Assembly: GCF_003205575.1 (NCBI RefSeq)
Contig: NZ_PYBW01000030.1
Span: 162,170-226,169, forward strand
Direction of reading: 5' to 3'
From: Streptomyces tateyamensis
GTDB lineage: Bacteria > Actinomycetota > Actinomycetes > Streptomycetales > Streptomycetaceae
Length of the DNA: 64,000 nt
Each line of letters begins with the position of its first letter. Within the stretch, counting starts at the first letter, position 1. This document shows, one piece after another, positions 1 through 64,000 of this stretch. The notes beneath the pieces were generated by a model. The model ran no database searches and was not told the origin of the DNA. It was given only the letters and a program-made list of their open reading frames with translations. The position numbers were made by a program, and so were the translations under genes.

Positions 1-209
1 GCCGAGGTCAGGCGGTGCTCGGTGCCGGCCAGGGTGGTGCGGCAGCTGTCGGCGGCGGCGCCGAGCCAGCCGGAGTTGACGGTGCGGCAGATCACCTCCT
101 GCTGCCACTCGACGGCCTGGTCGCGGAGGGCACCGGCCAACTGCTCGCAGGCCTCGGCCGCGTCGGGCAGGGCGGTGGGACGGGCGTCGCGCAGCGTGGC
201 CAGGTCCAT
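1..209 (-). CDS. WXG-like helical protein, type VII secretion type (partial)
   Basis: The gene starts at ATG 207-209 and runs off the left edge, so only the first 69 or so residues are seen. The visible part starts MDLATLRDARPTALPD, is predicted helical, and carries SGWLG in the middle. This resembles the helix-turn-helix hairpin of WXG100/ESX substrates, where a W-x-G sits in the turn. Its ATG overlaps the TGA of the upstream small protein (ATGA), so the two are translationally coupled. In Streptomyces such pairs may precede a secreted peptidase or toxin, but nothing downstream is visible. Family assignment comes from pattern only. Confidence 0.55.
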   Translation of the reverse strand, partial: MDLATLRDARPTALPDAAEACEQLAGALRDQAVEWQQEVICRTVNSGWLGAAADSCRTTLAGTEHRLTS

Positions 210-523
210 CAGCGGCCGGCCAGGGCGCTGCGGAAGGCCGCCGCGGCGGTGAGCTCGCCGCTGCGGTACCGGTCGGCGGTGTCGGCCAACTGATCGGCCT
301 GGCCGCCCAGCTCCTGCCCCAGCGCGCCGAGCACCCCGTGCCACGCGGCACCGAGCGCCCCCAGTGCGGCAGCGGTGCGCCAGCCGGGCAGGCCTACCGC
401 CGCGCCCTCCACGGCGGCGCCCAACTGCTGGGCCTGGGTGGGGAGAACGGCGGCCACGGCGTGGGCGGCGGAGCCGGCGGCGGTGAGCTCCTCGGGGCGG
501 ACCTGGAACCCGTCGCCCGTCAC
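209..523 (-). CDS. EspC/WXG100-like small protein
   Basis: About 104 residues, the size of WXG100/EspC (DUF2580) ESX-associated proteins. It begins MTGDGFQVRPEELTAAG, matching the 'F-x-V-x-P-E-x-L' opening typical of EspC-like proteins. A helical Ala-rich body follows with LPGWR and AAWHGVLGALG segments, and the C-terminal part is also helical. I chose GTG at 521-523 because GGAG lies 8 bases upstream; in-frame ATG 542-544 and GTG 548-550 are alternatives without a good ribosome site. The stop overlaps the start of the next coupled gene. It probably works as a secreted or secretion-guiding partner, which is an inference from family. Confidence 0.55.
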   Translation of the reverse strand: MTGDGFQVRPEELTAAGSAAHAVAAVLPTQAQQLGAAVEGAAVGLPGWRTAAALGALGAAWHGVLGALGQELGGQADQLADTADRYRSGELTAAAAFRSALAGR

Positions 524-787
524 CGCGCCCACTCCAACCGCCATCGCCACCGCGACCGCCGCTGCCGTCGCCCTGATAGCCGCAACGTCATGTCGCCAAG
601 CATATACAAAGGGTGACGATCGTCTGCAAACCGACGCCGCGCCCGCTGCGCCTCTCCCGCCTCGGGTCGCTGTCGGCGCACCGCCAAGGAGTGTGTACGA
701 ACTTTGCGCGCCCCCGTCACCCGGGCGGCGGCTGTTGGCGGCCGTCCGCGCCCGGCAGGGTCGGTGGCATGACGATTCGGCAGTGGC

Positions 788-2218
788 ATGACGAGTGACA
801 CGGCGTCAGGGCAGGGGGTACCGGCAGGCCTGGGGCGGGTGGCGGCTGCCGCCTTCGTCGGGACGGCGATCGAGTTCTATGACTTCTTCCTGTACGGGCT
901 GGCCGCGGCCCTGGTCTTCGGGCGTGAGTTCTTCCCTGTGCTCGGTGCCGCCAATGCCCTGCTCGCCGCGCCCTCGGTGTACGCGGTGGCCTTCGTCGCA
1001 CGACCGCTCGGTGCGGTGTTCTTCGGGCACTTCGGGGACCGGTTGGGGCGCAAGGCCGCACTGGTGGCGTCGCTGCTGCTGATGGGGCTGGCCACCGCGG
1101 CGGTCGGCCTGCTGCCCGGGTACGGGCGGTGGGGAGTCTGGGCGCCGCTGGTGCTGGTGGTGCTGCGGTTCGGGCAGGGGTTCGGGCTCGGCGGCGAGTG
1201 GGGCGGCGCCGCCCTGCTGGTGGCCGAGTACGCGCCGCGGGAGCGGCGCGGGCGGTGGGCGGGCTACCTGCAGCTGGGGCCGGCGGTCGGCAGCGTGCTG
1301 GCCACTCTGGCCTTCCTGAGCCTGTCGCTCTTCCTGACGGAGCAGCAGTTCACCTCCTGGGGCTGGCGGTTGCCGTTCGTCGGTTCGCTGCTGCTGGTCG
1401 GGGTCGGGCTCTTCGTCCGGCTGCGGATCGCCGAGACCCCGGTCTTCGCCCAGGCCCGGGCAGCCGCCCGGGCGGCCGCCGAAACGCAGCCGGCCGCCGA
1501 AATGCAGCAGCCTGCCGCCGAGGCCGAGGCCCCCGGGGGCGGCATCCCGGTCCGCACCGTGCTGCGCGAGCACTGGCGCACCGTGCTGCTGGGCGCCGGC
1601 GCCCTCTCCTTCGGCTACGCGCTCTTCTACCTCGCCAGCACCTACGCGCTCGGCTACGCCACCGGCCAGCTCGGCGTGCCGCGCACCCTGATGCTCGCCA
1701 TGCAGCTGCTCGCGGCGCCGACCGGGGGGTTGGCGGTCTGGTTCAGCGCGGGGCTGTCGGACCGCTGGGGGCGGCGGCGCACCGTGCTGATCGGCACGGG
1801 GTTGGCCACGCTCTGGTCACTGCTGCTCTTCCCGGCGCTGGAGAGCCTGTTGCCCGAGGTGATGCTGCTGGCGCTGGTCGGCTGCTCGCTGCTGATCGGG
1901 GTGCAGCTGGGGCCGATCGCCGCCTACCTGCCGGAGCTGTTCCCGACCCGGGTCCGGTACACCGGGGCCGCGCTCACCTACAACCTTGGCGGGGTGGTCG
2001 GCGGCGGCACGGCGCCACTGCTGGCCACCCGGTTGACGGCGAGCTACGGCACCGCCGCCCCGGTCGGCTGGTACCTGGCGGGGCTGGGCGCGGTGGCGAT
2101 CGGCTGCCTGCTCGCGATGCCGGAGACCAGCGGGGTCGACCTGACGGAGAATCAGCTCACCGCGATCCCGGAGCCCGCCCACCGCTCGGCGGCGATCAGC
2201 GGCGGCCCGGCCGGGTGA
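788..2218 (+). CDS. MFS transporter, metabolite:H+ symporter (MHS) type
   Basis: A 476-residue membrane protein with about 12 hydrophobic segments in two halves. The opening FVGTAIEFYDFFLYG is characteristic of the MHS branch (shikimate, alpha-ketoglutarate, proline/betaine permeases). Two copies of the MFS loop motif are seen: GHFGDRLGRKAAL in the first half and LSDRWGRRRT in the second. The central cytoplasmic loop carries an Ala/Glu/Gln-rich stretch (about residues 220-245) that looks like a low-complexity insertion. The transported substrate cannot be told from sequence; organic acid uptake by proton symport is the family default. It stands alone, with no partner enzyme next to it. Confidence 0.85.
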   Translation: MTSDTASGQGVPAGLGRVAAAAFVGTAIEFYDFFLYGLAAALVFGREFFPVLGAANALLAAPSVYAVAFVARPLGAVFFGHFGDRLGRKAALVASLLLMGLATAAVGLLPGYGRWGVWAPLVLVVLRFGQGFGLGGEWGGAALLVAEYAPRERRGRWAGYLQLGPAVGSVLATLAFLSLSLFLTEQQFTSWGWRLPFVGSLLLVGVGLFVRLRIAETPVFAQARAAARAAAETQPAAEMQQPAAEAEAPGGGIPVRTVLREHWRTVLLGAGALSFGYALFYLASTYALGYATGQLGVPRTLMLAMQLLAAPTGGLAVWFSAGLSDRWGRRRTVLIGTGLATLWSLLLFPALESLLPEVMLLALVGCSLLIGVQLGPIAAYLPELFPTRVRYTGAALTYNLGGVVGGGTAPLLATRLTASYGTAAPVGWYLAGLGAVAIGCLLAMPETSGVDLTENQLTAIPEPAHRSAAISGGPAG

Positions 2219-2409
2219 CGCCGCCGACCGGAGTCCGGGCGGGCCCGGACTCCGGTCCCGCCCGGACCGCAGCCCGGCCCCCGTCCGCCCCCGCATTCAC
2301 CCCCTCGCCCGGGGGCGTACCCCCGGCCGAGGGGCGTGCGCCGCCCGGCGGTCACCGATTTCCCAAGAGCGCCGATGGCCATGTAATGTCTTCCTCGTTC
2401 GACCGGTTC

Positions 2410-2485
2410 GCCCCTATAGCTCAGTCGGTAGAGCGTCTCCATGGTAAGGAGAAGGTCTGCGGTTCGATTCCGCATGGGGGCTCCA
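2410..2485 (+). tRNA. tRNA-Thr (anticodon GGT)
   Basis: A full cloverleaf folds. The acceptor arms GCCCCTA and TGGGGGC pair, the D stem is GCTC/GAGC, the anticodon stem is TCTCC/GGAGA around loop ATGGTAA (anticodon GGT, reading ACC), and the T stem is TGCGG/CCGCA with loop TTCGATT. The discriminator is T at 2482 and CCA is encoded at 2483-2485. A U-tailed hairpin follows directly. Confidence 0.97.
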
Positions 2486-2490
2486 GAGAA

Positions 2491-2520
2491 AGGCCTCCGC
2501 CATCACGGCGGGGGCCTTTT
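2491..2520 (+). terminator. Rho-independent terminator after tRNA-Thr
   Basis: Arms GGCCTCCGCC and GGCGGGGGCC pair across a small loop (one T-G pair) and are followed by TTTT. It begins about 6 bases after the encoded CCA. It is one of few terminators in the window with a real U tract. Confidence 0.85.
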
Positions 2521-2689
2521 CGCTATTCTCCTGCTCTCCCGGGTGCCACTGTCGCACCAGCCGGCGCCACTGTCGTGCTAGCCCTAGCGGCCCGGGACCG
2601 GATGCGCTGTGATGGGGCGTCAACAGGCAGGTGGCGTACGGCCGGTACGCGGCGAGCGGGGTGTCCCGCGCAGGGCAGGGGAGGACCCC

Positions 2690-3358
2690 TTGGGCGTACG
2701 GCTGGTCGTGGTGGACGATCACAGACTGCTGGCCGAGGCACTGGCTGCCGCGCTGCAGGTGCGCGGGCACCGGGTGCTGGCGATCGGCTCGCCCGGCTCC
2801 AGTGCCCCTGAGCTGGTGGCCCAGCGCCGCCCGGACGTCTGCCTGTTGGGCGTGGCCCGCCCGGGCAGCCAGGGCGCCTTCGCCGGGGTGCGGCGGCTGC
2901 GCCAGGAGCGCCCGGAGGTCGCCGTGGTGGTGCTCGCCCCGGTGGACGACCTGCGCGGGGTGGCCAACGCCTTCGCAGCCGGCGCGGCCGGCTACGTGCG
3001 CAGCGACGAGCGGATCGAGGTGGTGGACCGCTCGATCACCCGGGCCCGGGCCGGTGAGGCGGCGGTGGCCGTCGAGGTGCTGCAGGCCGCCTTCGACTGG
3101 CTGCTGCACCCGGTCCGCGAGCCGGACGACGAGGCGCTGCGGCTGCTCGGCTCGCTGACCCGGCGTGAGGTGCAGGTGCTGGCCCGGATCGCCGAGGGGC
3201 AGGACACCCACCAGATCGCGGCCGGCATGGGCATCGCCCCCAGCACCGCCCGCACCCACGTGCAGCGGGTGCTGATGAAGCTCGGCGCCCGCACCCGGCT
3301 GGAGGCGGCCGCGGTGGCCGACCGCACCGGCCTGCTGGCCCGCCTTACCCGCGAGTAA
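2690..3358 (+). CDS. Orphan LuxR-family regulator with a degenerate receiver domain
   Basis: About 222 residues. The N-terminal receiver-like fold starts LGVRLVVVDDHRLLAEAL, giving the acidic pair, and the C-terminal NarL/LuxR helix-turn-helix is LTRREVQVLARIAEG...STARTHVQRVLMKLGA. The usual phospho-acceptor aspartate at the end of beta-3 is replaced: the sequence reads DVCLLGVARPG where a D is expected in place of G. It may therefore act without phosphorylation. I chose TTG 2690 because it begins exactly at beta-1 and has GGGGAGGA just upstream; an in-frame ATG at 2609 would add 27 poorly conserved residues. No kinase is adjacent, so targets are unknown. Confidence 0.8.
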   Translation: MGVRLVVVDDHRLLAEALAAALQVRGHRVLAIGSPGSSAPELVAQRRPDVCLLGVARPGSQGAFAGVRRLRQERPEVAVVVLAPVDDLRGVANAFAAGAAGYVRSDERIEVVDRSITRARAGEAAVAVEVLQAAFDWLLHPVREPDDEALRLLGSLTRREVQVLARIAEGQDTHQIAAGMGIAPSTARTHVQRVLMKLGARTRLEAAAVADRTGLLARLTRE

Positions 3359-3423
3359 CGAAGCCCCGACCCCCGCCCCGCACAGGCGCGGGGCCCCGGC
3401 ATGCGCGGATCCTGCCCAGTCTG

Positions 3424-3452
3424 TTGACTGCTGATGAGTAATGTTTGATTAT
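3424..3452 (+). promoter_or_regulatory. Candidate galTEK promoter
   Basis: TTGACT (3424-3429) and GATTAT (3447-3452) are separated by 17 bases and lie 45 bases before the galT start. The stretch 3421-3460 is strikingly AT-richer than its surroundings. A sigma-70 (HrdB) type promoter is inferred. Streptomyces gal operons are known to be galactose-inducible and glucose-repressed, but I see no clear operator. Confidence 0.5.
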
Positions 3453-3497
3453 GTGTGAAGCAGGCGGCGATGCTGGCTTCACCGAGGGCGGAACACT

Positions 3498-4589
3498 GTG
3501 CGCAAGACCACGACCAAGCTGGCGGACGGCCGCGAGCTGATCTACTACGACCGGGACGACCGGCAGTTGCGCGACGCTCCGGACCGGCGTCCGCTCGAGC
3601 CGACCAGCAGCCTGGCCGAACTGCGCCGCGATCCGGTCTCCGGCGACTGGATCACCGTCGCCGCGCACCGCCAGGGCCGCACCTACCACCCGCCCGCCGA
3701 CCAGTGTCCGCTCTGCCCCAGCCAGGGCGAGCACCTGAGCGAGGTCCCGGCCGCCGACTACGACGTGGCGGTCTTCGAGAACCGCTTCCCGTCCCTGGAC
3801 TTCGACTCGGCCGCCGCCGTGCGCGCGGTCGAGGACGATCCGCTGCACCAGGTCCGCCCGGGCATCGGCCGCTGCGAGGTGGTCTGCTTCACCGCCGACC
3901 ACCAGGCCTCGTTCGCCGACCTGGACGAGGGCAAGGCCCGCCTGGTGCTGGACGCCTGGACCGACCGCACCGCCGAGCTGAGCGCCGCGCCGGGGGTGGA
4001 GCAGGTGTTCTGCTTCGAGAACCGCGGCGTCGAGATCGGGGTGACGCTGGCTCACCCGCACGGACAGATCTACGCCTTCCCCTTCACCACCCCGCGCACC
4101 CTGAAGATGATCGCCAGCGCCGACGAGCACCGGGCCCGCACCGGCCGCAACCTGTTCGAGGACCTGGTGGCCGCCGAGCGCGCCGAACCGGTGCGTGTGG
4201 TGCTGGCCGGCGAGCACTGGACGGCCTTCGTCCCGTTCGCCCCCCGCTGGCCGTACGAGGTGCACCTGTACCCGAACCGCCGCTCCGCCGACCTGACCGA
4301 GCTCACCGAGGCCGAGCGGGCCGAGTTCCCGGGCCTGTACCTGGAGCTGCTGCGCCGCTTCGACCGGCTGTTCGGCGAGGGCGCTGCGCCCACGCCCTAC
4401 ATCGCCGCCTGGCACCAGGCCCCGCGCCGGGGCGGGGCCGAGCTGGCACTGCATCTGGAGCTCTTCACGATCCGTCGTACCGTAGGCAAGCTGAAGTTCC
4501 TGGCCGGGGTCGAATCCGGCATGGACGCGTTCGTCAACGATGTGTCGCCCGAGGCGGCGGCGCAGCGCCTGCGGGAGGTCGCATCATGA
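3498..4589 (+). CDS. galT: Galactose-1-phosphate uridylyltransferase
   Basis: 363 residues, normal for GalT. The Leloir enzyme exchanges UDP between UDP-glucose and galactose-1-phosphate through a uridylyl-histidine intermediate. The active-site HPH is at residues 186-188 within [12 protein letters not shown], and [17 protein letters not shown] is the typical N-terminal signature. A CPLCPS segment (about residue 74) supplies the zinc-type cysteines. Start GTG 3498 is preceded by GAGGGCGGA. The stop overlaps galE (ATGA), and galK follows, so this is the order galT-galE-galK known from Streptomyces gal operons. Confidence 0.96.
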
Positions 4590-5560
4590 GCAAGTACCTG
4601 GTCACCGGCGGTGCCGGTTACGTCGGCAGCGTGGTCGGCGCGCACCTGCTGGAGGCGGGGCACCAGGTCACCGTGCTGGACGACCTGTCCACCGGCTTCG
4701 TCGAGGGCGTGCCCGCGGGCGCCGAGTTCGTCCGCGGCCGGATCCAGGACGCGGCCGAGGTGCTCGACTCCTCCTACGACGCGGTGCTGCACTTCGCCGC
4801 CTCCTCCCAGGTCGGCGAGTCGGTCGCGGACCCGGAGAAGTACTGGCGCAACAACGTGGCCGGCTCGCTCGAGCTGATCAGCGCGATGCGCAAGGCGGGG
4901 GTGCGCAAGCTGGTCTTCTCCTCCACCGCGGCCACCTACGGCGAGCCCGAGTCCTCCCCGATCGCCGAGACCGCCCGCACCGCGCCGACCAACGCGTACG
5001 GCGCCACCAAGCTGGCGGTCGACCACCTGATCACCAGTGAGGCGATCGCGCACGGGCTGGCCGCGGTCAGCCTGCGCTACTTCAACGTGGCCGGTGCGTA
5101 CGGCGCCTACGGCGAGCGGCACGACCCCGAGTCGCACCTGATCCCGCTGGTCTTCCAGGCGGCGCTCGGCCAGCGGCCGCACATCTCGGTCTTCGGCGAG
5201 GACTACCCCACCCCGGACGGCACCTGCATCCGCGACTACATCCACGTCGCCGACCTGGCCGACGCCCACCTGCTCGCGCTGGCCGCCGCCAAGCCGGGCG
5301 AGCACCTGATCTGCAACCTGGGCAACGGCAGCGGCTTCTCGGTCCGCGAGGTGATCGAGTCCGTCAAGCGGGTGACCGGGCGTCAGATCCCGGTGGTCAC
5401 CGCGGGCCGGCGCCCGGGCGACCCGGCGGTCCTGGTGGCCTCCGCCGAGCGGGCCCGCCGCGAGCTGGGCTGGGAGCCCAAGCGCCCGGAGCTGGACGCG
5501 ATCGTGGCAGACGCGTGGGCCTTCACCCTCAACAGGTACGAGCAGCAGAAGCAGCAGTAG
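4586..5560 (+). CDS. galE: UDP-glucose 4-epimerase
   Basis: 324 residues, an extended short-chain dehydrogenase that interconverts UDP-galactose and UDP-glucose with bound NAD. The Rossmann motif GGAGYVG is at residues 8-14, and the catalytic YxxxK is Tyr138/Lys142 in NAYGATK. The substrate-domain signature LRYFNVAGA also fits. The ATG overlaps the galT stop by 4 bases with GGGAGG ahead, indicating translational coupling. The C-terminus ends in a Gln-rich tail (EQQKQQ) encoded by CAG repeats that continue past the stop. Confidence 0.96.
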
Positions 5561-5658
5561 CAGCACCAGCAGTTAGCAGGACCAGCAGGGCCGAGGCCCC
5601 CAGGCCGAGGCCGCCCCCCGGGCCGGTCTGACCATTCCCTAGCGCGGGAGAGCGTGAC

Positions 5659-6792
5659 GTGACGGACGAGTTCGAGCAGGTCTTCGGATCGGTGGCCGCC
5701 GGTGTCTGGGCGGCCCCGGGCCGGGTGAACCTGATCGGTGAGCACACCGACTACAACGACGGCTTCGTGCTGCCGATCGCCCTCCCGCACGCGGTCAAGG
5801 TGGCCGCCGCCCCGCGCACCGACGGCCGGCTGCGGCTGTACAGCAAGCAGGGCGACGACCGGATCACCGACATCGAGCTGGGCGCGCTGGCCCCCGGGGC
5901 GCCGAACAGCTGGGCCGGCTACCCGGCCGGTGTGGTCTGGGCGCTGCGCGAGGCCGGGCACCAGGTGGGCGGCGCCGACCTGTACTTCGACAGCGACGTG
6001 CCGGGCGGCGCCGGGCTCTCCTCCTCGGCGGCCCTGGAGTGCGCCACCGCGATCGCCTACCGCGACCTGTACCAGTTGGACCTGTCGGCCGCCGAGCTGG
6101 CGGTGCTGTCCCAGCGCGCCGAGAACGCCTTCGTCGGGGTGCCCTGCGGGGTGATGGACCAGATGGCCTCCGCCTGCTGCGAGGACGGGGCCGCGCTCTT
6201 CCTGGACACCAGGGACCTGAGCTGGCGCCAGGTGCCGCTGCGGCTGGCCGAGCAGGGGCTCGCGCTGCTGGTGATCGACACCCGGGTCAAGCACGACCTC
6301 GGGGACGGCGCCTACGCCGGGCTGCGGGCCGGCTGCGAGGGGGCCGCCGAGCTGCTCGGGCTGGCCGCCCTGCGCGACCTGCCCGAGGCCGGGCTGGCCG
6401 AGGCGCTGGCCGCGCTGCCGTCGGAGCTGGCACCGCTGGTGCGCCACGTGGTGACCGAGGACGCCCGGGTGCTGCGGGCGATCGAGCTGCTGGACAAGGG
6501 GGAGTTCGCGGCGCTGGGGCCGATCCTGACGGCGGGCCACGCCTCGCAGCGGGACGACTTCGCGATCTCCTGCGCGGAGAGCGACCTCGCGGTGCGGACC
6601 GCGTTGGCGGCGGGCGCCCTGGGGGCCCGGCAGACCGGCGGCGGCTTCGGCGGCTCGGTGATCGCGCTGGTCCCGCAGGAGCTGGCGGCGGCGGTCGGGA
6701 CGGCTGTGCACAACGCCTTCACCACCGCGGGCTTCACCACCCCGGTCAGCTTCCTCGCCACCCCGTCCCGCGGCGCCCACCGCCTGGCCTGA
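5659..6792 (+). CDS. galK: Galactokinase
   Basis: 377 residues, a GHMP-family kinase making galactose-1-phosphate from galactose and ATP, the entry step of the pathway completed by GalT and GalE. Signatures are GRVNLIGEHTDYNDGFVLP near the N-terminus (sugar recognition), PGGAGLSSSAALECA (the ATP-binding loop) and TGGGFGGSVIAL near the C-terminus. GTG 5659 has GGGAGAG ahead. The 98-base gap to galE contains CAG-type repeats but no terminator, so the three genes are probably one transcript. Confidence 0.96.
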   Translation: MTDEFEQVFGSVAAGVWAAPGRVNLIGEHTDYNDGFVLPIALPHAVKVAAAPRTDGRLRLYSKQGDDRITDIELGALAPGAPNSWAGYPAGVVWALREAGHQVGGADLYFDSDVPGGAGLSSSAALECATAIAYRDLYQLDLSAAELAVLSQRAENAFVGVPCGVMDQMASACCEDGAALFLDTRDLSWRQVPLRLAEQGLALLVIDTRVKHDLGDGAYAGLRAGCEGAAELLGLAALRDLPEAGLAEALAALPSELAPLVRHVVTEDARVLRAIELLDKGEFAALGPILTAGHASQRDDFAISCAESDLAVRTALAAGALGARQTGGGFGGSVIALVPQELAAAVGTAVHNAFTTAGFTTPVSFLATPSRGAHRLA

Positions 6793-6962
6793 CCCGGGTC
6801 CGGCCCCGCCCCACCGCCCCCGGGCGGTCAACTCCGCAGTGCGTCCGAGGTCTCCGGACGGTGACGTTTTCCTGGGGAAGTTCACGGATCCACCACCTGA
6901 CGGCCGGTCAGACCGTACTCTGGTGCGGGTATCGGTGGGGCCGGAGCAGGGGGGACACCGAG

Positions 6963-7850
6963 ATGGGGCGGATCCGCGTGCTGGTGGTGGACGACCACCG
7001 GATCTTCGCCGAGGCGCTCGCCACGGCCCTCTCCGCCGAGCCTGAGATCGAGGTGGGCGCGGCGGGCAGCGCCGCGGCCGCCGAGCACGCGCTGGAGCGG
7101 GCTGCCGCCGAGGGCCGCCCGTTCGACGTGCTGCTGGTCGACGTCGACCTCGGCTCCACCGGCACCGCGCTGGCCCCGCCGCGCCGCCCGCGGCCGGGCG
7201 GCGAGCCCGAGCAGCCGCACCCCGGCCCGCGCCGCACCGGCCCCGGCGTCGTCCCGGCCCCGCGCGGGGCCGGCAGCAGCCTGGCCGCCGTGCCGCGCGC
7301 GGGCACGCCGGCTTCCCTGACAGCCGATCAGCAGTCCCCGGCCGCGCCGCGCCGCCCGGTGGACGGCATCACCCTGCTCGGCCGCGCCTGCCACGGCTAC
7401 CCGAACCTGCGCGCGGTGGTGCTGGCCGCCGAGGAGGATCCGCGCCGGGCCGTCCGCGCGCTCTACGCGGGCGCCAGCGGCTGGGTGGCCAAGGAGAGCT
7501 CGCTGACCCGCCTGCTGGCGGTGCTGCGCGGGGTGCTCCGCGGCGAGACCCACCTGCCGCCGCTGCTGCTGACCGGCGTGGTCCGCGAGCTGACCACCGC
7601 CCGCCGGGACCGCACCGAGAGCGAGCGCCTGGTCGACTCGCTGACGCCGCGGGAGAAGCAGGTGCTGCGCTGCATGGTGGCGGGGCTGGGCCGCCAGGCG
7701 GTGGCCGAGCGGCTCTACCTGTCCCCGCACACCGTGCGCACCCATATGCAGAACGTGCTGGGCAAGCTGGGCGTGCACTCCACCCTGGCCGCCGTGGCGC
7801 TGGCCCGCCGCGCGGGCGTGGGCCCGGTGGAGGCCGGCTCCGCGCTGTAG
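6963..7850 (+). CDS. LuxR-family response regulator with an insertion inside its receiver domain
   Basis: 295 residues. Beta-1 to beta-3 of a receiver domain are clear: IRVLVVDDHRIFAEAL and VLLVDVDLG with the phospho-acceptor Asp. The fold then stops for about 60 residues of Pro/Arg/Gly-rich sequence (roughly residues 70-135). It resumes at DGITLLGRACHGYPNLRAVVLAAEEDP, giving beta-4, and GASGWVAKESSL with the conserved Lys. The C-terminal NarL/LuxR helix-turn-helix is LTPREKQVLRCMVAG...SPHTVRTHMQNVLGKLGV. ATG 6963 begins directly at beta-1. There is no kinase nearby. The receiver could still be phosphorylated, with the insertion as a flexible loop. Confidence 0.85.
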   Translation: MGRIRVLVVDDHRIFAEALATALSAEPEIEVGAAGSAAAAEHALERAAAEGRPFDVLLVDVDLGSTGTALAPPRRPRPGGEPEQPHPGPRRTGPGVVPAPRGAGSSLAAVPRAGTPASLTADQQSPAAPRRPVDGITLLGRACHGYPNLRAVVLAAEEDPRRAVRALYAGASGWVAKESSLTRLLAVLRGVLRGETHLPPLLLTGVVRELTTARRDRTESERLVDSLTPREKQVLRCMVAGLGRQAVAERLYLSPHTVRTHMQNVLGKLGVHSTLAAVALARRAGVGPVEAGSAL

Positions 7851-7872
7851 CCGGAGCGGCCCCGGTCCGGCC

Positions 7873-8370
7873 CTAGCCGGGGATGTTGTCGAAGGGGGCG
7901 ACCAGCTGGCGCAGCAGCGCCGCCAGTTCCGACTGCTGACCGCCGGACAGCTCCGCGAGCAGCTCCCGCTCGTGCGCCAGCAGCCCGGCCAGCGCCTCGT
8001 CGGCCTTCACCTGCCCGCCCTCGGTGAGCCGGACCAGCACCCCGCGCCGGTCGTCGGGGTCGGGCAGCCGTTGCACCAGGTCCTTGCCGGCCAGGCGGTC
8101 GATCCGGTTGGTCATGGTGCCGGAGGTCACCAGGGTCTGGGTGAGCAGCTGGCCGGGGGAGAGCTGGTAGGGGCGCCCGGCCCGGCGAAGGGCCGTCAGC
8201 ACGTCGAACTCCCAGGGCTCCAGCCCGTGCTCGGCGAACGCCGCCCGGCGGGCCCGGTCCAGATGGCGGGCGAGCCGGCTGACCCGGCTGAGCACTTGGA
8301 GCGGCTGCACGTCGAGGTCGGGGCGCTCGCGGCGCCACGCTGCGACCAGCCGGTCGACCTCGTCCTCCAT
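7873..8370 (-). CDS. MarR-family transcriptional regulator
   Basis: 165 residues, usual MarR size. The winged-helix part reads LEPWEFDVLTALRRAG, then LSPGQLLTQTLVTSGTMTNRIDRLAGKDLV (the recognition helix) and DPDDRRGVLVRLTEGG (the wing). It most likely binds as a dimer and senses a small phenolic or oxidant ligand, but the ligand is unknown. ATG 8368-8370 was chosen over a far upstream in-frame start because similarity to MarR proteins begins there and a -10-like hexamer lies 7 bases ahead. It converges on the split-receiver regulator. Confidence 0.88.
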   Translation of the reverse strand: MEDEVDRLVAAWRRERPDLDVQPLQVLSRVSRLARHLDRARRAAFAEHGLEPWEFDVLTALRRAGRPYQLSPGQLLTQTLVTSGTMTNRIDRLAGKDLVQRLPDPDDRRGVLVRLTEGGQVKADEALAGLLAHERELLAELSGGQQSELAALLRQLVAPFDNIPG

Positions 8371-8377
8371 GTGGATC

Positions 8378-8422
8378 AGTGTATCGGTGGTTCTGTCGAT
8401 ATGAAGCCTCTTGACATCGAGA
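8378..8422 (-). promoter_or_regulatory. Candidate leaderless promoter and operator of the MarR gene
   Basis: On the minus strand TACACT (complement of 8378-8383) ends 7 bases before the ATG, which would start transcription at or next to the start codon. TCTTGACATCGAGA (8409-8422) is an imperfect inverted repeat (TCTTGA/TCGAGA), and TATCG (8382-8386) with CGATA (8397-8401) is a second one. Both lie where an autorepressor would bind. Neither has been tested. Confidence 0.4.
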
Positions 8423-8504
8423 AAACAACCGCTGAACTCTCCCGACACCGCCCGCGGGTGCCGACCGCCCGCCGCGGGCCGGGCCGTCGGCGCCTCCCGG
8501 GCCG

Positions 8505-9206
8505 TCAGTTCTGCCGCTCGCCGACCAGCTTCGGGTGCCGCTCCATGCCCTCCAGCCCGTGCCAGGCCAGGTTCACCAGGTGCGCCGCCACCTCCGACTT
8601 CTGCGGCTTGCGCACCTCCAGCCACCACTGGCCGGTCAGCGCGACCATGCCGACCAGCATCTGCGAGTACATCGGCGCCAGCCGCGGGTCGAAGCCCCGG
8701 GCCTTGAACTCCAGGCCCAGGATGTCCTCGACCTGGGTGGCGATGTCGCTGATCAGCGAGGCGAAGGACCCGGTGGACTGGGCCACCGGGGAGTCGCGGA
8801 CCAGGATCTTGAAGCCGTCGGTGGAGGTGTCGATGTAGTCCATCAGCGCGAACGCCGCCTGCTCCAGCAGCTCCCGCGAGTGCCCGCCGGTGAGCGCGCC
8901 GGTGACCATGTCGAGCAGCAGCTGCATCTCGCGGTCGACCACCACCGCGTACAGCCCTTCCTTGCCCCCGAAGTGCTCGTAGACCACCGGCTTGGAGACC
9001 CCGGCCCGCTCGGCGATCTCCTCCACCGAGGTGCCGTCGTAGCCGCGCTCGGCGAAGACCGAGCGGCCGATGTCGAGCAGCTGCTCGCGGCGCTGCTTTC
9101 CCGTCATCCGCACCCGCCCGGCGCGACCGCGGGGCGCTCCGGCGCCCTGGCCGGCGGTCCGGGCGGGCGGACGATGGCCGGAGGTGTCTCCGTTGCTCCC
9201 GTTCAC
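8505..9206 (-). CDS. TetR-family regulator, probable control of the adjacent desaturase
   Basis: About 233 residues. The TetR DNA-binding domain is QLLDIGRSVFAERGYDG-TSVEEIAERAGVSKPVVYEHFGGKE, followed by a helical ligand domain that includes GQWWLEVRKP. The gene lies directly downstream of the fatty acid desaturase and reads the same way. GTG 9204-9206 was chosen: codons between it and ATG 9234-9236, which overlaps the desaturase stop, use T/A-ending triplets unlike the gene itself. A later ATG (9105-9107) is also possible. It is likely to sense acyl-CoA or membrane lipid state and to bind the palindrome at 10279-10309, an inference from context. Confidence 0.85.
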   Translation of the reverse strand: MNGSNGDTSGHRPPARTAGQGAGAPRGRAGRVRMTGKQRREQLLDIGRSVFAERGYDGTSVEEIAERAGVSKPVVYEHFGGKEGLYAVVVDREMQLLLDMVTGALTGGHSRELLEQAAFALMDYIDTSTDGFKILVRDSPVAQSTGSFASLISDIATQVEDILGLEFKARGFDPRLAPMYSQMLVGMVALTGQWWLEVRKPQKSEVAAHLVNLAWHGLEGMERHPKLVGERQN

Positions 9207-9232
9207 CCCCCCATCATGCTGTAGTCGAGGGG

Positions 9233-10228
9233 TCATGCGGCGCGCCGGGCGGCGATGCGCCCCGCGTCGGGCCAGCGCACGTCCCGCGCCCAGCCGGCCT
9301 GCTCGAACCAGCGGATCAGCCGGGCGGAGGAGTCCACCTGGCCGCGCAGCACCCCGTGCCGGGCCGCGGTCGGGTCGGCGTGGTGCAGGTTGTGCCAGGA
9401 CTCGCCGCAGGAGAGCACGGCCAGCCACCAGACGTTTCCGGAGCGGTCCCGGGACCTGAACGGCCGCGAGCCGACCGCGTGGCAGATCGAGTTGATCGAC
9501 CAGGTGACGTGGTGCAGCAGCGCGACCCGGACCAGCGAGCCCCAGAAGAAGGCGGTCACCGCACCCTGCCAGGACCAGCTGAGCAGGCCGCCGATCAGCG
9601 GCGGGATCAGCATCGAGAGCAGCGTCCAGAGCCAGAACAGCCGGGAGACGGTCCGGATGTCACGGTCCTTCACCAGGTCCGGGGCGTAGATGTGCTGCGG
9701 GGTCTGCTCGCCGTCGAACAGCCAGCCCATGTGGGCCCACCACAGGCCCTTCAGCAGCGCCGGCACGGTCTCGCCGTAGCGCCAGGGCGAGTGCGGGTCG
9801 CCGTCCTGGTCGGAGAACTTGTGGTGCTTGCGGTGGTCGGCCACCCAGCGCACCACCGGGCCCTCGACGGCCAGGCTGCCGGCCACCGCCATGGCGATCT
9901 TCAGCGCCCGGCCGGTCTTGAAGGAGCGGTGGGTGAAGAACCGGTGGTAGCCGACCGTGACGCCGTGGCAGGTGAGGAAGTACATCGCGGCCGCGATCAG
10001 CACGTCGCGCCAGCCCAGGCCCCAGCCCCAGGCGACCGGCGCGGCCGCCAGCAGGGCCGCGAACGGCACCAGGATGAAGAGGCCGAGCGCGAGCCGCTCG
10101 GCCAGCCCCTGCTTCTCGCCGCCGAGGGTGGCCGAGATCCGGGTGTTGGGGTGGGTGGCGGGCTCCGCGGTGACGGTGAGGGTGACGGGGCGGACGCCGC
10201 TCGGCGCCTCGTCTGCCTGAATGGTCAT
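9233..10228 (-). CDS. Acyl-CoA (fatty acid) desaturase
   Basis: 331 residues, an integral-membrane di-iron desaturase that introduces a double bond into saturated acyl chains. The three histidine boxes are present: HRFFTH, HRKHH and NLHHADP. Four hydrophobic segments surround them (for example FILVPFAALLAAAPVAWGWG and the LLSMLIPPLIGGLLSW stretch). The start MTIQADEAPSG (ATG 10226-10228) has only a weak ribosome site. A near-perfect 31-bp palindrome lies about 50-80 bases upstream and a TetR gene follows downstream, so lipid-responsive repression is likely. The redox partner is not encoded nearby. Confidence 0.93.
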   Translation of the reverse strand: MTIQADEAPSGVRPVTLTVTAEPATHPNTRISATLGGEKQGLAERLALGLFILVPFAALLAAAPVAWGWGLGWRDVLIAAAMYFLTCHGVTVGYHRFFTHRSFKTGRALKIAMAVAGSLAVEGPVVRWVADHRKHHKFSDQDGDPHSPWRYGETVPALLKGLWWAHMGWLFDGEQTPQHIYAPDLVKDRDIRTVSRLFWLWTLLSMLIPPLIGGLLSWSWQGAVTAFFWGSLVRVALLHHVTWSINSICHAVGSRPFRSRDRSGNVWWLAVLSCGESWHNLHHADPTAARHGVLRGQVDSSARLIRWFEQAGWARDVRWPDAGRIAARRAA

Positions 10229-10278
10229 GGGCGTGTCCCTAGGGAGGCGCAGCGGGCACCCGAGCCAGGCGGCCGGAC

Positions 10279-10309
10279 CCTACGACTGCGTAACTTACGG
10301 CATCGTAGG
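10279..10309. promoter_or_regulatory. 31-bp palindromic operator upstream of the desaturase
   Basis: The sequence is symmetric about position 10294. The outer arms CCTACGA (10279-10285) and TCGTAGG (10303-10309) and the core CGTAACTTACG (10289-10299) share one centre, and 24 of 30 positions pair. Two nested half-site pairs around one centre suit a TetR-type dimer or pair of dimers. The obvious candidate is the product of the adjacent TetR gene. Confidence 0.7.
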
Positions 10310-10454
10310 TTGCCCTGCGGCCGCAGGGAAGCAGGCCACACCCCAGTTGAACGGATCGTCGGCCCCCCGACGCCGGGGCGCCGTTCGCACGTCACTCTGG
10401 GGATCGATGGCGATACCCAGGTGGCGGATGGGTCCGGTAAGGTCTGAGCTGCTA

Positions 10455-10527
10455 TCCGCCGTGGGGTAATCGGCAGCCCGCAGGCCTTTGAAGCCTTGCA
10501 GTGTTGGTTCGAATCCAACCGGCGGAG
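10455..10527 (+). tRNA. tRNA-Gln (anticodon TTG)
   Basis: Acceptor arms TCCGCCG and CGGCGGA pair. The D stem is GGGT/GCCC, the anticodon loop CTTTGAA gives TTG (reading CAA), and the T stem is GTTGG/CCAAC with loop TTCGAAT. The discriminator is G at 10527. CCA is not encoded, since CAG follows, unlike the tRNA-Thr and tRNA-Leu in this window. The closing anticodon-stem pair is a C-T mismatch. Confidence 0.93.
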
Positions 10528-10688
10528 CAGGAGCGGGCGGCCGGGGCGAGGTGCCCCGGCCGGTCCTCGCCGAGTGCGGCCGCCAGAATGCGGCGCGGTT
10601 ATCCTCGGGTCTGGTCCAGGGTGCGGCGGGCTCAGCCGCGCGGACGGACCCGCCCGCCCGCCCGGTCCCAAGCCAAGGAGCCTCCCGC

Positions 10689-12152
<1,464 letters not shown>

Positions 12153-12357
12153 TGCGCCTCACGTGACGTCCCGTCCGGCCCTCCCGGGCCGGTCGCTTCC
12201 CGACCGGGCGCGTAACCTGGTGTACATACGTGCGCCAGGGGCCTGTAGCCCGGAGCGAGGCGTACCCAATCCCCTGTCGACCACCGGTCCGGGCGGCCTG
12301 CGCCGTCCGAATGCGGCGCGGCGGAACCATGCGGCAGCAATGCGAGGAGACGGTGCA

Positions 12358-13335
12358 GTGAGCGGGATCACGACGTCGGGTGAGAAGAAGCTGAAGCTCT
12401 TCTCCGGCCGTGCCCACCCCGAGCTGGCGAGGGAGGTCGCCGCATCGCTCGGCACCGAGCTCGTCCCGACCAAGGCCCTGGACTTCGCCAACGGCGAGAT
12501 CTACGTCCGCTTCCTGGAGTCCGCCCGCGGGGCGGACTGTTTTGTGATGCAGAGCCACACGGCTCCGATCAACCAGTGGATCATGGAACAGCTGATCATG
12601 ATCGACGCCCTGAAGCGGGCCTCGGCGCGCAGCATCACCGCGATCCTGCCGTTCTACGGCTACGCCCGCCAGGACAAGAAGCACCTGGGCCGCGAGCCGA
12701 TCTCGGCCCGGCTGGTCGCCGACCTGCTGGCCAAGGCCGGCGCCGACCGCCTGATGGCGGTGGACCTGCACACCGCGCAGATCCAGGGCTTCTTCTCCGG
12801 CCCGGTGGACCACCTGTTCGCGCTGCCGATGCTGGCCGACTACATCGGCGCGCGGGTCGACCGCAGCAAGCTGACCGTGGTCTCCCCGGACGCCGGCCGG
12901 GTCAAGGTGGCCGACCAGTGGTGCGACCGGTTGGACGCCCCGCTGGCGATCATCCACAAGCGCCGCGACATCACCCAGGCCAACACCATCCTGTCCGCCG
13001 AGGTGGTCGGTGACGTCCAGGACCGGGTCTGCGTGCTGGTCGACGACATGATCGACACGGCCGGCACCATCTGCGCCGCCGCCGACGCGCTGTTCGACAA
13101 CGGCGCCGCCGACGTGATCGTGGCCGCCACCCACGGCGTGCTCTCCGGTCCGGCCGCGGACCGGCTGAAGAACTCCCGGGTCAGCGAGTTCGTCTTCACC
13201 AACACGCTGCCGACCCCGGCCGAGCTCGGCATGGAGAAGGTCACCACCCTCTCCATCGCCCCGTCGATCGCCGCCGCGATCCGCGAGGTCTTCGAGGAGG
13301 GCTCGGTCACCTCGCTCTTCGAGGGCGTGCACTGA
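12358..13335 (+). CDS. prs: Ribose-phosphate pyrophosphokinase (PRPP synthetase)
   Basis: 325 residues. It makes PRPP from ribose-5-phosphate and ATP for purine, pyrimidine, histidine, tryptophan and NAD synthesis. Family signatures: FANGEIYVRFLES near the N-terminus, YGYARQDKKHLGREPISARL (ATP and catalytic loop), VDLHTAQIQGFF, VVSPDAGRVK, and the PRPP-binding VLVDDMIDTAGTI. GTG 12358 follows GCGAGGAGA. The downstream 13350-13391 stem-loop ends the glmU-prs transcript. Confidence 0.96.
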   Translation: MSGITTSGEKKLKLFSGRAHPELAREVAASLGTELVPTKALDFANGEIYVRFLESARGADCFVMQSHTAPINQWIMEQLIMIDALKRASARSITAILPFYGYARQDKKHLGREPISARLVADLLAKAGADRLMAVDLHTAQIQGFFSGPVDHLFALPMLADYIGARVDRSKLTVVSPDAGRVKVADQWCDRLDAPLAIIHKRRDITQANTILSAEVVGDVQDRVCVLVDDMIDTAGTICAAADALFDNGAADVIVAATHGVLSGPAADRLKNSRVSEFVFTNTLPTPAELGMEKVTTLSIAPSIAAAIREVFEEGSVTSLFEGVH

Positions 13336-13349
13336 CCCGGGATCCGCTG

Positions 13350-13391
13350 ATCGGCCCCCGCCGCCCGACCCGGGTGGCGGGGGCCGATTTC
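13350..13391 (+). terminator. Terminator after prs
   Basis: Arms ATCGGCCCCCGCC (13350-13362) and GGCGGGGGCCGAT (13376-13388) pair perfectly across a 13-base loop, followed by TTT. It separates prs from rplY. Confidence 0.8.
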
Positions 13392-13563
13392 ATGTCGGCG
13401 TCGTCCTCCGGTTAGACTTGCGAAACTGCTCGGCGAGGGATGCGTTCTCCGCTCCGTGATCGACGCGCTGGACTAGTCCGCCGAGCCGACCCGTGTTTCT
13501 TGAGGGTGTGGCCCCGGCGGTTTTTCGCTATCTGCACCCGTTTTCCCACGCAGGAGTGCAGAC

Positions 13564-14148
13564 ATGTCCGAGATCCGCCTTGCCGCCGAGCCCCGCAACG
13601 AGTTCGGCAAGGGTGCCGCCCGCCGTGCCCGCCGGGCCGGCTTCGTCCCCGGTGTCGTCTACGGCCACGGCCTCGCGCCGGTCCACCTGAACCTCCCGGG
13701 CCACGAGCTCATGATGGCGCTCAAGACCCCGAACGCCCTGCTGGTCGTCCCGATCGAGGGCAAGGACGAGTTCGTCCTGCCGAAGGCCGTGCAGCGCGAG
13801 GCCATCAAGCGCACCATCGAGCACGTCGACCTGCTGCTGGTCAAGCGCGGCGAGACGGTCACCGTCGAGATCCCGGTGCACACCGAGGGCGAGCTGGCCC
13901 CCGGCGGCAACCTGGTCGAGAACGTGCTGAACGCGCTGCCGATCGAGGCCGAGGCCACCCACCTGCCCGAGTCGGTCACCGTCTCCATCGAGGGCCTGGA
14001 GGCCGGCGCCTCCATCCTGGCCGGCGACATCACGCTGCCCGCCAACGTCTCGCTGGCCGTCGAGGCCGACACCGTCGTGCTGCAGATCATCGGCGCCCAG
14101 GCCGCCCCGGCCGACGAGGAGGCCTCCGCCGAGGCCGCCGAGGCCTGA
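13564..14148 (+). CDS. rplY: 50S ribosomal protein L25/general stress protein Ctc
   Basis: 194 residues, so the two-domain (TL5/Ctc) form. The N-terminal 5S rRNA-binding beta-barrel begins MSEIRLAAEPRNEFGKGAARRARR and includes GFVPGVVYG. A C-terminal beta domain follows and then an acidic Ala/Glu tail. It binds 5S rRNA in the large subunit. The start is preceded by CAGGAGTG. The roughly 170-base upstream region has a TAGACT hexamer (13413-13418), giving a leader of about 140 bases. Confidence 0.95.
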   Translation: MSEIRLAAEPRNEFGKGAARRARRAGFVPGVVYGHGLAPVHLNLPGHELMMALKTPNALLVVPIEGKDEFVLPKAVQREAIKRTIEHVDLLLVKRGETVTVEIPVHTEGELAPGGNLVENVLNALPIEAEATHLPESVTVSIEGLEAGASILAGDITLPANVSLAVEADTVVLQIIGAQAAPADEEASAEAAEA

Positions 14149-14176
14149 GCCTCCCGGTAGGTTCCACAGCGCTTCA

Positions 14177-14211
14177 CTGCCCCGGCTCCCGTTCAATGGG
14201 AGCCGGGGCAG
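14177..14211. terminator. Perfect 14-bp stem-loop after rplY
   Basis: CTGCCCCGGCTCCC (14177-14190) and GGGAGCCGGGGCAG (14198-14211) pair completely around the loop GTTCAAT. There is no U tract, common for actinobacterial terminators. It lies between rplY and pth and may end or only attenuate transcription. Confidence 0.75.
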
Positions 14212-14242
14212 CGCCATGAGGTCTTGACGGAAGGAGTTCCGG

Positions 14243-14818
14243 ATGACGGAGTACAGCGGTCCCTGGCTGGTGGTGGGCCTGGGCAACCCGGGTGAGGGCT
14301 ACGCCCGCAACCGGCACAACATCGGGTTCATGGTGGTCGACCTGCTGGCCCAGCGGATGGGTGCCAAGTTCAAGGCGCACAAGAGCCGCGCCCAGGTCGC
14401 CGAGGGGCGGCTGGCCGGGCAGCGGGTGGTGCTGGCCAAGCCGATGAGCTTCATGAACCTGTCCGGCGGTCCGGTGGCGGCGCTGCGCGACTTCTACAAG
14501 GCGCCCACCGCCGCGCTGGTCGCGGTGCACGACGAGCTGGACGTGGACTACGCGGCGCTGCGGCTCAAGCAGGGCGGCGGCGACAACGGCCACAACGGGC
14601 TCAAGTCCATCACCAAGGCGCTCGGCCCGGACTACTACCGGGTGCGCTGCGGGGTCGGCCGCCCGCCGGGCCGGATGGAGGTGGCCGACTTCGTGCTCAA
14701 GGACTTCTCCTCCACCGAGCGCAAGGAACTGGACTGGTTCGTGGACCGCGCCGCCGACGCCGTCGAGGCGCTGCTGGCCGACGGCCTGGAGCGGGCCCAG
14801 GGCACGTACAACTCCTGA
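14243..14818 (+). CDS. pth: Peptidyl-tRNA hydrolase
   Basis: 191 residues. It releases tRNA from prematurely dropped peptidyl-tRNAs. Signatures are [20 protein letters not shown] with the catalytic His, [32 protein letters not shown] with the catalytic Asp, and [11 protein letters not shown] 14243 has GGAAGGAG 7 bases upstream. The rplY-pth adjacency is widespread in bacteria. Confidence 0.96.
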
Positions 14819-14947
14819 CGCGACGTCAGGCGGCTGTCTTCTCCTGGTGACCGTCAGGGCAACAGTCGTACAACTCTTCCCCGCAGCCCCCACTCCGGTG
14901 CCGGGGCGGTCCGTTCCATCGGGTACGGTCAAGCCGGACTTGGGAAG

Positions 14948-15604
14948 GTGGGGGCGCTGGTGGGCGCGGGGTTGGGTACGGCACAAACGGCAGGTGCGTG
15001 GGTGCTGGCGAGCGCGGTGGTGCTCGGTGGTGCGGCGGTGGCCTGGGGCGAACCGGTGGGCGCCTCGCCCGCCGCGCAGGCGAGCGGGCCGGCCACGGCG
15101 CCCGGGACGGGCCCGCAGCCCTCGACCGGTGGGCCGAGCGCCCCGGCCTCGACGAACCCGAGCGCGTCCCCGAGTCCCTCGGCCCCGTCCAGCTGCCTTC
15201 CGGCGGTCGGCGGCAGCGCCACTCCCAGCACCTCGCCCACCCCGACGCCCAGCGCCTCGGCCACCGCCGGCCGGGCGGCCTGCCCCAGCACCGGCCCCTC
15301 GCCGTCGCCGACCGGCAGCCGCACCGTCGCACTGGCCGGTGCCGTCCGGGCCGGCAGCCGGCCGCACCAGGCACTGCCTGGTGCCGCGCCCACCGAGCCG
15401 GCCGTCCAACTGGCCGACGCCCCCTCGGCGAGCGCCGACCCCAGCACCACCCCGGCCCCGGTGGCCGGCGAGTTCACCGGCACCATCGTCACCACGTTCG
15501 GCGGCGACGCCGGGCTGACCGCGGTGGCCGGCGGGCTCTTCCTGGCGGCCGGCGGCGGCGCGATGTGGCTCAAGCGGCGGCGCAAGGCCGGCCCGGCTTC
15601 CTGA
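14948..15604 (+). CDS. Ser/Pro/Thr-rich cell-surface protein with C-terminal membrane anchor
   Basis: 218 residues, no recognised family. An N-terminal hydrophobic stretch (GAWVLASAVVLGGAAVAWG) acts as signal or anchor. About 130 residues of low-complexity Ser/Pro/Thr/Ala follow, and then a second hydrophobic segment with a basic tail (GLFLAAGGGAMWLKRRRK). This layout resembles sortase substrates, but no LPxTG or LAxTG motif is visible, so simple membrane anchoring is likelier. The linker could be glycosylated or span the wall. GTG 14948 follows GGGAAGG. The gene lies alone between pth and an ECF sigma factor. Confidence 0.65.
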   Translation: MGALVGAGLGTAQTAGAWVLASAVVLGGAAVAWGEPVGASPAAQASGPATAPGTGPQPSTGGPSAPASTNPSASPSPSAPSSCLPAVGGSATPSTSPTPTPSASATAGRAACPSTGPSPSPTGSRTVALAGAVRAGSRPHQALPGAAPTEPAVQLADAPSASADPSTTPAPVAGEFTGTIVTTFGGDAGLTAVAGGLFLAAGGGAMWLKRRRKAGPAS

Positions 15605-15709
15605 CGGGCCGTCCGGAAGTCGCCCGACGATCTGTCAGGGCGGTCATCCGTTCCGCCTACCCGGTGCATCCAAGGGTCATGACCGAATCGACCTACCGGG
15701 GGTGGCCGC

Positions 15710-16210
15710 TTGAGCCGTCAGGACACGGCCGACCCGTTCGACACCTTCGTGGCCGCCCGGTACACGGCGCTGCTGCGGGCCGCCTACCTGATCACCGCCG
15801 ATCCGCACGAGGCAGGCGACCTGCTGCACGACTCGCTCGCCCGGGTCTACCCGAAGCGGCACGCGATCCGCGATCCGGCGCTGGTCGAGGGCTACCTGCG
15901 CCGGACCATGGTGCGCACCCACGTCTCGCGCTGGCGGCGGTCCAGACGCGAGGCGGCCACCGACCGGCCCCCGGAGCTCCCGGTCGAGCCGGCCGAGCGC
16001 GACCTGGCGCTGGAGGCGGCGCTGCGCGCGCTGCCGCCGCGGCAGCGGGCAGCCGTCGCGCTGCACTACTACCTGGACCTGTCGACGGCTCAGGTGGCCG
16101 AGGAGCTCGGGTGCTCGCAGGCCACCGCCAAGACCCACCTGGCGCGCGCCCTGAAGGCCCTGCGCATCCGACTGGCCGAGCAGCGGGAGGAGGCCGGCCG
16201 TGGCGAGTGA
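15710..16210 (+). CDS. ECF (SigE-family) RNA polymerase sigma factor
   Basis: 166 residues with region 2 (FDTFVAARYTALLRAAYLIT...AGDLLHDSLARVYPKR) and region 4 (LPPRQRAAVALHYYLDLSTAQVAEELGCSQATAKTHLARALKAL), with only a short linker. This matches actinobacterial SigE-family ECF factors. TTG 15710 is used with GGGGGTGG 5 bases ahead. It overlaps the downstream membrane-type protein by 11 bases, the arrangement expected of a sigma factor and its coupled regulator. Confidence 0.88.
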   Translation: MSRQDTADPFDTFVAARYTALLRAAYLITADPHEAGDLLHDSLARVYPKRHAIRDPALVEGYLRRTMVRTHVSRWRRSRREAATDRPPELPVEPAERDLALEAALRALPPRQRAAVALHYYLDLSTAQVAEELGCSQATAKTHLARALKALRIRLAEQREEAGRGE

Positions 16211-16925
16211 CGACTGGTTCGAGGCGGAGCTGACCCACCGGCTGCGCACCGCGGCCGAGGGGCTGGGCGCAGCGGAGCCGCCGTTGGCCGAGCTGCGCCA
16301 GGCCGGCCGACGGCGCGCCCGCACCCGGCAGGCGCACCGGGTCGCGGCCGCGGCCGACGCGGTGCTGCTGCTGGCGGGTCTGGGCTGGGGCCTGGCGGCC
16401 GGGGGCGGCACGGCCGGGCCCGCGACGGGTGGGTGGCCTTCGCCGCAGGCCGGGTCGCCCTACCGCTGCCCGGGCGCCACCGAAGCCCCGGGCCGTACGC
16501 CGAACGGCGCGGACCCCACGGTCTCGGAAGGCGCGGCGCAGCGGCTGGGTGAGGGTCAGTACCGCGAGGTGTACAGCGGGACCTGCGGCGACTCCTCGCA
16601 CCACGCGTTCTACGTCTACCGGCTGCGCGGCGCCAAGGCGTTCGACCAGGCGGTGCGGGCGGCAGCCGAGCCGGGGGTGACGGTGCACTTCGTCGACTCC
16701 AAGTACCCGCAGTACAAGCTCCGCGAGCTGGCCGACCGGATCATCGACGACCCGTACTGGCACGAGCGCGGTGTGGTCATCCAGGGCACCTGGGCGCTGC
16801 CCGACGGCAGCGGCGTCCAGGTCGGGGTGCTGGGCGACCTGAAGGCGCTGCGTCCGCAAGTGATCGCCCGCTACGGGCCGATGGTGGCCGGGGTGGAGCA
16901 GGGTGCCGCCAACAGCGGCTACTGA
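16200..16925 (+). CDS. Predicted membrane protein coupled to the ECF sigma factor
   Basis: 241 residues. A cytoplasmic N-terminus of about 50 residues (starts [21 protein letters not shown], Arg-rich near residues 35-47) precedes one transmembrane helix (about 52-68). An extracytoplasmic domain with two cysteines follows ([18 protein letters not shown]). The topology fits an anti-sigma or signalling partner, but I do not see a zinc-binding HxxxCxxC motif, so the role is inferred from position only. GTG 16200 lies inside the sigma gene. Confidence 0.65.
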
Positions 16926-16926
16926 G

Positions 16927-16972
16927 ACGGCGGCTGCCCGGCCTTCCCGCGGGGAGACCGGGCAGCCGCCGT
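16927..16972. terminator. Bidirectional terminator between the sigma pair and ppc
   Basis: A perfect 15-bp stem, ACGGCGGCTGCCCGG (16927-16941) with CCGGGCAGCCGCCGT (16958-16972), separates two convergent transcription units. There is no clear U tract on either side. Confidence 0.75.
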
Positions 16973-16991
16973 GCTCGGAGCCGAGCCGCCG

Positions 16992-19835
16992 TCAGCCGGT
17001 GTTGCGCAGACCGGCCGCGATGCCGTTGACGGTCAGCAGCAGCGCGCGGGCCCGCAGCGGGTCCTCGGTCCGGCCGGCCGCCGCCTCCTCGCGCTGGCGG
17101 CGCAGCAGCGCCACCTGCAGGTAGGAGATCGGGTCCAGGTAGGCGTCGCGGACCGTGAAGGTCTGCTTCAGCACCGGGTTGTGCTCCAGCAGTTCCGACT
17201 CGCCGGTCAGCCGCAGCACCTCACGCAGGGTCAGCTCGTGCTCGGCGGTGATCTGGTCGAAGACGTGGTGCAGCTCGGCCGGGACCAGCTGCTCCACGTA
17301 GTGCCGGGCGATCCGCAGGTCGGTCTTGGCCAGCGTCATCGCGACGTTGGACAGGAAGTTGCGGAAGAAGTGCCACTTCTCGTACATCTGCGGCAGCACG
17401 TCGCCCAGGCCCGCCTCGCGGGCGGCGGCCAGGCCGGAGCCGACGCCGTACCAGCCCGGCACGATCTGGCGGGACTGGGTCCAGCCGAACACCCACGGGA
17501 TGGCCCGCAGGCCGTCCAGGCCGGCCCCCGAGTCGGGGCGGCGGGACGGGCGCGAGCCCAGGTGCAGCGAGGCCAGCTGGTCCACCGGGGTGGCGGCGAA
17601 GAAGTACTTCGGCAGGTCCTCCTGCTCCACCAGCGCCCGGTAGCAGCGGTGCGCGGCCTCGGAGACCTGGTCCATGCAGGCGTCCCAGCGGGCCAGCTCC
17701 TCGGGGGCCTGGCGGGGCGCGGTGTGCAGCGCGGAGGCGGCCAGCGTGGCGGAGAGGGTCAGCTCCAGGTTCTCCCGGGCCAGCGAGGGCAGCAGGTACT
17801 TGTCGGAGATCACCTCGCCCTGCTCGGTGACCTTGATCTCGCCCTCCAGGGTGCCCCAGGGCTGGGCCAGGATCGCCTCGTGCGAGGGACCGCCGCCGCG
17901 GCCCACGGTGCCGCCGCGGCCGTGGAACAGACGCAGCCGGATGCCGTAGCGGTGGGCCACGTCGCGCAGCCGGCGCTGGGCCCGGTGGATCTCCCACTGC
18001 GAGGTGGTGATGCCGCCGAACTTGGAGGAGTCGGAGTAGCCGAGCATGACCTCCTGGATGTCCCCGCGCAGCGAGACCAGCAGCCGGTAGGACGGGTCGG
18101 AGAGCATCTCCTCCAGGATCCGGTCGGCCTGCTGCAGCTCGTCGGTGGTCTCCAGCAGCGGCACGATGCCGATCTTGGCGATCCCGGCGTGCAGGTCGAT
18201 CAGGCCGGCCTCGCGGGCCAGCACGGCCGCGGCGAAGACGTCGTCGGCGCCCTGGCACATGGAGATGATGTAGCTCTCCACGATCTCGTCGCCGAACCGC
18301 TCGAAGCCCTCGCGGATGGTGGTGAACACGCCCAGCGTCTTGGCGCCGGCCGGGTCCAGCGGGGCCGGGGTGGGGGCCAGCGGGCGGCGCGAGCGCAGCT
18401 CCTTGGCGAGCAGCTTCTGGCGGTACTCGCGCGGCATGTCGCTGTAGCGCCAGGCCTCCTCGCCGAGCCGGTCGAAGAGCTGGCCGAGCGCGTGGTGGTG
18501 GGCCTCGGCGTGCTCGCGCACGTCCATGGTGGCCAGCTGCAGGCCGAAGGCCTCGACGGTGTTGATCGCCCGGGCCAGGCGCCCGTCGGCGATCAGGCCG
18601 CCGCGGTGCGCGCGCAGCGAGTCCTGGATCAGCCGCAGGTCGCCGACCAGCTGACGGGTGCCCAGGTAGTCCCGGCCGGGCACGTGCGGGGTGCCGTTGG
18701 CCAGCCGGTCGCGGGTGTTCTCCAGCTTCAGCCGCACACAGGTGGCCTTGAGCCGGTAGGGCTCCTCGGCGTTCATCCGCTTGTAGCGCGGGCTCAGCTC
18801 GGGCAGCACCTTGAGGTCGGCGTCCAGCGAGGCCAGCAGCTCGTCCGAGGCGCCGGCGAGGCGGACCGAGGTGGAGAGCGAGTTGCGCAGGTCGTCCACG
18901 GCCGCCAGGGCGTCCTTGATGCCGTACTCGTGCTGCAGGTTGAGCACGTCCCAGGTGACCCGCGGGGTGACGTTGGGGTTGCCGTCCCGGTCGCCGCCGA
19001 TCCAGGTGCCGAAGGTCAGCGGACGGACCCCGTCGGGCAGCGCCAGGCCGACCCGGGCCAGCTCCTCGTGCAGCTCCTCCAGCACCTCCGGGACGGCCTC
19101 GCGGTACAGCTCGTCCAGGTAGTAGACGGCGTTGCGCGCCTCGTCGGTCGGCTCGGGGCGGGCGATCCGCAGCTCGTCGGTCTGCCAGAGCAGGTCGATC
19201 ACCTCGGCCAGCCGGCGGTCGGCGGACCGCTTGGCCGAGGTCTGCCGGGCCGAGTCGGTGCCGGACTGGCCGGCCGCGGCGTGCTCGCGGTGGCTCATCT
19301 CCACCTGGAAGCCGCGCTCCAGCAGCTCGCCGATCCGGCGCAGCTTGTTCAGCACGCTGCGCCGGGCCGCCTCGGTCGGGTGCGCCGTGAAGACCGGACG
19401 GACCGCCAGGTGGGCCAGCGTGTCGGCCAGGTGCTTGGGGTCGGCCTCGGCCAGCTGGTCGGCGGTCTGCGCCAGCAGCGATCCCTCGCGGGCCCGGCGG
19501 GCGGCGAACTCGCGGCCGCGGTGCACCTGCTCGGTGACGTTGGCCAGGTGGAAGTAGGTGGAGAAGGCGCGCACCAGCTTGGCGGCGGTCTCCAGGTCGA
19601 TGTTGGCCAGTAGTTCGGCGGTGGCCTCGCCGTCGGTGCGGCTCAGCAGGCGGACCTGCTCGACCAGGCCGAGCACCTCCGCGCCCTCCTGCCGGACCAG
19701 CGTCTCGCCGAGCAGGTCTCCGAGGCGGCGGATGTCGGCACGCAGGGCGGCATTGTCGGCGGCCGGGTCGACGGCGTTCCCGGTGCTGGACTGCTCACTC
19801 GGGTGGTCGGCCGAGGTGGGGACCGAAGCGGTCAC
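16992..19835 (-). CDS. ppc: Phosphoenolpyruvate carboxylase
   Basis: 947 residues. It makes oxaloacetate from PEP and bicarbonate, feeding the TCA cycle. Catalytic motifs: [14 protein letters not shown] with the essential His, [26 protein letters not shown] with the flexible-loop Lys, [16 protein letters not shown], and the conserved C-terminal ending LRNTG. Start GTG 19833-19835 is in a region of low conservation. It is a stand-alone gene diverging from the histidine kinase. Confidence 0.96.
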
Positions 19836-20025
19836 GGCTGGCTCCCTGGGGTGGTGGGGTACGGCAACGGCGGACCGCGCTGTCCGACCGGGTCAGCATA
19901 TGTGGCCACCGCCCGCTGTCCGCGGCAGTGGCCGGATGGCGGACACCTTGGACAGCCCCGCTCGGGCGCGGCTGGAACCGGGAAGTCGGTGGGGCCGCTG
20001 CCGGGCCCTCACTTAGGCTGACCCC

Positions 20026-21303
20026 ATGAGCTTGTCGCCTGGGGAGGGCGCGCGGGGCCGCGGGTTGTGGTGGTGGGATCGGCGGCGCAGTGCGGCCCTG
20101 GACATGTGCCTGGCCGCACTCGCCGCGCTCGAGTGCGCCGCGGGCGGCTGGTCGCTGGCCGCCAACCAGTTCCACGTCGGTGGGGCGCTGGCGGTGGCCT
20201 GGGCCGTGGTCGGCGCGCTGGGCGGGGCCACCCTGCTGGTGCGCCGGCGCTGGCCGGCCGTGCCGGTGCTGGTCACCATCCTGCTGGTGCCCGCGCTGTT
20301 CGGCATCGTGCTGCTGGAGGTCGCGCTGTACACCCTGGCGTCGACCTGGAACTGGCCGATGCGCCGCGGCCGGGTGGTGGCGCTCTCCGCGGTGGTCTTC
20401 GTGGAGACCACCGCGATGGTGCTGCTGATCTTCCTCACCGGGACCCCGCGGCCCGGCGAGCAGGTGCCGGCCACCTGGGTCTTCGTGCTGATCGCGGTGC
20501 TGGTCGCGGTCGGGCTGACGGTGCCCCCGGTGGTCACCGGGCTGTACCTGGGGGCCAAGCGGCGGCTGGTGGAGTCGCTGACCGACCGCGCGCTGGGCCT
20601 GGAGGCCGAGCTGGACCTGCTGGCCGAGCGGGCCAGCGAGCGGGCCCGGCGGGCGCGCCTTGAGGAGCGGACCCGGATCGCCCGCGAGATGCACGACGTG
20701 GTGGCGCACCGGGTGAGCCTGATGGTGGTGCACGCGGGGGCGCTGGAGCGGATCGTGGCCGGGGACCCGGACCGGGCCGCGCAGAGCGCCAAGCTGATGG
20801 CCGAGACCGGTCGGCAGGCGCTGAACGAGCTGCGCGAGATCCTCGGCGTGCTGCGGATGAACGAGGAGGCCGCGGCCGGTCCGGCGGGCAGCGGGCCGCT
20901 GGCCGAGCTGGCCCGCCTGGTGGAGCAGTCCAAGGCGGCCGGGATGCGGGTCACCCTGACGGTGAGCGGGGACCGGCAGCCGTACCGGCACGAGGCGGAG
21001 CGGACCGCCTACCGGGTGGTGCAGGAGGGGCTGACCAACGCGCACAAGCACGCCGGCGGGGCCGAGGTGCTGGTACTGCTGACCTACCTGCCGAACGGGG
21101 TCCGGGTGGCGGTGGCCAACGACTGCCCCGACGGCGGGGAGCAGGTCCGGCTGCCCAGCGGCGGCAACGGGCTGCTGGGCATGGAGGAACGGGTGCGGGC
21201 GCTGGGCGGCAGCTTCACCGCCGGGCCGGAGAACGGGGGCGGGTTCCGGGTGGAGGCACTGCTGCCGTCCCGGCTGGTCGAGCGGGCCGACCGGCTGAGC
21301 TGA
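20026..21303 (+). CDS. Orphan sensor histidine kinase (NarL-partner, HisKA_3 type)
   Basis: 425 residues. About five transmembrane helices lie in the first 185 residues with no large extracellular domain, so it probably senses the membrane or an intramembrane cue. A dimerisation/phospho-acceptor box follows, IAREMHDVVAHRVSLMVVHAG (phospho-His about residue 223). The N box VVQEGLTNAHKHA and a short G box region GGNGLLGMEERV complete the HATPase domain. No response regulator is adjacent; the LuxR-type regulators at 2.7 and 7 kb are too far away to be paired on position. Confidence 0.88.
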   Translation: MSLSPGEGARGRGLWWWDRRRSAALDMCLAALAALECAAGGWSLAANQFHVGGALAVAWAVVGALGGATLLVRRRWPAVPVLVTILLVPALFGIVLLEVALYTLASTWNWPMRRGRVVALSAVVFVETTAMVLLIFLTGTPRPGEQVPATWVFVLIAVLVAVGLTVPPVVTGLYLGAKRRLVESLTDRALGLEAELDLLAERASERARRARLEERTRIAREMHDVVAHRVSLMVVHAGALERIVAGDPDRAAQSAKLMAETGRQALNELREILGVLRMNEEAAAGPAGSGPLAELARLVEQSKAAGMRVTLTVSGDRQPYRHEAERTAYRVVQEGLTNAHKHAGGAEVLVLLTYLPNGVRVAVANDCPDGGEQVRLPSGGNGLLGMEERVRALGGSFTAGPENGGGFRVEALLPSRLVERADRLS

Positions 21304-21304
21304 T

Positions 21305-21345
21305 CCGGTGGACCGGGCAGCTGCGCGGACCAGCCCGGTGCGCCG
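21305..21345. terminator. Bidirectional stem-loop between the kinase and SUKH-3 genes
   Basis: CCGG (21305-21308) with CCGG (21342-21345) and ACCGGGC (21312-21318) with GCCCGGT (21333-21339) form a hairpin in the 44-base gap between convergent genes. Confidence 0.6.
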
Positions 21346-21347
21346 GC

Positions 21348-21875
21348 TCAGACCAGGTCGGTGATGGAGCGCAGCCGCTGCGGCGCGGTGCCCAGCACCA
21401 GGGTGGAGACCGCCTGGTCCAGGTCGTTGCCCAGGAACCACTCGCCGGTGTGGTCCAGGCTGAACACCCGCCCGCCCTCGTCGATCGCCAGCAGCGCCTG
21501 CCCGGGCAGCTCCTCGCCGAGCGGGGCCAGCCGGGTGTCCAGCGCCCGGCCCAGGTCGGCCAGCGTGCGCGCCTGGTGCAGCCCGCGCAGCGGGTCGAGT
21601 AGGAACGGGGTGCGAGCCACCTCGCGGCCGGCCCCGGACAGCTCGAAGTGCAGGCCGCCGAACTCGGCCCAGGCCTCGATCGCGGCCGGGAAGACGGCAT
21701 GGCCCGCCTGCTCGCCTGCGCGGTGGTCGAGCAGCTGGTCGGCCCAGTCCTCGGCGCGGCGGATCTCCCAGCGCCCGGGGTGCCAGCCGGCCTGCTTGAG
21801 GGCGGCGGCGACGTCGGCGGAGAACCGGGGCGTGGTGCGGGCCGGACCGGCGGTGGGGGTGGCGAGCGGCTTCAG
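21348..21875 (-). CDS. SUKH-3 family immunity-like protein
   Basis: About 175 residues matching SUKH-3 proteins: RFSADVAAALKQAGWHPGRW, HAVFPAAIEAWAEFGGLHF and LGRALDTRLAPLGEE...AIDEGGRVFSLDHTGEWFLG. SUKH superfamily members typically neutralise nuclease and deaminase toxins. The start is odd. Between the upstream deaminase stop (21985) and the domain there is no ATG, GTG or TTG in this frame. CTG 21873-21875 with GGAG 6 bases ahead is my best choice; ATC 21888-21890, or GTG 22083-22085 inside the deaminase gene, are alternatives. It is co-directional with the deaminase gene, about 110 bases behind it. Confidence 0.75.
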   Translation of the reverse strand: MKPLATPTAGPARTTPRFSADVAAALKQAGWHPGRWEIRRAEDWADQLLDHRAGEQAGHAVFPAAIEAWAEFGGLHFELSGAGREVARTPFLLDPLRGLHQARTLADLGRALDTRLAPLGEELPGQALLAIDEGGRVFSLDHTGEWFLGNDLDQAVSTLVLGTAPQRLRSITDLV

Positions 21876-21984
21876 CGGGTGCTCCGAGATCGGTGGACAG
21901 GAACGGCGGGCGGCGGGGCGGCCGCCGGGCCGGGTGCGCCGGGGACGCGGACGGCGCCTCGGTGGCGGGCGGTGGCGGGGCGGC

Positions 21985-22479
21985 TCAGGAGGCCGGGGCG
22001 ACCGCCACGCCGAGCACCGCGAAGTGTTCCAGCAGGGGGGCGCAGGACCGGCAGGGCGGGGCGTGGGTGCCGTGCGCCGGGTCACCCTCCTCGCGGATCC
22101 GCACCGTGGTCAGCTTGGCGCCGCGGAACGCCTTGCGGGCCTCGTGCAGGGTGAGGGGCTTCTTGGCGGCCCGCTTGGACCGGGCCGCGTCCACCGAGTC
22201 CAGGTACTGGGAGAGCAGCACCACCTCGGGGCAGCGGCCGGTGAACCGCTCGCGCTGCGCGACCGGCAGCTGTGCCAGGAACTCGCCGACCAGCGGGTGC
22301 GGCTGCGGCAGCGCGTCCGCCTTGCGGCCCACCAGGGTGTGCACCTCGCCGTTCTTCAGCGACAGCGCGGCGGCCACCGTGGGCAGCAGGCTGTCCCGGA
22401 GGTGGCGCAGCAGCGGGGCGCCGGGCGGCGGGGGCACGGGCGTGACCGGGGTCGGGTGCGGGGCGGTGGTCAGGTCCAC
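21985..22479 (-). CDS. YwqJ-like putative deaminase
   Basis: 164 residues. The centre holds a helical segment with CPEVVLLSQYLDS, followed near the C-terminus by HGTHAPPCRSCAPLLEHF. The PCxxC is the zinc-binding motif of the deaminase fold, and the overall pattern matches YwqJ-related putative deaminases of polymorphic toxin systems. There is no signal peptide, WXG or PAAR leader, so it is a free-standing cytoplasmic protein here. Possible substrates are nucleotides or nucleic acid; this is not shown. GTG 22477-22479 has AGAGGAAGG 10 bases upstream. The SUKH-3 gene follows. Confidence 0.7.
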   Translation of the reverse strand: MDLTTAPHPTPVTPVPPPPGAPLLRHLRDSLLPTVAAALSLKNGEVHTLVGRKADALPQPHPLVGEFLAQLPVAQRERFTGRCPEVVLLSQYLDSVDAARSKRAAKKPLTLHEARKAFRGAKLTTVRIREEGDPAHGTHAPPCRSCAPLLEHFAVLGVAVAPAS

Positions 22480-22716
22480 GACGGCGCTGCCTTCCTCTGG
22501 TCACGAACGGACTGGTCTTCGGCCCCCAGCCTGCCAAACGGCTCGGACGGCCGGGCAACCGGGGGTCTCGGCGGGGTGCTGATGATCCGTCAGTAGTCCT
22601 CGGCGGACACCCGGGCCGGCCGGGGCGGATCAGCACCGGGCCGGGGGGACCGCTCGCAGCCCCGACCCCATACCCTGGTGCCGGCACAATCCGGCTTCAG
22701 CCATGGGGGCTTGCAG

Positions 22717-23718
22717 ATGACGACAGGTCGGCCCGGCGCCGCCGCCGCGCCCAACGCGGCCTACGCGGGTCAGGTGGTCCACTTTCCCGATCCGGTCCGG
22801 GCGGCCAGGTACCCCGAGGGCGTCCGGGTGGACGCCGGCGGCTACCCCGACTTCGGCCCGTACGCGAAGGCGGTGGCCGAGGTCGCCGACCCGCCCGAGG
22901 GCTTCGGCGTGGACGAACTGCGGCTGACCGACTACGTCTCGGCCAACGCCGCCCTGTTCAGCCAGGGCCACGAGCTGTGGGCCGACCAGGAGAGCGCCGT
23001 CGCCACCCCGGCCGGCTGGACCTGGCACCACGCGGTGGGCGGCTCGGCCCCCGGCTGGCGCCGGATGGAGCTGGTCCCGGTCGAGGTCAAGGCGCTGCTG
23101 CGGCACCACGGCGGGCTGGCCCGCTCGGCCGCCGACCACGGCCGGCGCGGCACCCGCCCGCTGCAGGAGCACCGGGCGGCGCACTTCTCGATCTCCAAGG
23201 AGGGCGGCGACCCGGTCACCGTCTCCGAGGACCTGGTGCAGGCGGCCGAGGAGCGCCTCGGCTACCGGCTGCCCGGCCCGTACCGCGAGTTCCTCAAGCT
23301 GGCCGGCGGCCGCGGCCCGGTCGGCGTGGCCCTGGACACCGAGCTGGGCCTGCTGCTGGACCAGCCGTTCCTGACCCTGTGCGAGGAGTACGGGATCGAC
23401 GACCTGGTGTACGCCAACAAGTGCCTGCGCGACCACCTGACCAAGGACTACCTGGGCATCGCCTACGTCCAGGGCGGCATCCTGGCGCTCAAGGTGCGCG
23501 GTGAGCGGCTCGGCTCGGTCTGGTTCTGCCTGTACGACGACGCCCGGGACACCGGTGCGCCCGAGGAGGCGGCGGACCGGGTGGCCCGGCTGCTGCTGCC
23601 CTGCGGCGACACCTTCGACGACTTCCTGCTCCGGCTGGCCGGCAGCCCGCCGGAGCTGGAGTCGGTGGCGGAGCTGATGGTGGACGGCGGCTTCGCGCGC
23701 GCCGTGCCGATGGGCTGA
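22717..23718 (+). CDS. HNH/ENDO VII (WHH-type) nuclease domain fused to a SUKH-1 (SMI1/KNR4) domain
   Basis: 333 residues. Residues about 40-140 carry the pattern of toxin nucleases of the HNH/ENDO VII superfamily: GGYPDFGPYA, then TWHHAVGG...RRMELVPVEVKALLRHHGGLA, with the W-H-H and the later H-GG. Residues about 167-310 are a SUKH-1/SMI1-KNR4 domain (VSEDLVQAAEERLGYRLPGPYREFLKLAGG...FDDFLLRLAG), which is normally an immunity module. Joining toxin-like and immunity-like modules in one chain is unusual. ATG 22717 has GGGGG 8 bases ahead. It diverges from the YwqJ/SUKH-3 pair and leads into a second fusion gene 51 bases later. Confidence 0.75.
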   Translation: MTTGRPGAAAAPNAAYAGQVVHFPDPVRAARYPEGVRVDAGGYPDFGPYAKAVAEVADPPEGFGVDELRLTDYVSANAALFSQGHELWADQESAVATPAGWTWHHAVGGSAPGWRRMELVPVEVKALLRHHGGLARSAADHGRRGTRPLQEHRAAHFSISKEGGDPVTVSEDLVQAAEERLGYRLPGPYREFLKLAGGRGPVGVALDTELGLLLDQPFLTLCEEYGIDDLVYANKCLRDHLTKDYLGIAYVQGGILALKVRGERLGSVWFCLYDDARDTGAPEEAADRVARLLLPCGDTFDDFLLRLAGSPPELESVAELMVDGGFARAVPMG

Positions 23719-23769
23719 GGGACGGGGAGCGGCAGTGGCTGAGACGGTGAAGGTGAAGGCGGTCCTGGC

Positions 23770-26304
23770 ATGGTGACGTACGCGCAGGCGCAGGACCTGG
23801 CGACCGAGTGGATCAACGGCGGGGTCCCGCAGTTCCAGCAGCGCGAGGTGCGGGTGCGGGAGTTCGAGCTGGGCTACGTCTGCTGGGCCGAGGACCGGGC
23901 CGGCGGGCCGGCTTCGGACGGCGGCGGCGCCAAGCTGGTCATCGCCCGGGAGAGCGGGGCGAGCACGCTCTGGCCGGCGCTGCCGGTCAACGAGGTGGTG
24001 CGGCAGTACCAGCAGCGGTACGGCCGGCCGGCCGGTGCGGGACGGGTCGACCTGTCCAAGCCGCTGCCCGGGCCGGTGGAGGCGACCTCCTTCCTGCTCA
24101 GCCCGCCGCAGTGGGTGCAGGAGGCGGCCGTGGCGGCGGTCGCCGCTGAGTCGGAGCGCCTCGGCGCGGCACCGGCCGGGCCGGTCCAGGCTCCCGCGCC
24201 TGCCCCTGCTCCCGTCCCGCCGCCGGCTCCCGCGCCGGTGGTCCAGGCCCAGGTGGCCGCCAGCCCGATGCCGCCGGCGCCCGCGCCGGTCGCCGCCGCT
24301 CCCATCGCCCCCGTGCCGGTCCCGCCGGTGCCGCCGGTCGCCGACCAGCCGCCCGTGCCCGCACCCGCTCGGCTGACCGCGCCGCCGGTCTCCGACCGCC
24401 CGGCCGGGGATGCGCCGACCATGCTCGCACCGCCGCCCAGCTGGGAGCTGGACGAGCACGGCGAGGAGGAGCCGGAGCCGCTCACCCCGCCCGAGGCCCG
24501 CACCGTCCGGATGCCCCCGCCGGTGTCCACCCGCAAGCTCGGCAGCACCCCGCCCGCCGCCCCGGTCCACCAGCCGCCGGTCCAGCCGCCGCCGGTGGTC
24601 CAGCAGCCCCTGGCCGTGCAGCAGCCGCCGGTCGGCGGGTACGCGCCGACCGTGCTGGCCACCGACGGCCCGCCCGGCCTGCTGGGCCTGCCCGGTGCCC
24701 CCGGCACGCCCGGCACCCCCCAGCCCCCGGTCCCGCCGGCGCCCGCCGTCGAGTACGCGCCGACGATGCTGGCCACCGACGGCCCGCCCGGCCTGCTGGG
24801 CCTGCCCGGCGCCCCTGGCACCCCCGCGGCCCCGGCCGGCCGCGGCCGCGGCGAGAGCAGCCCCCCGCCGCCCCCGCCCCCGCCGGGCCTGCGCGGTGGC
24901 GAAGGCCGCCCCGGTGCCGCCCCGGGCGGCGGCCGCGGCGCGGTCGGCGCCCCGCCCCCGCCGCCCCCGGGCGGACTGCTGCACGCGCCCGGCAGCACCC
25001 CGGACCACCACGCGGCCGGCGGCCGCAGCGCCGGCACCACCCCGCCGCCGCCCCCGCCCGCCGTGCTGCGCGGCTCTGGCCAGCCGGCCGCCGCGAGCAC
25101 CCCGGCCCCGGGCGCGGCCGACCTGGCCGACGCCGCCACCAGCAAGGCGGTGCTGCCGCCGCGCCCCGGTGCCGCCCAGGCCCAGGCGCCCACCCAGCTG
25201 GCCGCCCCCGGCCCGGGCGGCTACGGCTTCCCCGGTCCGGTCCCGGCCCAGTCCGGCGCCCCGGTGCCCGGTGCCGCCGCCCCCGTGCCCGGCCTGCCCC
25301 CGCAGGGCGCGCCGGTCCCGCCCGGCGTGCCCGCCATCGGCCCCGGCTACCTCGCGGTGCTCAGCTACCGCGCCCCGGACGGCTCCGAGCAGAAGGTGAT
25401 GTTCCGCAGCGAGCCCGGCACCCCGCACCCGGAGTGGCGGATCCTGCAGGAGCTGCGCCGGCTGAACGTGCCGGCCGAGCAGGGGCTGGAGCTGCACACC
25501 GAGCTGGAGCCCTGCGACCTGCCCGGCGGCTACTGCCTGCGACTGGCCAAGAACTCCTGGCCGAACGTGCGGATCAGCCACACCGCCGCCTACGGCCGCG
25601 ACCTGCCGGCCCGCCAGCAGGGCATGGCCCACCTGCTCAACCACCTGGACGAGCTGCACCAGACGGCCGGCGGCCCGCGCCGACCGCGCCCGGTGCGCGC
25701 GCCGCTGCCGGCGCCCGGCACCGTACCGCCGCGTCCGCCGGCCCCGCCGCAGCAGCTGGCCGCCGAGCTGGGCCAGGTCTTCGGCCCGGCGGTGTTCCGC
25801 TACGAGCAGCGGGCGGTCTCCCGGCAGGGGGTGCCCGAGGTGGTGGCGCAGACCCTGGTCTGGGCCGGGCTGCCGACCAACTTCGGCCCGTTCTTCTGGG
25901 CCCACGCCTCGGAGAACCGGCCGATCCCGACGCTGGCCGAGCTGGCCGCCGAGCGCGGCCGCCCGGCCGCCCCGGACGCCGGCGGCTACCTGGTGCTGGG
26001 CAACGACTACGGCCGCCAGCTCTGTGTGCAGTACGGCACAGCCGCGGTGGTCGCGGTGGACCTCGACGGGGGAGGAACCGGCGAGCCGCCGCGCTTCGTC
26101 AACAGCGGTGTGCCGGAGTTCGTCCGGTCGCTCGCCCTGCTCGGTCGGATGTGGCCGCTGCGCCACGGCCTGACCCCCGATCAGGCCGGTCGCTGGACCA
26201 CCGACTTCCAGGCCGAGCTGATCGCGCTCGACCCGGCCGCCCTCCAGACGCCGGACACCTGGTGGGCGATCCTCCTTGAGCAGTTCTGGGACGGCCTGCT
26301 GTAG
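23770..26304 (+). CDS. Three-module protein: Imm35/YrhB-like, nucleotide-deaminase-like and SUKH-4 domains
   Basis: 844 residues. The N-terminus (MVTYAQAQDLATEWINGG...WPALPVNEVVRQYQQRYG, about 1-85) looks like the YrhB/Imm35 immunity family. About 400 residues of Pro/Ala/Gly-rich linker follow, with an internal 38-residue repeat. Residues about 525-620 carry a deaminase pattern, HPEWRILQELRRL then EPCDLPGGYC, like the XOO_2897-type nucleotide deaminases (named from memory). The C-terminal part (LGQVFGPAVFRYE...TNFGPFFW...GYLVLGNDYG) is SUKH-4. There is no secretion signal. The ATG has only a weak site, and GTG 23773 is possible. It is likely co-transcribed with the nuclease-SUKH gene; real activity is unknown. 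Confidence 0.7.
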   Translation: MVTYAQAQDLATEWINGGVPQFQQREVRVREFELGYVCWAEDRAGGPASDGGGAKLVIARESGASTLWPALPVNEVVRQYQQRYGRPAGAGRVDLSKPLPGPVEATSFLLSPPQWVQEAAVAAVAAESERLGAAPAGPVQAPAPAPAPVPPPAPAPVVQAQVAASPMPPAPAPVAAAPIAPVPVPPVPPVADQPPVPAPARLTAPPVSDRPAGDAPTMLAPPPSWELDEHGEEEPEPLTPPEARTVRMPPPVSTRKLGSTPPAAPVHQPPVQPPPVVQQPLAVQQPPVGGYAPTVLATDGPPGLLGLPGAPGTPGTPQPPVPPAPAVEYAPTMLATDGPPGLLGLPGAPGTPAAPAGRGRGESSPPPPPPPPGLRGGEGRPGAAPGGGRGAVGAPPPPPPGGLLHAPGSTPDHHAAGGRSAGTTPPPPPPAVLRGSGQPAAASTPAPGAADLADAATSKAVLPPRPGAAQAQAPTQLAAPGPGGYGFPGPVPAQSGAPVPGAAAPVPGLPPQGAPVPPGVPAIGPGYLAVLSYRAPDGSEQKVMFRSEPGTPHPEWRILQELRRLNVPAEQGLELHTELEPCDLPGGYCLRLAKNSWPNVRISHTAAYGRDLPARQQGMAHLLNHLDELHQTAGGPRRPRPVRAPLPAPGTVPPRPPAPPQQLAAELGQVFGPAVFRYEQRAVSRQGVPEVVAQTLVWAGLPTNFGPFFWAHASENRPIPTLAELAAERGRPAAPDAGGYLVLGNDYGRQLCVQYGTAAVVAVDLDGGGTGEPPRFVNSGVPEFVRSLALLGRMWPLRHGLTPDQAGRWTTDFQAELIALDPAALQTPDTWWAILLEQFWDGLL
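24640..24830 (+). repeat. Direct repeat, 114-base (38-codon) period, in the Pro-rich linker
   Basis: Two copies begin at 24640 and 24754, each encoding YAPT(V/M)LATDGPPGLLG followed by LPGAPGTP. About 70 bases of each copy are nearly identical. A shorter echo, APTMLA, is encoded near 24412. The Gly-Leu-Pro-Gly-Ala-Pro spacing is collagen-like. Confidence 0.85.
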
Positions 26305-26313
26305 GCCCGCGGT

Positions 26314-26339
26314 CCGGTCCACCCGCCCGGGTGGACCGG
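26314..26339 (+). terminator. Stem-loop after the deaminase/SUKH-4 gene
   Basis: CCGGTCCACCCG (26314-26325) pairs with CGGGTGGACCGG (26328-26339), beginning 9 bases after the stop. The loop is tight, so in practice the inner pairs may open. Confidence 0.7.
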
Positions 26340-26509
26340 GCGGCGGTGTCGCTTCCTTTGGCTTTCCAGATGATCTGCGCAAAATAGGTCAAGAGGAACA
26401 GGTACCCGGCCGGCCGGAACCGAGGGGACTAGGACGTGAGCGAGCCAATGAAGCACACCACCGAGCGATGGGGGCACCCCCTGCCGACGGCTGGGGGAGA
26501 GGCGAGCAA

Positions 26510-27931
26510 ATGAGCGACGCGATCCCCTCCTACGGCTTCACCAGCGCCCGCCGCGGCTACGCGCCGGAGCAGGTCGACCATGCGCTGGCCGCACTGACCG
26601 CCCAGCGGGACGAGGCCTGGCACCACCTGAGCCGGCTCGGCAACCAGGTCCGCGACCTGGAGGCGGCGCTGACCGCTGCCCAGCAGGCCGTGGCCGAAGC
26701 CCCCGAGCCCGACTACGCCACGCTCAGCGAGCAGGCCGGCGACCTGATGGCGATCGCCGACAACGAGGCCCGGCAGATCCGTGACAAGGCGGAACGATTC
26801 GCCGAGGACACCCGGGACGAGACCTACCAGGCCGGCCAGGAGCTGCAGCGCAAGGCCGCCGAGTACGCCGCCACCACCCGCTCCGACGCCGACCAGGCGG
26901 CCCGCCGCACCGAGGAGCGCACCCGGGCCGAGGCCGAGAAGCTGCGCGGCGAGGCCGACCGGGACGCCCGCGCCATCCGGGACGCCGCCACAGCCGAGGC
27001 CGCCGCCATCCGGGTGCGCGCCGCCGAGGCCGGCGAGCGGGCCGAGGCCAAGCTGGCCCAGCTGCGCCGCGAGGCGGACGAGAGGTTCGCCGGCGAGGAG
27101 GCCGCCGCCCAGGCCGAGGAGGCCGAGGTGGCCGCCGCCGCGGAGAGCCGGCTCAAGGAGGCCGAGCAGCACCGCGAGACCACCCTCGGGCGGATCAAGC
27201 AGCTCGACCACGAGGCCCAGGCCCAGGCCGACAAGCTGGTCGAGCAGGCCCGCCGGGAGGCCGAGCGGATCCTGGCGGCCAGTGCCGCCGAGCACGCCGC
27301 GTTCGAGGAGCGGCTGGCCACGGTGCAGACCCACCTGGACCACATCAAGGGCACGCTGGCCTCGCTCACCGGCAAGGCGGTCGGCATGATCGAGCCGGGC
27401 GAGCTGCCGAAGGCCGCCCTCGAGACGGCAGCCCCGGTGCCGGACGCCCCCGCACCGGCGACCCCGAAGCAGGACGCTCCCGCACCGGTCGCTCCCGCAC
27501 CGGTCGCTCCCGCTCAGGACGCTCCCGCACCGGTTGCTCCCGCGCAGGGCGCCCCCCGCACCACGGGCGACGAGCCCACCGCCGCGCTCCGCCTGCCGGA
27601 CGCGCTGCGCGAGGCGGCCGCGGCCCGCCCGGCGCCTCCCGCCGGACCGGTGGACCCGCGAACCGCGCTGCGCGCCGCTGGCGCCGGCCGGCCCCCCGTG
27701 CCGCCCCGCCCGGCCACCCCGCCGCCGACCGCCCCGGTCCAGCCGCCGCAGGCCCCGGCGGTCCGGCCCGGCGCGCCGCAGGACGCGGCGCCGCACAAGG
27801 CCGTGCCGCAGGACGCCGTGCCCCCCGCCAACGCCGAGGACGAGACGGCGATCATCCCCAAGATCATCATCATCGACGACGGCACCACCATCGACAGCCT
27901 GCCCAACACGGTGGGCCGGCGCCGCGCCTGA
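26510..27931 (+). CDS. DivIVA-like coiled-coil protein (Streptomyces 'cellulose-binding protein' type)
   Basis: 473 residues. The opening MSDAIPSYGFTSARRGYAPEQVDHAL resembles the DivIVA-type membrane-associating N-terminus. About 270 residues of almost pure Ala/Glu/Arg coiled coil follow (for example EERTRAEAEKLRGEADRDARAIRDAA). The C-terminal 150 residues are Pro/Ala-rich with tandem DAPAPVAP units and an acidic end. Homologues in Streptomyces are labelled cellulose-binding or polar-growth cytoskeletal proteins; a scaffold role is likelier from sequence. ATG 26510 is chosen over an earlier in-frame start because the conserved part begins there. Confidence 0.75.
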   Translation: MSDAIPSYGFTSARRGYAPEQVDHALAALTAQRDEAWHHLSRLGNQVRDLEAALTAAQQAVAEAPEPDYATLSEQAGDLMAIADNEARQIRDKAERFAEDTRDETYQAGQELQRKAAEYAATTRSDADQAARRTEERTRAEAEKLRGEADRDARAIRDAATAEAAAIRVRAAEAGERAEAKLAQLRREADERFAGEEAAAQAEEAEVAAAAESRLKEAEQHRETTLGRIKQLDHEAQAQADKLVEQARREAERILAASAAEHAAFEERLATVQTHLDHIKGTLASLTGKAVGMIEPGELPKAALETAAPVPDAPAPATPKQDAPAPVAPAPVAPAQDAPAPVAPAQGAPRTTGDEPTAALRLPDALREAAAARPAPPAGPVDPRTALRAAGAGRPPVPPRPATPPPTAPVQPPQAPAVRPGAPQDAAPHKAVPQDAVPPANAEDETAIIPKIIIIDDGTTIDSLPNTVGRRRA

Positions 27932-27938
27932 CCACTCG

Positions 27939-29216
27939 TCAGAGCGCTTCGACGCAGGCCCCGCTGAGCCGGTTGCGGCAGTCCAGCACGTACCTGGCGT
28001 GCGTGGTGACCGCCGCGTAGTCGAAGTCGTCGTGGTCGGCCAGCAGCACCACCGCGTCCGCCGCCGCGAGCTCCTCGGGGCTCGCGGCGACCCGGCCCAC
28101 CTGGCTCAGCGGCCCCGACCGCTGGCCGGGCAGGTGCACCCCGGCCAGCACGTGCGGGTCGGCGGCCCGCACCTGGGCGCCGAGCCGGGTGAGCAGCTCG
28201 GCCACCCGGGCGGCGGGGGTCTCCCGGGCGTCCCCGGTGTTCTTCTTGTACGCCAGGCCGAGCAGCAGGATCCGCGAGCCCTTGACCGCCAGGTGCCGCT
28301 CGTTGAGCGCCCCGATCAGCCGCCGCACCACGTAGTCGGGCATGTGGCTGTTGACGTCGTTGGCCAGCTCCACGAACCGGAACGAGTGGCCCAGCGCCCG
28401 CTCGACCCGCCAGGACAGGAAGGACGGGTCGATCGGCAGGCAGTGGCCCCCCACCCCGGGGCCGGGGTCGAACCGCAGGAAGCCGAACGGCTTGGTGGCT
28501 GCCGCCTCGATCGCCTCCCAGACGTCGATGCCCAGGTCGTGGGCGAACATCGCCAGCTCGTTGACCAGGGCGATGTTGACGTGCCGGAAGGTGTTCTCCA
28601 GCAGCTTGGTCAGCTCGGCCTCCTTGCAGGAGGAGACCGGCACGGTGCGCTCCACCAGCTGCCGGTAGAAGCCGTCCACCGCGGCCAGCGCGGCCGGGTC
28701 GGTCCCGGAGACCACCTTGGGGGTGTTCTCCAGCCGCCACTGCCGGTTGCCCGGGTCGATCCGCTCGGGGCTGTAGCCGAGGTGGAAGTCGGTCCCGGCG
28801 GTCAGGCCGGAGCCCTTCTCCAGCACCGGCGCGAGCAGCTCCTCGGTGGTGCCGGGGTAGGTGGTGGACTCCAGCACCACCAGCGCGCCCGGGCGCAGGT
28901 GGCGGGCCAGCAGCTCGGCGGAGGCCTCGATGTAGGAGAGGTCGGGCACCCCGTCGCGCAGCGGGGTGGGGACGGTGATCACCGCGACCTCGAAGCCGGC
29001 CACCTCGGCGGGATCGGCGGTGGGCCGGTAGGCGCCGCCGGCCAGCAGCGGGCCGAGCCGCTGGTCCGGGATGTCCTCGACGTAGGAGCGGCCGGCCGCG
29101 AGCGAGGCGATCCGCTGGGCGTCCACGTCGTAACCGACCACCCGGTGGCCCACCTCGGCGGCGCGTACCGCCAGCGGGAGACCGACATAACCCTGTCCGG
29201 CGATGACCACACGCAT
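27939..29216 (-). CDS. UDP-sugar 6-dehydrogenase (WecC/UDP-GlcNAc-ManNAc dehydrogenase type)
   Basis: 425 residues. It oxidises the C6 hydroxyl of a UDP-hexose to a uronic acid in two NAD-dependent steps. The NAD-binding motif is VVIAGQGYVGLPLAVRAAEVG, and the catalytic cysteine lies in GPGVGGHCLPIDPSFLSW. FRHVNIALVNELAMFAHDLGID and the C-terminal LLGLAYKKNTGDARETPA are typical. GGHCLPIDP fits the GlcNAc/ManNAc branch better than UDP-glucose dehydrogenase, but the substrate is not certain. ATG 29214-29216 starts at beta-1. It converges on the coiled-coil gene with a 7-base gap. Confidence 0.9.
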   Translation of the reverse strand: MRVVIAGQGYVGLPLAVRAAEVGHRVVGYDVDAQRIASLAAGRSYVEDIPDQRLGPLLAGGAYRPTADPAEVAGFEVAVITVPTPLRDGVPDLSYIEASAELLARHLRPGALVVLESTTYPGTTEELLAPVLEKGSGLTAGTDFHLGYSPERIDPGNRQWRLENTPKVVSGTDPAALAAVDGFYRQLVERTVPVSSCKEAELTKLLENTFRHVNIALVNELAMFAHDLGIDVWEAIEAAATKPFGFLRFDPGPGVGGHCLPIDPSFLSWRVERALGHSFRFVELANDVNSHMPDYVVRRLIGALNERHLAVKGSRILLLGLAYKKNTGDARETPAARVAELLTRLGAQVRAADPHVLAGVHLPGQRSGPLSQVGRVAASPEELAAADAVVLLADHDDFDYAAVTTHARYVLDCRNRLSGACVEAL

Positions 29217-29786
29217 GGCCGCCAGCCTAGGCAGCGCCCCGGCCGCCGCAGCGCCGGTGCGGGCCGCGGGCGGCAAAGATCACCGGAAAGAGGACGGTAC
29301 TCGAACAGTGCCGGTCCGTGAACGCGGAAAGGCCAGGACCCGTGGCGCCCTCCAGGACAGGGCGCCACGACTCCCGACGCTTGGGCGGGCGCCCCCACCC
29401 AGGGTCGCCCGGCCTCGCATCCCGACCCCCATCGAGATGCGATGGTGCCGACCAGTCCATCCCCCACGGTTGGAGCGGCGGGCACGAGAACCATGGTGCG
29501 CGGCGTCCATGGACAGCCAGTGACAGGAGTATGTCCACTTCTTGACAATCGGCTGCGCGGTCCGAACCGCAGGTCATGGCCATGGCGGCAAGGACGCGGT
29601 ACGCCGCGGCCCCGACCCGGGGGCGCCGGGGACCGTGGCTGGCCGCGTCAGCGACTGCCGCTCGGCGTACCCTGGAGCCCTGACCCGGCCCCCTGCGCCA
29701 CCTGCCGGGCCCTTCAAGCTGCCCGGGCGCAGGAGCCGCTGCGGCCACCGGGCTCCGCCGCGACGCAACGGGACGAAGAAGATCGC
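29217..29786. other. 570-base intergenic region between the UDP-sugar dehydrogenase and mfd
   Basis: No convincing gene is seen. At 29341-29351 and 29359-29369 an 11-bp perfect stem (CGTGGCGCCCT/AGGGCGCCACG) closes a 7-base loop. A TTGACA lies at 29542-29547 without a good -10 at 17-18 bases. Purine-rich AT-leaning stretches (29275-29335) stand out from the background. The region must hold the divergent promoters and could hold a small RNA. Confidence 0.5.
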
Positions 29787-33404
<3,618 letters not shown>

Positions 33405-33421
33405 CCGCGGGAGAAGCGGGC

Positions 33422-34111
33422 GTGACGACCGGACTGCCGGTGCGGGACCACTCGGTGCCCGCCGAGGTGCTCGACCGGCGCGAGGGCCGCTACGGCGAGG
33501 TGGTGCTGCGCCGGCGCGGCGAGCTGTTGGAGATCATCGCCAACGGGTGCTTCCTGATGGACACCCACGACGGCCGCTCGGAGCGGCTGCTGATGGACGC
33601 CGCACTGGAGCGGCTGACGGCTGACGCCCCGGCGGTGCTGATCGGCGGGCTCGGGGTCGGCTTCTCGCTGGCGCACGCGGCGGCCGAGCCGCGCTGGGGC
33701 CGGATCGCGGTGGCCGAGCGGGAGGGCGCGATCATCGACTGGCACCGGGCCGGCCCGCTCGCCGCGATCTCCGCCGCCGCGCTGGCCGACCGGCGGGTGG
33801 TGCTGCTCCACACCGACCTGGTGGCCTACCTGGCCGGGACCGGCGACCGGTACGACGCGCTCTGCCTGGACATCGACAACGGCCCGGACTGGACCGTCGA
33901 CGAGGCCAACGACGCGCTCTACGGCCCCGCCGGCCTGGCCGCCGCCCGGGCCTGCCTCAACCCCGGCGGCATCCTGGCGGTGTGGAGCGCCCAGCCGTCC
34001 GCGGCCTTCGAGCAGGCCCTGCGGACGGCCGGCTTCACCGAGGTGCAGACCACCGAGATCCCGGTCGGCCGGGGCGTGCCGGACGTGGTCCACCTGGGCC
34101 GGCGGCCCTGA
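33422..34111 (+). CDS. Spermidine synthase-like methyltransferase-fold protein
   Basis: About 229 residues with a class I Rossmann fold: AVLIGGLGVGFSLAHAA (nucleotide-type glycine loop), RIAVAEREGAIIDWHR (acidic end of beta-2) and YDALCLDIDNGPDW...GPAGLAAARACLNPGGILAVWS. This matches the spermidine/spermine synthase-like proteins of actinobacteria, many of which have no shown aminopropyl transfer. GTG 33422 has GGGAGA 7 bases ahead; GTG 33401 overlaps the mfd stop (GTGA) and would add 7 residues. It is probably co-transcribed with mfd. Confidence 0.75.
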   Translation: MTTGLPVRDHSVPAEVLDRREGRYGEVVLRRRGELLEIIANGCFLMDTHDGRSERLLMDAALERLTADAPAVLIGGLGVGFSLAHAAAEPRWGRIAVAEREGAIIDWHRAGPLAAISAAALADRRVVLLHTDLVAYLAGTGDRYDALCLDIDNGPDWTVDEANDALYGPAGLAAARACLNPGGILAVWSAQPSAAFEQALRTAGFTEVQTTEIPVGRGVPDVVHLGRRP

Positions 34112-34225
34112 CCGACCGTCAACCCGCCGTCCCCCGTTGGGGTGAGGGCGGGCGTGGCAGACGGCCGGGGCGGCGGAGCGGCTGTCCTAAGCTCGGCACA
34201 CGTGACCCAATTCGGGAGGCCCCGG

Positions 34226-34864
34226 GTGCATCGCCGTACCGCTGTCCGCCGGTTGCTGCCGGCCCTGGCCGGCACCGTCCTCGCCGCCCTCGCGCTCACC
34301 GGTTGCGGTGCGCGGGCCGGCGGCTCGCCCGGGACGGCCGCGCTGGTCGGCGAGGACCGGATCACCGACCAGGCGGTGCAGGCCCGGGTGGCCGAGTTCC
34401 GGGCCGAGGCCGCGGCGCTGCCGCCGGGCCAGTACCAGGAGCAGGCCGGACTGGTCGGCACCACCGTCTCGGCGATGGTCTTCGACGCGGTCGCCGGACA
34501 CGCGCTGGCCGCGCACGGGCTGGCGGTCTCCCCGGGCGAGGTGGCCGGCTTCCGCGAGGAGCAGGCGCGCGGCTGGGGCGGCGAGCCGGCGCTGGCCCAG
34601 ATGCTGCTGCTCAAGCACGCCGTCCCCGCCGACTGGATCGACCGGTACTGCGCCGAGCAGCTGGGCCTGCGCAAGCTGGCCGAGCTGAGCGGGCAGCAAC
34701 TGGGCACCGCCGAAGGCAACCGGACGGTCCATCAGCTGCTCGCCGAGGCCTCCGCCGAGCTGCGGATCGCGGTCAACCCGCGCTACGGCGCCTGGGACTC
34801 GCAGCAGTCGGTGCTGGACGGCCCCACCGACCCCTGGCTCCCCGCCGCGGGCGCCGCGGCCTGA
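34226..34864 (+). CDS. SurA N-terminal-domain-like lipoprotein
   Basis: 212 residues. It has a lipoprotein signal peptide with an Arg-rich start (MHRRTAVRRLLPALAG) and lipobox LALTGCG, so it is anchored on the outer face of the membrane. The mature part is helical (TAALVGEDRITDQAVQARVAEFRAEA), like the SurA chaperone N-terminal domain, but without a peptidyl-prolyl isomerase domain. GTG 34226 is set by GGGAGG 6 bases ahead. mazG follows 28 bases later, as in other Streptomyces. A folding role for exported proteins is inferred. Confidence 0.8.
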   Translation: MHRRTAVRRLLPALAGTVLAALALTGCGARAGGSPGTAALVGEDRITDQAVQARVAEFRAEAAALPPGQYQEQAGLVGTTVSAMVFDAVAGHALAAHGLAVSPGEVAGFREEQARGWGGEPALAQMLLLKHAVPADWIDRYCAEQLGLRKLAELSGQQLGTAEGNRTVHQLLAEASAELRIAVNPRYGAWDSQQSVLDGPTDPWLPAAGAAA

Positions 34865-34892
34865 GCCCGCACCGGCGCGGTAGGTTCGAGGG

Positions 34893-35891
34893 GTGCAGAC
34901 CGCGAAGCTCACCCTGTTGACGACCACCCACCGGATCGCCCCCGGGCTGCTCAGCTGGCCCGCCTGGGAGGCGCTGCGCCAGGCACCCCTGGTGCTGACC
35001 GCCGACCCGGCGCACCCCCAGCTGCCGGCGCTGGAGCAGGCCGGGGTGCGGGTCGAGCAGGTGCCGGCGCAGAGCGCCCCGGCGCTGGCCCGGCTGCTGG
35101 TGGAGCGGTCGCCGCTGGTCTTCCTGGTCGGCTCGGACGGCGACCCGGGGCTGACCGACGCGCTGGCCCGGATCGCGGTCGAGCAGGCCGGCCAGGCGCC
35201 GGAGATCGAGCTGCTGCCCGGCTCCTACGACCTGCCCGGCGCCCGGCTGCTCGACCTGGTCACGGTGATGGACCGGCTGCGCTCGCCCGGCGGCTGCCCG
35301 TGGGACGCCGAGCAGACCCACGGCTCGCTGGTGAAGTACCTGGTGGAGGAGGCCTACGAGCTGGTCGAGGCGATCGAGCAGGGCGACCGGGCCACGCTGC
35401 GCGAGGAACTCGGCGACGTGCTGCTGCAAGTCTTCTTCCACTCCCGAATCGCCGAGGAGGACACCGAGGACCCGTTCTCCATCGACGAGGTGGCCGGGGA
35501 CATCGTGGCGAAGCTGATCTACCGCCACCCGCACGTCTTCGCCGACTCCGATGCGGCCACCACCGACCAGGTGGAGGCCAACTGGGAGACGCTCAAGGCG
35601 GCCGAGAAGCAGGACCGCGAGTCGGTGCTGGACGGCGTGCCGAGCGGCCTGCCCGCGCTCGCCTACGCGGTCAAGCTGGTCTCCCGGACCCGCCGGGCCG
35701 AGTTCGGCAAGGTCCCGGACGCGCCCTACGCGCTGCCCGAGCAGCTCACCGAGGCCAGCGCGGGCGAACTGCTGCTGGCCGTGGTGCAGCGGGCCCACGA
35801 CGCCGGCGTGGACCCGGACGCGGCGCTGCGCGCGGCCGCCCGCGACTACCGCCGGGCGGTGCGCGCCGCCGAAGGGCTCACCGAGGACTGA
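34893..35891 (+). CDS. mazG: MazG-type nucleoside triphosphate pyrophosphohydrolase
   Basis: 332 residues. The MazG domain is MDRLRSPGGCPWDAEQTHGSL then EEAYELVEAIEQGD and EELGDVLLQVFFHSRIA, giving the ExxE...ExxD magnesium-binding pattern. It hydrolyses (d)NTPs to monophosphates, cleaning the nucleotide pool. About 120 N-terminal residues form an extra Rossmann-like domain of the SAM-methyltransferase-like type found in actinobacterial MazG. GTG 34893 lies 6 bases after TAGGTT (34881-34886) with no ribosome site, so the mRNA is probably leaderless. Confidence 0.92.
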   Translation: MQTAKLTLLTTTHRIAPGLLSWPAWEALRQAPLVLTADPAHPQLPALEQAGVRVEQVPAQSAPALARLLVERSPLVFLVGSDGDPGLTDALARIAVEQAGQAPEIELLPGSYDLPGARLLDLVTVMDRLRSPGGCPWDAEQTHGSLVKYLVEEAYELVEAIEQGDRATLREELGDVLLQVFFHSRIAEEDTEDPFSIDEVAGDIVAKLIYRHPHVFADSDAATTDQVEANWETLKAAEKQDRESVLDGVPSGLPALAYAVKLVSRTRRAEFGKVPDAPYALPEQLTEASAGELLLAVVQRAHDAGVDPDAALRAAARDYRRAVRAAEGLTED

Positions 35892-35911
35892 CGGGGAGCC
35901 AGGGCCGCCGC

Positions 35912-36328
35912 CTAGCGCACGGCCGAGCCGCTCGGCGCCCGGCGCTGGGCCGGCAGCACCTCGCCGATCGCCTCGCCCAACGGGTCGAGCAGCTCGGCCA
36001 GTCGATCCAGGTCGCCGGGCAGGTCGGCCAGCGCCACGATCCGCTCGCCGTCGGGGCCGGCCACGCAGAACAGGTCGATCCGGCCCAGGTGCTTCTCGGC
36101 GGTGTCCACCAGTGCGGCGATGTCGCTGGGCTGGTGGATGTCGGAGCTGACCCCGGCCACCGGGCAGCCGGTCCGGTCCAGCGCGGCGGCCAGGTCCTCG
36201 GCCACCCCGGGCCGCGGATCGGCGATGAGCAGCCCCGCAGCGCCGGCCGCGGCGAACCGGCGGGCCGGCCCGTCCCCGTCGCCGCCGTCGAGCACGGCGA
36301 TGACCACCACTGCCCCGGCTACTCGCAT
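35912..36328 (-). CDS. Short Rossmann-fold protein, truncated short-chain-dehydrogenase-like
   Basis: 138 residues. RVAGAVVVIAVLDGGDGDGPARRFAAAGAAGLLIADPRP resembles the NAD-binding half of a short-chain dehydrogenase, with GRIDLFCVAGPDG at the place of the NNAG motif. The protein ends soon after, and the catalytic YxxxK is missing. The glycine loop is also altered. It is either a remnant or a small cofactor-binding protein with another job. ATG 36326-36328 has GGGAGGAGC ahead. Confidence 0.55.
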   Translation of the reverse strand: MRVAGAVVVIAVLDGGDGDGPARRFAAAGAAGLLIADPRPGVAEDLAAALDRTGCPVAGVSSDIHQPSDIAALVDTAEKHLGRIDLFCVAGPDGERIVALADLPGDLDRLAELLDPLGEAIGEVLPAQRRAPSGSAVR

Positions 36329-36471
36329 GTCCTGCTCCTCCCTGTGGACGACACCGCACCGGCGTCCACACCACGTATCGGAGGATCGTAGGCGTCTCCT
36401 GACCCTCCGCAACAGGGATTACCCCCCAGGTGAGCAGACTCACTCTCCCGGCTGAGCGATAACGTCGGGGC

Positions 36472-36627
36472 ATGCCGGACCAGTTCCAGAGCCCCGCGAT
36501 GCCACCCCTGTTCACCTGGGAGTTCGCCGCCGACCCCTACCCCGCCTACGCCTGGCTGCGCGAGCACGCCCCGGTGCACCGCACCACGCTGCCCGCGGCC
36601 CTGACCGTCGGGGCTACGCGGGAGTGA
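36472..36627 (+). pseudogene. N-terminal stub of a native cytochrome P450 gene
   Basis: ATG 36472 opens MPDQFQSPAMPPLFTWEFAA then DPYPAYAWLREHAPVHRTTLP, the start of a CYP107-like P450. Similarity stops at 36595; eight unrelated residues follow to a TGA at 36625. Codon use is fully native (high GC3), unlike the following DNA. The stub lies where, from memory, Streptomyces coelicolor carries a CYP107U-type P450 between an SDR-like gene and the rpf genes. The leader GATAACGTCGGGGCATG is nearly the same as that of the antisense P450. Confidence 0.85.
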
Positions 36628-37854
36628 ATTCGACCGGGAGTTCCCGCAGCCCGCGCATGATCAGACCGCCGCGCCAGCGCAGCTCTGCGGGGTCCACGGC
36701 GAGCCGCAGGTCCGGTAGGCGGGTCAGCAGGCTGGAGAGCGCAACCCGGCCCTCCAGACGGGCCAGTGGGGCGCCGATGCAGTAGTGGATCCCGTGACCG
36801 AACCCCAGGTGCGGATTGTCAGCGCGCGCCAGGTCGAGCGTGTTCGGCCGGCTGAACCTGGCCGGATCACGGTCAGCGGCGGCGAGGACGACGAGAACCG
36901 GGTCACCGGTCGAAACGGCTTGGCCGCCGATTTCGAGCGGCTGGGTGGCGTAGCGCCAGGTGGCCAACTCCACCGGGCCGTCATAGCGCAGCAGTTCCTC
37001 GATCCCCGTGTCGAGCAATCGGGAATCTCCGGCCGCAACGGCAGCCTGAAGGAGTGCTCGCTGCGGCGGATTCTGAAACAGCGCCAGCGCGCCGTTGCCG
37101 ATCAGATTAATAGTCGTCTCAAATCCTGCAAACAACAGCACGAAGCACATCGCGACAGCTTCGTTCTCGGTGAGGTGCTCGCCATGGTCGCTGGCCCTGA
37201 TCAGGCCGGAGATCAGGTCGTCGCCGAGGTCCGCCCGCTTGCGATGGATCAGGTCCGCCAGATACGCGCGGATGCGTTTCACGGCGCGGCCCACCCCGCC
37301 ACGTGGACCGCCGCCGTGGCGGATCATCATGCCCGCCCAGTTGCGGAAGTCCTCCTGGTCTTCTTTGGGAACACCGAGGAGGTCGCAGATCGCGTAGATC
37401 GGCAGCGGGAAAGCAAACTCATGGATGAGGTCCGCTGCTCCCGCGCCGGAGAATTCCGACAGAAGTCGATCCGCAAGGCTCTGTACCTGGGGCTCGAACC
37501 CCGCTACCCGGCCCGGTGTGAACGCCTTGGAGACCAACCGACGCAGGCGGGTATGGTCCGGCGGGTCGATGTTGAGCAGGTGCGTCATCAGATTGGCGCT
37601 GCGCTCCCCCGGGATCCCGGTCTTCCCCTTCGCGTGCGCCGACTCGTCGTGGTGAGCCGGGTTCTTGCTGAGACGGCTGTCCGCGAGCGCCTGGCGGGCA
37701 TCGGTGTAGCGGGTTACGAGCCAGGCTTCGACGCCGCTCGGCAACTGGGCCTTGTACACGGGTGCATGCTCACGCAGCCACGCGTATGCCGGGTAGGGGT
37801 TGGAGGCGAACCCCCAGGTGAAGAGTTCAGGCCGATCAGACATACCCCGACGGT
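36604..37854. repeat. 10-bp inverted repeat flanking the antisense P450
   Basis: ACCGTCGGGG at 36604-36613 (touching the P450 stop codon) is repeated inverted as CCCCGACGGT at 37845-37854 (just upstream of the P450 start). A one-base variant, AACGTCGGGG, sits at 36461-36470 before the broken P450. It could be a shared leader sequence or a recombination site. Confidence 0.6.
36614..37843 (-). CDS. Cytochrome P450 (CYP107-like), acquired
   Basis: 409 residues, complete. The I-helix is LFAGFETTINLIG, the ExxR motif is IEELLRYDG and the heme loop is FGHGIHYCIGAPLARLEGR with the axial Cys. It is a soluble class I P450 needing ferredoxin and reductase from elsewhere. Its N-terminus (LFTWGFASNPYPAYAWLR) and C-terminus (RGGLIMRGLRELPVEF) closely match the two P450 fragments on either side, so it is a paralogue of the gene it interrupts. 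Third positions are less GC-rich than in neighbours. Substrate unknown. Confidence 0.93.
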   Translation of the reverse strand: MSDRPELFTWGFASNPYPAYAWLREHAPVYKAQLPSGVEAWLVTRYTDARQALADSRLSKNPAHHDESAHAKGKTGIPGERSANLMTHLLNIDPPDHTRLRRLVSKAFTPGRVAGFEPQVQSLADRLLSEFSGAGAADLIHEFAFPLPIYAICDLLGVPKEDQEDFRNWAGMMIRHGGGPRGGVGRAVKRIRAYLADLIHRKRADLGDDLISGLIRASDHGEHLTENEAVAMCFVLLFAGFETTINLIGNGALALFQNPPQRALLQAAVAAGDSRLLDTGIEELLRYDGPVELATWRYATQPLEIGGQAVSTGDPVLVVLAAADRDPARFSRPNTLDLARADNPHLGFGHGIHYCIGAPLARLEGRVALSSLLTRLPDLRLAVDPAELRWRGGLIMRGLRELPVEFTPA

Positions 37855-38054
37855 ATCCCGCTGCGGGTGCTCGGAGAGCATCGGATCTCTGGACGTCCGG
37901 GCCGCCGCGGTGTGAGCCGTCAGCCGATTTCGATTCGGGAGAACACGCTGTTCGTGTCCGGCCTGACGATCAGACAGATACACTCGCCCGAACATGGGTG
38001 ACCCCGACGGCGCTGCGAACACCTCGGGGTCCGGCCACTCTGGTGAGGAGTGAC

Positions 38055-39152
38055 ATGAGTAATTCAACCTTGCCCGGACGCCGCGTCGCAAGCCGCGTCG
38101 CGGCTCGCCAGAAAGCCGGCCTGTCGGTTCGGATCGCCGTCTACCTCCGCGTCTCCACCAGGAATCAGGTCGAAGGCTCCGGCCTGGATCAGCAGGAGAA
38201 GGACGCGCGAGCGTGGATTGAATGCTGGTTCCGCGACATGCCCTTCGAAATCGTCGGAATCTTCGTCGATGACGGTATCTCAGGGAAGATCGACAACCGT
38301 CGCGACCAGGTGAAGCTCAAGACGGTGATCACCGCCGGTGAGGTTGACCTCGTCATCTCGCAGAGGATTGACCGGTTCGGGCGCACCATGCGTGATATCC
38401 AGCGCTGGGTGTGGGAGATGAACGACCTGGGCCTTCGAGTCGTCACCGCCGACGGCCGCATCGACTCGGAGCACGAGATCGCAGACCTCCTCCTCATGTG
38501 TCACAAGAACAAGCTGTCGGACCGGGTGCGAGAGAAGTCGCTCGCCAGGCCCCACCGGGAGCTGATGGCTCTTCAGGCATCCCTTCAAGAGGCCCAGGCA
38601 TGGCTGAAGGACTGCGAGGCGACACAGCAGGAGGCGAAGGAGAGGGAGGAGTTCATCTCTTCGGCGCGGCTGCGGGTGGGGAGTCTGACCCTGGCGGAGA
38701 AGTCGGCGCTGTTCGCGATGTTCGATGTCCGGGTGTCAGCGGGGAACCACCGGTTCAGGAAGCGGTCGGGTAGGCCGTGCCCGGTGACGGAGTGGCACAA
38801 GGGCACGCAGCACCCGGTGCCGGCCGATATCGACGAGGAGGACTGGGCGGGAGTGAGGGAGATCCTCGCGGGCTACGTGGCGAAGTCGTCGTTCACGAAG
38901 ACGACGATCGACCTGCGCCTGGCCTTCAACGGCATGTTCTACCGCCTGCGCACCGGGACACCGTGGAACGAGATGACGGACGCCTTCGGCAACCCGCAGC
39001 GGATTCGCGAGCGGCAGCTGACCTTCTTCCAGCGCGGCGCGTGGCAGGCAGTGGTGGAGATGCTGAACCAGCGCGGTGGCGGGACGCCCGTGTACGTTGC
39101 GCCGACGGTTCCTCCGCTGAAGATCACGAGTTGCGCCGGCGCGGCGTTCTGA
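38055..39152 (+). CDS. Chimeric serine recombinase with an IS5/DUF4096-like C-terminus
   Basis: 365 residues. The resolvase catalytic domain is intact (residues about 25-150): IAVYLRVSTRNQVEGSGLDQ with the active Ser, FVDDGISGKIDNR, and ISQRIDRFGRTM. It then skips the central domain and zinc ribbon of large serine recombinases. It passes directly to a coiled coil and LTLAEKSALFAMFDVRVSA, the usual tail of that family. The last 95 residues (DEEDWAGVREILAGY...NGMFYRLRTGTPWNEM...FFQRGAWQAVVEMLNQ) look like the DUF4096 N-terminal region of IS5 transposases. ATG 38055 follows GGTGAGGAG. The final residues read into P450-derived DNA. Confidence 0.8.
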   Translation: MSNSTLPGRRVASRVAARQKAGLSVRIAVYLRVSTRNQVEGSGLDQQEKDARAWIECWFRDMPFEIVGIFVDDGISGKIDNRRDQVKLKTVITAGEVDLVISQRIDRFGRTMRDIQRWVWEMNDLGLRVVTADGRIDSEHEIADLLLMCHKNKLSDRVREKSLARPHRELMALQASLQEAQAWLKDCEATQQEAKEREEFISSARLRVGSLTLAEKSALFAMFDVRVSAGNHRFRKRSGRPCPVTEWHKGTQHPVPADIDEEDWAGVREILAGYVAKSSFTKTTIDLRLAFNGMFYRLRTGTPWNEMTDAFGNPQRIRERQLTFFQRGAWQAVVEMLNQRGGGTPVYVAPTVPPLKITSCAGAAF

Positions 39153-39241
39153 TCATGCGCGGGCTGTGGGAGTTGCCGGTCTCGTTCACAGCGGAGGCCG
39201 CAACCCGCGCTGCGGCAGCTGCTGACGGCGTGTCGACCTGA
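39119..39241 (+). pseudogene. C-terminal fragment of a cytochrome P450
   Basis: In a different frame from the recombinase, whose end it overlaps, the DNA encodes HELRRRGVLIMRGLWELPVS then FTAEAATRAA and a stop at 39239-39241. The block matches the C-terminus of the antisense P450 (ELRWRGGLIMRGLRELPVEF) almost residue for residue. No start codon or heme loop is present. It is either the far end of the gene whose stub begins at 36472 or the scrap of another P450. Confidence 0.8.
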
Positions 39242-39344
39242 TCAGTCGCCAGGTGGTCCGAAACCGCATCGATCCGGACGGACTTGGCCAGTTAGTAGGC
39301 GATCCATGACGGGCCGTAATTCTTGTGTGATGTCAGCGATATGA

Positions 39345-41801
<2,457 letters not shown>

Positions 41802-41835
41802 GCACAGCAGGCACGAGGGCTGATCGGCCCACTCC

Positions 41836-41889
41836 GGCTTCGCACCCGCCCCCGTGCGCGTCAGCGCCCACGGGGGCGGGTGCGAAGCC
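41836..41889 (+). terminator. 21-bp perfect stem-loop after eno
   Basis: 41836-41856 and 41869-41889 are exact reverse complements (beginning GGCTTCGCACCCG) around a 12-base loop. There is no U run. Confidence 0.85.
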
Positions 41890-41991
41890 GCATCCGGGCG
41901 TGCGGCCGGAGCCGGTTGACGTGGCGCGTGCCCGCAGCCGGGACCGGCCAGGTGCGCCCGCACCGGTGTTGACGCAGAGGGGCGGAGTCCG

Positions 41992-42417
41992 ATGGCAGCG
42001 TGGAAGTTCCCCGGCCGGCCGAGGTTCACCAGCCGGGCCACCGTGCTGGTCCTGGTGCTCTGCTCGCTGGTGGCGATCCTGGCCTACCCGACCCGGCAGT
42101 TCATCAGTCAGCGGGCCGAGATCAACGCCCAGCGGGCCAAGGCCGAGCAGGCCCGCCAGGAGGTCCAGCGGCTGACCACCGAGAAGGCCCGCTGGCAGGA
42201 CCCGGAGTTCGTCAAGGCCCAGGCCCGCAGCCGGCTGCACTACGCGCTGCCCGGCGAGACCCCGTTCGTCTCCGTCGACCCCGCCCCCACCGCCGGGCCC
42301 ACCCACCCGGCCGGCACCGCCGCAGGCCCGGCGCAGCCCGCGAAGGCGGCGCTGCCCTGGTACGCCACCGTCTGGGACTCGGTGGACACCGCGGCCGGTT
42401 CCGCACGGGTGCCCTGA
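41992..42417 (+). CDS. divIC: FtsB/DivIC-family septum formation initiator
   Basis: 141 residues. A basic cytoplasmic N-terminus is followed by one transmembrane helix (ATVLVLVLCSLVAILAYP, about 17-34) and a short extracytoplasmic coiled coil (INAQRAKAEQARQEVQRLTTEK). The family box DPEFVKAQARSRLHYALPGE comes next. It links to FtsL and FtsQ at the division site; in Streptomyces it serves sporulation septa. ATG 41992 has GGCGGAG ahead. It lies between eno and the DUF501 gene, a conserved order. Confidence 0.92.
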   Translation: MAAWKFPGRPRFTSRATVLVLVLCSLVAILAYPTRQFISQRAEINAQRAKAEQARQEVQRLTTEKARWQDPEFVKAQARSRLHYALPGETPFVSVDPAPTAGPTHPAGTAAGPAQPAKAALPWYATVWDSVDTAAGSARVP

Positions 42418-42451
42418 CCAGTCCCCGAACCCCCTGAGAAGACAGCACCTG

Positions 42452-43093
42452 ATGAGCACTGAGAACCAGCCCGTCGCCGACCGCGACCTGGCCGCCGTGG
42501 CGGCCCAGCTCGGGCGCGTCCCGCGCGGTACCCGGGCGGTGGCGCACCGTTGCCCGTGCGGGAACCCGGACGTGGTGGAGACCGCCCCGCGGCTGCCCGA
42601 CGGCACCCCGTTCCCCACCCTCTACTACCTGACCTGCCCCAAGGCCGCCTCGCTGATCGGCACCCTGGAGGCGGACGGGCTGATGAAGGAGCAGACCGCC
42701 CGGCTCGCCGAGGACCCGGAGCTGGCGGCCGCGTACCAGCGGGCGCACGAGGACTACATCGCCCGCCGGGACGCGATCGAGGTGCTCGAGGGCTTCCCGA
42801 GCGCCGGGGGCATGCCGGACCGGGTCAAGTGCCTGCACGTGCTGGTCGGCCACTCGCTGGCGGCCGGTCAGGGCGTCAACCCGCTGGGCGACGAGGCGCT
42901 GGCCCGACTGCCCGAGTGGTGGGCCAAGGGCCCGTGCGTGAGCGAGCAGGACGTCGAGGCCGGAGTGGCCGCGCTGCGGGCGCAGCGCGAGGAGGCCGAG
43001 GACCACGGGGCCGTGATCGCGGCCAAGGAGCGCAAGACGGCCGAGCGGCAGGCCAAGCGGGCCGCCGCCGAGGCCGCCGAGGGGGAGCAGTGA
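42452..43093 (+). CDS. DUF501 family protein
   Basis: 213 residues, function unknown. Conserved features: HRCPCGNPDVVETAPRLPDG with two cysteines, FPTLYYLTCPKAASLIG and GGMPDRVKCLHVLVGHSLA, giving several Cys/His that could bind metal. The C-terminus is a charged helix (AAKERKTAERQAKRAA). It lies between divIC and ppx, whose start overlaps its stop, so it is likely to be co-translated with the exopolyphosphatase. Confidence 0.9.
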   Translation: MSTENQPVADRDLAAVAAQLGRVPRGTRAVAHRCPCGNPDVVETAPRLPDGTPFPTLYYLTCPKAASLIGTLEADGLMKEQTARLAEDPELAAAYQRAHEDYIARRDAIEVLEGFPSAGGMPDRVKCLHVLVGHSLAAGQGVNPLGDEALARLPEWWAKGPCVSEQDVEAGVAALRAQREEAEDHGAVIAAKERKTAERQAKRAAAEAAEGEQ

Positions 43094-44031
43094 GCCATAC
43101 CCGGGTGGCCGCGATCGACTGCGGCACCAACTCGATCCGCCTGCTGATCGCCGACCTCGACCCGGCCAGCGGGGAGATCGCCGACCTGGACCGGCGGATG
43201 CTGATCGTCCGGCTGGGTCAGGACGTGGACCGCACCGGCCGGCTGGCCCCCGAGGCGCTGGAGCGCACCTTCGCCGCCTGCCGCGAGTACGCGGCGGTCA
43301 TCGCCGAGCACGGGGTGGACCCGGCGCACACCCGCTTCGTAGCCACCAGCGCCTCGCGGGACGCGCAGAACAGCGCCGACTTCACCAAGGGCGTGCGCGA
43401 GATCCTGGGCGTCGAGCCCGAGGTGGTCTCCGGCGACGAGGAGGCCCAACTCTCCTTCACCGGCGCCACCAAGGAGCTGACCGGCGCCGCGGTGGCCGCT
43501 CCGTACCTGGTCTTCGACCTGGGCGGCGGCTCCACCGAGTTCGTGCTGGGTGCCGGGGAGGTCGACGCGGCCCGCTCGGTGGACATCGGCTGCGTCCGGC
43601 TGACGGAGCGCCACTTCGCGGGCCAGGAGGTGCCGTCGGCGGAGCGGATCGCGGCGGCCCGGGCGGACATCGAGGCCGCGCTGGACCTGGCGGCCGAGGC
43701 CGTGCCGCTGACCGGGGCGGCCTCGCTGGTCGGCCTGGCCGGCACCGTGACCACGGTGGCCGCGATCGCGCTGGAACTTCCCGCCTACGACTCGGCGCTG
43801 ATCCACCACGCCCGGCTGACGGTGGACCAGGTGCGCGCGGTGACCGAGCGGCTGCTGGGCGCCACCCATGCCGAGCGGGCCGCGATCCCGGTGATGCACC
43901 CGGGCCGGGTGGACGTGATCGCGGCCGGCGCCCTGGTGCTGCTGTCGATCATGGAGCGGGCCGGCGCCGCGGAGCTCGTGGTGAGCGAGCACGACATCCT
44001 GGACGGCATCGCCTGGAGCATCGCCGGCTGA
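43090..44031 (+). CDS. ppx: Exopolyphosphatase / pppGpp phosphohydrolase (Ppx/GppA)
   Basis: 313 residues, the short actinobacterial form without the C-terminal HD domain. It has the ASKHA fold: VAAIDCGTNSIRLLIAD (phosphate-1), FVATSASRDAQN, VVSGDEEAQLSFTGA, VFDLGGGSTEFVLG (phosphate-2) and GLAGTVTTVAAI. It degrades polyphosphate or guanosine pentaphosphate. GTG 43090 overlaps the preceding stop (GTGA) with GGGGGAG ahead. Confidence 0.92.
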   Translation: MSHTRVAAIDCGTNSIRLLIADLDPASGEIADLDRRMLIVRLGQDVDRTGRLAPEALERTFAACREYAAVIAEHGVDPAHTRFVATSASRDAQNSADFTKGVREILGVEPEVVSGDEEAQLSFTGATKELTGAAVAAPYLVFDLGGGSTEFVLGAGEVDAARSVDIGCVRLTERHFAGQEVPSAERIAAARADIEAALDLAAEAVPLTGAASLVGLAGTVTTVAAIALELPAYDSALIHHARLTVDQVRAVTERLLGATHAERAAIPVMHPGRVDVIAAGALVLLSIMERAGAAELVVSEHDILDGIAWSIAG

Positions 44032-44056
44032 CCAGCCGGCGGCATTTGTCCGGCTT

Positions 44057-44080
44057 GCGGGGCCCCGGTCGGGGCCCCGC
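44057..44080. terminator. Terminator after ppx
   Basis: GCGGGGCCCC (44057-44066) and GGGGCCCCGC (44071-44080) pair perfectly around GGTC, 25 bases after the stop. Confidence 0.75.
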
Positions 44081-44102
44081 TCGCGTGTCGCGGAAGAAAG
44101 TT

Positions 44103-44118
44103 CGTGAATTTCTTCACA
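44103..44118. promoter_or_regulatory. Rex-type operator upstream of ndh
   Basis: CGTGAATTTCTTCACA is an inverted repeat (GTGAA-N4-TTCAC). It matches the Streptomyces Rex site TGTGAA-N4-TTCACA in 11 of 12 defined positions. Rex senses the NADH/NAD+ ratio and represses respiratory genes, and ndh is a natural target. The site is about 330 bases before the ndh start. Confidence 0.75.
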
Positions 44119-44445
44119 TGGGGTTCCGGCCGTTCTCCGTACGGGTGGAGCCGGTTCGTCCGGAATCCGGGACCGAAGGTCGTTCTCCGTGCTCGCCCGC
44201 TGGATCCCAGGCGGGGCTCCGGATCGGCCGACGGAATCGAATGAAGCCCCGGGAACCGCCGTGGCGACCGGATCGTTGCTGCTCAGCGGGGCCGTACCCG
44301 GTGGTACTCGCGGGGGGCGCCCGCGCGCGGTACCGCGGAGCACCCGCAGGGGCGAAGTGTGGCCGGGCAGTGTAGCAGACCCTGTCCAGAGGCTTGTGAC
44401 GGGCCTCACGAAGGGTGCCGCGAGGGGTGCTGGATACTTTCGGAT
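44119..44445 (+). other. Long ndh leader region
   Basis: No reliable gene is seen in this 327-base stretch. GATACT (44433-44438) lies 7 bases before the ndh ATG, suggesting a proximal leaderless start. A distal promoter beside the Rex site would give a leader of about 300 bases. Short ORFs here lack codon bias. Confidence 0.45.
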
Positions 44446-45822
44446 ATGAGCACCACGGAGCGTCCTCGCATCCTCATTGTCGGCGGTGGTTACGTCGGCC
44501 TGTATGCCGCGATGCGCATCCTCAAGAAGATGCGCTACGGGGAGGCGACCGTCACGGTCGTCGACCCGCGGTCGTACATGACGTACCTGCCCTTCCTTCC
44601 CGAGGCGGCCGGCGGCAACGTCGCGCCTCGCAACCTCGTCGCGCCGCTGCGCAGCGCCCTGAAGAAGGCGGAGGTGCTCACCGGTCACGTGACCGGCGTG
44701 GACCACGCCCGCAAGGTCGCCACCATCGCGCCGCTGGCCGGCGACTCCTACGAGCTGCCCTTCGACTACCTGGTCGTGGCCACCGGCTCGGTCTCCCGCA
44801 CCTTCCCGATCCCCGGCCTGGCCGAGCACGGCATCGGCATGAAGACGGTCGAGGAGGCGATCAGCCTCCGCAACCACGTCATGGCCCAGCTGGACAAGGC
44901 CGAGTCCACCACGGACGAGGCCATCCGCCGCAAGGCCCTCACCTTCGTGGTCATCGGTGGCGGCTTCGCCGGCATCGAGACGGTCGCGGAGATCGAGGAC
45001 ATGGCCCGCGACGCGGCCAAGCTCTACAAGACCGTCAGCCGTGACGACATGCGCTTCGTCGTGGTCGAGGCGGCCAACCGGATCCTGCCCGAGATGGGGC
45101 CGGACCTGGGTCTGTGGACCAAGGAGAAGCTCGAAGAGCGCAACATCGAGATCTACATCGAGACCTCGATGGACTCCTGCGTCGACCAGCACGTGGTGCT
45201 GAAGAACGGCCTCGAGATGGACGCGGCCACCATCGTGTGGACCGCGGGCGTCAAGCCCAACCCGGTGCTGGCCAACTTCGGCCTGCCGCTCGGCCCGCGC
45301 GGCCACGTGGACACCGCGGCGACCCTCCAGGTCCAGGGCTTCGACTACGTCTGGGCCGCCGGCGACAACGCCCAGGTGCCGGACCTCGCGGCCGGCGAGG
45401 GCGCCTGGTGCCCGCCGAACGCGCAGCACGCGGTGCGTCAGGCCGCGGTCCTGGGTGACAACGTCATCTCCGGGATGCGGGGCTTCCCGCAGGGCGAGTA
45501 CAAGCACAAGAACCTCGGTGCGGTGGCCGGTCTGGGCCTGCACAAGGGCGTGGCGATCCTCTTCGGCAAGTTCAAGCTGAAGGGCCGTCCGGCCTGGTGG
45601 TTCCACCGCCTGTACCACGGCGCCATGGTCCCCACCATGAACCGCAAGGTCCGGGTCTTCACCGACTGGACCCTGGCGATGTTCCTGAAGCGCGAGACGG
45701 TCGGCCTCTCGGAGATGGAGAAGCCGTTCGGCGCGTTCCAGGAGGCGGCCGCGCCCGCCCCCAAGCCGGTGGCGGTCCCCGCCCCGGCCACCGAGGCGGA
45801 CAAGGCACTGGCCGCCAAGTAG
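44446..45822 (+). CDS. ndh: Type II NADH:quinone dehydrogenase
   Basis: 458 residues. It is a single-subunit, non-proton-pumping flavoprotein that passes electrons from NADH to menaquinone. The FAD site is ILIVGGGYVGLYAAMRILKK, the NADH site TFVVIGGGFAGIETVAEIED, and the second FAD contact DYVWAAGDNAQVPD. The C-terminal third should hold the membrane-attaching amphipathic helices. ATG 44446 begins right at the fold; an extension from 44359 is noise. A Rex-type site upstream links it to redox control. Confidence 0.93.
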   Translation: MSTTERPRILIVGGGYVGLYAAMRILKKMRYGEATVTVVDPRSYMTYLPFLPEAAGGNVAPRNLVAPLRSALKKAEVLTGHVTGVDHARKVATIAPLAGDSYELPFDYLVVATGSVSRTFPIPGLAEHGIGMKTVEEAISLRNHVMAQLDKAESTTDEAIRRKALTFVVIGGGFAGIETVAEIEDMARDAAKLYKTVSRDDMRFVVVEAANRILPEMGPDLGLWTKEKLEERNIEIYIETSMDSCVDQHVVLKNGLEMDAATIVWTAGVKPNPVLANFGLPLGPRGHVDTAATLQVQGFDYVWAAGDNAQVPDLAAGEGAWCPPNAQHAVRQAAVLGDNVISGMRGFPQGEYKHKNLGAVAGLGLHKGVAILFGKFKLKGRPAWWFHRLYHGAMVPTMNRKVRVFTDWTLAMFLKRETVGLSEMEKPFGAFQEAAAPAPKPVAVPAPATEADKALAAK

Positions 45823-45846
45823 TCGGTACCCGCAGTACACGACTGG

Positions 45847-45869
45847 ACCCCGGCACCGGACGCCGGGGT
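45847..45869 (+). terminator. Small stem-loop after ndh
   Basis: ACCCCGGC (45847-45854) pairs with GCCGGGGT (45862-45869), 24 bases after the stop. Confidence 0.55.
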
Positions 45870-45977
45870 ATGAGTCGGAGGCCCTCCGCCCGGCAGCGTC
45901 GCCGGACCACGACCTCCGTGGTGCTCAGCCGGCTGGCGACCGGGCGGAGTACAAACGCAGTAACAAGGGCGAGGCAG

Positions 45978-46020
45978 AGGGCCTCGGCCCGGTGGTGAGG
46001 ACCCACCGGGCCGAGGCCCT
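45978..46020. terminator. 18-bp bidirectional terminator between ndh and the ABC exporter
   Basis: AGGGCCTCGGCCCGGTGG (45978-45995) and its exact complement (46003-46020) enclose the loop TGAGGAC. It lies 24 bases past the stop of the convergent permease gene. Confidence 0.85.
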
Positions 46021-46043
46021 TCTTCGTGTCCGCCGACGCCCGG

Positions 46044-48602
46044 TCAGGCAGCCTTGATGCTGTCCAGGATGTCGAGCTTGGCGGCCCGTCGGGACGGCCA
46101 GATCGCGGCCACCAGGCCGACCAGGCCGGCCAGGCCCAGGAAGAGCGCCAGCTTGCCGAACGGCAGCACCGTGGTCAGGCCGGTGAGGTCGTTCCTGAGC
46201 GTGCCGTTCACCGCCCAGGCCAGGAAGCAGCCCAGGCCCAGGCCCAGCACCGCGCCGAACAGCGAGATGACCACCGACTCCAGCCGGACCATCCGCTTGA
46301 CCCCGCTGCGGTTGAGGCCGATCGCCCGCAGCATCCCGATCTCGCGCTTGCGCTCGAAGACCGACATCGCCATGGTGTTGACCACGCCGAGGATGGCGAC
46401 CAGCACCGACATGGCCAGCAGGCCGTACATCATGTTCAGCGCGAAGGCGATCTGCGAGCTGAACTGGTCCCGCAGGTCCTGCTTGCTGTCCACCTTGATC
46501 AGCGGGTTGTCGCCGCCGGCGTCCACCAGTGCCTGGTGCAGCGCGCTGCTCTCGCCGCCCGCGCCCTTGACCAGCACCACGTCGGTGGACGGCGCGGCGC
46601 CGTGCCGCACCAGCGCCTCGTTGGACATCAGCAGCGGGTTGACCAGGTGGTTCTCGGCGAACACCCCGCCCACCGTGAGGGTGCCGGTGCTGCCGTCCGG
46701 GAAGACGGCCGGCACGGTGGAGCCGACGGTCAGTGCCTTCTCCTTGGCCACCTGGTCGTTGACCAGCAGCCGGCCCTGGCCGAGTGCCGCGGTGGAGCCG
46801 GCGGTCAGCTTGACGTGCAGCACCTGGTCGGCGGCGGCCGCGTCGATCCCGGAGACGGCGCGCTTCTGGCCGGCCACCTCGAAGTAGGAGCCGGTCAGCG
46901 CCGAACTGGCCGTCACCCCGGGGGTGCGGGCGACCTGGGCGGTGATCTCGGGGGAGACGCTCAGCCCGTGGGAGAGCTCGACGGCGTAGTCGGCCTTCAT
47001 GGTGTCGGTGACCGCCCGGTCCAGCACCCCGTTGACCGAGGCGCCCAGCACGGTCAGCGCGCTGACCAGGGTCAGCCCGATGGTCAGGGCGGCCGCGGTG
47101 GCGGCGGTGCGGCGCGGGTTGCGCACCGCGTTCTGCCGGGCCAGCTTGCCGGAGACCCCGAACAGCCTGCCCAGCAGCGGTCCGACCAGCGCGATCAGCG
47201 GGCGGGAGAGCAGCGGGATCAGCACGAAGGTGCCGATCAGCGCGGCCACCGCGCCGCCGGCCACCAGCCACTTGCCGTTGGACCCGGCCGAGGAGCCCCA
47301 CAGGATCAGTGCCAGGCCGCCGCCGGCGACCATCGCGCCCACGCTGTTGCGCACCAGCAGGCCCTTCTGGGTGCTGGGCAGCTCGCCGCTGCTCATCGCG
47401 GCCACCGGGGGGATCCGCGAGGCGCGCAGGGCGGGCAGCACGGCGGAGACCACGGTCACCAGCACACCGGTGACCAGCGCCGCGACCACCGTGGCCGGGC
47501 CGACGATCAGCGGGCCCGAGGGGGTGTCGGCGCCGGCCAGCGAGCCCATCAGCGACTGCAGCCCGGCCCCGATCCCGACCCCGGCCAGCAGGCCGGCCAC
47601 CGAGGCGAGCACGCCGATCAGCAGCGCCTCCACCAGCACCGAGCCGGTGACCTGGCGGCGGCTGGCACCGATCGCCCGCAGCAGGGCGAGCTCCCTGGTG
47701 CGCTGGGCGATCAGCATGGTGAAGGTGTTGGCGATGATGAAGATGCCGACGAAGAGCGAGATCCCGGCGAAGGCCAGCAGCATGGTGCGCATCCCGCTGA
47801 GCGCGCCGTCCAGGTCGGCCTTCTCCTGGTCCTGCAACTGCTGGGCGGTCTTGACGGTGATCGAGCCGGCGTCCGGCAGCACCTTCACCACCTCGTCCTG
47901 CAGCGCCTGCTGGCTGGTCCCGGCCGCACCGGTGACCTCGATCCGGTCGAACTGACCCGGCGTCAGCAGCAGTTGCTGGGCGCTGGCGGTGTCGAACAGG
48001 ACCAGCGGGTTGCCGGAGCTGACCTGGGGCGAGTCGCTGGTGAAGATCCCGGTCAGGGTGGTGCTGCGGGCCGGGCCGTTGATCGCCACCCGGACCGTGT
48101 CGCCCACCCGGTAGCCGCCCTTGTCGGCGGTGGCCCTGTCCAGCGCGATCTCGCCGGTGTGCTGCGGGCCGCGCCCGGCAGCCATCGGGTAGCGCGGGTC
48201 CTGGCCGTTCGTGGCGGGCGCGTAGTTGGAGCCCCTGGAGTCGCGGCCCTGGCCGAGCGCCTTGCCGCTCTTGTCGGCCACCGCGGTGAAGCCGTCGACC
48301 ACGCCGACCGCGCGGGCCACCCCGGGCAGCGCGGCGATCTGCCCGACCGTGCCGGTGGACAGGTGCGGGGCGGCGGAGCCGGTGAGGTCGGCGGTCCGGG
48401 TGTCGTTGCCGGCCCCGGAGTCGGCGACCTGGACCGAGAAGTTGCCGAAGTCCTTGGAGTAGCTGTTCTTCAGCGCCGAGCCGAAGGTGTCCGAGAAGAC
48501 CATGGTGCCGGCCACGAAGGCGGTGCCGAGCATGACGGCCAGGGCCGTCATCAGCAGCCGGCCCTTGTGGGCGAGCACGTTGCGCAGGGCGGTGCGGAAC
48601 AT
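46044..48602 (-). CDS. FtsX/MacB-type ABC transporter permease
   Basis: 852 residues with two FtsX-like halves. Each half has a periplasmic-type domain followed by grouped transmembrane helices. The first helix ends the N-terminal segment MFRTALRNVLAHKGRLLMTAL. Conserved FtsX boxes RTRELALLRAIGASRRQV and KREIGMLRAIGLNRSGVKR occur once per half. Such permeases move lipids, lipoproteins or peptides, or work as mechanotransducers. The start overlaps the ATPase stop by one base (TGATG), so the pair is co-translated. Confidence 0.92.
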   Translation of the reverse strand: MFRTALRNVLAHKGRLLMTALAVMLGTAFVAGTMVFSDTFGSALKNSYSKDFGNFSVQVADSGAGNDTRTADLTGSAAPHLSTGTVGQIAALPGVARAVGVVDGFTAVADKSGKALGQGRDSRGSNYAPATNGQDPRYPMAAGRGPQHTGEIALDRATADKGGYRVGDTVRVAINGPARSTTLTGIFTSDSPQVSSGNPLVLFDTASAQQLLLTPGQFDRIEVTGAAGTSQQALQDEVVKVLPDAGSITVKTAQQLQDQEKADLDGALSGMRTMLLAFAGISLFVGIFIIANTFTMLIAQRTRELALLRAIGASRRQVTGSVLVEALLIGVLASVAGLLAGVGIGAGLQSLMGSLAGADTPSGPLIVGPATVVAALVTGVLVTVVSAVLPALRASRIPPVAAMSSGELPSTQKGLLVRNSVGAMVAGGGLALILWGSSAGSNGKWLVAGGAVAALIGTFVLIPLLSRPLIALVGPLLGRLFGVSGKLARQNAVRNPRRTAATAAALTIGLTLVSALTVLGASVNGVLDRAVTDTMKADYAVELSHGLSVSPEITAQVARTPGVTASSALTGSYFEVAGQKRAVSGIDAAAADQVLHVKLTAGSTAALGQGRLLVNDQVAKEKALTVGSTVPAVFPDGSTGTLTVGGVFAENHLVNPLLMSNEALVRHGAAPSTDVVLVKGAGGESSALHQALVDAGGDNPLIKVDSKQDLRDQFSSQIAFALNMMYGLLAMSVLVAILGVVNTMAMSVFERKREIGMLRAIGLNRSGVKRMVRLESVVISLFGAVLGLGLGCFLAWAVNGTLRNDLTGLTTVLPFGKLALFLGLAGLVGLVAAIWPSRRAAKLDILDSIKAA

Positions 48603-49375
48603 CAGTTGGTCCGGCCCTTCGCGTCGAAGCGGCGCATCCGGTCCAGCACGGAGTCCGCGGTGGGGGCGGCGAGCTGGTCCACGATCCGGCCGTCGGCCAG
48701 GAAGACCACCCGGTCCGCGTAGGAGGCGGCGACCGCGTCGTGGGTCACCATCACCACGGTCTGGCCGAGTTCGCGCACCGAGTTGCGCAGGAAGCCGAGG
48801 ATCTCGGCGCCCGAGCGGGAGTCCAGGTTGCCGGTGGGCTCGTCGGCGAAGATGATCTCCGGGCGCCCGGCCAGCGCGCGGGCGCAGGCCACCCGCTGCT
48901 GCTGGCCGCCGGAGAGCTGGGCCGGCCGGTGGCTCAGCCGCCCGGACAGGCCCACCGTGTCCACCACCGAGTCCAGCCAGGCCTTGTCGACCTTGCGCCC
49001 GGCGATGTCCATCGGCAGCGTGATGTTCTCCAGCGCGGTCAGCGTCGGCAGCAGGTTGAAGGCCTGGAAGACGAAGCCGATCCGGTCGCGGCGCAGTTGG
49101 GTCAACTGCTTGTCGCGCAGCCCGACCAGCTCCACCTCGCCGATGGTGGCGGAGCCGGCCGAGACCGTGTCCAGGCCGGCCATGCAGTGCATCAGGGTCG
49201 ACTTGCCGGAACCCGAAGGGCCCATGATCGCGGTGAACTCGCCCTGGTGGAACTCGACGCTGACGTCGTCCAGGGCGACCACCCGGGTCTCCCCGGCGCC
49301 GTACACCTTGCTCAGGCCGGTCGCACGGGCGGCCGCCCGCCCGGTCCCGACGGCGGTCGCGGTCGTCGTGGTCAT
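48602..49375 (-). CDS. ABC transporter ATP-binding protein (LolD/MacB type)
   Basis: 257 residues. Walker A is MGPSGSGKSTLMHCMAGLD, the Q loop GFVFQAFNLLP, the signature LSGGQQQRVACARAL, Walker B IIFADEPTGNLDS, and the H loop VVMVTHDAVAA. FNLLPTLTALENI is typical of the LolD/MacB subfamily paired with FtsX-like permeases. ATG 49373-49375 has AGGAG ahead; in-frame extension to 49798 would overlap bldA and is rejected. Confidence 0.95.
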   Translation of the reverse strand: MTTTTATAVGTGRAAARATGLSKVYGAGETRVVALDDVSVEFHQGEFTAIMGPSGSGKSTLMHCMAGLDTVSAGSATIGEVELVGLRDKQLTQLRRDRIGFVFQAFNLLPTLTALENITLPMDIAGRKVDKAWLDSVVDTVGLSGRLSHRPAQLSGGQQQRVACARALAGRPEIIFADEPTGNLDSRSGAEILGFLRNSVRELGQTVVMVTHDAVAASYADRVVFLADGRIVDQLAAPTADSVLDRMRRFDAKGRTN

Positions 49376-49691
49376 CGGGGAACTCCTTCGGTCGGCACCG
49401 TCACGAGGCGGCGCTCTGGGATACCTCCCCATGCTCCCGGCGGTCGGACGCCGGTTTCGTCGCTCCGGCGGACGGTTGGGCCGTCGACCGCAGTGCCATA
49501 CCGGCGGCCGTCGTCTCCTCCTGCGGTATGACGCCGACCCTGATGGCCGGAAGGCGTTCCCGGCTGGCCGAATCACGGACAGTTCGTCAGATGGCAAGGA
49601 AACATGACAACTTCCCCGGCTGGGAACATGCGCGAGAGGGATCGGGACGACTAGGCTCAGGGGTGGCCCTCGATCGGGGGCGGCGCTCCCG
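49376..49691. other. Divergent region between the ABC exporter and bldA
   Basis: 316 bases with no gene seen. It must carry both promoters. TAGGCT (49652-49657) lies 35 bases before the tRNA and is the best -10 for bldA, but no clear -35 is visible. A relatively AT-rich part near 49585-49625 may hold the upstream elements. Confidence 0.5.
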
Positions 49692-49776
49692 GCCCGGATG
49701 GTGGAACGCAGACACGGGCAGCTTAAAACTGCTTGGCCGTAAGGTCGTGCCGGTTCGAGTCCGGCTCCGGGCACCA
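49692..49776 (+). tRNA. bldA: tRNA-Leu (anticodon TAA), the UUA-decoding bldA tRNA
   Basis: Acceptor arms GCCCGGA (49692-49698) and TCCGGGC (49766-49772) pair. The anticodon stem GGCAG/CTGCT holds loop CTTAAAA, so the anticodon is TAA. A long variable arm marks the class II leucine type, and the T arm contains GGTTCGAGTCC. The discriminator is A and CCA is encoded at 49774-49776. In Streptomyces the only tRNA reading UUA is bldA, which controls aerial growth and antibiotic production; its place near ndh also fits my memory of its chromosomal location. By eye I found no in-frame TTA codon in the intact genes of this window. Confidence 0.93.
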
Positions 49777-49861
49777 CGCTTGGTGGCCTCTGGGCCATCG
49801 CTTTGCCAACCCATTACCCTTGCTCTCGTGGGCGGCGCCGTGCTGCCCCGGGAGGAACAGC

Positions 49862-50665
49862 ATGCGCAGCAGCAATCCGGTCTTCTCGCAGGGGCCGTAC
49901 GGGCAGCAGCCCGGCCGTTCCCGCTACCAGGACGCGACGGCCCAGGACCTGACCGCCGAGCAACTCGCGGAGCTGTACCGCGCCCCCGCCGCGGGCCCGG
50001 CCGCCACCGGCCGGCTGACCATGGACGACGTGGTGACCAGCACCGCGCTGAGCCTGCTGGTGCTGGTCGTGGCCGGCGCCGCCGCCTGGATCGCACTGCC
50101 CGCGGCGGCCTACGGGATCGCCGGGCTGGCCGCACTGGCCGCCTTCGGCGTCGGCCTGGCGCTGAGCTTCAAGCGGCGCGCCAACCCCGCCCTGGTGCTG
50201 CTCTACGCGGGCCTGGAGGGCTTCTTCCTGGGCGCGACCACCAAGGCGCTGAACGCGCTGTGGCCGGGCATCGCGGCGCAGGCGGTGCTGGGCACCGCGG
50301 CGGTCTTCGCCGGGATGCTGCTCGCCTACCGGGCGGGCTGGATCAAGGTGACGGCGCGGTACGCCCGGATCGGGCTGGCGGTCGCCCTCGGCTTCGTGCT
50401 GCTGCTCCTGGTCAACCTGGTGGCCTCGCTGTTCGGCGCCTCGCTGGGCCTGGACTCCGGCCCGCTGGGCATCGTGGTCGGCCTGCTCGGGGTGGGCCTG
50501 GGCGCCTTCTTCCTGTCGCTGGACTTCGCCGCCGTCCAGGACGCGATCCGCCGCGGCGCCCCGCGCGAGGAGGCCTGGCGCTCGGCCTTCGGCCTGACCC
50601 TCTCGCTGGTCTGGATCTACCTGGAGATGCTGCGCCTGATCGCGATCCTGCGCGGCGACGACTGA
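49862..50665 (+). CDS. Bax inhibitor-1/YccA family membrane protein
   Basis: 267 residues. About 65 polar N-terminal residues (FSQGPYGQQPGRSRYQD) lead into seven hydrophobic helices, with the family-typical LLYAGLEGFFLGATTKAL and a C-terminal LVWIYLEMLRLIAILRG. The motif order matches actinobacterial Bax inhibitor-1 proteins. A calcium-leak or stress role is known for some relatives but not shown here. ATG 49862 has GGGAGGAA ahead; the longer in-frame start lies inside bldA. Confidence 0.9.
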   Translation: MRSSNPVFSQGPYGQQPGRSRYQDATAQDLTAEQLAELYRAPAAGPAATGRLTMDDVVTSTALSLLVLVVAGAAAWIALPAAAYGIAGLAALAAFGVGLALSFKRRANPALVLLYAGLEGFFLGATTKALNALWPGIAAQAVLGTAAVFAGMLLAYRAGWIKVTARYARIGLAVALGFVLLLLVNLVASLFGASLGLDSGPLGIVVGLLGVGLGAFFLSLDFAAVQDAIRRGAPREEAWRSAFGLTLSLVWIYLEMLRLIAILRGDD

Positions 50666-50704
50666 CGGTCAGGTTGTCGGAGGAAACGCTCTAGGCTCTT
50701 CGCC

Positions 50705-51094
50705 ATGTCAGTGATGTTCGACGTGCTCGACCTGCAGGACGCGGTGGACGCGTTGGCCGACCGGTTCCGGGCCATGCCGCAGAGCCGGCTGCTCGGCGCG
50801 GTCGAGGGCCACCGCTCCAGGGCGGCCGCCGCGCTCGCGCTGGCCCGGGAACTGGCCGCCACCGCGCAGCTGGTGGAGTTCGGGCCGGCCGGGCCGCCCC
50901 GAGAGATCCCCGAGGCGGGCGCCTTCGCGGTCGGGGACCAGCTGGCGGTGGCCGGGCACGACCTGGTGGCCGCGCTGGGCCCGTTGGAGCCGCAGGCCCG
51001 GATCGCGACGCGCGACGGCGCCCACCGCACTGCGGCCGACCTCCTGGCGGAGGCGGTCGCGGCGGTGGGCGCCGTGTCCGTGAGCTGTTCCTAG
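50705..51094 (+). CDS. Small conserved hypothetical protein
   Basis: 129 residues, mainly helical, with no family I recognise. It starts MSVMFDVLDLQDAVDALADR and has a central Arg/Ala helix. TAGGCT (50692-50697) ends 7 bases before the ATG and no ribosome site is seen, so the message is probably leaderless. It converges with the next gene. Confidence 0.6.
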   Translation: MSVMFDVLDLQDAVDALADRFRAMPQSRLLGAVEGHRSRAAAALALARELAATAQLVEFGPAGPPREIPEAGAFAVGDQLAVAGHDLVAALGPLEPQARIATRDGAHRTAADLLAEAVAAVGAVSVSCS

Positions 51095-51117
51095 CTCCGG
51101 CGTTCCCCCACGGTGTG

Positions 51118-52077
51118 TCAGATGCTCGCCACCACCCGGTCGGCCAGCACGTAGACGGTCTCCTCGTCGGTGGAGAAGGTCAGCGAGTAGGAGCCGGAGA
51201 ACCGCGAGCCGCCCAGCAGCCGTACGTCCTCGCCGGCCCGCACCGCGTCGATCAGCCGGTAGGCCGCCTCCCGGTCGCCGGGGGCCACGCAGAGCGTGGT
51301 GCCGTCGGCGAAGGCGTACACGTCCAGGGTCCCCAGCGGGCCCGGGCGCACGTCGGTCAGCGCTATCCGGTCCTCGGCCAGCATGGTGAGCCGGGTGTCG
51401 GTCCACTCGCGCGAGGGGGTGGGGCTGGGCACGAAGTCCGGGTGCGAGGGGTGGCGGCGCGGGTCGGGCGCGGGGGCCGGCTCGGTGGCGGTCTCCGGGG
51501 CCGGGTCGAGCAGGCCGGCCTCCAGGCCGGTGGCGGCCAGGTCGGCGTCGCGGCGGGCCCGCTGGTCGCCCTCGCCACCCTGGCCGGGGGCGCCCGGGGC
51601 GCTCGGGTGGCCGCCGCCGGCGGGCAGCGGGCCACTGTCGTTGATCATCTCCTCCAGCGCCGAGCGCAGTGCGTCGCCGAAGGCCGGGTCCATGGTGCCG
51701 GCGTTGTCGGCGGCCTCGGCCGGGCCGGTGGGGCGCGGGAAGAAGACCGGCCAGTTCTCCACCGGGCCCAGGCCCTGCAGGCCGCTGAGGCCGTGGCCGA
51801 GCTCGCCGTCGCCCCAGGCGTCGTTCAGCGGGGTGTCCAGCAGCGGGTCGTCCTCGGCCGCCCGGGCCTCCTGCTCGGCCCAGAACGCGCGCGCCTCGCT
51901 GATCTCCCGCTCCCGGTCGGCGGCCAGCGCCTCGGTCACGGCGCGGCGTATCGCCGCTTCGTCCACGGAACTGGCCGGGGCCTCGGCCAACTTGCGCCGC
52001 AGGCCCCGCAACTGGAGCAGCACGGTGGTCGTGGCGGCGATCAGGACCAGCAGCAGGGTGACATACACGGCGCTCAC
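51118..52077 (-). CDS. Membrane-anchored hypothetical protein
   Basis: 319 residues. One N-terminal transmembrane helix ([21 protein letters not shown]) is followed by a charged coiled segment ([20 protein letters not shown]), an Ala/Gly/Pro-rich middle and a conserved-looking C-terminal beta domain ([20 protein letters not shown]...[20 protein letters not shown]). I do not recognise the family. GTG 52075-52077 is supported by AAGGAG 8 bases ahead and by the position of the helix; the in-frame ATG at 52200 is rejected. Confidence 0.65.
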
Positions 52078-52267
52078 GGAACGTACTCCTTGCGCGGAGT
52101 GGAACGGGGGAACGTCTCCACCCTGCCGCATGGGCGGCTGGTGCCGCAGGGGAAGATGTCCGTTTTGTCCGTGACGTTCGTCATTGTCCGAAAACCCCAT
52201 TGGTCCCTGGTGTACGCTGCGCAGTTGGTCGACCCCGGGGGGTGGCGATCGGCGCTCCGGGGAACGG

Positions 52268-52311
52268 GTCGAGGGCCGGTCCGTACCCGGTGGTATGGAC
52301 CAGCCCTCGAC
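52268..52311 (-). terminator. Long stem-loop downstream of the thiolase gene
   Basis: GTCGAGGGC (52268-52276) pairs with GCCCTCGAC (52303-52311) and GGTCCGTAC (52278-52286) with GTATGGACC (52293-52301). One C-A mismatch joins the two helices. It lies 41 bases past the thiolase stop. Confidence 0.7.
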
Positions 52312-52351
52312 TACGCAGAGTGAGAATCAGCCGGAGCCGACTCGGCTCGGC

Positions 52352-53578
52352 TCAGCTCAGCCGCTCGATCACCATCGCCATGCCCTGGCCGCCGCCCACG
52401 CACATGGTCTCCAGACCGAACTGCTTGTCGTGCCACTGCAGCGAGTTGATCAGAGTGGTGGTGATCCGGGCGCCGGTCATGCCGAAGGGGTGGCCGACGG
52501 CGATGGCGCCGCCGTTCACGTTCAGCTTGTCCAGGTCGACGCCCAGGTCGCGGTAGGACGGGATCACCTGGGCCGCGAAGGCCTCGTTGATCTCCACCAG
52601 GTCGATGTCGCCGATGGTCAGCCCGGCCCGCTGCAGCGCCTGGCGGGAGGCCTCCACCGGGCCGTAGCCCATGATCTCCGGGGAGAGCGCCGAGACGCCG
52701 GTGGAGACCACCCGGGCCAGCGGCGTGATGCCCAGCTCGCGCGCCTTGATGTCGGACATGATCACCAGGGCGGCCGCGCCGTCGTTCAGCGGGCAGCAGT
52801 TGCCCGCGGTCACCGTGCCGTCCGGGCGGAAGACCGGCTTGAGGCCCTGCACCGCCTCCAGCGTCACACCGGCCCGCGGGCCGTCGTCGGTGCTGACCAC
52901 GGTGCCGTCCGGCAGCGTGACCGGGGTGATCTCGCGCTCCCAGAAGCCGGCCTTGATCGCGGCCTCGGCCAGGTTCTGCGAGCGGACGCCGAACTCGTCC
53001 TGGTCGGCCCGGGTGACGCCCTTGAGCGCGGCCAGGTTCTCCGCGGTCTGGCCCATCGCGATGTAGGCGTCGGGCAGCAGGCCGTCCTCGCGCGGGTCGT
53101 GCCAGCCGGCCTCGCCGGTGCCCTCCTCGGCGCGCTTGGCGGTGCGCGCCACCGCCGCGTCGAAAAGCGGGTTCTGGGTGTGCGGCATGCCGTCCGAGGT
53201 GCCGTTGACCGACCGCGAGACGGTCTCCACGCCGGCCGAGATGAAGACGTCGCCCTCGCCGGCCTTGATCGCGTGCAGTGCCATCCGGGTCGTCTGCAGC
53301 GAGGAGGAGCAGTAGCGGGTGATGGTGGTGCCGGGCAGGTAGTCCATGCCCATCTGCACCGCGACGATCCGGGCCAGGTTGTGGCCCTGCTCGCCGCCGG
53401 GCAGGCCGCAGCCCAGCATCAGGTCCTCGATCTGGCGCGGGTCCAGCTGCGGGACCTTGGCCAGCGCGGCCTGGATGACGTGCGCGGTCAGGTCGTCCGG
53501 GCGCACGTCCTTGAGCGAGCCCTTGAAGGCGCGGCCGATCGGCGAACGGGCGGTGCTGACAATGACGGCTTCGGGCAT
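52352..53578 (-). CDS. Acetyl-CoA C-acyltransferase (thiolase)
   Basis: 408 residues. It cleaves 3-ketoacyl-CoA in beta-oxidation or condenses acetyl-CoA. The acyl-accepting Cys is in [13 protein letters not shown], followed by [18 protein letters not shown], the [16 protein letters not shown] His and the C-terminal [16 protein letters not shown] Cys. The order and GHPFG wording suit the FadA/degradative branch. ATG 53576-53578 has AAAGGAG upstream. A TACTCCCAAGTA palindrome lies about 45 bases ahead. Confidence 0.93.
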
Positions 53579-53619
53579 GACGGCTCCTTTGCGGACTCTC
53601 CGACGCAACAGAGAGGAAG

Positions 53620-54717
53620 TTACTCCCAAGTAGGGCGCCCGTCACCTGCCTCCGCGTGTGAGGTGGCCGACGCCGCCCGTCCGGAGGCCTCCGCGCCGGC
53701 GGGCACCCCGGGCGCGGGTTCGTCCGGGGTGGGCAGTCCCAGCCGCAGCCGGTGCTTGACCAGGGCCCAGCGCCGCCCGCCCGCCCCGTCGGTGGCCGAG
53801 GCCACCTCGGTGCCGGAGCTGCCGGCCGCGGTGGCCGCCGCCACCGCCATCGGCAGCACCGCCTCGCGCCGGGCCGGCTCCTCCTCGGCCACCTCGGGCC
53901 ACAGGTCCAGCGCGGCGCAGACGCTCGGCAGCACCGCCATCGCGGCGGTCGCGTAGCCCTGGGCGGAGGGGTGGAAGCGGTCCGAGGCGAACATCTCCGG
54001 GCGGGCCGCGAACTCCGGGCCGAGCAGCGAACCCAGCGACACGGTCCGCCCGCCGGCCTCCACCACCGCGATGGTCTGCGCCGCCGCCAGCTGCCGGCTG
54101 ACCCGGCGGGCCACCCAGCGCAGCGGCGGGTGGACCGGCTTGATCGTGCCCAGGTCGGGGCAGGTGCCGACGACCACCTGGCAGCCGAACGCGCGCAGGT
54201 CGCGCACCGCCTCGCCGAGCAGCCGCACCGCCTGGGCCGGCGGGGTGTGCCGGGTGACGTCGTTCGCCCCGATCATGATCACCGCGACGTCCGGGCGGGC
54301 CTCCACGACCAGGCGCACCTGGCGGGCCAGGTCGTGCGAGCGGGCGCCGGAGACCGCCACGTTGACCAGCGACACCCGGCGCTCGGCCACCGAGGCCAGG
54401 CCAGCGGCCAGCAGCGCCCCCGGGGTCTCGCGGGCCCGGCGCACCCCGAGGCCGGCCGCGGTGGAGTCACCGAGGAAGGCGAGCACCAGCGGCTGCTCCC
54501 CGTCCAGCGCGGGGTCGGCGAACGCGTCGCCGTACAGGCCGTCGGCCTTCGGCGGGGCGCCCTCCAGCACCCCGACGGCCCGGATCGCCAGTCGGCTCTC
54601 GGTGATCAGCACACCGGCCAGGCCCCCCCCCAGCAGGCCGAGGCCGCCCCCGCCGTAGGCCGCCGCGGTGGCGATCCGGCGGGCGACCCTGGCCCTCGAT
54701 TGCTGCGCTCCCGGCAT
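53620..54717 (-). CDS. SGNH/GDSL-family hydrolase
   Basis: 365 residues. An N-terminal Arg-rich, hydrophobic segment ([19 protein letters not shown]) is probably a membrane anchor. Block I has the catalytic Ser in LAFLGDSTAAGLGV, block III is MIGANDVTRH, and block V FASDRFHPSAQGY supplies Asp and His. It hydrolyses esters of lipids, acyl chains or glycans; the substrate is unknown. The C-terminal 90 residues are Ala/Gly-rich without known motif. ATG 54715-54717 has GGGGG ahead. The TAA stop overlaps a palindrome before the thiolase gene. Confidence 0.88.
   Translation of the reverse strand: MPGAQQSRARVARRIATAAAYGGGGLGLLGGGLAGVLITESRLAIRAVGVLEGAPPKADGLYGDAFADPALDGEQPLVLAFLGDSTAAGLGVRRARETPGALLAAGLASVAERRVSLVNVAVSGARSHDLARQVRLVVEARPDVAVIMIGANDVTRHTPPAQAVRLLGEAVRDLRAFGCQVVVGTCPDLGTIKPVHPPLRWVARRVSRQLAAAQTIAVVEAGGRTVSLGSLLGPEFAARPEMFASDRFHPSAQGYATAAMAVLPSVCAALDLWPEVAEEEPARREAVLPMAVAAATAAGSSGTEVASATDGAGGRRWALVKHRLRLGLPTPDEPAPGVPAGAEASGRAASATSHAEAGDGRPTWE
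53621..53632. promoter_or_regulatory. Candidate operator of the thiolase gene
   Basis: TACTCCCAAGTA is an inverted repeat (TACT-N4-AGTA) 43-54 bases before the thiolase ATG. It overlaps the stop codon of the upstream SGNH gene. The pattern resembles fatty-acid-degradation TetR sites, but this is a guess from shape. Confidence 0.4.
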
Positions 54718-54929
54718 CGGACGACCCCCTTCGCGTGCGCTGTCCTGCCTGCCCGTTCCACGCCTGACTGTACAAACACCTGTCTGTTCAACGGTGGGAA
54801 GTGTCGTTCGCACTCCCGCTGCGTGCATACCCCTGGACACCGGGGTGCTACCGGAGGGCATCGGCCATCTGGCGCCATAGGCTTGGACCACCGAAAGAAC
54901 TGACATGGCCACAGACCGGGAGGACCCCC

Positions 54930-56330
54930 GTGCGGTACCACAATTCGATCATCGAGCTGGTCGGTGACACCCCCCTGGTGAAGCTCAGCAAGGTCGCCGA
55001 GGGGATCTCGGCCACCGTGCTGGCGAAGGTCGAGTACTTCAACCCCGGGGGCTCGGTCAAGGACCGGATCGCGCTGCGCATGATCGAGGCGGCCGAGGCC
55101 TCGGGCGCGCTCAAGCCCGGCGGCACCATCGTCGAGCCGACCTCGGGCAACACCGGGGTGGGCCTGGCGATCGTGGCCCAGCAGAAGGGCTACAAGTGCA
55201 TCTTCGTCTGCCCGGACAAGGTGTCGACCGACAAGATCAACACGCTCCGGGCGTACGGCGCCGAGGTCGTGGTCTGCCCGACCGCGGTCGCCCCGGAGCA
55301 CCCGGACTCCTACTACAACGTCTCCGACCGGCTGGTCCGTGAGACCCCGAACGCCTGGAAGCCGGACCAGTACTCCAACCCGGAGAACCCCGCCTCGCAC
55401 TACCACTCCACCGGCCCCGAGCTGTGGGAGCAGACCGAGGGGAAGATCACCCACTTCGTGGCGGGCGTGGGCACCGGCGGCACCATCTCCGGCACCGGCC
55501 GGTACCTGAAGGACGCCTCCGGCGGCCGGGTGCAGGTGATCGGCGCCGACCCGGAGGGCTCGGTCTACTCCGGCGGCACCGGGCGGCCCTACCTGGTCGA
55601 GGGCGTCGGTGAGGACTTCTGGCCCACCGCCTACGACCGCAGCGTGGCGGACGAGATCGTGGCGGTCTCGGACAAGGACTCGTTCCAGATGACCCGCCGC
55701 CTGGCCAAGGAGGAGGGCCTGCTGGTCGGCGGCTCCTGCGGGATGGCCGTGGTGGCCGCGCTGGAGGTGGCCCGCAGGCTCGGCCCCGACGACGTCGTGG
55801 TGGTGCTGCTGCCGGACGGCGGCCGCGGCTACCTGTCGAAGATCTTCAACGACGACTGGATGGCCGACTACGGCTTCCTGCCCACCGCCGCGGACGAGGC
55901 CACCATCGGCGAGGTGCTGGCCCGCAAGGACGCGATCGAGCACGAGGGCATCCCGCAGTTCGTCCACATGCACCCGGGCGAGACGGTCGGCGAGGCGGTG
56001 CAGGTGCTGCGCGACTTCGGCGTCTCGCAGATGCCGGTGGTCTCGCCGGGCGCCGGGCACCCGGACATCATGGCCGGCGAGGTGATCGGCTCGGTGGCCG
56101 AGCGCGACCTGCTGGCGGCGCTGTTCAGTGGCGGCGCGCAGCTGACCGACCTGCTGGAGCAGCACATGTCGCGCCCGCTGCCGGTGGTCGGCTCGGGCGG
56201 GTCGGTGACCGGTCTGATGACGGTGCTGGAGCAGGCGGACGCCGCGGTGGTGCTGATCGACGGCAAGCCGCAGGGCATCGTGACCCGCCAGGACCTGCTC
56301 GCCTTCATGGCCGGGCGGGCCGGGCACTGA
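54930..56330 (+). CDS. cbs: Cystathionine beta-synthase
   Basis: 466 residues. The PLP domain opens SIIELVGDTPLVKLSKV and contains the PLP-lysine loop YFNPGGSVKDRIALRMIEAA, the phosphate loop and TSGNTGVGLAI. A tandem CBS-domain module follows (about residues 335-460: FVHMHPGETVGEAVQVLRDF...SVAERDLL...TRQDLLAF). It condenses serine and homocysteine, the first step of transsulfuration to cysteine, and pairs with the gamma-synthase 1.7 kb away. GTG 54930 with GGGAGG 6 bases ahead is preferred to an upstream in-frame start. Confidence 0.93.
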   Translation: MRYHNSIIELVGDTPLVKLSKVAEGISATVLAKVEYFNPGGSVKDRIALRMIEAAEASGALKPGGTIVEPTSGNTGVGLAIVAQQKGYKCIFVCPDKVSTDKINTLRAYGAEVVVCPTAVAPEHPDSYYNVSDRLVRETPNAWKPDQYSNPENPASHYHSTGPELWEQTEGKITHFVAGVGTGGTISGTGRYLKDASGGRVQVIGADPEGSVYSGGTGRPYLVEGVGEDFWPTAYDRSVADEIVAVSDKDSFQMTRRLAKEEGLLVGGSCGMAVVAALEVARRLGPDDVVVVLLPDGGRGYLSKIFNDDWMADYGFLPTAADEATIGEVLARKDAIEHEGIPQFVHMHPGETVGEAVQVLRDFGVSQMPVVSPGAGHPDIMAGEVIGSVAERDLLAALFSGGAQLTDLLEQHMSRPLPVVGSGGSVTGLMTVLEQADAAVVLIDGKPQGIVTRQDLLAFMAGRAGH

Positions 56331-56798
56331 GCCCGGGCCCGGCCGGTCTCGCTGACTGTGTTTCAGCTGGTCGTTCGTTTCCCGAGGAACTGGTACACCG
56401 GCGTCACGCCGGTGCAGCACCTGGTTAACACGAGCCGGGCATCGTAGTGGTCACGGCAAGACGCCGAGCGGGACGGTGGTGGTGACCGGGAGCGGCTCCC
56501 CGATCACGGCAACCGTCCGGACACACGGACCGGTCCTGACCCGGTCGCCTGTGTCTCCCTCCGCCATGGGTGGTCGGAGGGGCCCCTCGTGGGGGTCGTC
56601 GTCGTCCCGCCCCTGGCCCGTGGGCCAGGGTGCGGCGGCTCCCACGGCACCTCGCGCCCTCGTGGCGCGGCTCCGCAGCTCCCGGGTGGGGGAGCAAGGC
56701 GGCGCACCGGCAGGGCCGGCCCCGGTCTTCGGGGCCGGCCCTCGCCCGTGCCGGGCCAACTTCGCGAAACGGCACGGTTCTCGCCTACGCTTCGCCCC
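56331..56798. other. 468-base structured intergenic region after cbs
   Basis: No gene is supported. Three stem-loops stand out. CACCGGC/GCCGGTG at 56396-56414 is a likely cbs terminator. CCCTGGCCC/GGGCCAGGG lies near 56617-56637. AGGGCCGGCCCCG/CGGGGCCGGCCCT at 56712-56742 is a 13-bp terminator-like stem. The last follows about 300 bases of GC-rich DNA with no ORF of native codon pattern, so a non-coding transcript is possible. Confidence 0.5.
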
Positions 56799-57128
56799 AT
56801 GACCAGCACCGAAGACATCACCACCGACCCCGACGCGCCCCGCTACGTGCGGCTCAGCATCGAGCTGATCGCCGAGATCACCGACGAGGGCGCGCTGAAG
56901 GGCGCCGCGCTCGCCCAGGTCCAGGCCGACGAGTACCTGGACGACGAGGAGCGCGCCCAGTCCGTCGAGGCGATCGAGCTGGACCCGTCGGGCTCGCTCG
57001 CCCACTTCATCGACCCGGTCGCGCTGCTCGGCGACGTGCCCGGCGTCGAGCTGACCCAGGCCACCTGGGAGTCGGCGCAGGTCGCCTTCGACCCGGAGGA
57101 GGACAGCTTCGAGTTCGAGGTCGAGTAG
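56799..57128 (+). CDS. Small acidic conserved hypothetical protein
   Basis: 109 residues, strongly acidic, beginning MTSTEDITTDPDAPRYVRLS and ending DPEEDSFEFEVE. No known family. TACGCT (56786-56791) lies 7 bases before the ATG without a ribosome site, so the mRNA is probably leaderless. It is followed by a perfect terminator. Confidence 0.65.
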   Translation: MTSTEDITTDPDAPRYVRLSIELIAEITDEGALKGAALAQVQADEYLDDEERAQSVEAIELDPSGSLAHFIDPVALLGDVPGVELTQATWESAQVAFDPEEDSFEFEVE

Positions 57129-57148
57129 TCCCCTCGCCTCGTCTCCCC

Positions 57149-57180
57149 GTACCGCCTGACGGCGCATCGTCAGGCGGTAC
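57149..57180. terminator. Bidirectional terminator
   Basis: GTACCGCCTGACG (57149-57161) and CGTCAGGCGGTAC (57168-57180) form a perfect 13-bp stem over GCGCAT between convergent genes. Confidence 0.8.
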
Positions 57181-57266
57181 GTCCATTGTTGGCGCGCTCT
57201 TTCCTCGTCCCGTGCCGGGCCGACGGCTCGGAGGGCAGGGCGACTGCCGCGCGCGGCGCCGGGCTG

Positions 57267-57935
57267 TCAGCCGTCGGTCTTGGCGATGCCGATCGGGCAG
57301 GAGGCACCGGTGCCGGACAGGCCGCAGTAGCCGTTGGGGTTCTTGCTGTCGGACAGGTACTGCTGGTGGTAGGGCTCCGCAGGGTGGAAGGCGGGGGCGG
57401 GGGCGATCTCGGTGGTGACGGAGCCGTGGCCGAGGGCGGTCAGGGCGGGCTGGAAGGCGTCGCGGGTGGCCAGGGCCTCGGACTGCTGGGCGGGGGAGTG
57501 GGTGTAGATCGCGGAGCGGTACTGGGTGCCCACGTCGTTGCCCTGGCGGTGGCCCTGGGTGGGGTCGTGGGACTCCCAGAAGGTCTTGAGCAGGGCGGCG
57601 TACGGCAGGACGGCCGGGTCGAAGACGACGCGGACCACCTCGGCGTGGCCGGTCAGGCCCGAGCAGACCTCCTCGTACGTCGGGTTGGGGGTGTACCCGC
57701 CCTGGTAGCCGACCAGGGTGGTCCACACGCCGGGCAGCTGCCAGAAGGCGCGCTCGGCGCCCCAGAAGCAGCCCAGGCCGAAGTCCGCGACCTCCAGGCC
57801 GGCCGGGTAGGGCCCGGTGAGCGGGGTGCCCAGGACGGTGTGCGGCTCGGTGAGGGTGAAGGCGGGCACCGGCCGGCCGGGAAGGGCCTGGTCGGCGCTG
57901 ATGAGCTGGGTCTTGTGACGGCGGTCGAACAGCAT
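57267..57935 (-). CDS. msrA: Peptide-methionine (S)-S-oxide reductase
   Basis: 222 residues. It repairs oxidised methionine. The catalytic GCFWG motif lies in [20 protein letters not shown], with [27 protein letters not shown] and [20 protein letters not shown] also diagnostic. A C-terminal Cys pair ([13 protein letters not shown]) could resolve the sulfenic acid. ATG 57933-57935 lies 57 bases from the divergent metB start, and no good ribosome site is seen. Confidence 0.95.
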
Positions 57936-57979
57936 GTCTGGAGAACGTGCCGAGCGGTCCCGGGATTCCACGCTGGCAC

Positions 57980-57985
57980 TAGTCT
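57980..57985 (+). promoter_or_regulatory. Candidate -10 of leaderless metB mRNA
   Basis: TAGTCT ends 7 bases before the metB ATG and no purine-rich ribosome site lies between, so transcription probably starts at the start codon. The -35 region overlaps the msrA control region. Confidence 0.45.
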
Positions 57986-57992
57986 CAGGCGT

Positions 57993-59147
57993 ATGACTGA
58001 GCACCAGCACCCTCAGGGCTTCGAGACCCTCGCCATCCACGCGGGGCAGGAAGCGGACCCCCGTACCGGGGCGGTCGTCCCGCCGATCTACCAGGTCTCC
58101 ACGTACAAGCAGGACGGCGTCGGCGGGCTGCGCGGCGGCTACGAGTACAGCCGCTCGGCGAACCCCACCCGCACCGCGCTGGAGGAGTGCCTGGCGGCGC
58201 TGGAGGGCGGGCAGCGCGGGCTGGCCTTCGCCTCCGGCCTGGCCGCCGAGGACACCCTGCTGCGGACGATCCTGGCACCGGGCGACCACATCGTGATCCC
58301 CAACGACGCCTACGGCGGCACCTTCAGACTCTTCAGCAAGGTGCTCTCCCGCTGGGGCGTGAGCTTCGACGTAGCCGACACCCAGCACCCGGAGCAGGTG
58401 CGCGCGGCCCTCAAGCCGACCACCAAGGCGGTCTGGGTGGAGACCCCCTCCAACCCGCTGCTCGGCATCACCGACATCGCCGCGGTGGCCCAGATCGCGC
58501 ACTCCGCCGGCGCCCTGCTGGTGGTCGACAACACCTTCGCCAGCCCCTACCTCCAGCAGCCGCTCGCCCTCGGCGCGGACGTGGTGGTGCACTCCACCAC
58601 CAAGTACATGGGCGGCCACTCGGACGTGGTCGGCGGCGCGCTGGTGGCGGCCGACGCGGGCCTGGGCGAGGAGCTGGCCTACCACCAGAACGCGATGGGC
58701 GCGGTGTCCGGCCCGTTCGACGCCTGGCTGGTGCTGCGCGGCATCAAGACCCTGGGCGTGCGGATGGACCGGCACAGCTCCAACGCCGAGCAGATCGTCG
58801 CGCTGCTCTCCCGCCACCCCAAGGTGACCCAGATCTTCTACCCGGGACTGGCCACGCACGCCAACCACGAGGTGGCGGCCAAGCAGATGAAGGCCTTCGG
58901 CGGCATGGTCTCGTTCCGGGTCGAGGGCGGCGAGCAGGCGGCCGTCGAGGTCTGCAACCGCGCCAAGCTGTTCACCCTGGGCGAGTCGCTGGGCGGCGTG
59001 GAGTCGCTGATCGAGCACCCGGGCCGGATGACCCACGCTTCGGTGGCCGGCTCGCTGCTCGAGGTCCCGGCCGACCTGGTCCGGGTCTCGGTGGGCATCG
59101 AGTCCGCCGACGACCTGGTGGCCGACCTGGCCCGGGCGTTGAACTGA
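57993..59147 (+). CDS. metB: Cystathionine gamma-synthase/lyase
   Basis: 384 residues, a PLP enzyme of the Cys/Met metabolism family. [20 protein letters not shown] opens the fold, and [48 protein letters not shown] and the PLP-lysine box [11 protein letters not shown] are present. The C-terminal [13 protein letters not shown] completes it. It makes, or in reverse cleaves, cystathionine; with cbs nearby, conversion of homocysteine to cysteine is likely. Synthase and lyase cannot be told apart from motifs. Confidence 0.92.
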
Positions 59148-59273
59148 CCGTCAGCCGGGCGCTCCGCACCGCCGGAGCGCCCGGCCCCCGGCGGGCCGGG
59201 ACGGGTGATGCGGGCGGTGCGCTCTCGCGCTAGGTTCGAACGAAGCGCGCCATCCGCTTCGAGGAGAGCCCCC

Positions 59274-60272
59274 ATGGCCCCAGCGATCCAAGCAGAGAAC
59301 CTGGTCAAGACCTTCGGTGACGTGCGTGCGCTGGACGGCGTGAGCCTGGACGTCCCGGAGGGCACCGTTTTGGGCCTGCTGGGCCCCAACGGCGCCGGCA
59401 AGACCACCATGGTCCGGGTGCTGACCACGCTGCTGCGGCCCGACTCCGGCCGCGCCACGGTGGCCGGGGTGGACGTGCTCAAGCACCCCAACCGGGTGCG
59501 CAGCCTGATCGGCCTGTCCGGCCAGTACGCCGCGGTGGACGAGTACCTGACGGGCCGTGAGAACCTGCAGATGGTCGGCGAGCTCTACCAGATGACCGGT
59601 CGGGCGGCCAAGGCCAGGGCGGACGAGTTGCTCGAGTGGTTCAACCTCGACGAGGCCGCCGACCGCACCGCCAAGACGTACTCCGGCGGCATGCGCCGCC
59701 GCCTCGACCTGGCCGCCGCCCTGGTGGTGCGCCCGCCGGTGATGTTCCTGGACGAGCCGACCACCGGGCTGGACCCGCGCAACCGCCTCGCGCTCTGGGA
59801 GGTGATCGAGACCCTGGTCGAGCAGGGCACCACCCTGCTGCTCACCACCCAGTACCTGGAGGAGGCCGACCGGCTGGCCCACGACATCGCGGTGGTGGAC
59901 CACGGCCGGGTGATCGCCCGGGGCACCGCCGACCAGCTCAAGGCGCAGATCGGCGGCGAGCGGGTGGAGCTGGTGGTGCACGACCGGGCGCTGATCGAGA
60001 CCGCGGTCGAGGCGCTCAAGAGCTTCGCGGTGGGCGACCCGAGCGTGGAGCGCAACACCCGGAAGATCACCATCCCGGTCAGCGGCGGCGCCCGGGTGCT
60101 GGCCGACGTGATCCGCGAGCTGGACTCGCGCCGGATCACCATCGACGACATCGGGCTGCGCCGCCCGACCCTGGACGACGTCTTCCTCTCGCTGACCGGG
60201 CACGTCACGTCCGGCGAGGCCGAGGAGAACGAGAGGGCCGGCGGCGGCGAGGACGCGGAGGCGAAGCGATGA
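59274..60272 (+). CDS. ABC transporter ATP-binding protein (DrrA type)
   Basis: 332 residues. Walker A is GLLGPNGAGKTTMVRVL, the signature YSGGMRRRLDLAAAL, Walker B MFLDEPTTGLDPRNR, and LLTTQYLEEADRLAHDIAVV the H loop. The extended C-terminal domain (about residues 230-332) is typical of the daunorubicin-resistance DrrA group. It exports drugs or lipids with the overlapping permease. ATG 59274 has GAGGAGAG ahead; a TAGGTT hexamer lies at 59231-59236. Confidence 0.93.
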   Translation: MAPAIQAENLVKTFGDVRALDGVSLDVPEGTVLGLLGPNGAGKTTMVRVLTTLLRPDSGRATVAGVDVLKHPNRVRSLIGLSGQYAAVDEYLTGRENLQMVGELYQMTGRAAKARADELLEWFNLDEAADRTAKTYSGGMRRRLDLAAALVVRPPVMFLDEPTTGLDPRNRLALWEVIETLVEQGTTLLLTTQYLEEADRLAHDIAVVDHGRVIARGTADQLKAQIGGERVELVVHDRALIETAVEALKSFAVGDPSVERNTRKITIPVSGGARVLADVIRELDSRRITIDDIGLRRPTLDDVFLSLTGHVTSGEAEENERAGGGEDAEAKR

Positions 60273-61126
60273 CCACTGCCACCGAACACGCGATCGGCGG
60301 GGCGGTCCCGCGCCAGCGCCGGGGCCTGGCCGCGATGGCGCACGACTCCTGGGTGGTGGCCAGGCGGAACCTGCGCCGGATGACCCGGATCCCGGAGATC
60401 GTGGTCTTCGGCCTGATGCAGCCGGTGATGTTCGTCCTGCTCTTCTCGTACGTGATGGGCGGCGCGATCACCATCCCGATGGCCGGGGCCAGCTCGAACA
60501 TCTACACGCAGTTCCTGATGGCCGGCATCTTCGCCCAGACCGTCACCTTCGCGGTGGCCGGCGCCTCGGCCGGCATCGCGGAGGACATGACCAAGGGGCT
60601 GGTGGACCGGTTCCGCTCGCTGCCGATGACCCGCTCGGCGGTGCTGGTGGGGCGGACCCTGGCGGACCTGGTGCAGACCGCGTTCACCCTGCTGGTGCTG
60701 GCCCTGGTGGCGCTCGCGGTGGGCTGGCGGATCCACAACGGGGTCCTGCGGATGCTGGCCGCCTTCGCGCTCCTGCTGCTGCTGGGCTACGCCTTCTCCT
60801 GGATCGGGGCGCTGATCGGCCTGTCGGTGCGCAGCCCCGAGGCGGCCACCTCGGCGGGGCTGATCTGGCTCTTCCCGCTGACCTTCATCTCCAACGCCTT
60901 CGTGCCGATCTCCAGCATGCCGGGCTGGCTGCAGCCGGTCGCCTACTGGAACCCGTTCAGCGCCACCGTGCAGGCCTGCCGCAACCTGTTCGGCAACCAG
61001 ATCGGGCCGGTGGACAAGGCCTGGCCGATGCAGCACGCCTACGGGGTGTCGATCGTCTCCTCGCTGATCGTGCTGGCGCTCTTCTCCTGGCTCTCGGTGC
61101 GCAAGTACCGCTCGGCGGCCGGCTGA
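60269..61126 (+). CDS. ABC-2 type permease (DrrB type)
   Basis: 285 residues with six hydrophobic helices. The ABC-2 signature SSMPGWLQPVAYWNPFSATVQA is near the end, and FRSLPMTRSAVLVGRTLADLVQ is the cytoplasmic coupling region. The ATG overlaps the ATPase stop (ATGA). A drug or lipid export role is inferred. A 20-bp terminator follows. Confidence 0.92.
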   Translation: MTTATEHAIGGAVPRQRRGLAAMAHDSWVVARRNLRRMTRIPEIVVFGLMQPVMFVLLFSYVMGGAITIPMAGASSNIYTQFLMAGIFAQTVTFAVAGASAGIAEDMTKGLVDRFRSLPMTRSAVLVGRTLADLVQTAFTLLVLALVALAVGWRIHNGVLRMLAAFALLLLLGYAFSWIGALIGLSVRSPEAATSAGLIWLFPLTFISNAFVPISSMPGWLQPVAYWNPFSATVQACRNLFGNQIGPVDKAWPMQHAYGVSIVSSLIVLALFSWLSVRKYRSAAG

Positions 61127-61133
61127 CCCCGGG

Positions 61134-61177
61134 CACGCGCAGGGCCCCGCACCGACCGGTGCGGGGCCCTGCGCGTG
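61134..61177. terminator. 20-bp perfect terminator between the ABC pair and greA
   Basis: 61134-61153 and 61158-61177 are exact complements around the tetraloop GACC, shared by convergent transcription units. Confidence 0.9.
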
Positions 61178-61191
61178 CTTGGCAGCCGGTG

Positions 61192-61689
61192 TCAGCCGCT
61201 GTACGGCTTGGCGGCCACGATCTTGACCGTGGCCTTCTTGCCGTTCGGCAGCTCGTAGGTGGCGTCCTCGTCGACCTTCTTGCCGTTGATCGCCTGGCCG
61301 AGCGGCGACTGCGGCGAGTAGACGTCCAGGTCGTCGCCGGCCACCTCGCGCGAGCCGAGCAGGAAGACCATGGTGTCGTCCAGGTCGCCGTCGAAGGCGA
61401 CCGTCACGACCATGCCGGGAGCCACCACGCCGGAGTCGGCGGGGGCCTCGCCGACCTGGGCGCGCTCCAGCAGCTGGGTGAGCTGGCGGATCCGCAGCTC
61501 CATCTTGCCCTGCTCCTCGCGGGCGGCGTGGTAGCCGGCGTTCTCCTTGAGGTCGCCCTCCTCGCGCGCCTGCTCGATCTTCTGGGTGATCTCGGAGCGG
61601 GCGGGGCCGGTCAGGTGATCCAGCTCGTCCTTGAGCTTGTCGTAGCCGGATTGAGTGAGCCAGGTCACGTTCTCGCTGGTCTGGGTCAC
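61192..61689 (-). CDS. greA: Transcription elongation factor GreA
   Basis: 165 residues. The N-terminal coiled coil inserts into the polymerase secondary channel to stimulate transcript cleavage. Its tip has the acidic pair in AREEGDLKENAGYHAAREEQ, and the C-terminal domain SREVAGDDLDVYSPQSPLGQA binds polymerase. GTG 61687-61689 has GAGGAG ahead. Coding beyond it to 61821 is not conserved. Confidence 0.96.
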   Translation of the reverse strand: MTQTSENVTWLTQSGYDKLKDELDHLTGPARSEITQKIEQAREEGDLKENAGYHAAREEQGKMELRIRQLTQLLERAQVGEAPADSGVVAPGMVVTVAFDGDLDDTMVFLLGSREVAGDDLDVYSPQSPLGQAINGKKVDEDATYELPNGKKATVKIVAAKPYSG

Positions 61690-61927
61690 GGGAGCTCCTC
61701 GTCGGTGCTGGGCGATGCTGCATCGGGTACTGCTTGCGGGCAACCACTGGGGGTTACTACAAAGGAACGCCCGCTTCCGGAGTTCTTCGGGCCGGAAGGG
61801 GCGAAACCACGAGCCTAACAACCTCAGGCCGCCGATGGGAGTGCCGTTGGCGGCGCGTTAACGGTCTGTTTGAAGAGGACTGCCCGCTGGACGGGCCGGT
61901 CATGCCGCGTCCGGGCTGCTCGGGGGG

Positions 61928-62347
61928 CTACTTCGTGGGCGTACAGCCCAGCAGTTCGGCGGTGGTGCCCCGGGCGGTGGTGCGGATGGTGACCACCTTG
62001 ACGAAGCTGGTGCCGTCCCCGGGCACCGGGACGTCCAGCTGGCCGACCACCGTGCCGTCGGCGGACTGCGAGCGGATCGTGCAGCTGCCGGCCGTGCCGG
62101 CGCTCTTGGTGACCGAGAGCTGGGCCTGCACCTCGGTGTCCGAGACGACCTGGAACTCGGGCACGGTGCCGCTGAGCTTGCTCGCCTTCAGCAGGTACGA
62201 GCCGCCGAGCCAGGCCACCAGGGCGATCAGCAGCACCCCGAGCACCGCGCCGACCCGCTTGAGGGTGCGGTCCGCCTGGGCGTCGCTGCGGCCGCCGTAG
62301 CGGCCCCGGGGCGGGGCGCTGGGGCTGGTCTCGCTGCTGGCGGTCAT
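61928..62347 (-). CDS. DUF4307 membrane protein
   Basis: 139 residues. A basic, polar N-terminus precedes one transmembrane helix (VGAVLGVLLIALVAWLGGSY) and a small extracytoplasmic beta domain with two Cys (GSCTIRSQ, LLGCTP). This matches the actinobacterial DUF4307 family. It diverges from mca, a conserved neighbour pair in Streptomyces. Function unknown. Confidence 0.85.
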   Translation of the reverse strand: MTASSETSPSAPPRGRYGGRSDAQADRTLKRVGAVLGVLLIALVAWLGGSYLLKASKLSGTVPEFQVVSDTEVQAQLSVTKSAGTAGSCTIRSQSADGTVVGQLDVPVPGDGTSFVKVVTIRTTARGTTAELLGCTPTK

Positions 62348-62493
62348 CCGGATCAGTCCTCGGGAATGTGCGGGGCTTCCAGTCCGTCACTATAGGGGGG
62401 CGGCGCTGAGCGCCCCGAAGCTGAGCCCTGACCGAGGGCTCGCAGCCGAGCCCCACCATGGCGAGCCCGGACATTCCCGGAAGGAACCAGGCG

Positions 62494-63387
62494 TTGACTG
62501 AGCAGTTGCGGCTGATGGCGGTGCACGCGCACCCGGACGACGAGTCCAGCAAGGGTGCGGCCACCATGGCCATGTACGTCGCCCAGGGCGTGGAGGTGCT
62601 GGTGGCCACCTGCACCGGCGGGGAGCGCGGCTCTGTGCTCAACCCGAAGCTCCAGGGCAAGCCGGAGATCGAGGAGAACATCCACGAGGTCCGGCGCAAG
62701 GAGATGGACCGGGCGCGCGAGATCCTCGGGGTCGAGCAGGCCTGGCTCGGTTTCGTCGACTCCGGCCTGCCGGAGGGGGACCCGCTGCCGCCGCTGCCGG
62801 AGGGCTGCTTCGCGCTGCAGGAGGTCGAGGCGGCGGCCGAGCCGCTGGTCCGGCTGATCCGCGAGTTCAAGCCGCAGGTGATCACCACCTACGACGAGAA
62901 CGGCGGCTACCCGCACCCCGACCACATCATGACCCACAAGATCACCATGCACGCGTTCGACGCGGCCGGGGACCCGGACGCCTACCCGCAGGCCGGCGAG
63001 CCCTGGCAGCCGCTGAAGCTGTACTACAACCACGGCTTCCCGATGGGCCGCATCCGCGCCCTGCACGCCTACCTGAGCGAGCACGGGCACGACTCCCCGT
63101 ACGGCGAGTGGATCGCCGGCTGGGAGAAGAGCGGGCGCACCGAGCGCGAGATCACCACCCGGGTGGAGTGCGCCGACTACTTCCCGACCCGGGACGCGGC
63201 GCTGATCGCGCACGCCACCCAGATCGACCCGGACGGCCCGTGGTTCCGCGTCCCGCTGGACGTGCAGCGCGAGGTCTGGCCGACCGAGGACTACGAGCTG
63301 GCCCGCTCGCTGGTCGACACCGACCTGCCGGAGAGCGACCTGTTCGCCGGCCTGCGCGCGGTCAGCCTGGCCGGCGAGCCCAAGTAG
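62494..63387 (+). CDS. mca: Mycothiol S-conjugate amidase
   Basis: 297 residues, a zinc LmbE/MshB-type amidase. It cleaves mycothiol-bound toxins to a mercapturic acid for export and GlcN-Ins for reuse. The zinc ligands are in AVHAHPDDESSKGA and YPHPDHIMTHKI, with TCTGGERGSVLNPKLQG also typical. TTG 62494 (MTEQLRLMAVHAHPDDE) has GGAAGGAA ahead and matches other Mca starts; ATG 62458 is rejected. Confidence 0.95.
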   Translation: MTEQLRLMAVHAHPDDESSKGAATMAMYVAQGVEVLVATCTGGERGSVLNPKLQGKPEIEENIHEVRRKEMDRAREILGVEQAWLGFVDSGLPEGDPLPPLPEGCFALQEVEAAAEPLVRLIREFKPQVITTYDENGGYPHPDHIMTHKITMHAFDAAGDPDAYPQAGEPWQPLKLYYNHGFPMGRIRALHAYLSEHGHDSPYGEWIAGWEKSGRTEREITTRVECADYFPTRDAALIAHATQIDPDGPWFRVPLDVQREVWPTEDYELARSLVDTDLPESDLFAGLRAVSLAGEPK

Positions 63388-63483
63388 CGCAGGTGCCTGG
63401 TCCGGGCCGCTGTTGAGCGGCCCGGACCCGACACACCCCACCCCGGTGCGTTGATCGCCGGGCAGCGGGGTCACCATGGAGGC

Positions 63484-63675
63484 ATGAGCGCTCCCGTGTA
63501 CCTCTCCCAGGCCGCCGCGACCCTCGCGGTGGACGACGCCAAGGTCACCCCCGGCCTGCTGGGCTTCGTGGTCTTCGCCGTGCTCGGCGTGGCCACCTGG
63601 TTCCTGCTGAAGTCGATGAACTCCCGGTTCAAGAAGATCGACTTCATCGAGGAGCCCGAGGCACCCAAGGAGTAG
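63484..63675 (+). CDS. Small single-pass membrane protein
   Basis: 63 residues. A short leader (MSAPVYLSQAAATLAVDDAK) precedes one transmembrane helix (LLGFVVFAVLGVATWFLL) and a charged tail (NSRFKKIDFIEEPEAPKE). Actinobacterial genomes commonly carry this protein after mca. Function is unknown; it has no catalytic motif. Confidence 0.75.
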   Translation: MSAPVYLSQAAATLAVDDAKVTPGLLGFVVFAVLGVATWFLLKSMNSRFKKIDFIEEPEAPKE

Positions 63676-63689
63676 CCCCTGCGGGGGAG

Positions 63690-64000
63690 TCAGCGCGCCC
63701 GGTGCGCGCTGATCAGTTCGGCGTACCGGTGGCCGCTGCGCTTGACGGTGCGGCGCTGGGTCTCGTAGTCCACGTGGACCAGGCCGAACCGCTTGTCGTA
63801 GCCGTACGCCCACTCGAAGTTGTCCAGCAGCGACCAGGCGAAGTAGCCGGCCAGCGGCGCGCCCTTGGCCACCGCGCGGGCGCAGGCCGCCAGGTGCTGC
63901 TCCAGGTAGGCGGTGCGCTCGGCGTCCTCCACCCGGCCGTCGGCGGTGACGGTGTCCCGGTAGGCGGCGCCGTTCTCGGTGACGTAGAGCCTGCGCACCC
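63690..64000 (-). CDS. GH1 family beta-glucosidase (C-terminal part)
   Basis: The gene enters from beyond the right edge, so only the last 103 or so residues are seen. YVTENGAAY contains the catalytic nucleophile Glu of glycoside hydrolase family 1. [31 protein letters not shown], split here around conserved W and E residues, is the aglycone-site signature. It hydrolyses terminal beta-glucosides such as cellobiose. Confidence 0.92.

Follow-up and report, generated by a model that had tools for sequence, protein, structure and literature searches.

Integrases that target coding genes bear the cost of breaking them. Large serine integrases are proteins of several hundred residues with an N-terminal resolvase catalytic domain, which bears the catalytic serine motif, and with Recombinase and Zn-ribbon domains; they integrate at one fixed sequence and leave attL and attR, which share a core. 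The skin element is a known intervening element, and synthetic Cleave-and-Rescue gene drives break a host gene and carry a copy of it. In Islander tDNA islands and gene-restoring prophages, an integrase splits its target, the element supplies what is lost, and a displaced fragment marks the end of the element (excerpt of PMC4383910). In Bacillus cereus, gin is an element with a site-specific recombinase that lies within the sporulation gene gerE (excerpt of PMC5595907) and restores the gene by excising.

The locus described here shares features with each of these systems. It has the integrase, the split target, the supplied loss and the displaced fragment of the Islander-type islands; unlike them, it brings a whole second gene, with its own putative promoter core and in the opposite direction, that replaces the host gene. 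Like gin it sits in a gene presumably linked to sporulation, but in the copies seen it cannot excise to restore that gene. In contrast to Cleave-and-Rescue it is natural, bacterial and integrase-based; the rescue is one that we infer, and there is no sign of drive. Among the matches listed, the integrases of the Streptomyces phages Triumph, phiHau3 and Spernnie (phrog_95) have the same domains, a similar length and 30–35% identity over nearly the whole protein. Unlike in those phages, no phage genes were seen around the integrase in the fullest copies (genomes G033 and G088), and the site is the I-helix of a P450. No title or abstract opening among the literature matches listed names a P450 gene as an integrase site.

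The window, a stretch of 64,000 nucleotides, very likely contains an eroded copy of an integrase element that disrupts a conserved P450 gene and brings the replacement with it. The locus comprises the following features.

34893–35891, plus strand: mazG-like gene, the left flank, with a match in 17 of 17 antisense loci
35912–36331, minus strand: short SDR-like ORF in the gap between mazG and the native P450 (adh_short, E 2e-6)
36460–36466, plus strand: TAACGTC, putative remnant promoter core of the native P450, 5 nt ahead of the ATG
36472–36627, plus strand: native P450 N-terminal stub (residues 2–37, 86% identity, E 5e-16)
36614–37843, minus strand: complete element-borne P450, 409 aa, with AGFET, ELLR and FGHGIHYCIG motifs
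37844–38054, no strand: divergent intergenic region between the P450 (minus) and the integrase (plus)
37849–37855, minus strand: TACCGTC, putative promoter core of the antisense P450, 5 nt ahead of the ATG, the motif found before native P450s
38055–39152, plus strand: large serine integrase remnant, 365 aa, with catalytic domain and C-terminal tail kept and the Zn-ribbon middle deleted
about 39128–39241, plus strand: native P450 C-terminal stub (residues 381–405, 68% identity, E 3.5e-4)
39441–39603, plus strand: c-di-AMP (ydaO/yuaA) riboswitch upstream of rpfA, right flank
39607–40317, plus strand: gene for a LysM protein, presumably rpfA-like, read from ORF and translation, right flank

Homology matches confirm the arrangement proposed in the first-pass annotation, in which the N- and C-terminal remains of one P450 enclose a serine recombinase and another, intact P450 on the minus strand. 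The plus-strand stub was said to lose its match at 36595, and native homology does end at about this position, some 20 bases short of the antisense P450 stop; beyond it lies the 3' end of the antisense gene. The C-terminal fragment placed near 39119–39241 was recovered by protein match and also at the DNA level (62 bases, 82%, E 3e-11). The genome has no other full copy of the antisense P450, the next best P450 being 45% identical. The SDR-like ORF is likewise present in genomes G003, G033, G088 and G089.

The window recombinase retains a Resolvase domain (E 8e-19) and a DUF4096-like tail (E 1.5e-9). Because only residues 1–149 and 410–642 align with the G033 integrase, we interpret it as an internally deleted remnant, a point absent from the first-pass annotation. 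That a recombinase cassette with an antisense P450 paralogue breaks and replaces the native gene was borne out. About 335 of roughly 410 native codons are gone, as estimated from the limits of the stubs, in agreement with the approximately 330 first proposed. The replacement thereby implied was probably not made in one step, since G088 and G033 point to insertion in the I-helix followed by deletions, and copies are found at different stages of erosion.

The cassette is foreign in composition when GC3 is compared gene by gene: the window P450 has 0.80 and the recombinase 0.86, versus 0.98 in mazG, eno and the N-terminal stub, and eight native P450s have a mean of 0.95. The cassette was also sought elsewhere, and an antisense P450 stands at the same locus in 17 genomes. 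These observations refute the idea that the native gene was duplicated in inverted form or that the assembly is at fault, to which we give almost no credence. The assembly is a draft of 439 contigs, but the locus lies well within a contig of 236 kb, the GC3 of the element P450 departs from that of native P450s, and in the tree this P450 falls outside the clade that unites the 41 Kitasatospora natives (96*).

A P450 search at E 1e-150 in 70 Kitasatospora genomes gave a single match in 69 of them, the one genome with no match to this P450 being G064. Four matches are of the window type (G000, G003, G033 and G088; 94–100%) and 65 stand at 79–82%. Orientation was read in the 45 distinct P450s that were fetched out of these 69: the four window-type genes are antisense, and the other 41 are all sense. 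Relatives have the gene uninterrupted and in its native direction. Integrase matches were obtained in three of the 70 genomes, namely G033, G088 and the remnant in the window.

Both G033 and G088 keep the full element, an antisense P450 and a large serine integrase inside the native P450 at the I-helix codons AG|FETT. This fullest known form is about 3.5 kb long and consists of the integrase gene and, divergent from it, an entire P450 of the target's own kind. The order in G088 is the native N-part, open to GDDLI; a 20-bp hairpin (z about -8) between this N-part and the 3' end of the element P450; the antisense P450; an integrase (about 674 aa); and, from FETT to its stop, the native C-part. 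G033 has the same layout with an additional deletion in the N-part, and parts of both native halves are kept. The integrase frame extends into the native C-part in both genomes (910–911 codons). The P450 and the integrase take up the space between the native halves, where no structural or conjugation genes of a complete prophage or ICE were seen; nor were transfer genes seen in the element. In G003 most of both native halves are gone, and an integrase was sought there and not found. The window copy is intermediate in erosion between G033/G088 and G003. As to a larger form of the element, the G311 integrase as query found no viral contig, no plasmid record had the P450 at 60% or more, and a scan of genome contigs returned only K. 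mediocidica.

A search for the integrase in 394 genomes of the family gave nine matches: the three in Kitasatospora, two at this locus in a second genus, g23, which is presumably Streptomyces (G371 and G311), and four not adjoining this P450. The order in G371 and G311 is mazG, antisense P450, integrase, P450 C-part and eno, and their integrases are 36–37% identical to that of G033. We searched 392 g23 genomes further and fetched 92 distinct P450s, 79 sense and 13 antisense (G371, G311, G669, G479, G509, G712, G691, G130, G703, G657, G571, G436 and G558); the fraction is no rate, as many of these P450s were fetched for their high scores. A check against eno found four antisense among 90 genomes with a position for both genes, in a sample that also leans to high P450 scores. 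An integrase or a remnant of one accompanies six of the 13 antisense genes (G371, G311, G669, G479, G436 and, with its middle deleted, G509), and none was found at the other seven loci. C-part fragments remain in G558, G657 and, weakly, G130, though no integrase was found there.

Our best reading is that the element has inserted repeatedly at one P450 site in Kitasatospora and in the second genus. Its integrase would insert it by site-specific recombination at an attB formed by the native I-helix codons, breaking the P450. Equipped with a putative promoter core of its own, the cargo P450 would take over the function of the broken gene, which would make the insertion tolerable, and the hairpin would act against read-through. 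Later deletions, which stop at the ends of the cargo gene, would strip away attL along with both native halves and the integrase; with attL lost the element would be fixed, and only the P450 would be retained, in the opposite direction. We infer insertion and takeover from structure, and for the order of decay we compare copies that have eroded to different degrees. The 17 antisense loci form an erosion series that lays out a fresh insertion, the loss of the native halves, the loss of the integrase and a bare antisense gene, and show the element P450 staying intact while other copies shed the native halves and, last of all, the integrase. The element seems to solve the cost of breaking a gene by means of a complete substitute, which becomes the resident gene. 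With these stages as a guide, what seems no more than an inverted gene can be identified as one that was once mobile. The system also makes available an integrase that probably targets a conserved motif of P450s.

The right junction lies at TTYGARACGAC of FETT in all four copies in which it is readable (G033, G088, G371 and G311) and is common to the two genera. In G669 and G479 the C-part begins later, at residue 372, and the junction is not readable. A left junction with attL was not found in any of the 17 antisense loci, and the codons missing to the left of the site, counted by eye, number 29 in G088 and 21–23 in G033. Because no copy keeps attL, the insertion site is defined from one side only, which is a point against the best reading. 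A recoded target was considered and rejected: the element P450s compared keep the FETT codons, except those of G669 and G479, which have FETV.

A serine recombinase in a sporulation-linked gene could also belong to an intervening element of the skin or gin type, whose excision during development would make the native P450 whole again in sporulation. We consider this very improbable. The codons missing from the window refute precise excision that would restore an open gene there, even the best copies lack 21–29 codons at the left junction, attL was found in no copy, and the window integrase is without its Zn-ribbon.

Divergence between G033 and G088 is lower in the element (dS 0.109 for the P450 and 0.099 for the integrase) than in host genes (0.184 for eno, 0.266 for mfd and 0.371 for mazG) or in the native halves (0.41 for the C-part and 0.86 for the N-part over 85 codons). 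The two copies are about 96% identical until the last ~70 bases of the element, where identity is about 85%. The lower dS and this step indicate that the element entered after the two hosts had parted, and so at least twice. Alternatively, the antisense allele might have spread by homologous recombination over the flanks, with the integrase inactive in all recent transfers. The flanks are conserved, 10 of the 17 antisense loci have either an integrase stripped of its middle (the window and G509) or none that was found (eight loci), and g23 copies without an integrase sit on scattered hosts. However, the divergence step falls within the element, and we judge this route improbable because the adjoining C-part, which is as diverged as the remainder of the locus (dS 0.41 versus 0.10), would have been carried along.

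Phylogenies also speak for mobility. A tree of 38 P450 rows unites the 11 antisense g23 P450s that it includes (85/88; 90% of bootstrap trees), whereas their hosts are not monophyletic on eno (AU p 1.6e-8, 10 rows) and are scattered on the MazG tree too. This P450 clade on hosts that form no clade, together with the young element in G033 and G088, shows that the element moves horizontally, returning to one site. In Kitasatospora, eno groups host G003 with host G088 (87/83) and the element P450s of G033 and G088 pair with one another (96/82); host monophyly of the four carriers was not rejected (p 0.34). The best P450 tree places the Kitasatospora element P450s beside the native Kitasatospora ones (95/93), which counts against the best reading, and a single element-borne P450 lineage for both genera was not rejected (AU 0.39–0.43). 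A shared I-helix signature, judged from sequence, favours such a single lineage. C233 occurs in 14 of 17 antisense P450s, the other three having A-V-I, and in five of 120 sense P450s (G498, G615, G617, G603 and G089), nine of the 120 falling outside the pattern used; in a smaller set without G436 and G558 the counts are 13 of 15 and 4 of 88.

The antisense P450 is intact and strongly constrained, with dN/dS of 0.044–0.072 in six Kitasatospora pairs and of 0.054 and 0.083 in two g23 pairs. The core TACSGTC lies 5–6 nt ahead of the start in all 17 antisense P450s. Counting TAACGTC as well, it precedes 40 of 41 sense P450s in Kitasatospora and 52 of 79 in g23 (92 of 120 overall), and from this position we take it for a putative leaderless promoter. 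Loss of constraint in the broken gene is mild: pN/pS of the native C-part is 0.27–0.50 in G033 and G088 versus 0.16–0.39 among natives, and dN/dS of the native N-part resembles that of natives. That the loss is merely mild in these halves counts against the best reading. Control through bldA finds no foothold in the coding sequences checked, as TTA is absent from 121 of 121 P450s and from three integrases.

The P450 signature motifs required of CYP107U orthologues are present in the window P450. The link to sporulation given for this gene in the first-pass annotation finds support at one remove: the window locus, with its context near eno, is presumably that of SCO3099. SCO3099 is classed as CYP107U (excerpt of PMC6838473), and CYP107U1 of S. 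coelicolor is tied to sporulation in the title of a reference in PMC10741444.

The G033 integrase, about 675 aa to the junction (a cut that we placed, as the frame continues to the native C-part stop), contains a PF00239 resolvase catalytic domain (E 6e-26); Zn_ribbon_recom (E 5e-4) and Recombinase (E 0.05) both match below the curated cut-off. The match to the phrog_95 integrases has E 1e-64. The catalytic serine motif Y.RVS is present in G033, G088, G311 and the window, and also in G669, G479 and G498, whose frames had been chosen by 'RVST'. The G371 integrase aligns only from residue 34 of G311 onward and is therefore without this motif. A cysteine pattern is present in the integrases of G033, G088, G311 and G498; a search for it gave no match in G669, G479 or the window. 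The integrases at the locus form three lineages, a single clade being rejected (AU p 0.0045, with the rows of G436 and G615 assembled from pieces), and integrase and P450 therefore need not always have travelled together. Several integrase lineages at one locus are a point against the best reading. A remnant in G617, of g23, is 61% identical to the G033 type over 99 residues, which suggests at the sequence level that this type too has crossed genera.

Members of the wider family occur at other genes. In G392 and G125 an integrase relative lies between an intact gene for an ABC-2 type permease and a partial second copy in the same direction, adjoining a greA-like gene (gene names read from translations), which suggests that in the wider family coding genes serve as sites and replacement sequence is carried along. 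No such pair of gene and partial copy was seen around the integrase at seven further loci that lack this P450 (L078, L079 and L223–L227); L226 has repeats of another gene, away from the integrase.

The P450 might instead be ordinary cargo of decayed prophages whose integration in this gene is a matter of chance, redundancy letting either copy go without any selected pairing of target and cargo. The named integrase relatives outside Kitasatospora are Streptomyces phage integrases at 30–35% (among the 20 of 45 matches listed), and the G392 relative lies near an ORF whose translation resembles a fragment of a phage DNA polymerase. We find this explanation rather doubtful, since across two genera and three integrase lineages the cargo is a P450 of the very kind that is targeted and shares its promoter core, and none of 50,697 phage records carries the P450 at E 1e-10.

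In three genomes, G498, G615 and G617, the P450 faces the native way and is followed by integrase sequence, which counts against the best reading. Inversion between the native and element N-parts, which are inverted repeats, would turn the P450 back to its native direction. Behind the P450 of G617 lies a reversed arm of 52 nt that is 87% complementary to the P450 N-part; the integrase remnant comes next, and then a second P450 C-part. No reversed N-part fragment was seen in G498 or G615, where the P450s are native-like at residues 71 and 84 and element-like at 233, 235 and 366; those of G617, G603 and G089 are element-like only at about residues 201–245. The P450s of G498, G615 and G617 are not the simple mixture that inversion predicts. 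Turning back by N-part recombination is thus possible, with one good witness in G617 and mixed evidence from the P450 sequences.

A more speculative proposal, which we think unlikely, is a natural break-and-rescue system in which the integrase is aimed at the most conserved codons of a sporulation P450, the rescue copy protects itself and the gene flips in rounds. The I-helix of the element P450 departs from most natives at C233, V235 and I245, residues flanking the site, and these changes may make the rescue copy a poor target for its own integrase. In G617, G603 and G089, otherwise native-like sense P450s carry the element patch at the I-helix, as if the hosts had taken it up.

In both the integrase of Kitasatospora mediocidica KCTC 9733 and the internally deleted integrase remnant in the window, part of the C-terminal region matches DUF4096, with E-values of 1e-8 to 1e-9. 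This domain is part of IS4/5-type transposases.

L041:6559-8583 (K. mediocidica locus), residues 543-616: DUF4096-matching stretch of the integrase

In three genomes of the second genus, presumably Streptomyces, integrase sequence lies behind a P450 of the native direction. At the G617 locus (L107 895-2715, minus strand), behind a sense P450 come a P450 fragment in reverse orientation (a 52-nt arm, 87%), then a Kitasatospora-type integrase remnant and finally another P450 C-part. In G498 (L095 7281-10674) and G615 (L096), the P450s themselves look, from their sequences, like a native N-part mixed with an element-like remainder. In a further genome of this genus, G479, about 2.2 kb separates the native N-part from the antisense P450 (L094 5184-7367). 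Its translation yields an apparent XRE-type regulator, and the stretch may be extra cargo or, alternatively, a later insertion.

In G392 (L081 8118-13297) and G125 (L080 9426-12995), a related integrase has a copy of an ABC-2 permease-like gene on either side, one intact and the other partial, and in both cases a greA-like gene is nearby. The two copies share the same direction and are 87% (L081) and about 53% (L080) identical, an arrangement that possibly reflects the same habit of breaking and replacing a different target gene.

None of the 121 P450 coding sequences checked contains a TTA codon. The window includes a tRNA-Leu of the bldA type, as well as a riboswitch.

Window 39441-39603: c-di-AMP riboswitch, upstream of rpfA
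Window 49692-49776: tRNA-Leu, anticodon taa
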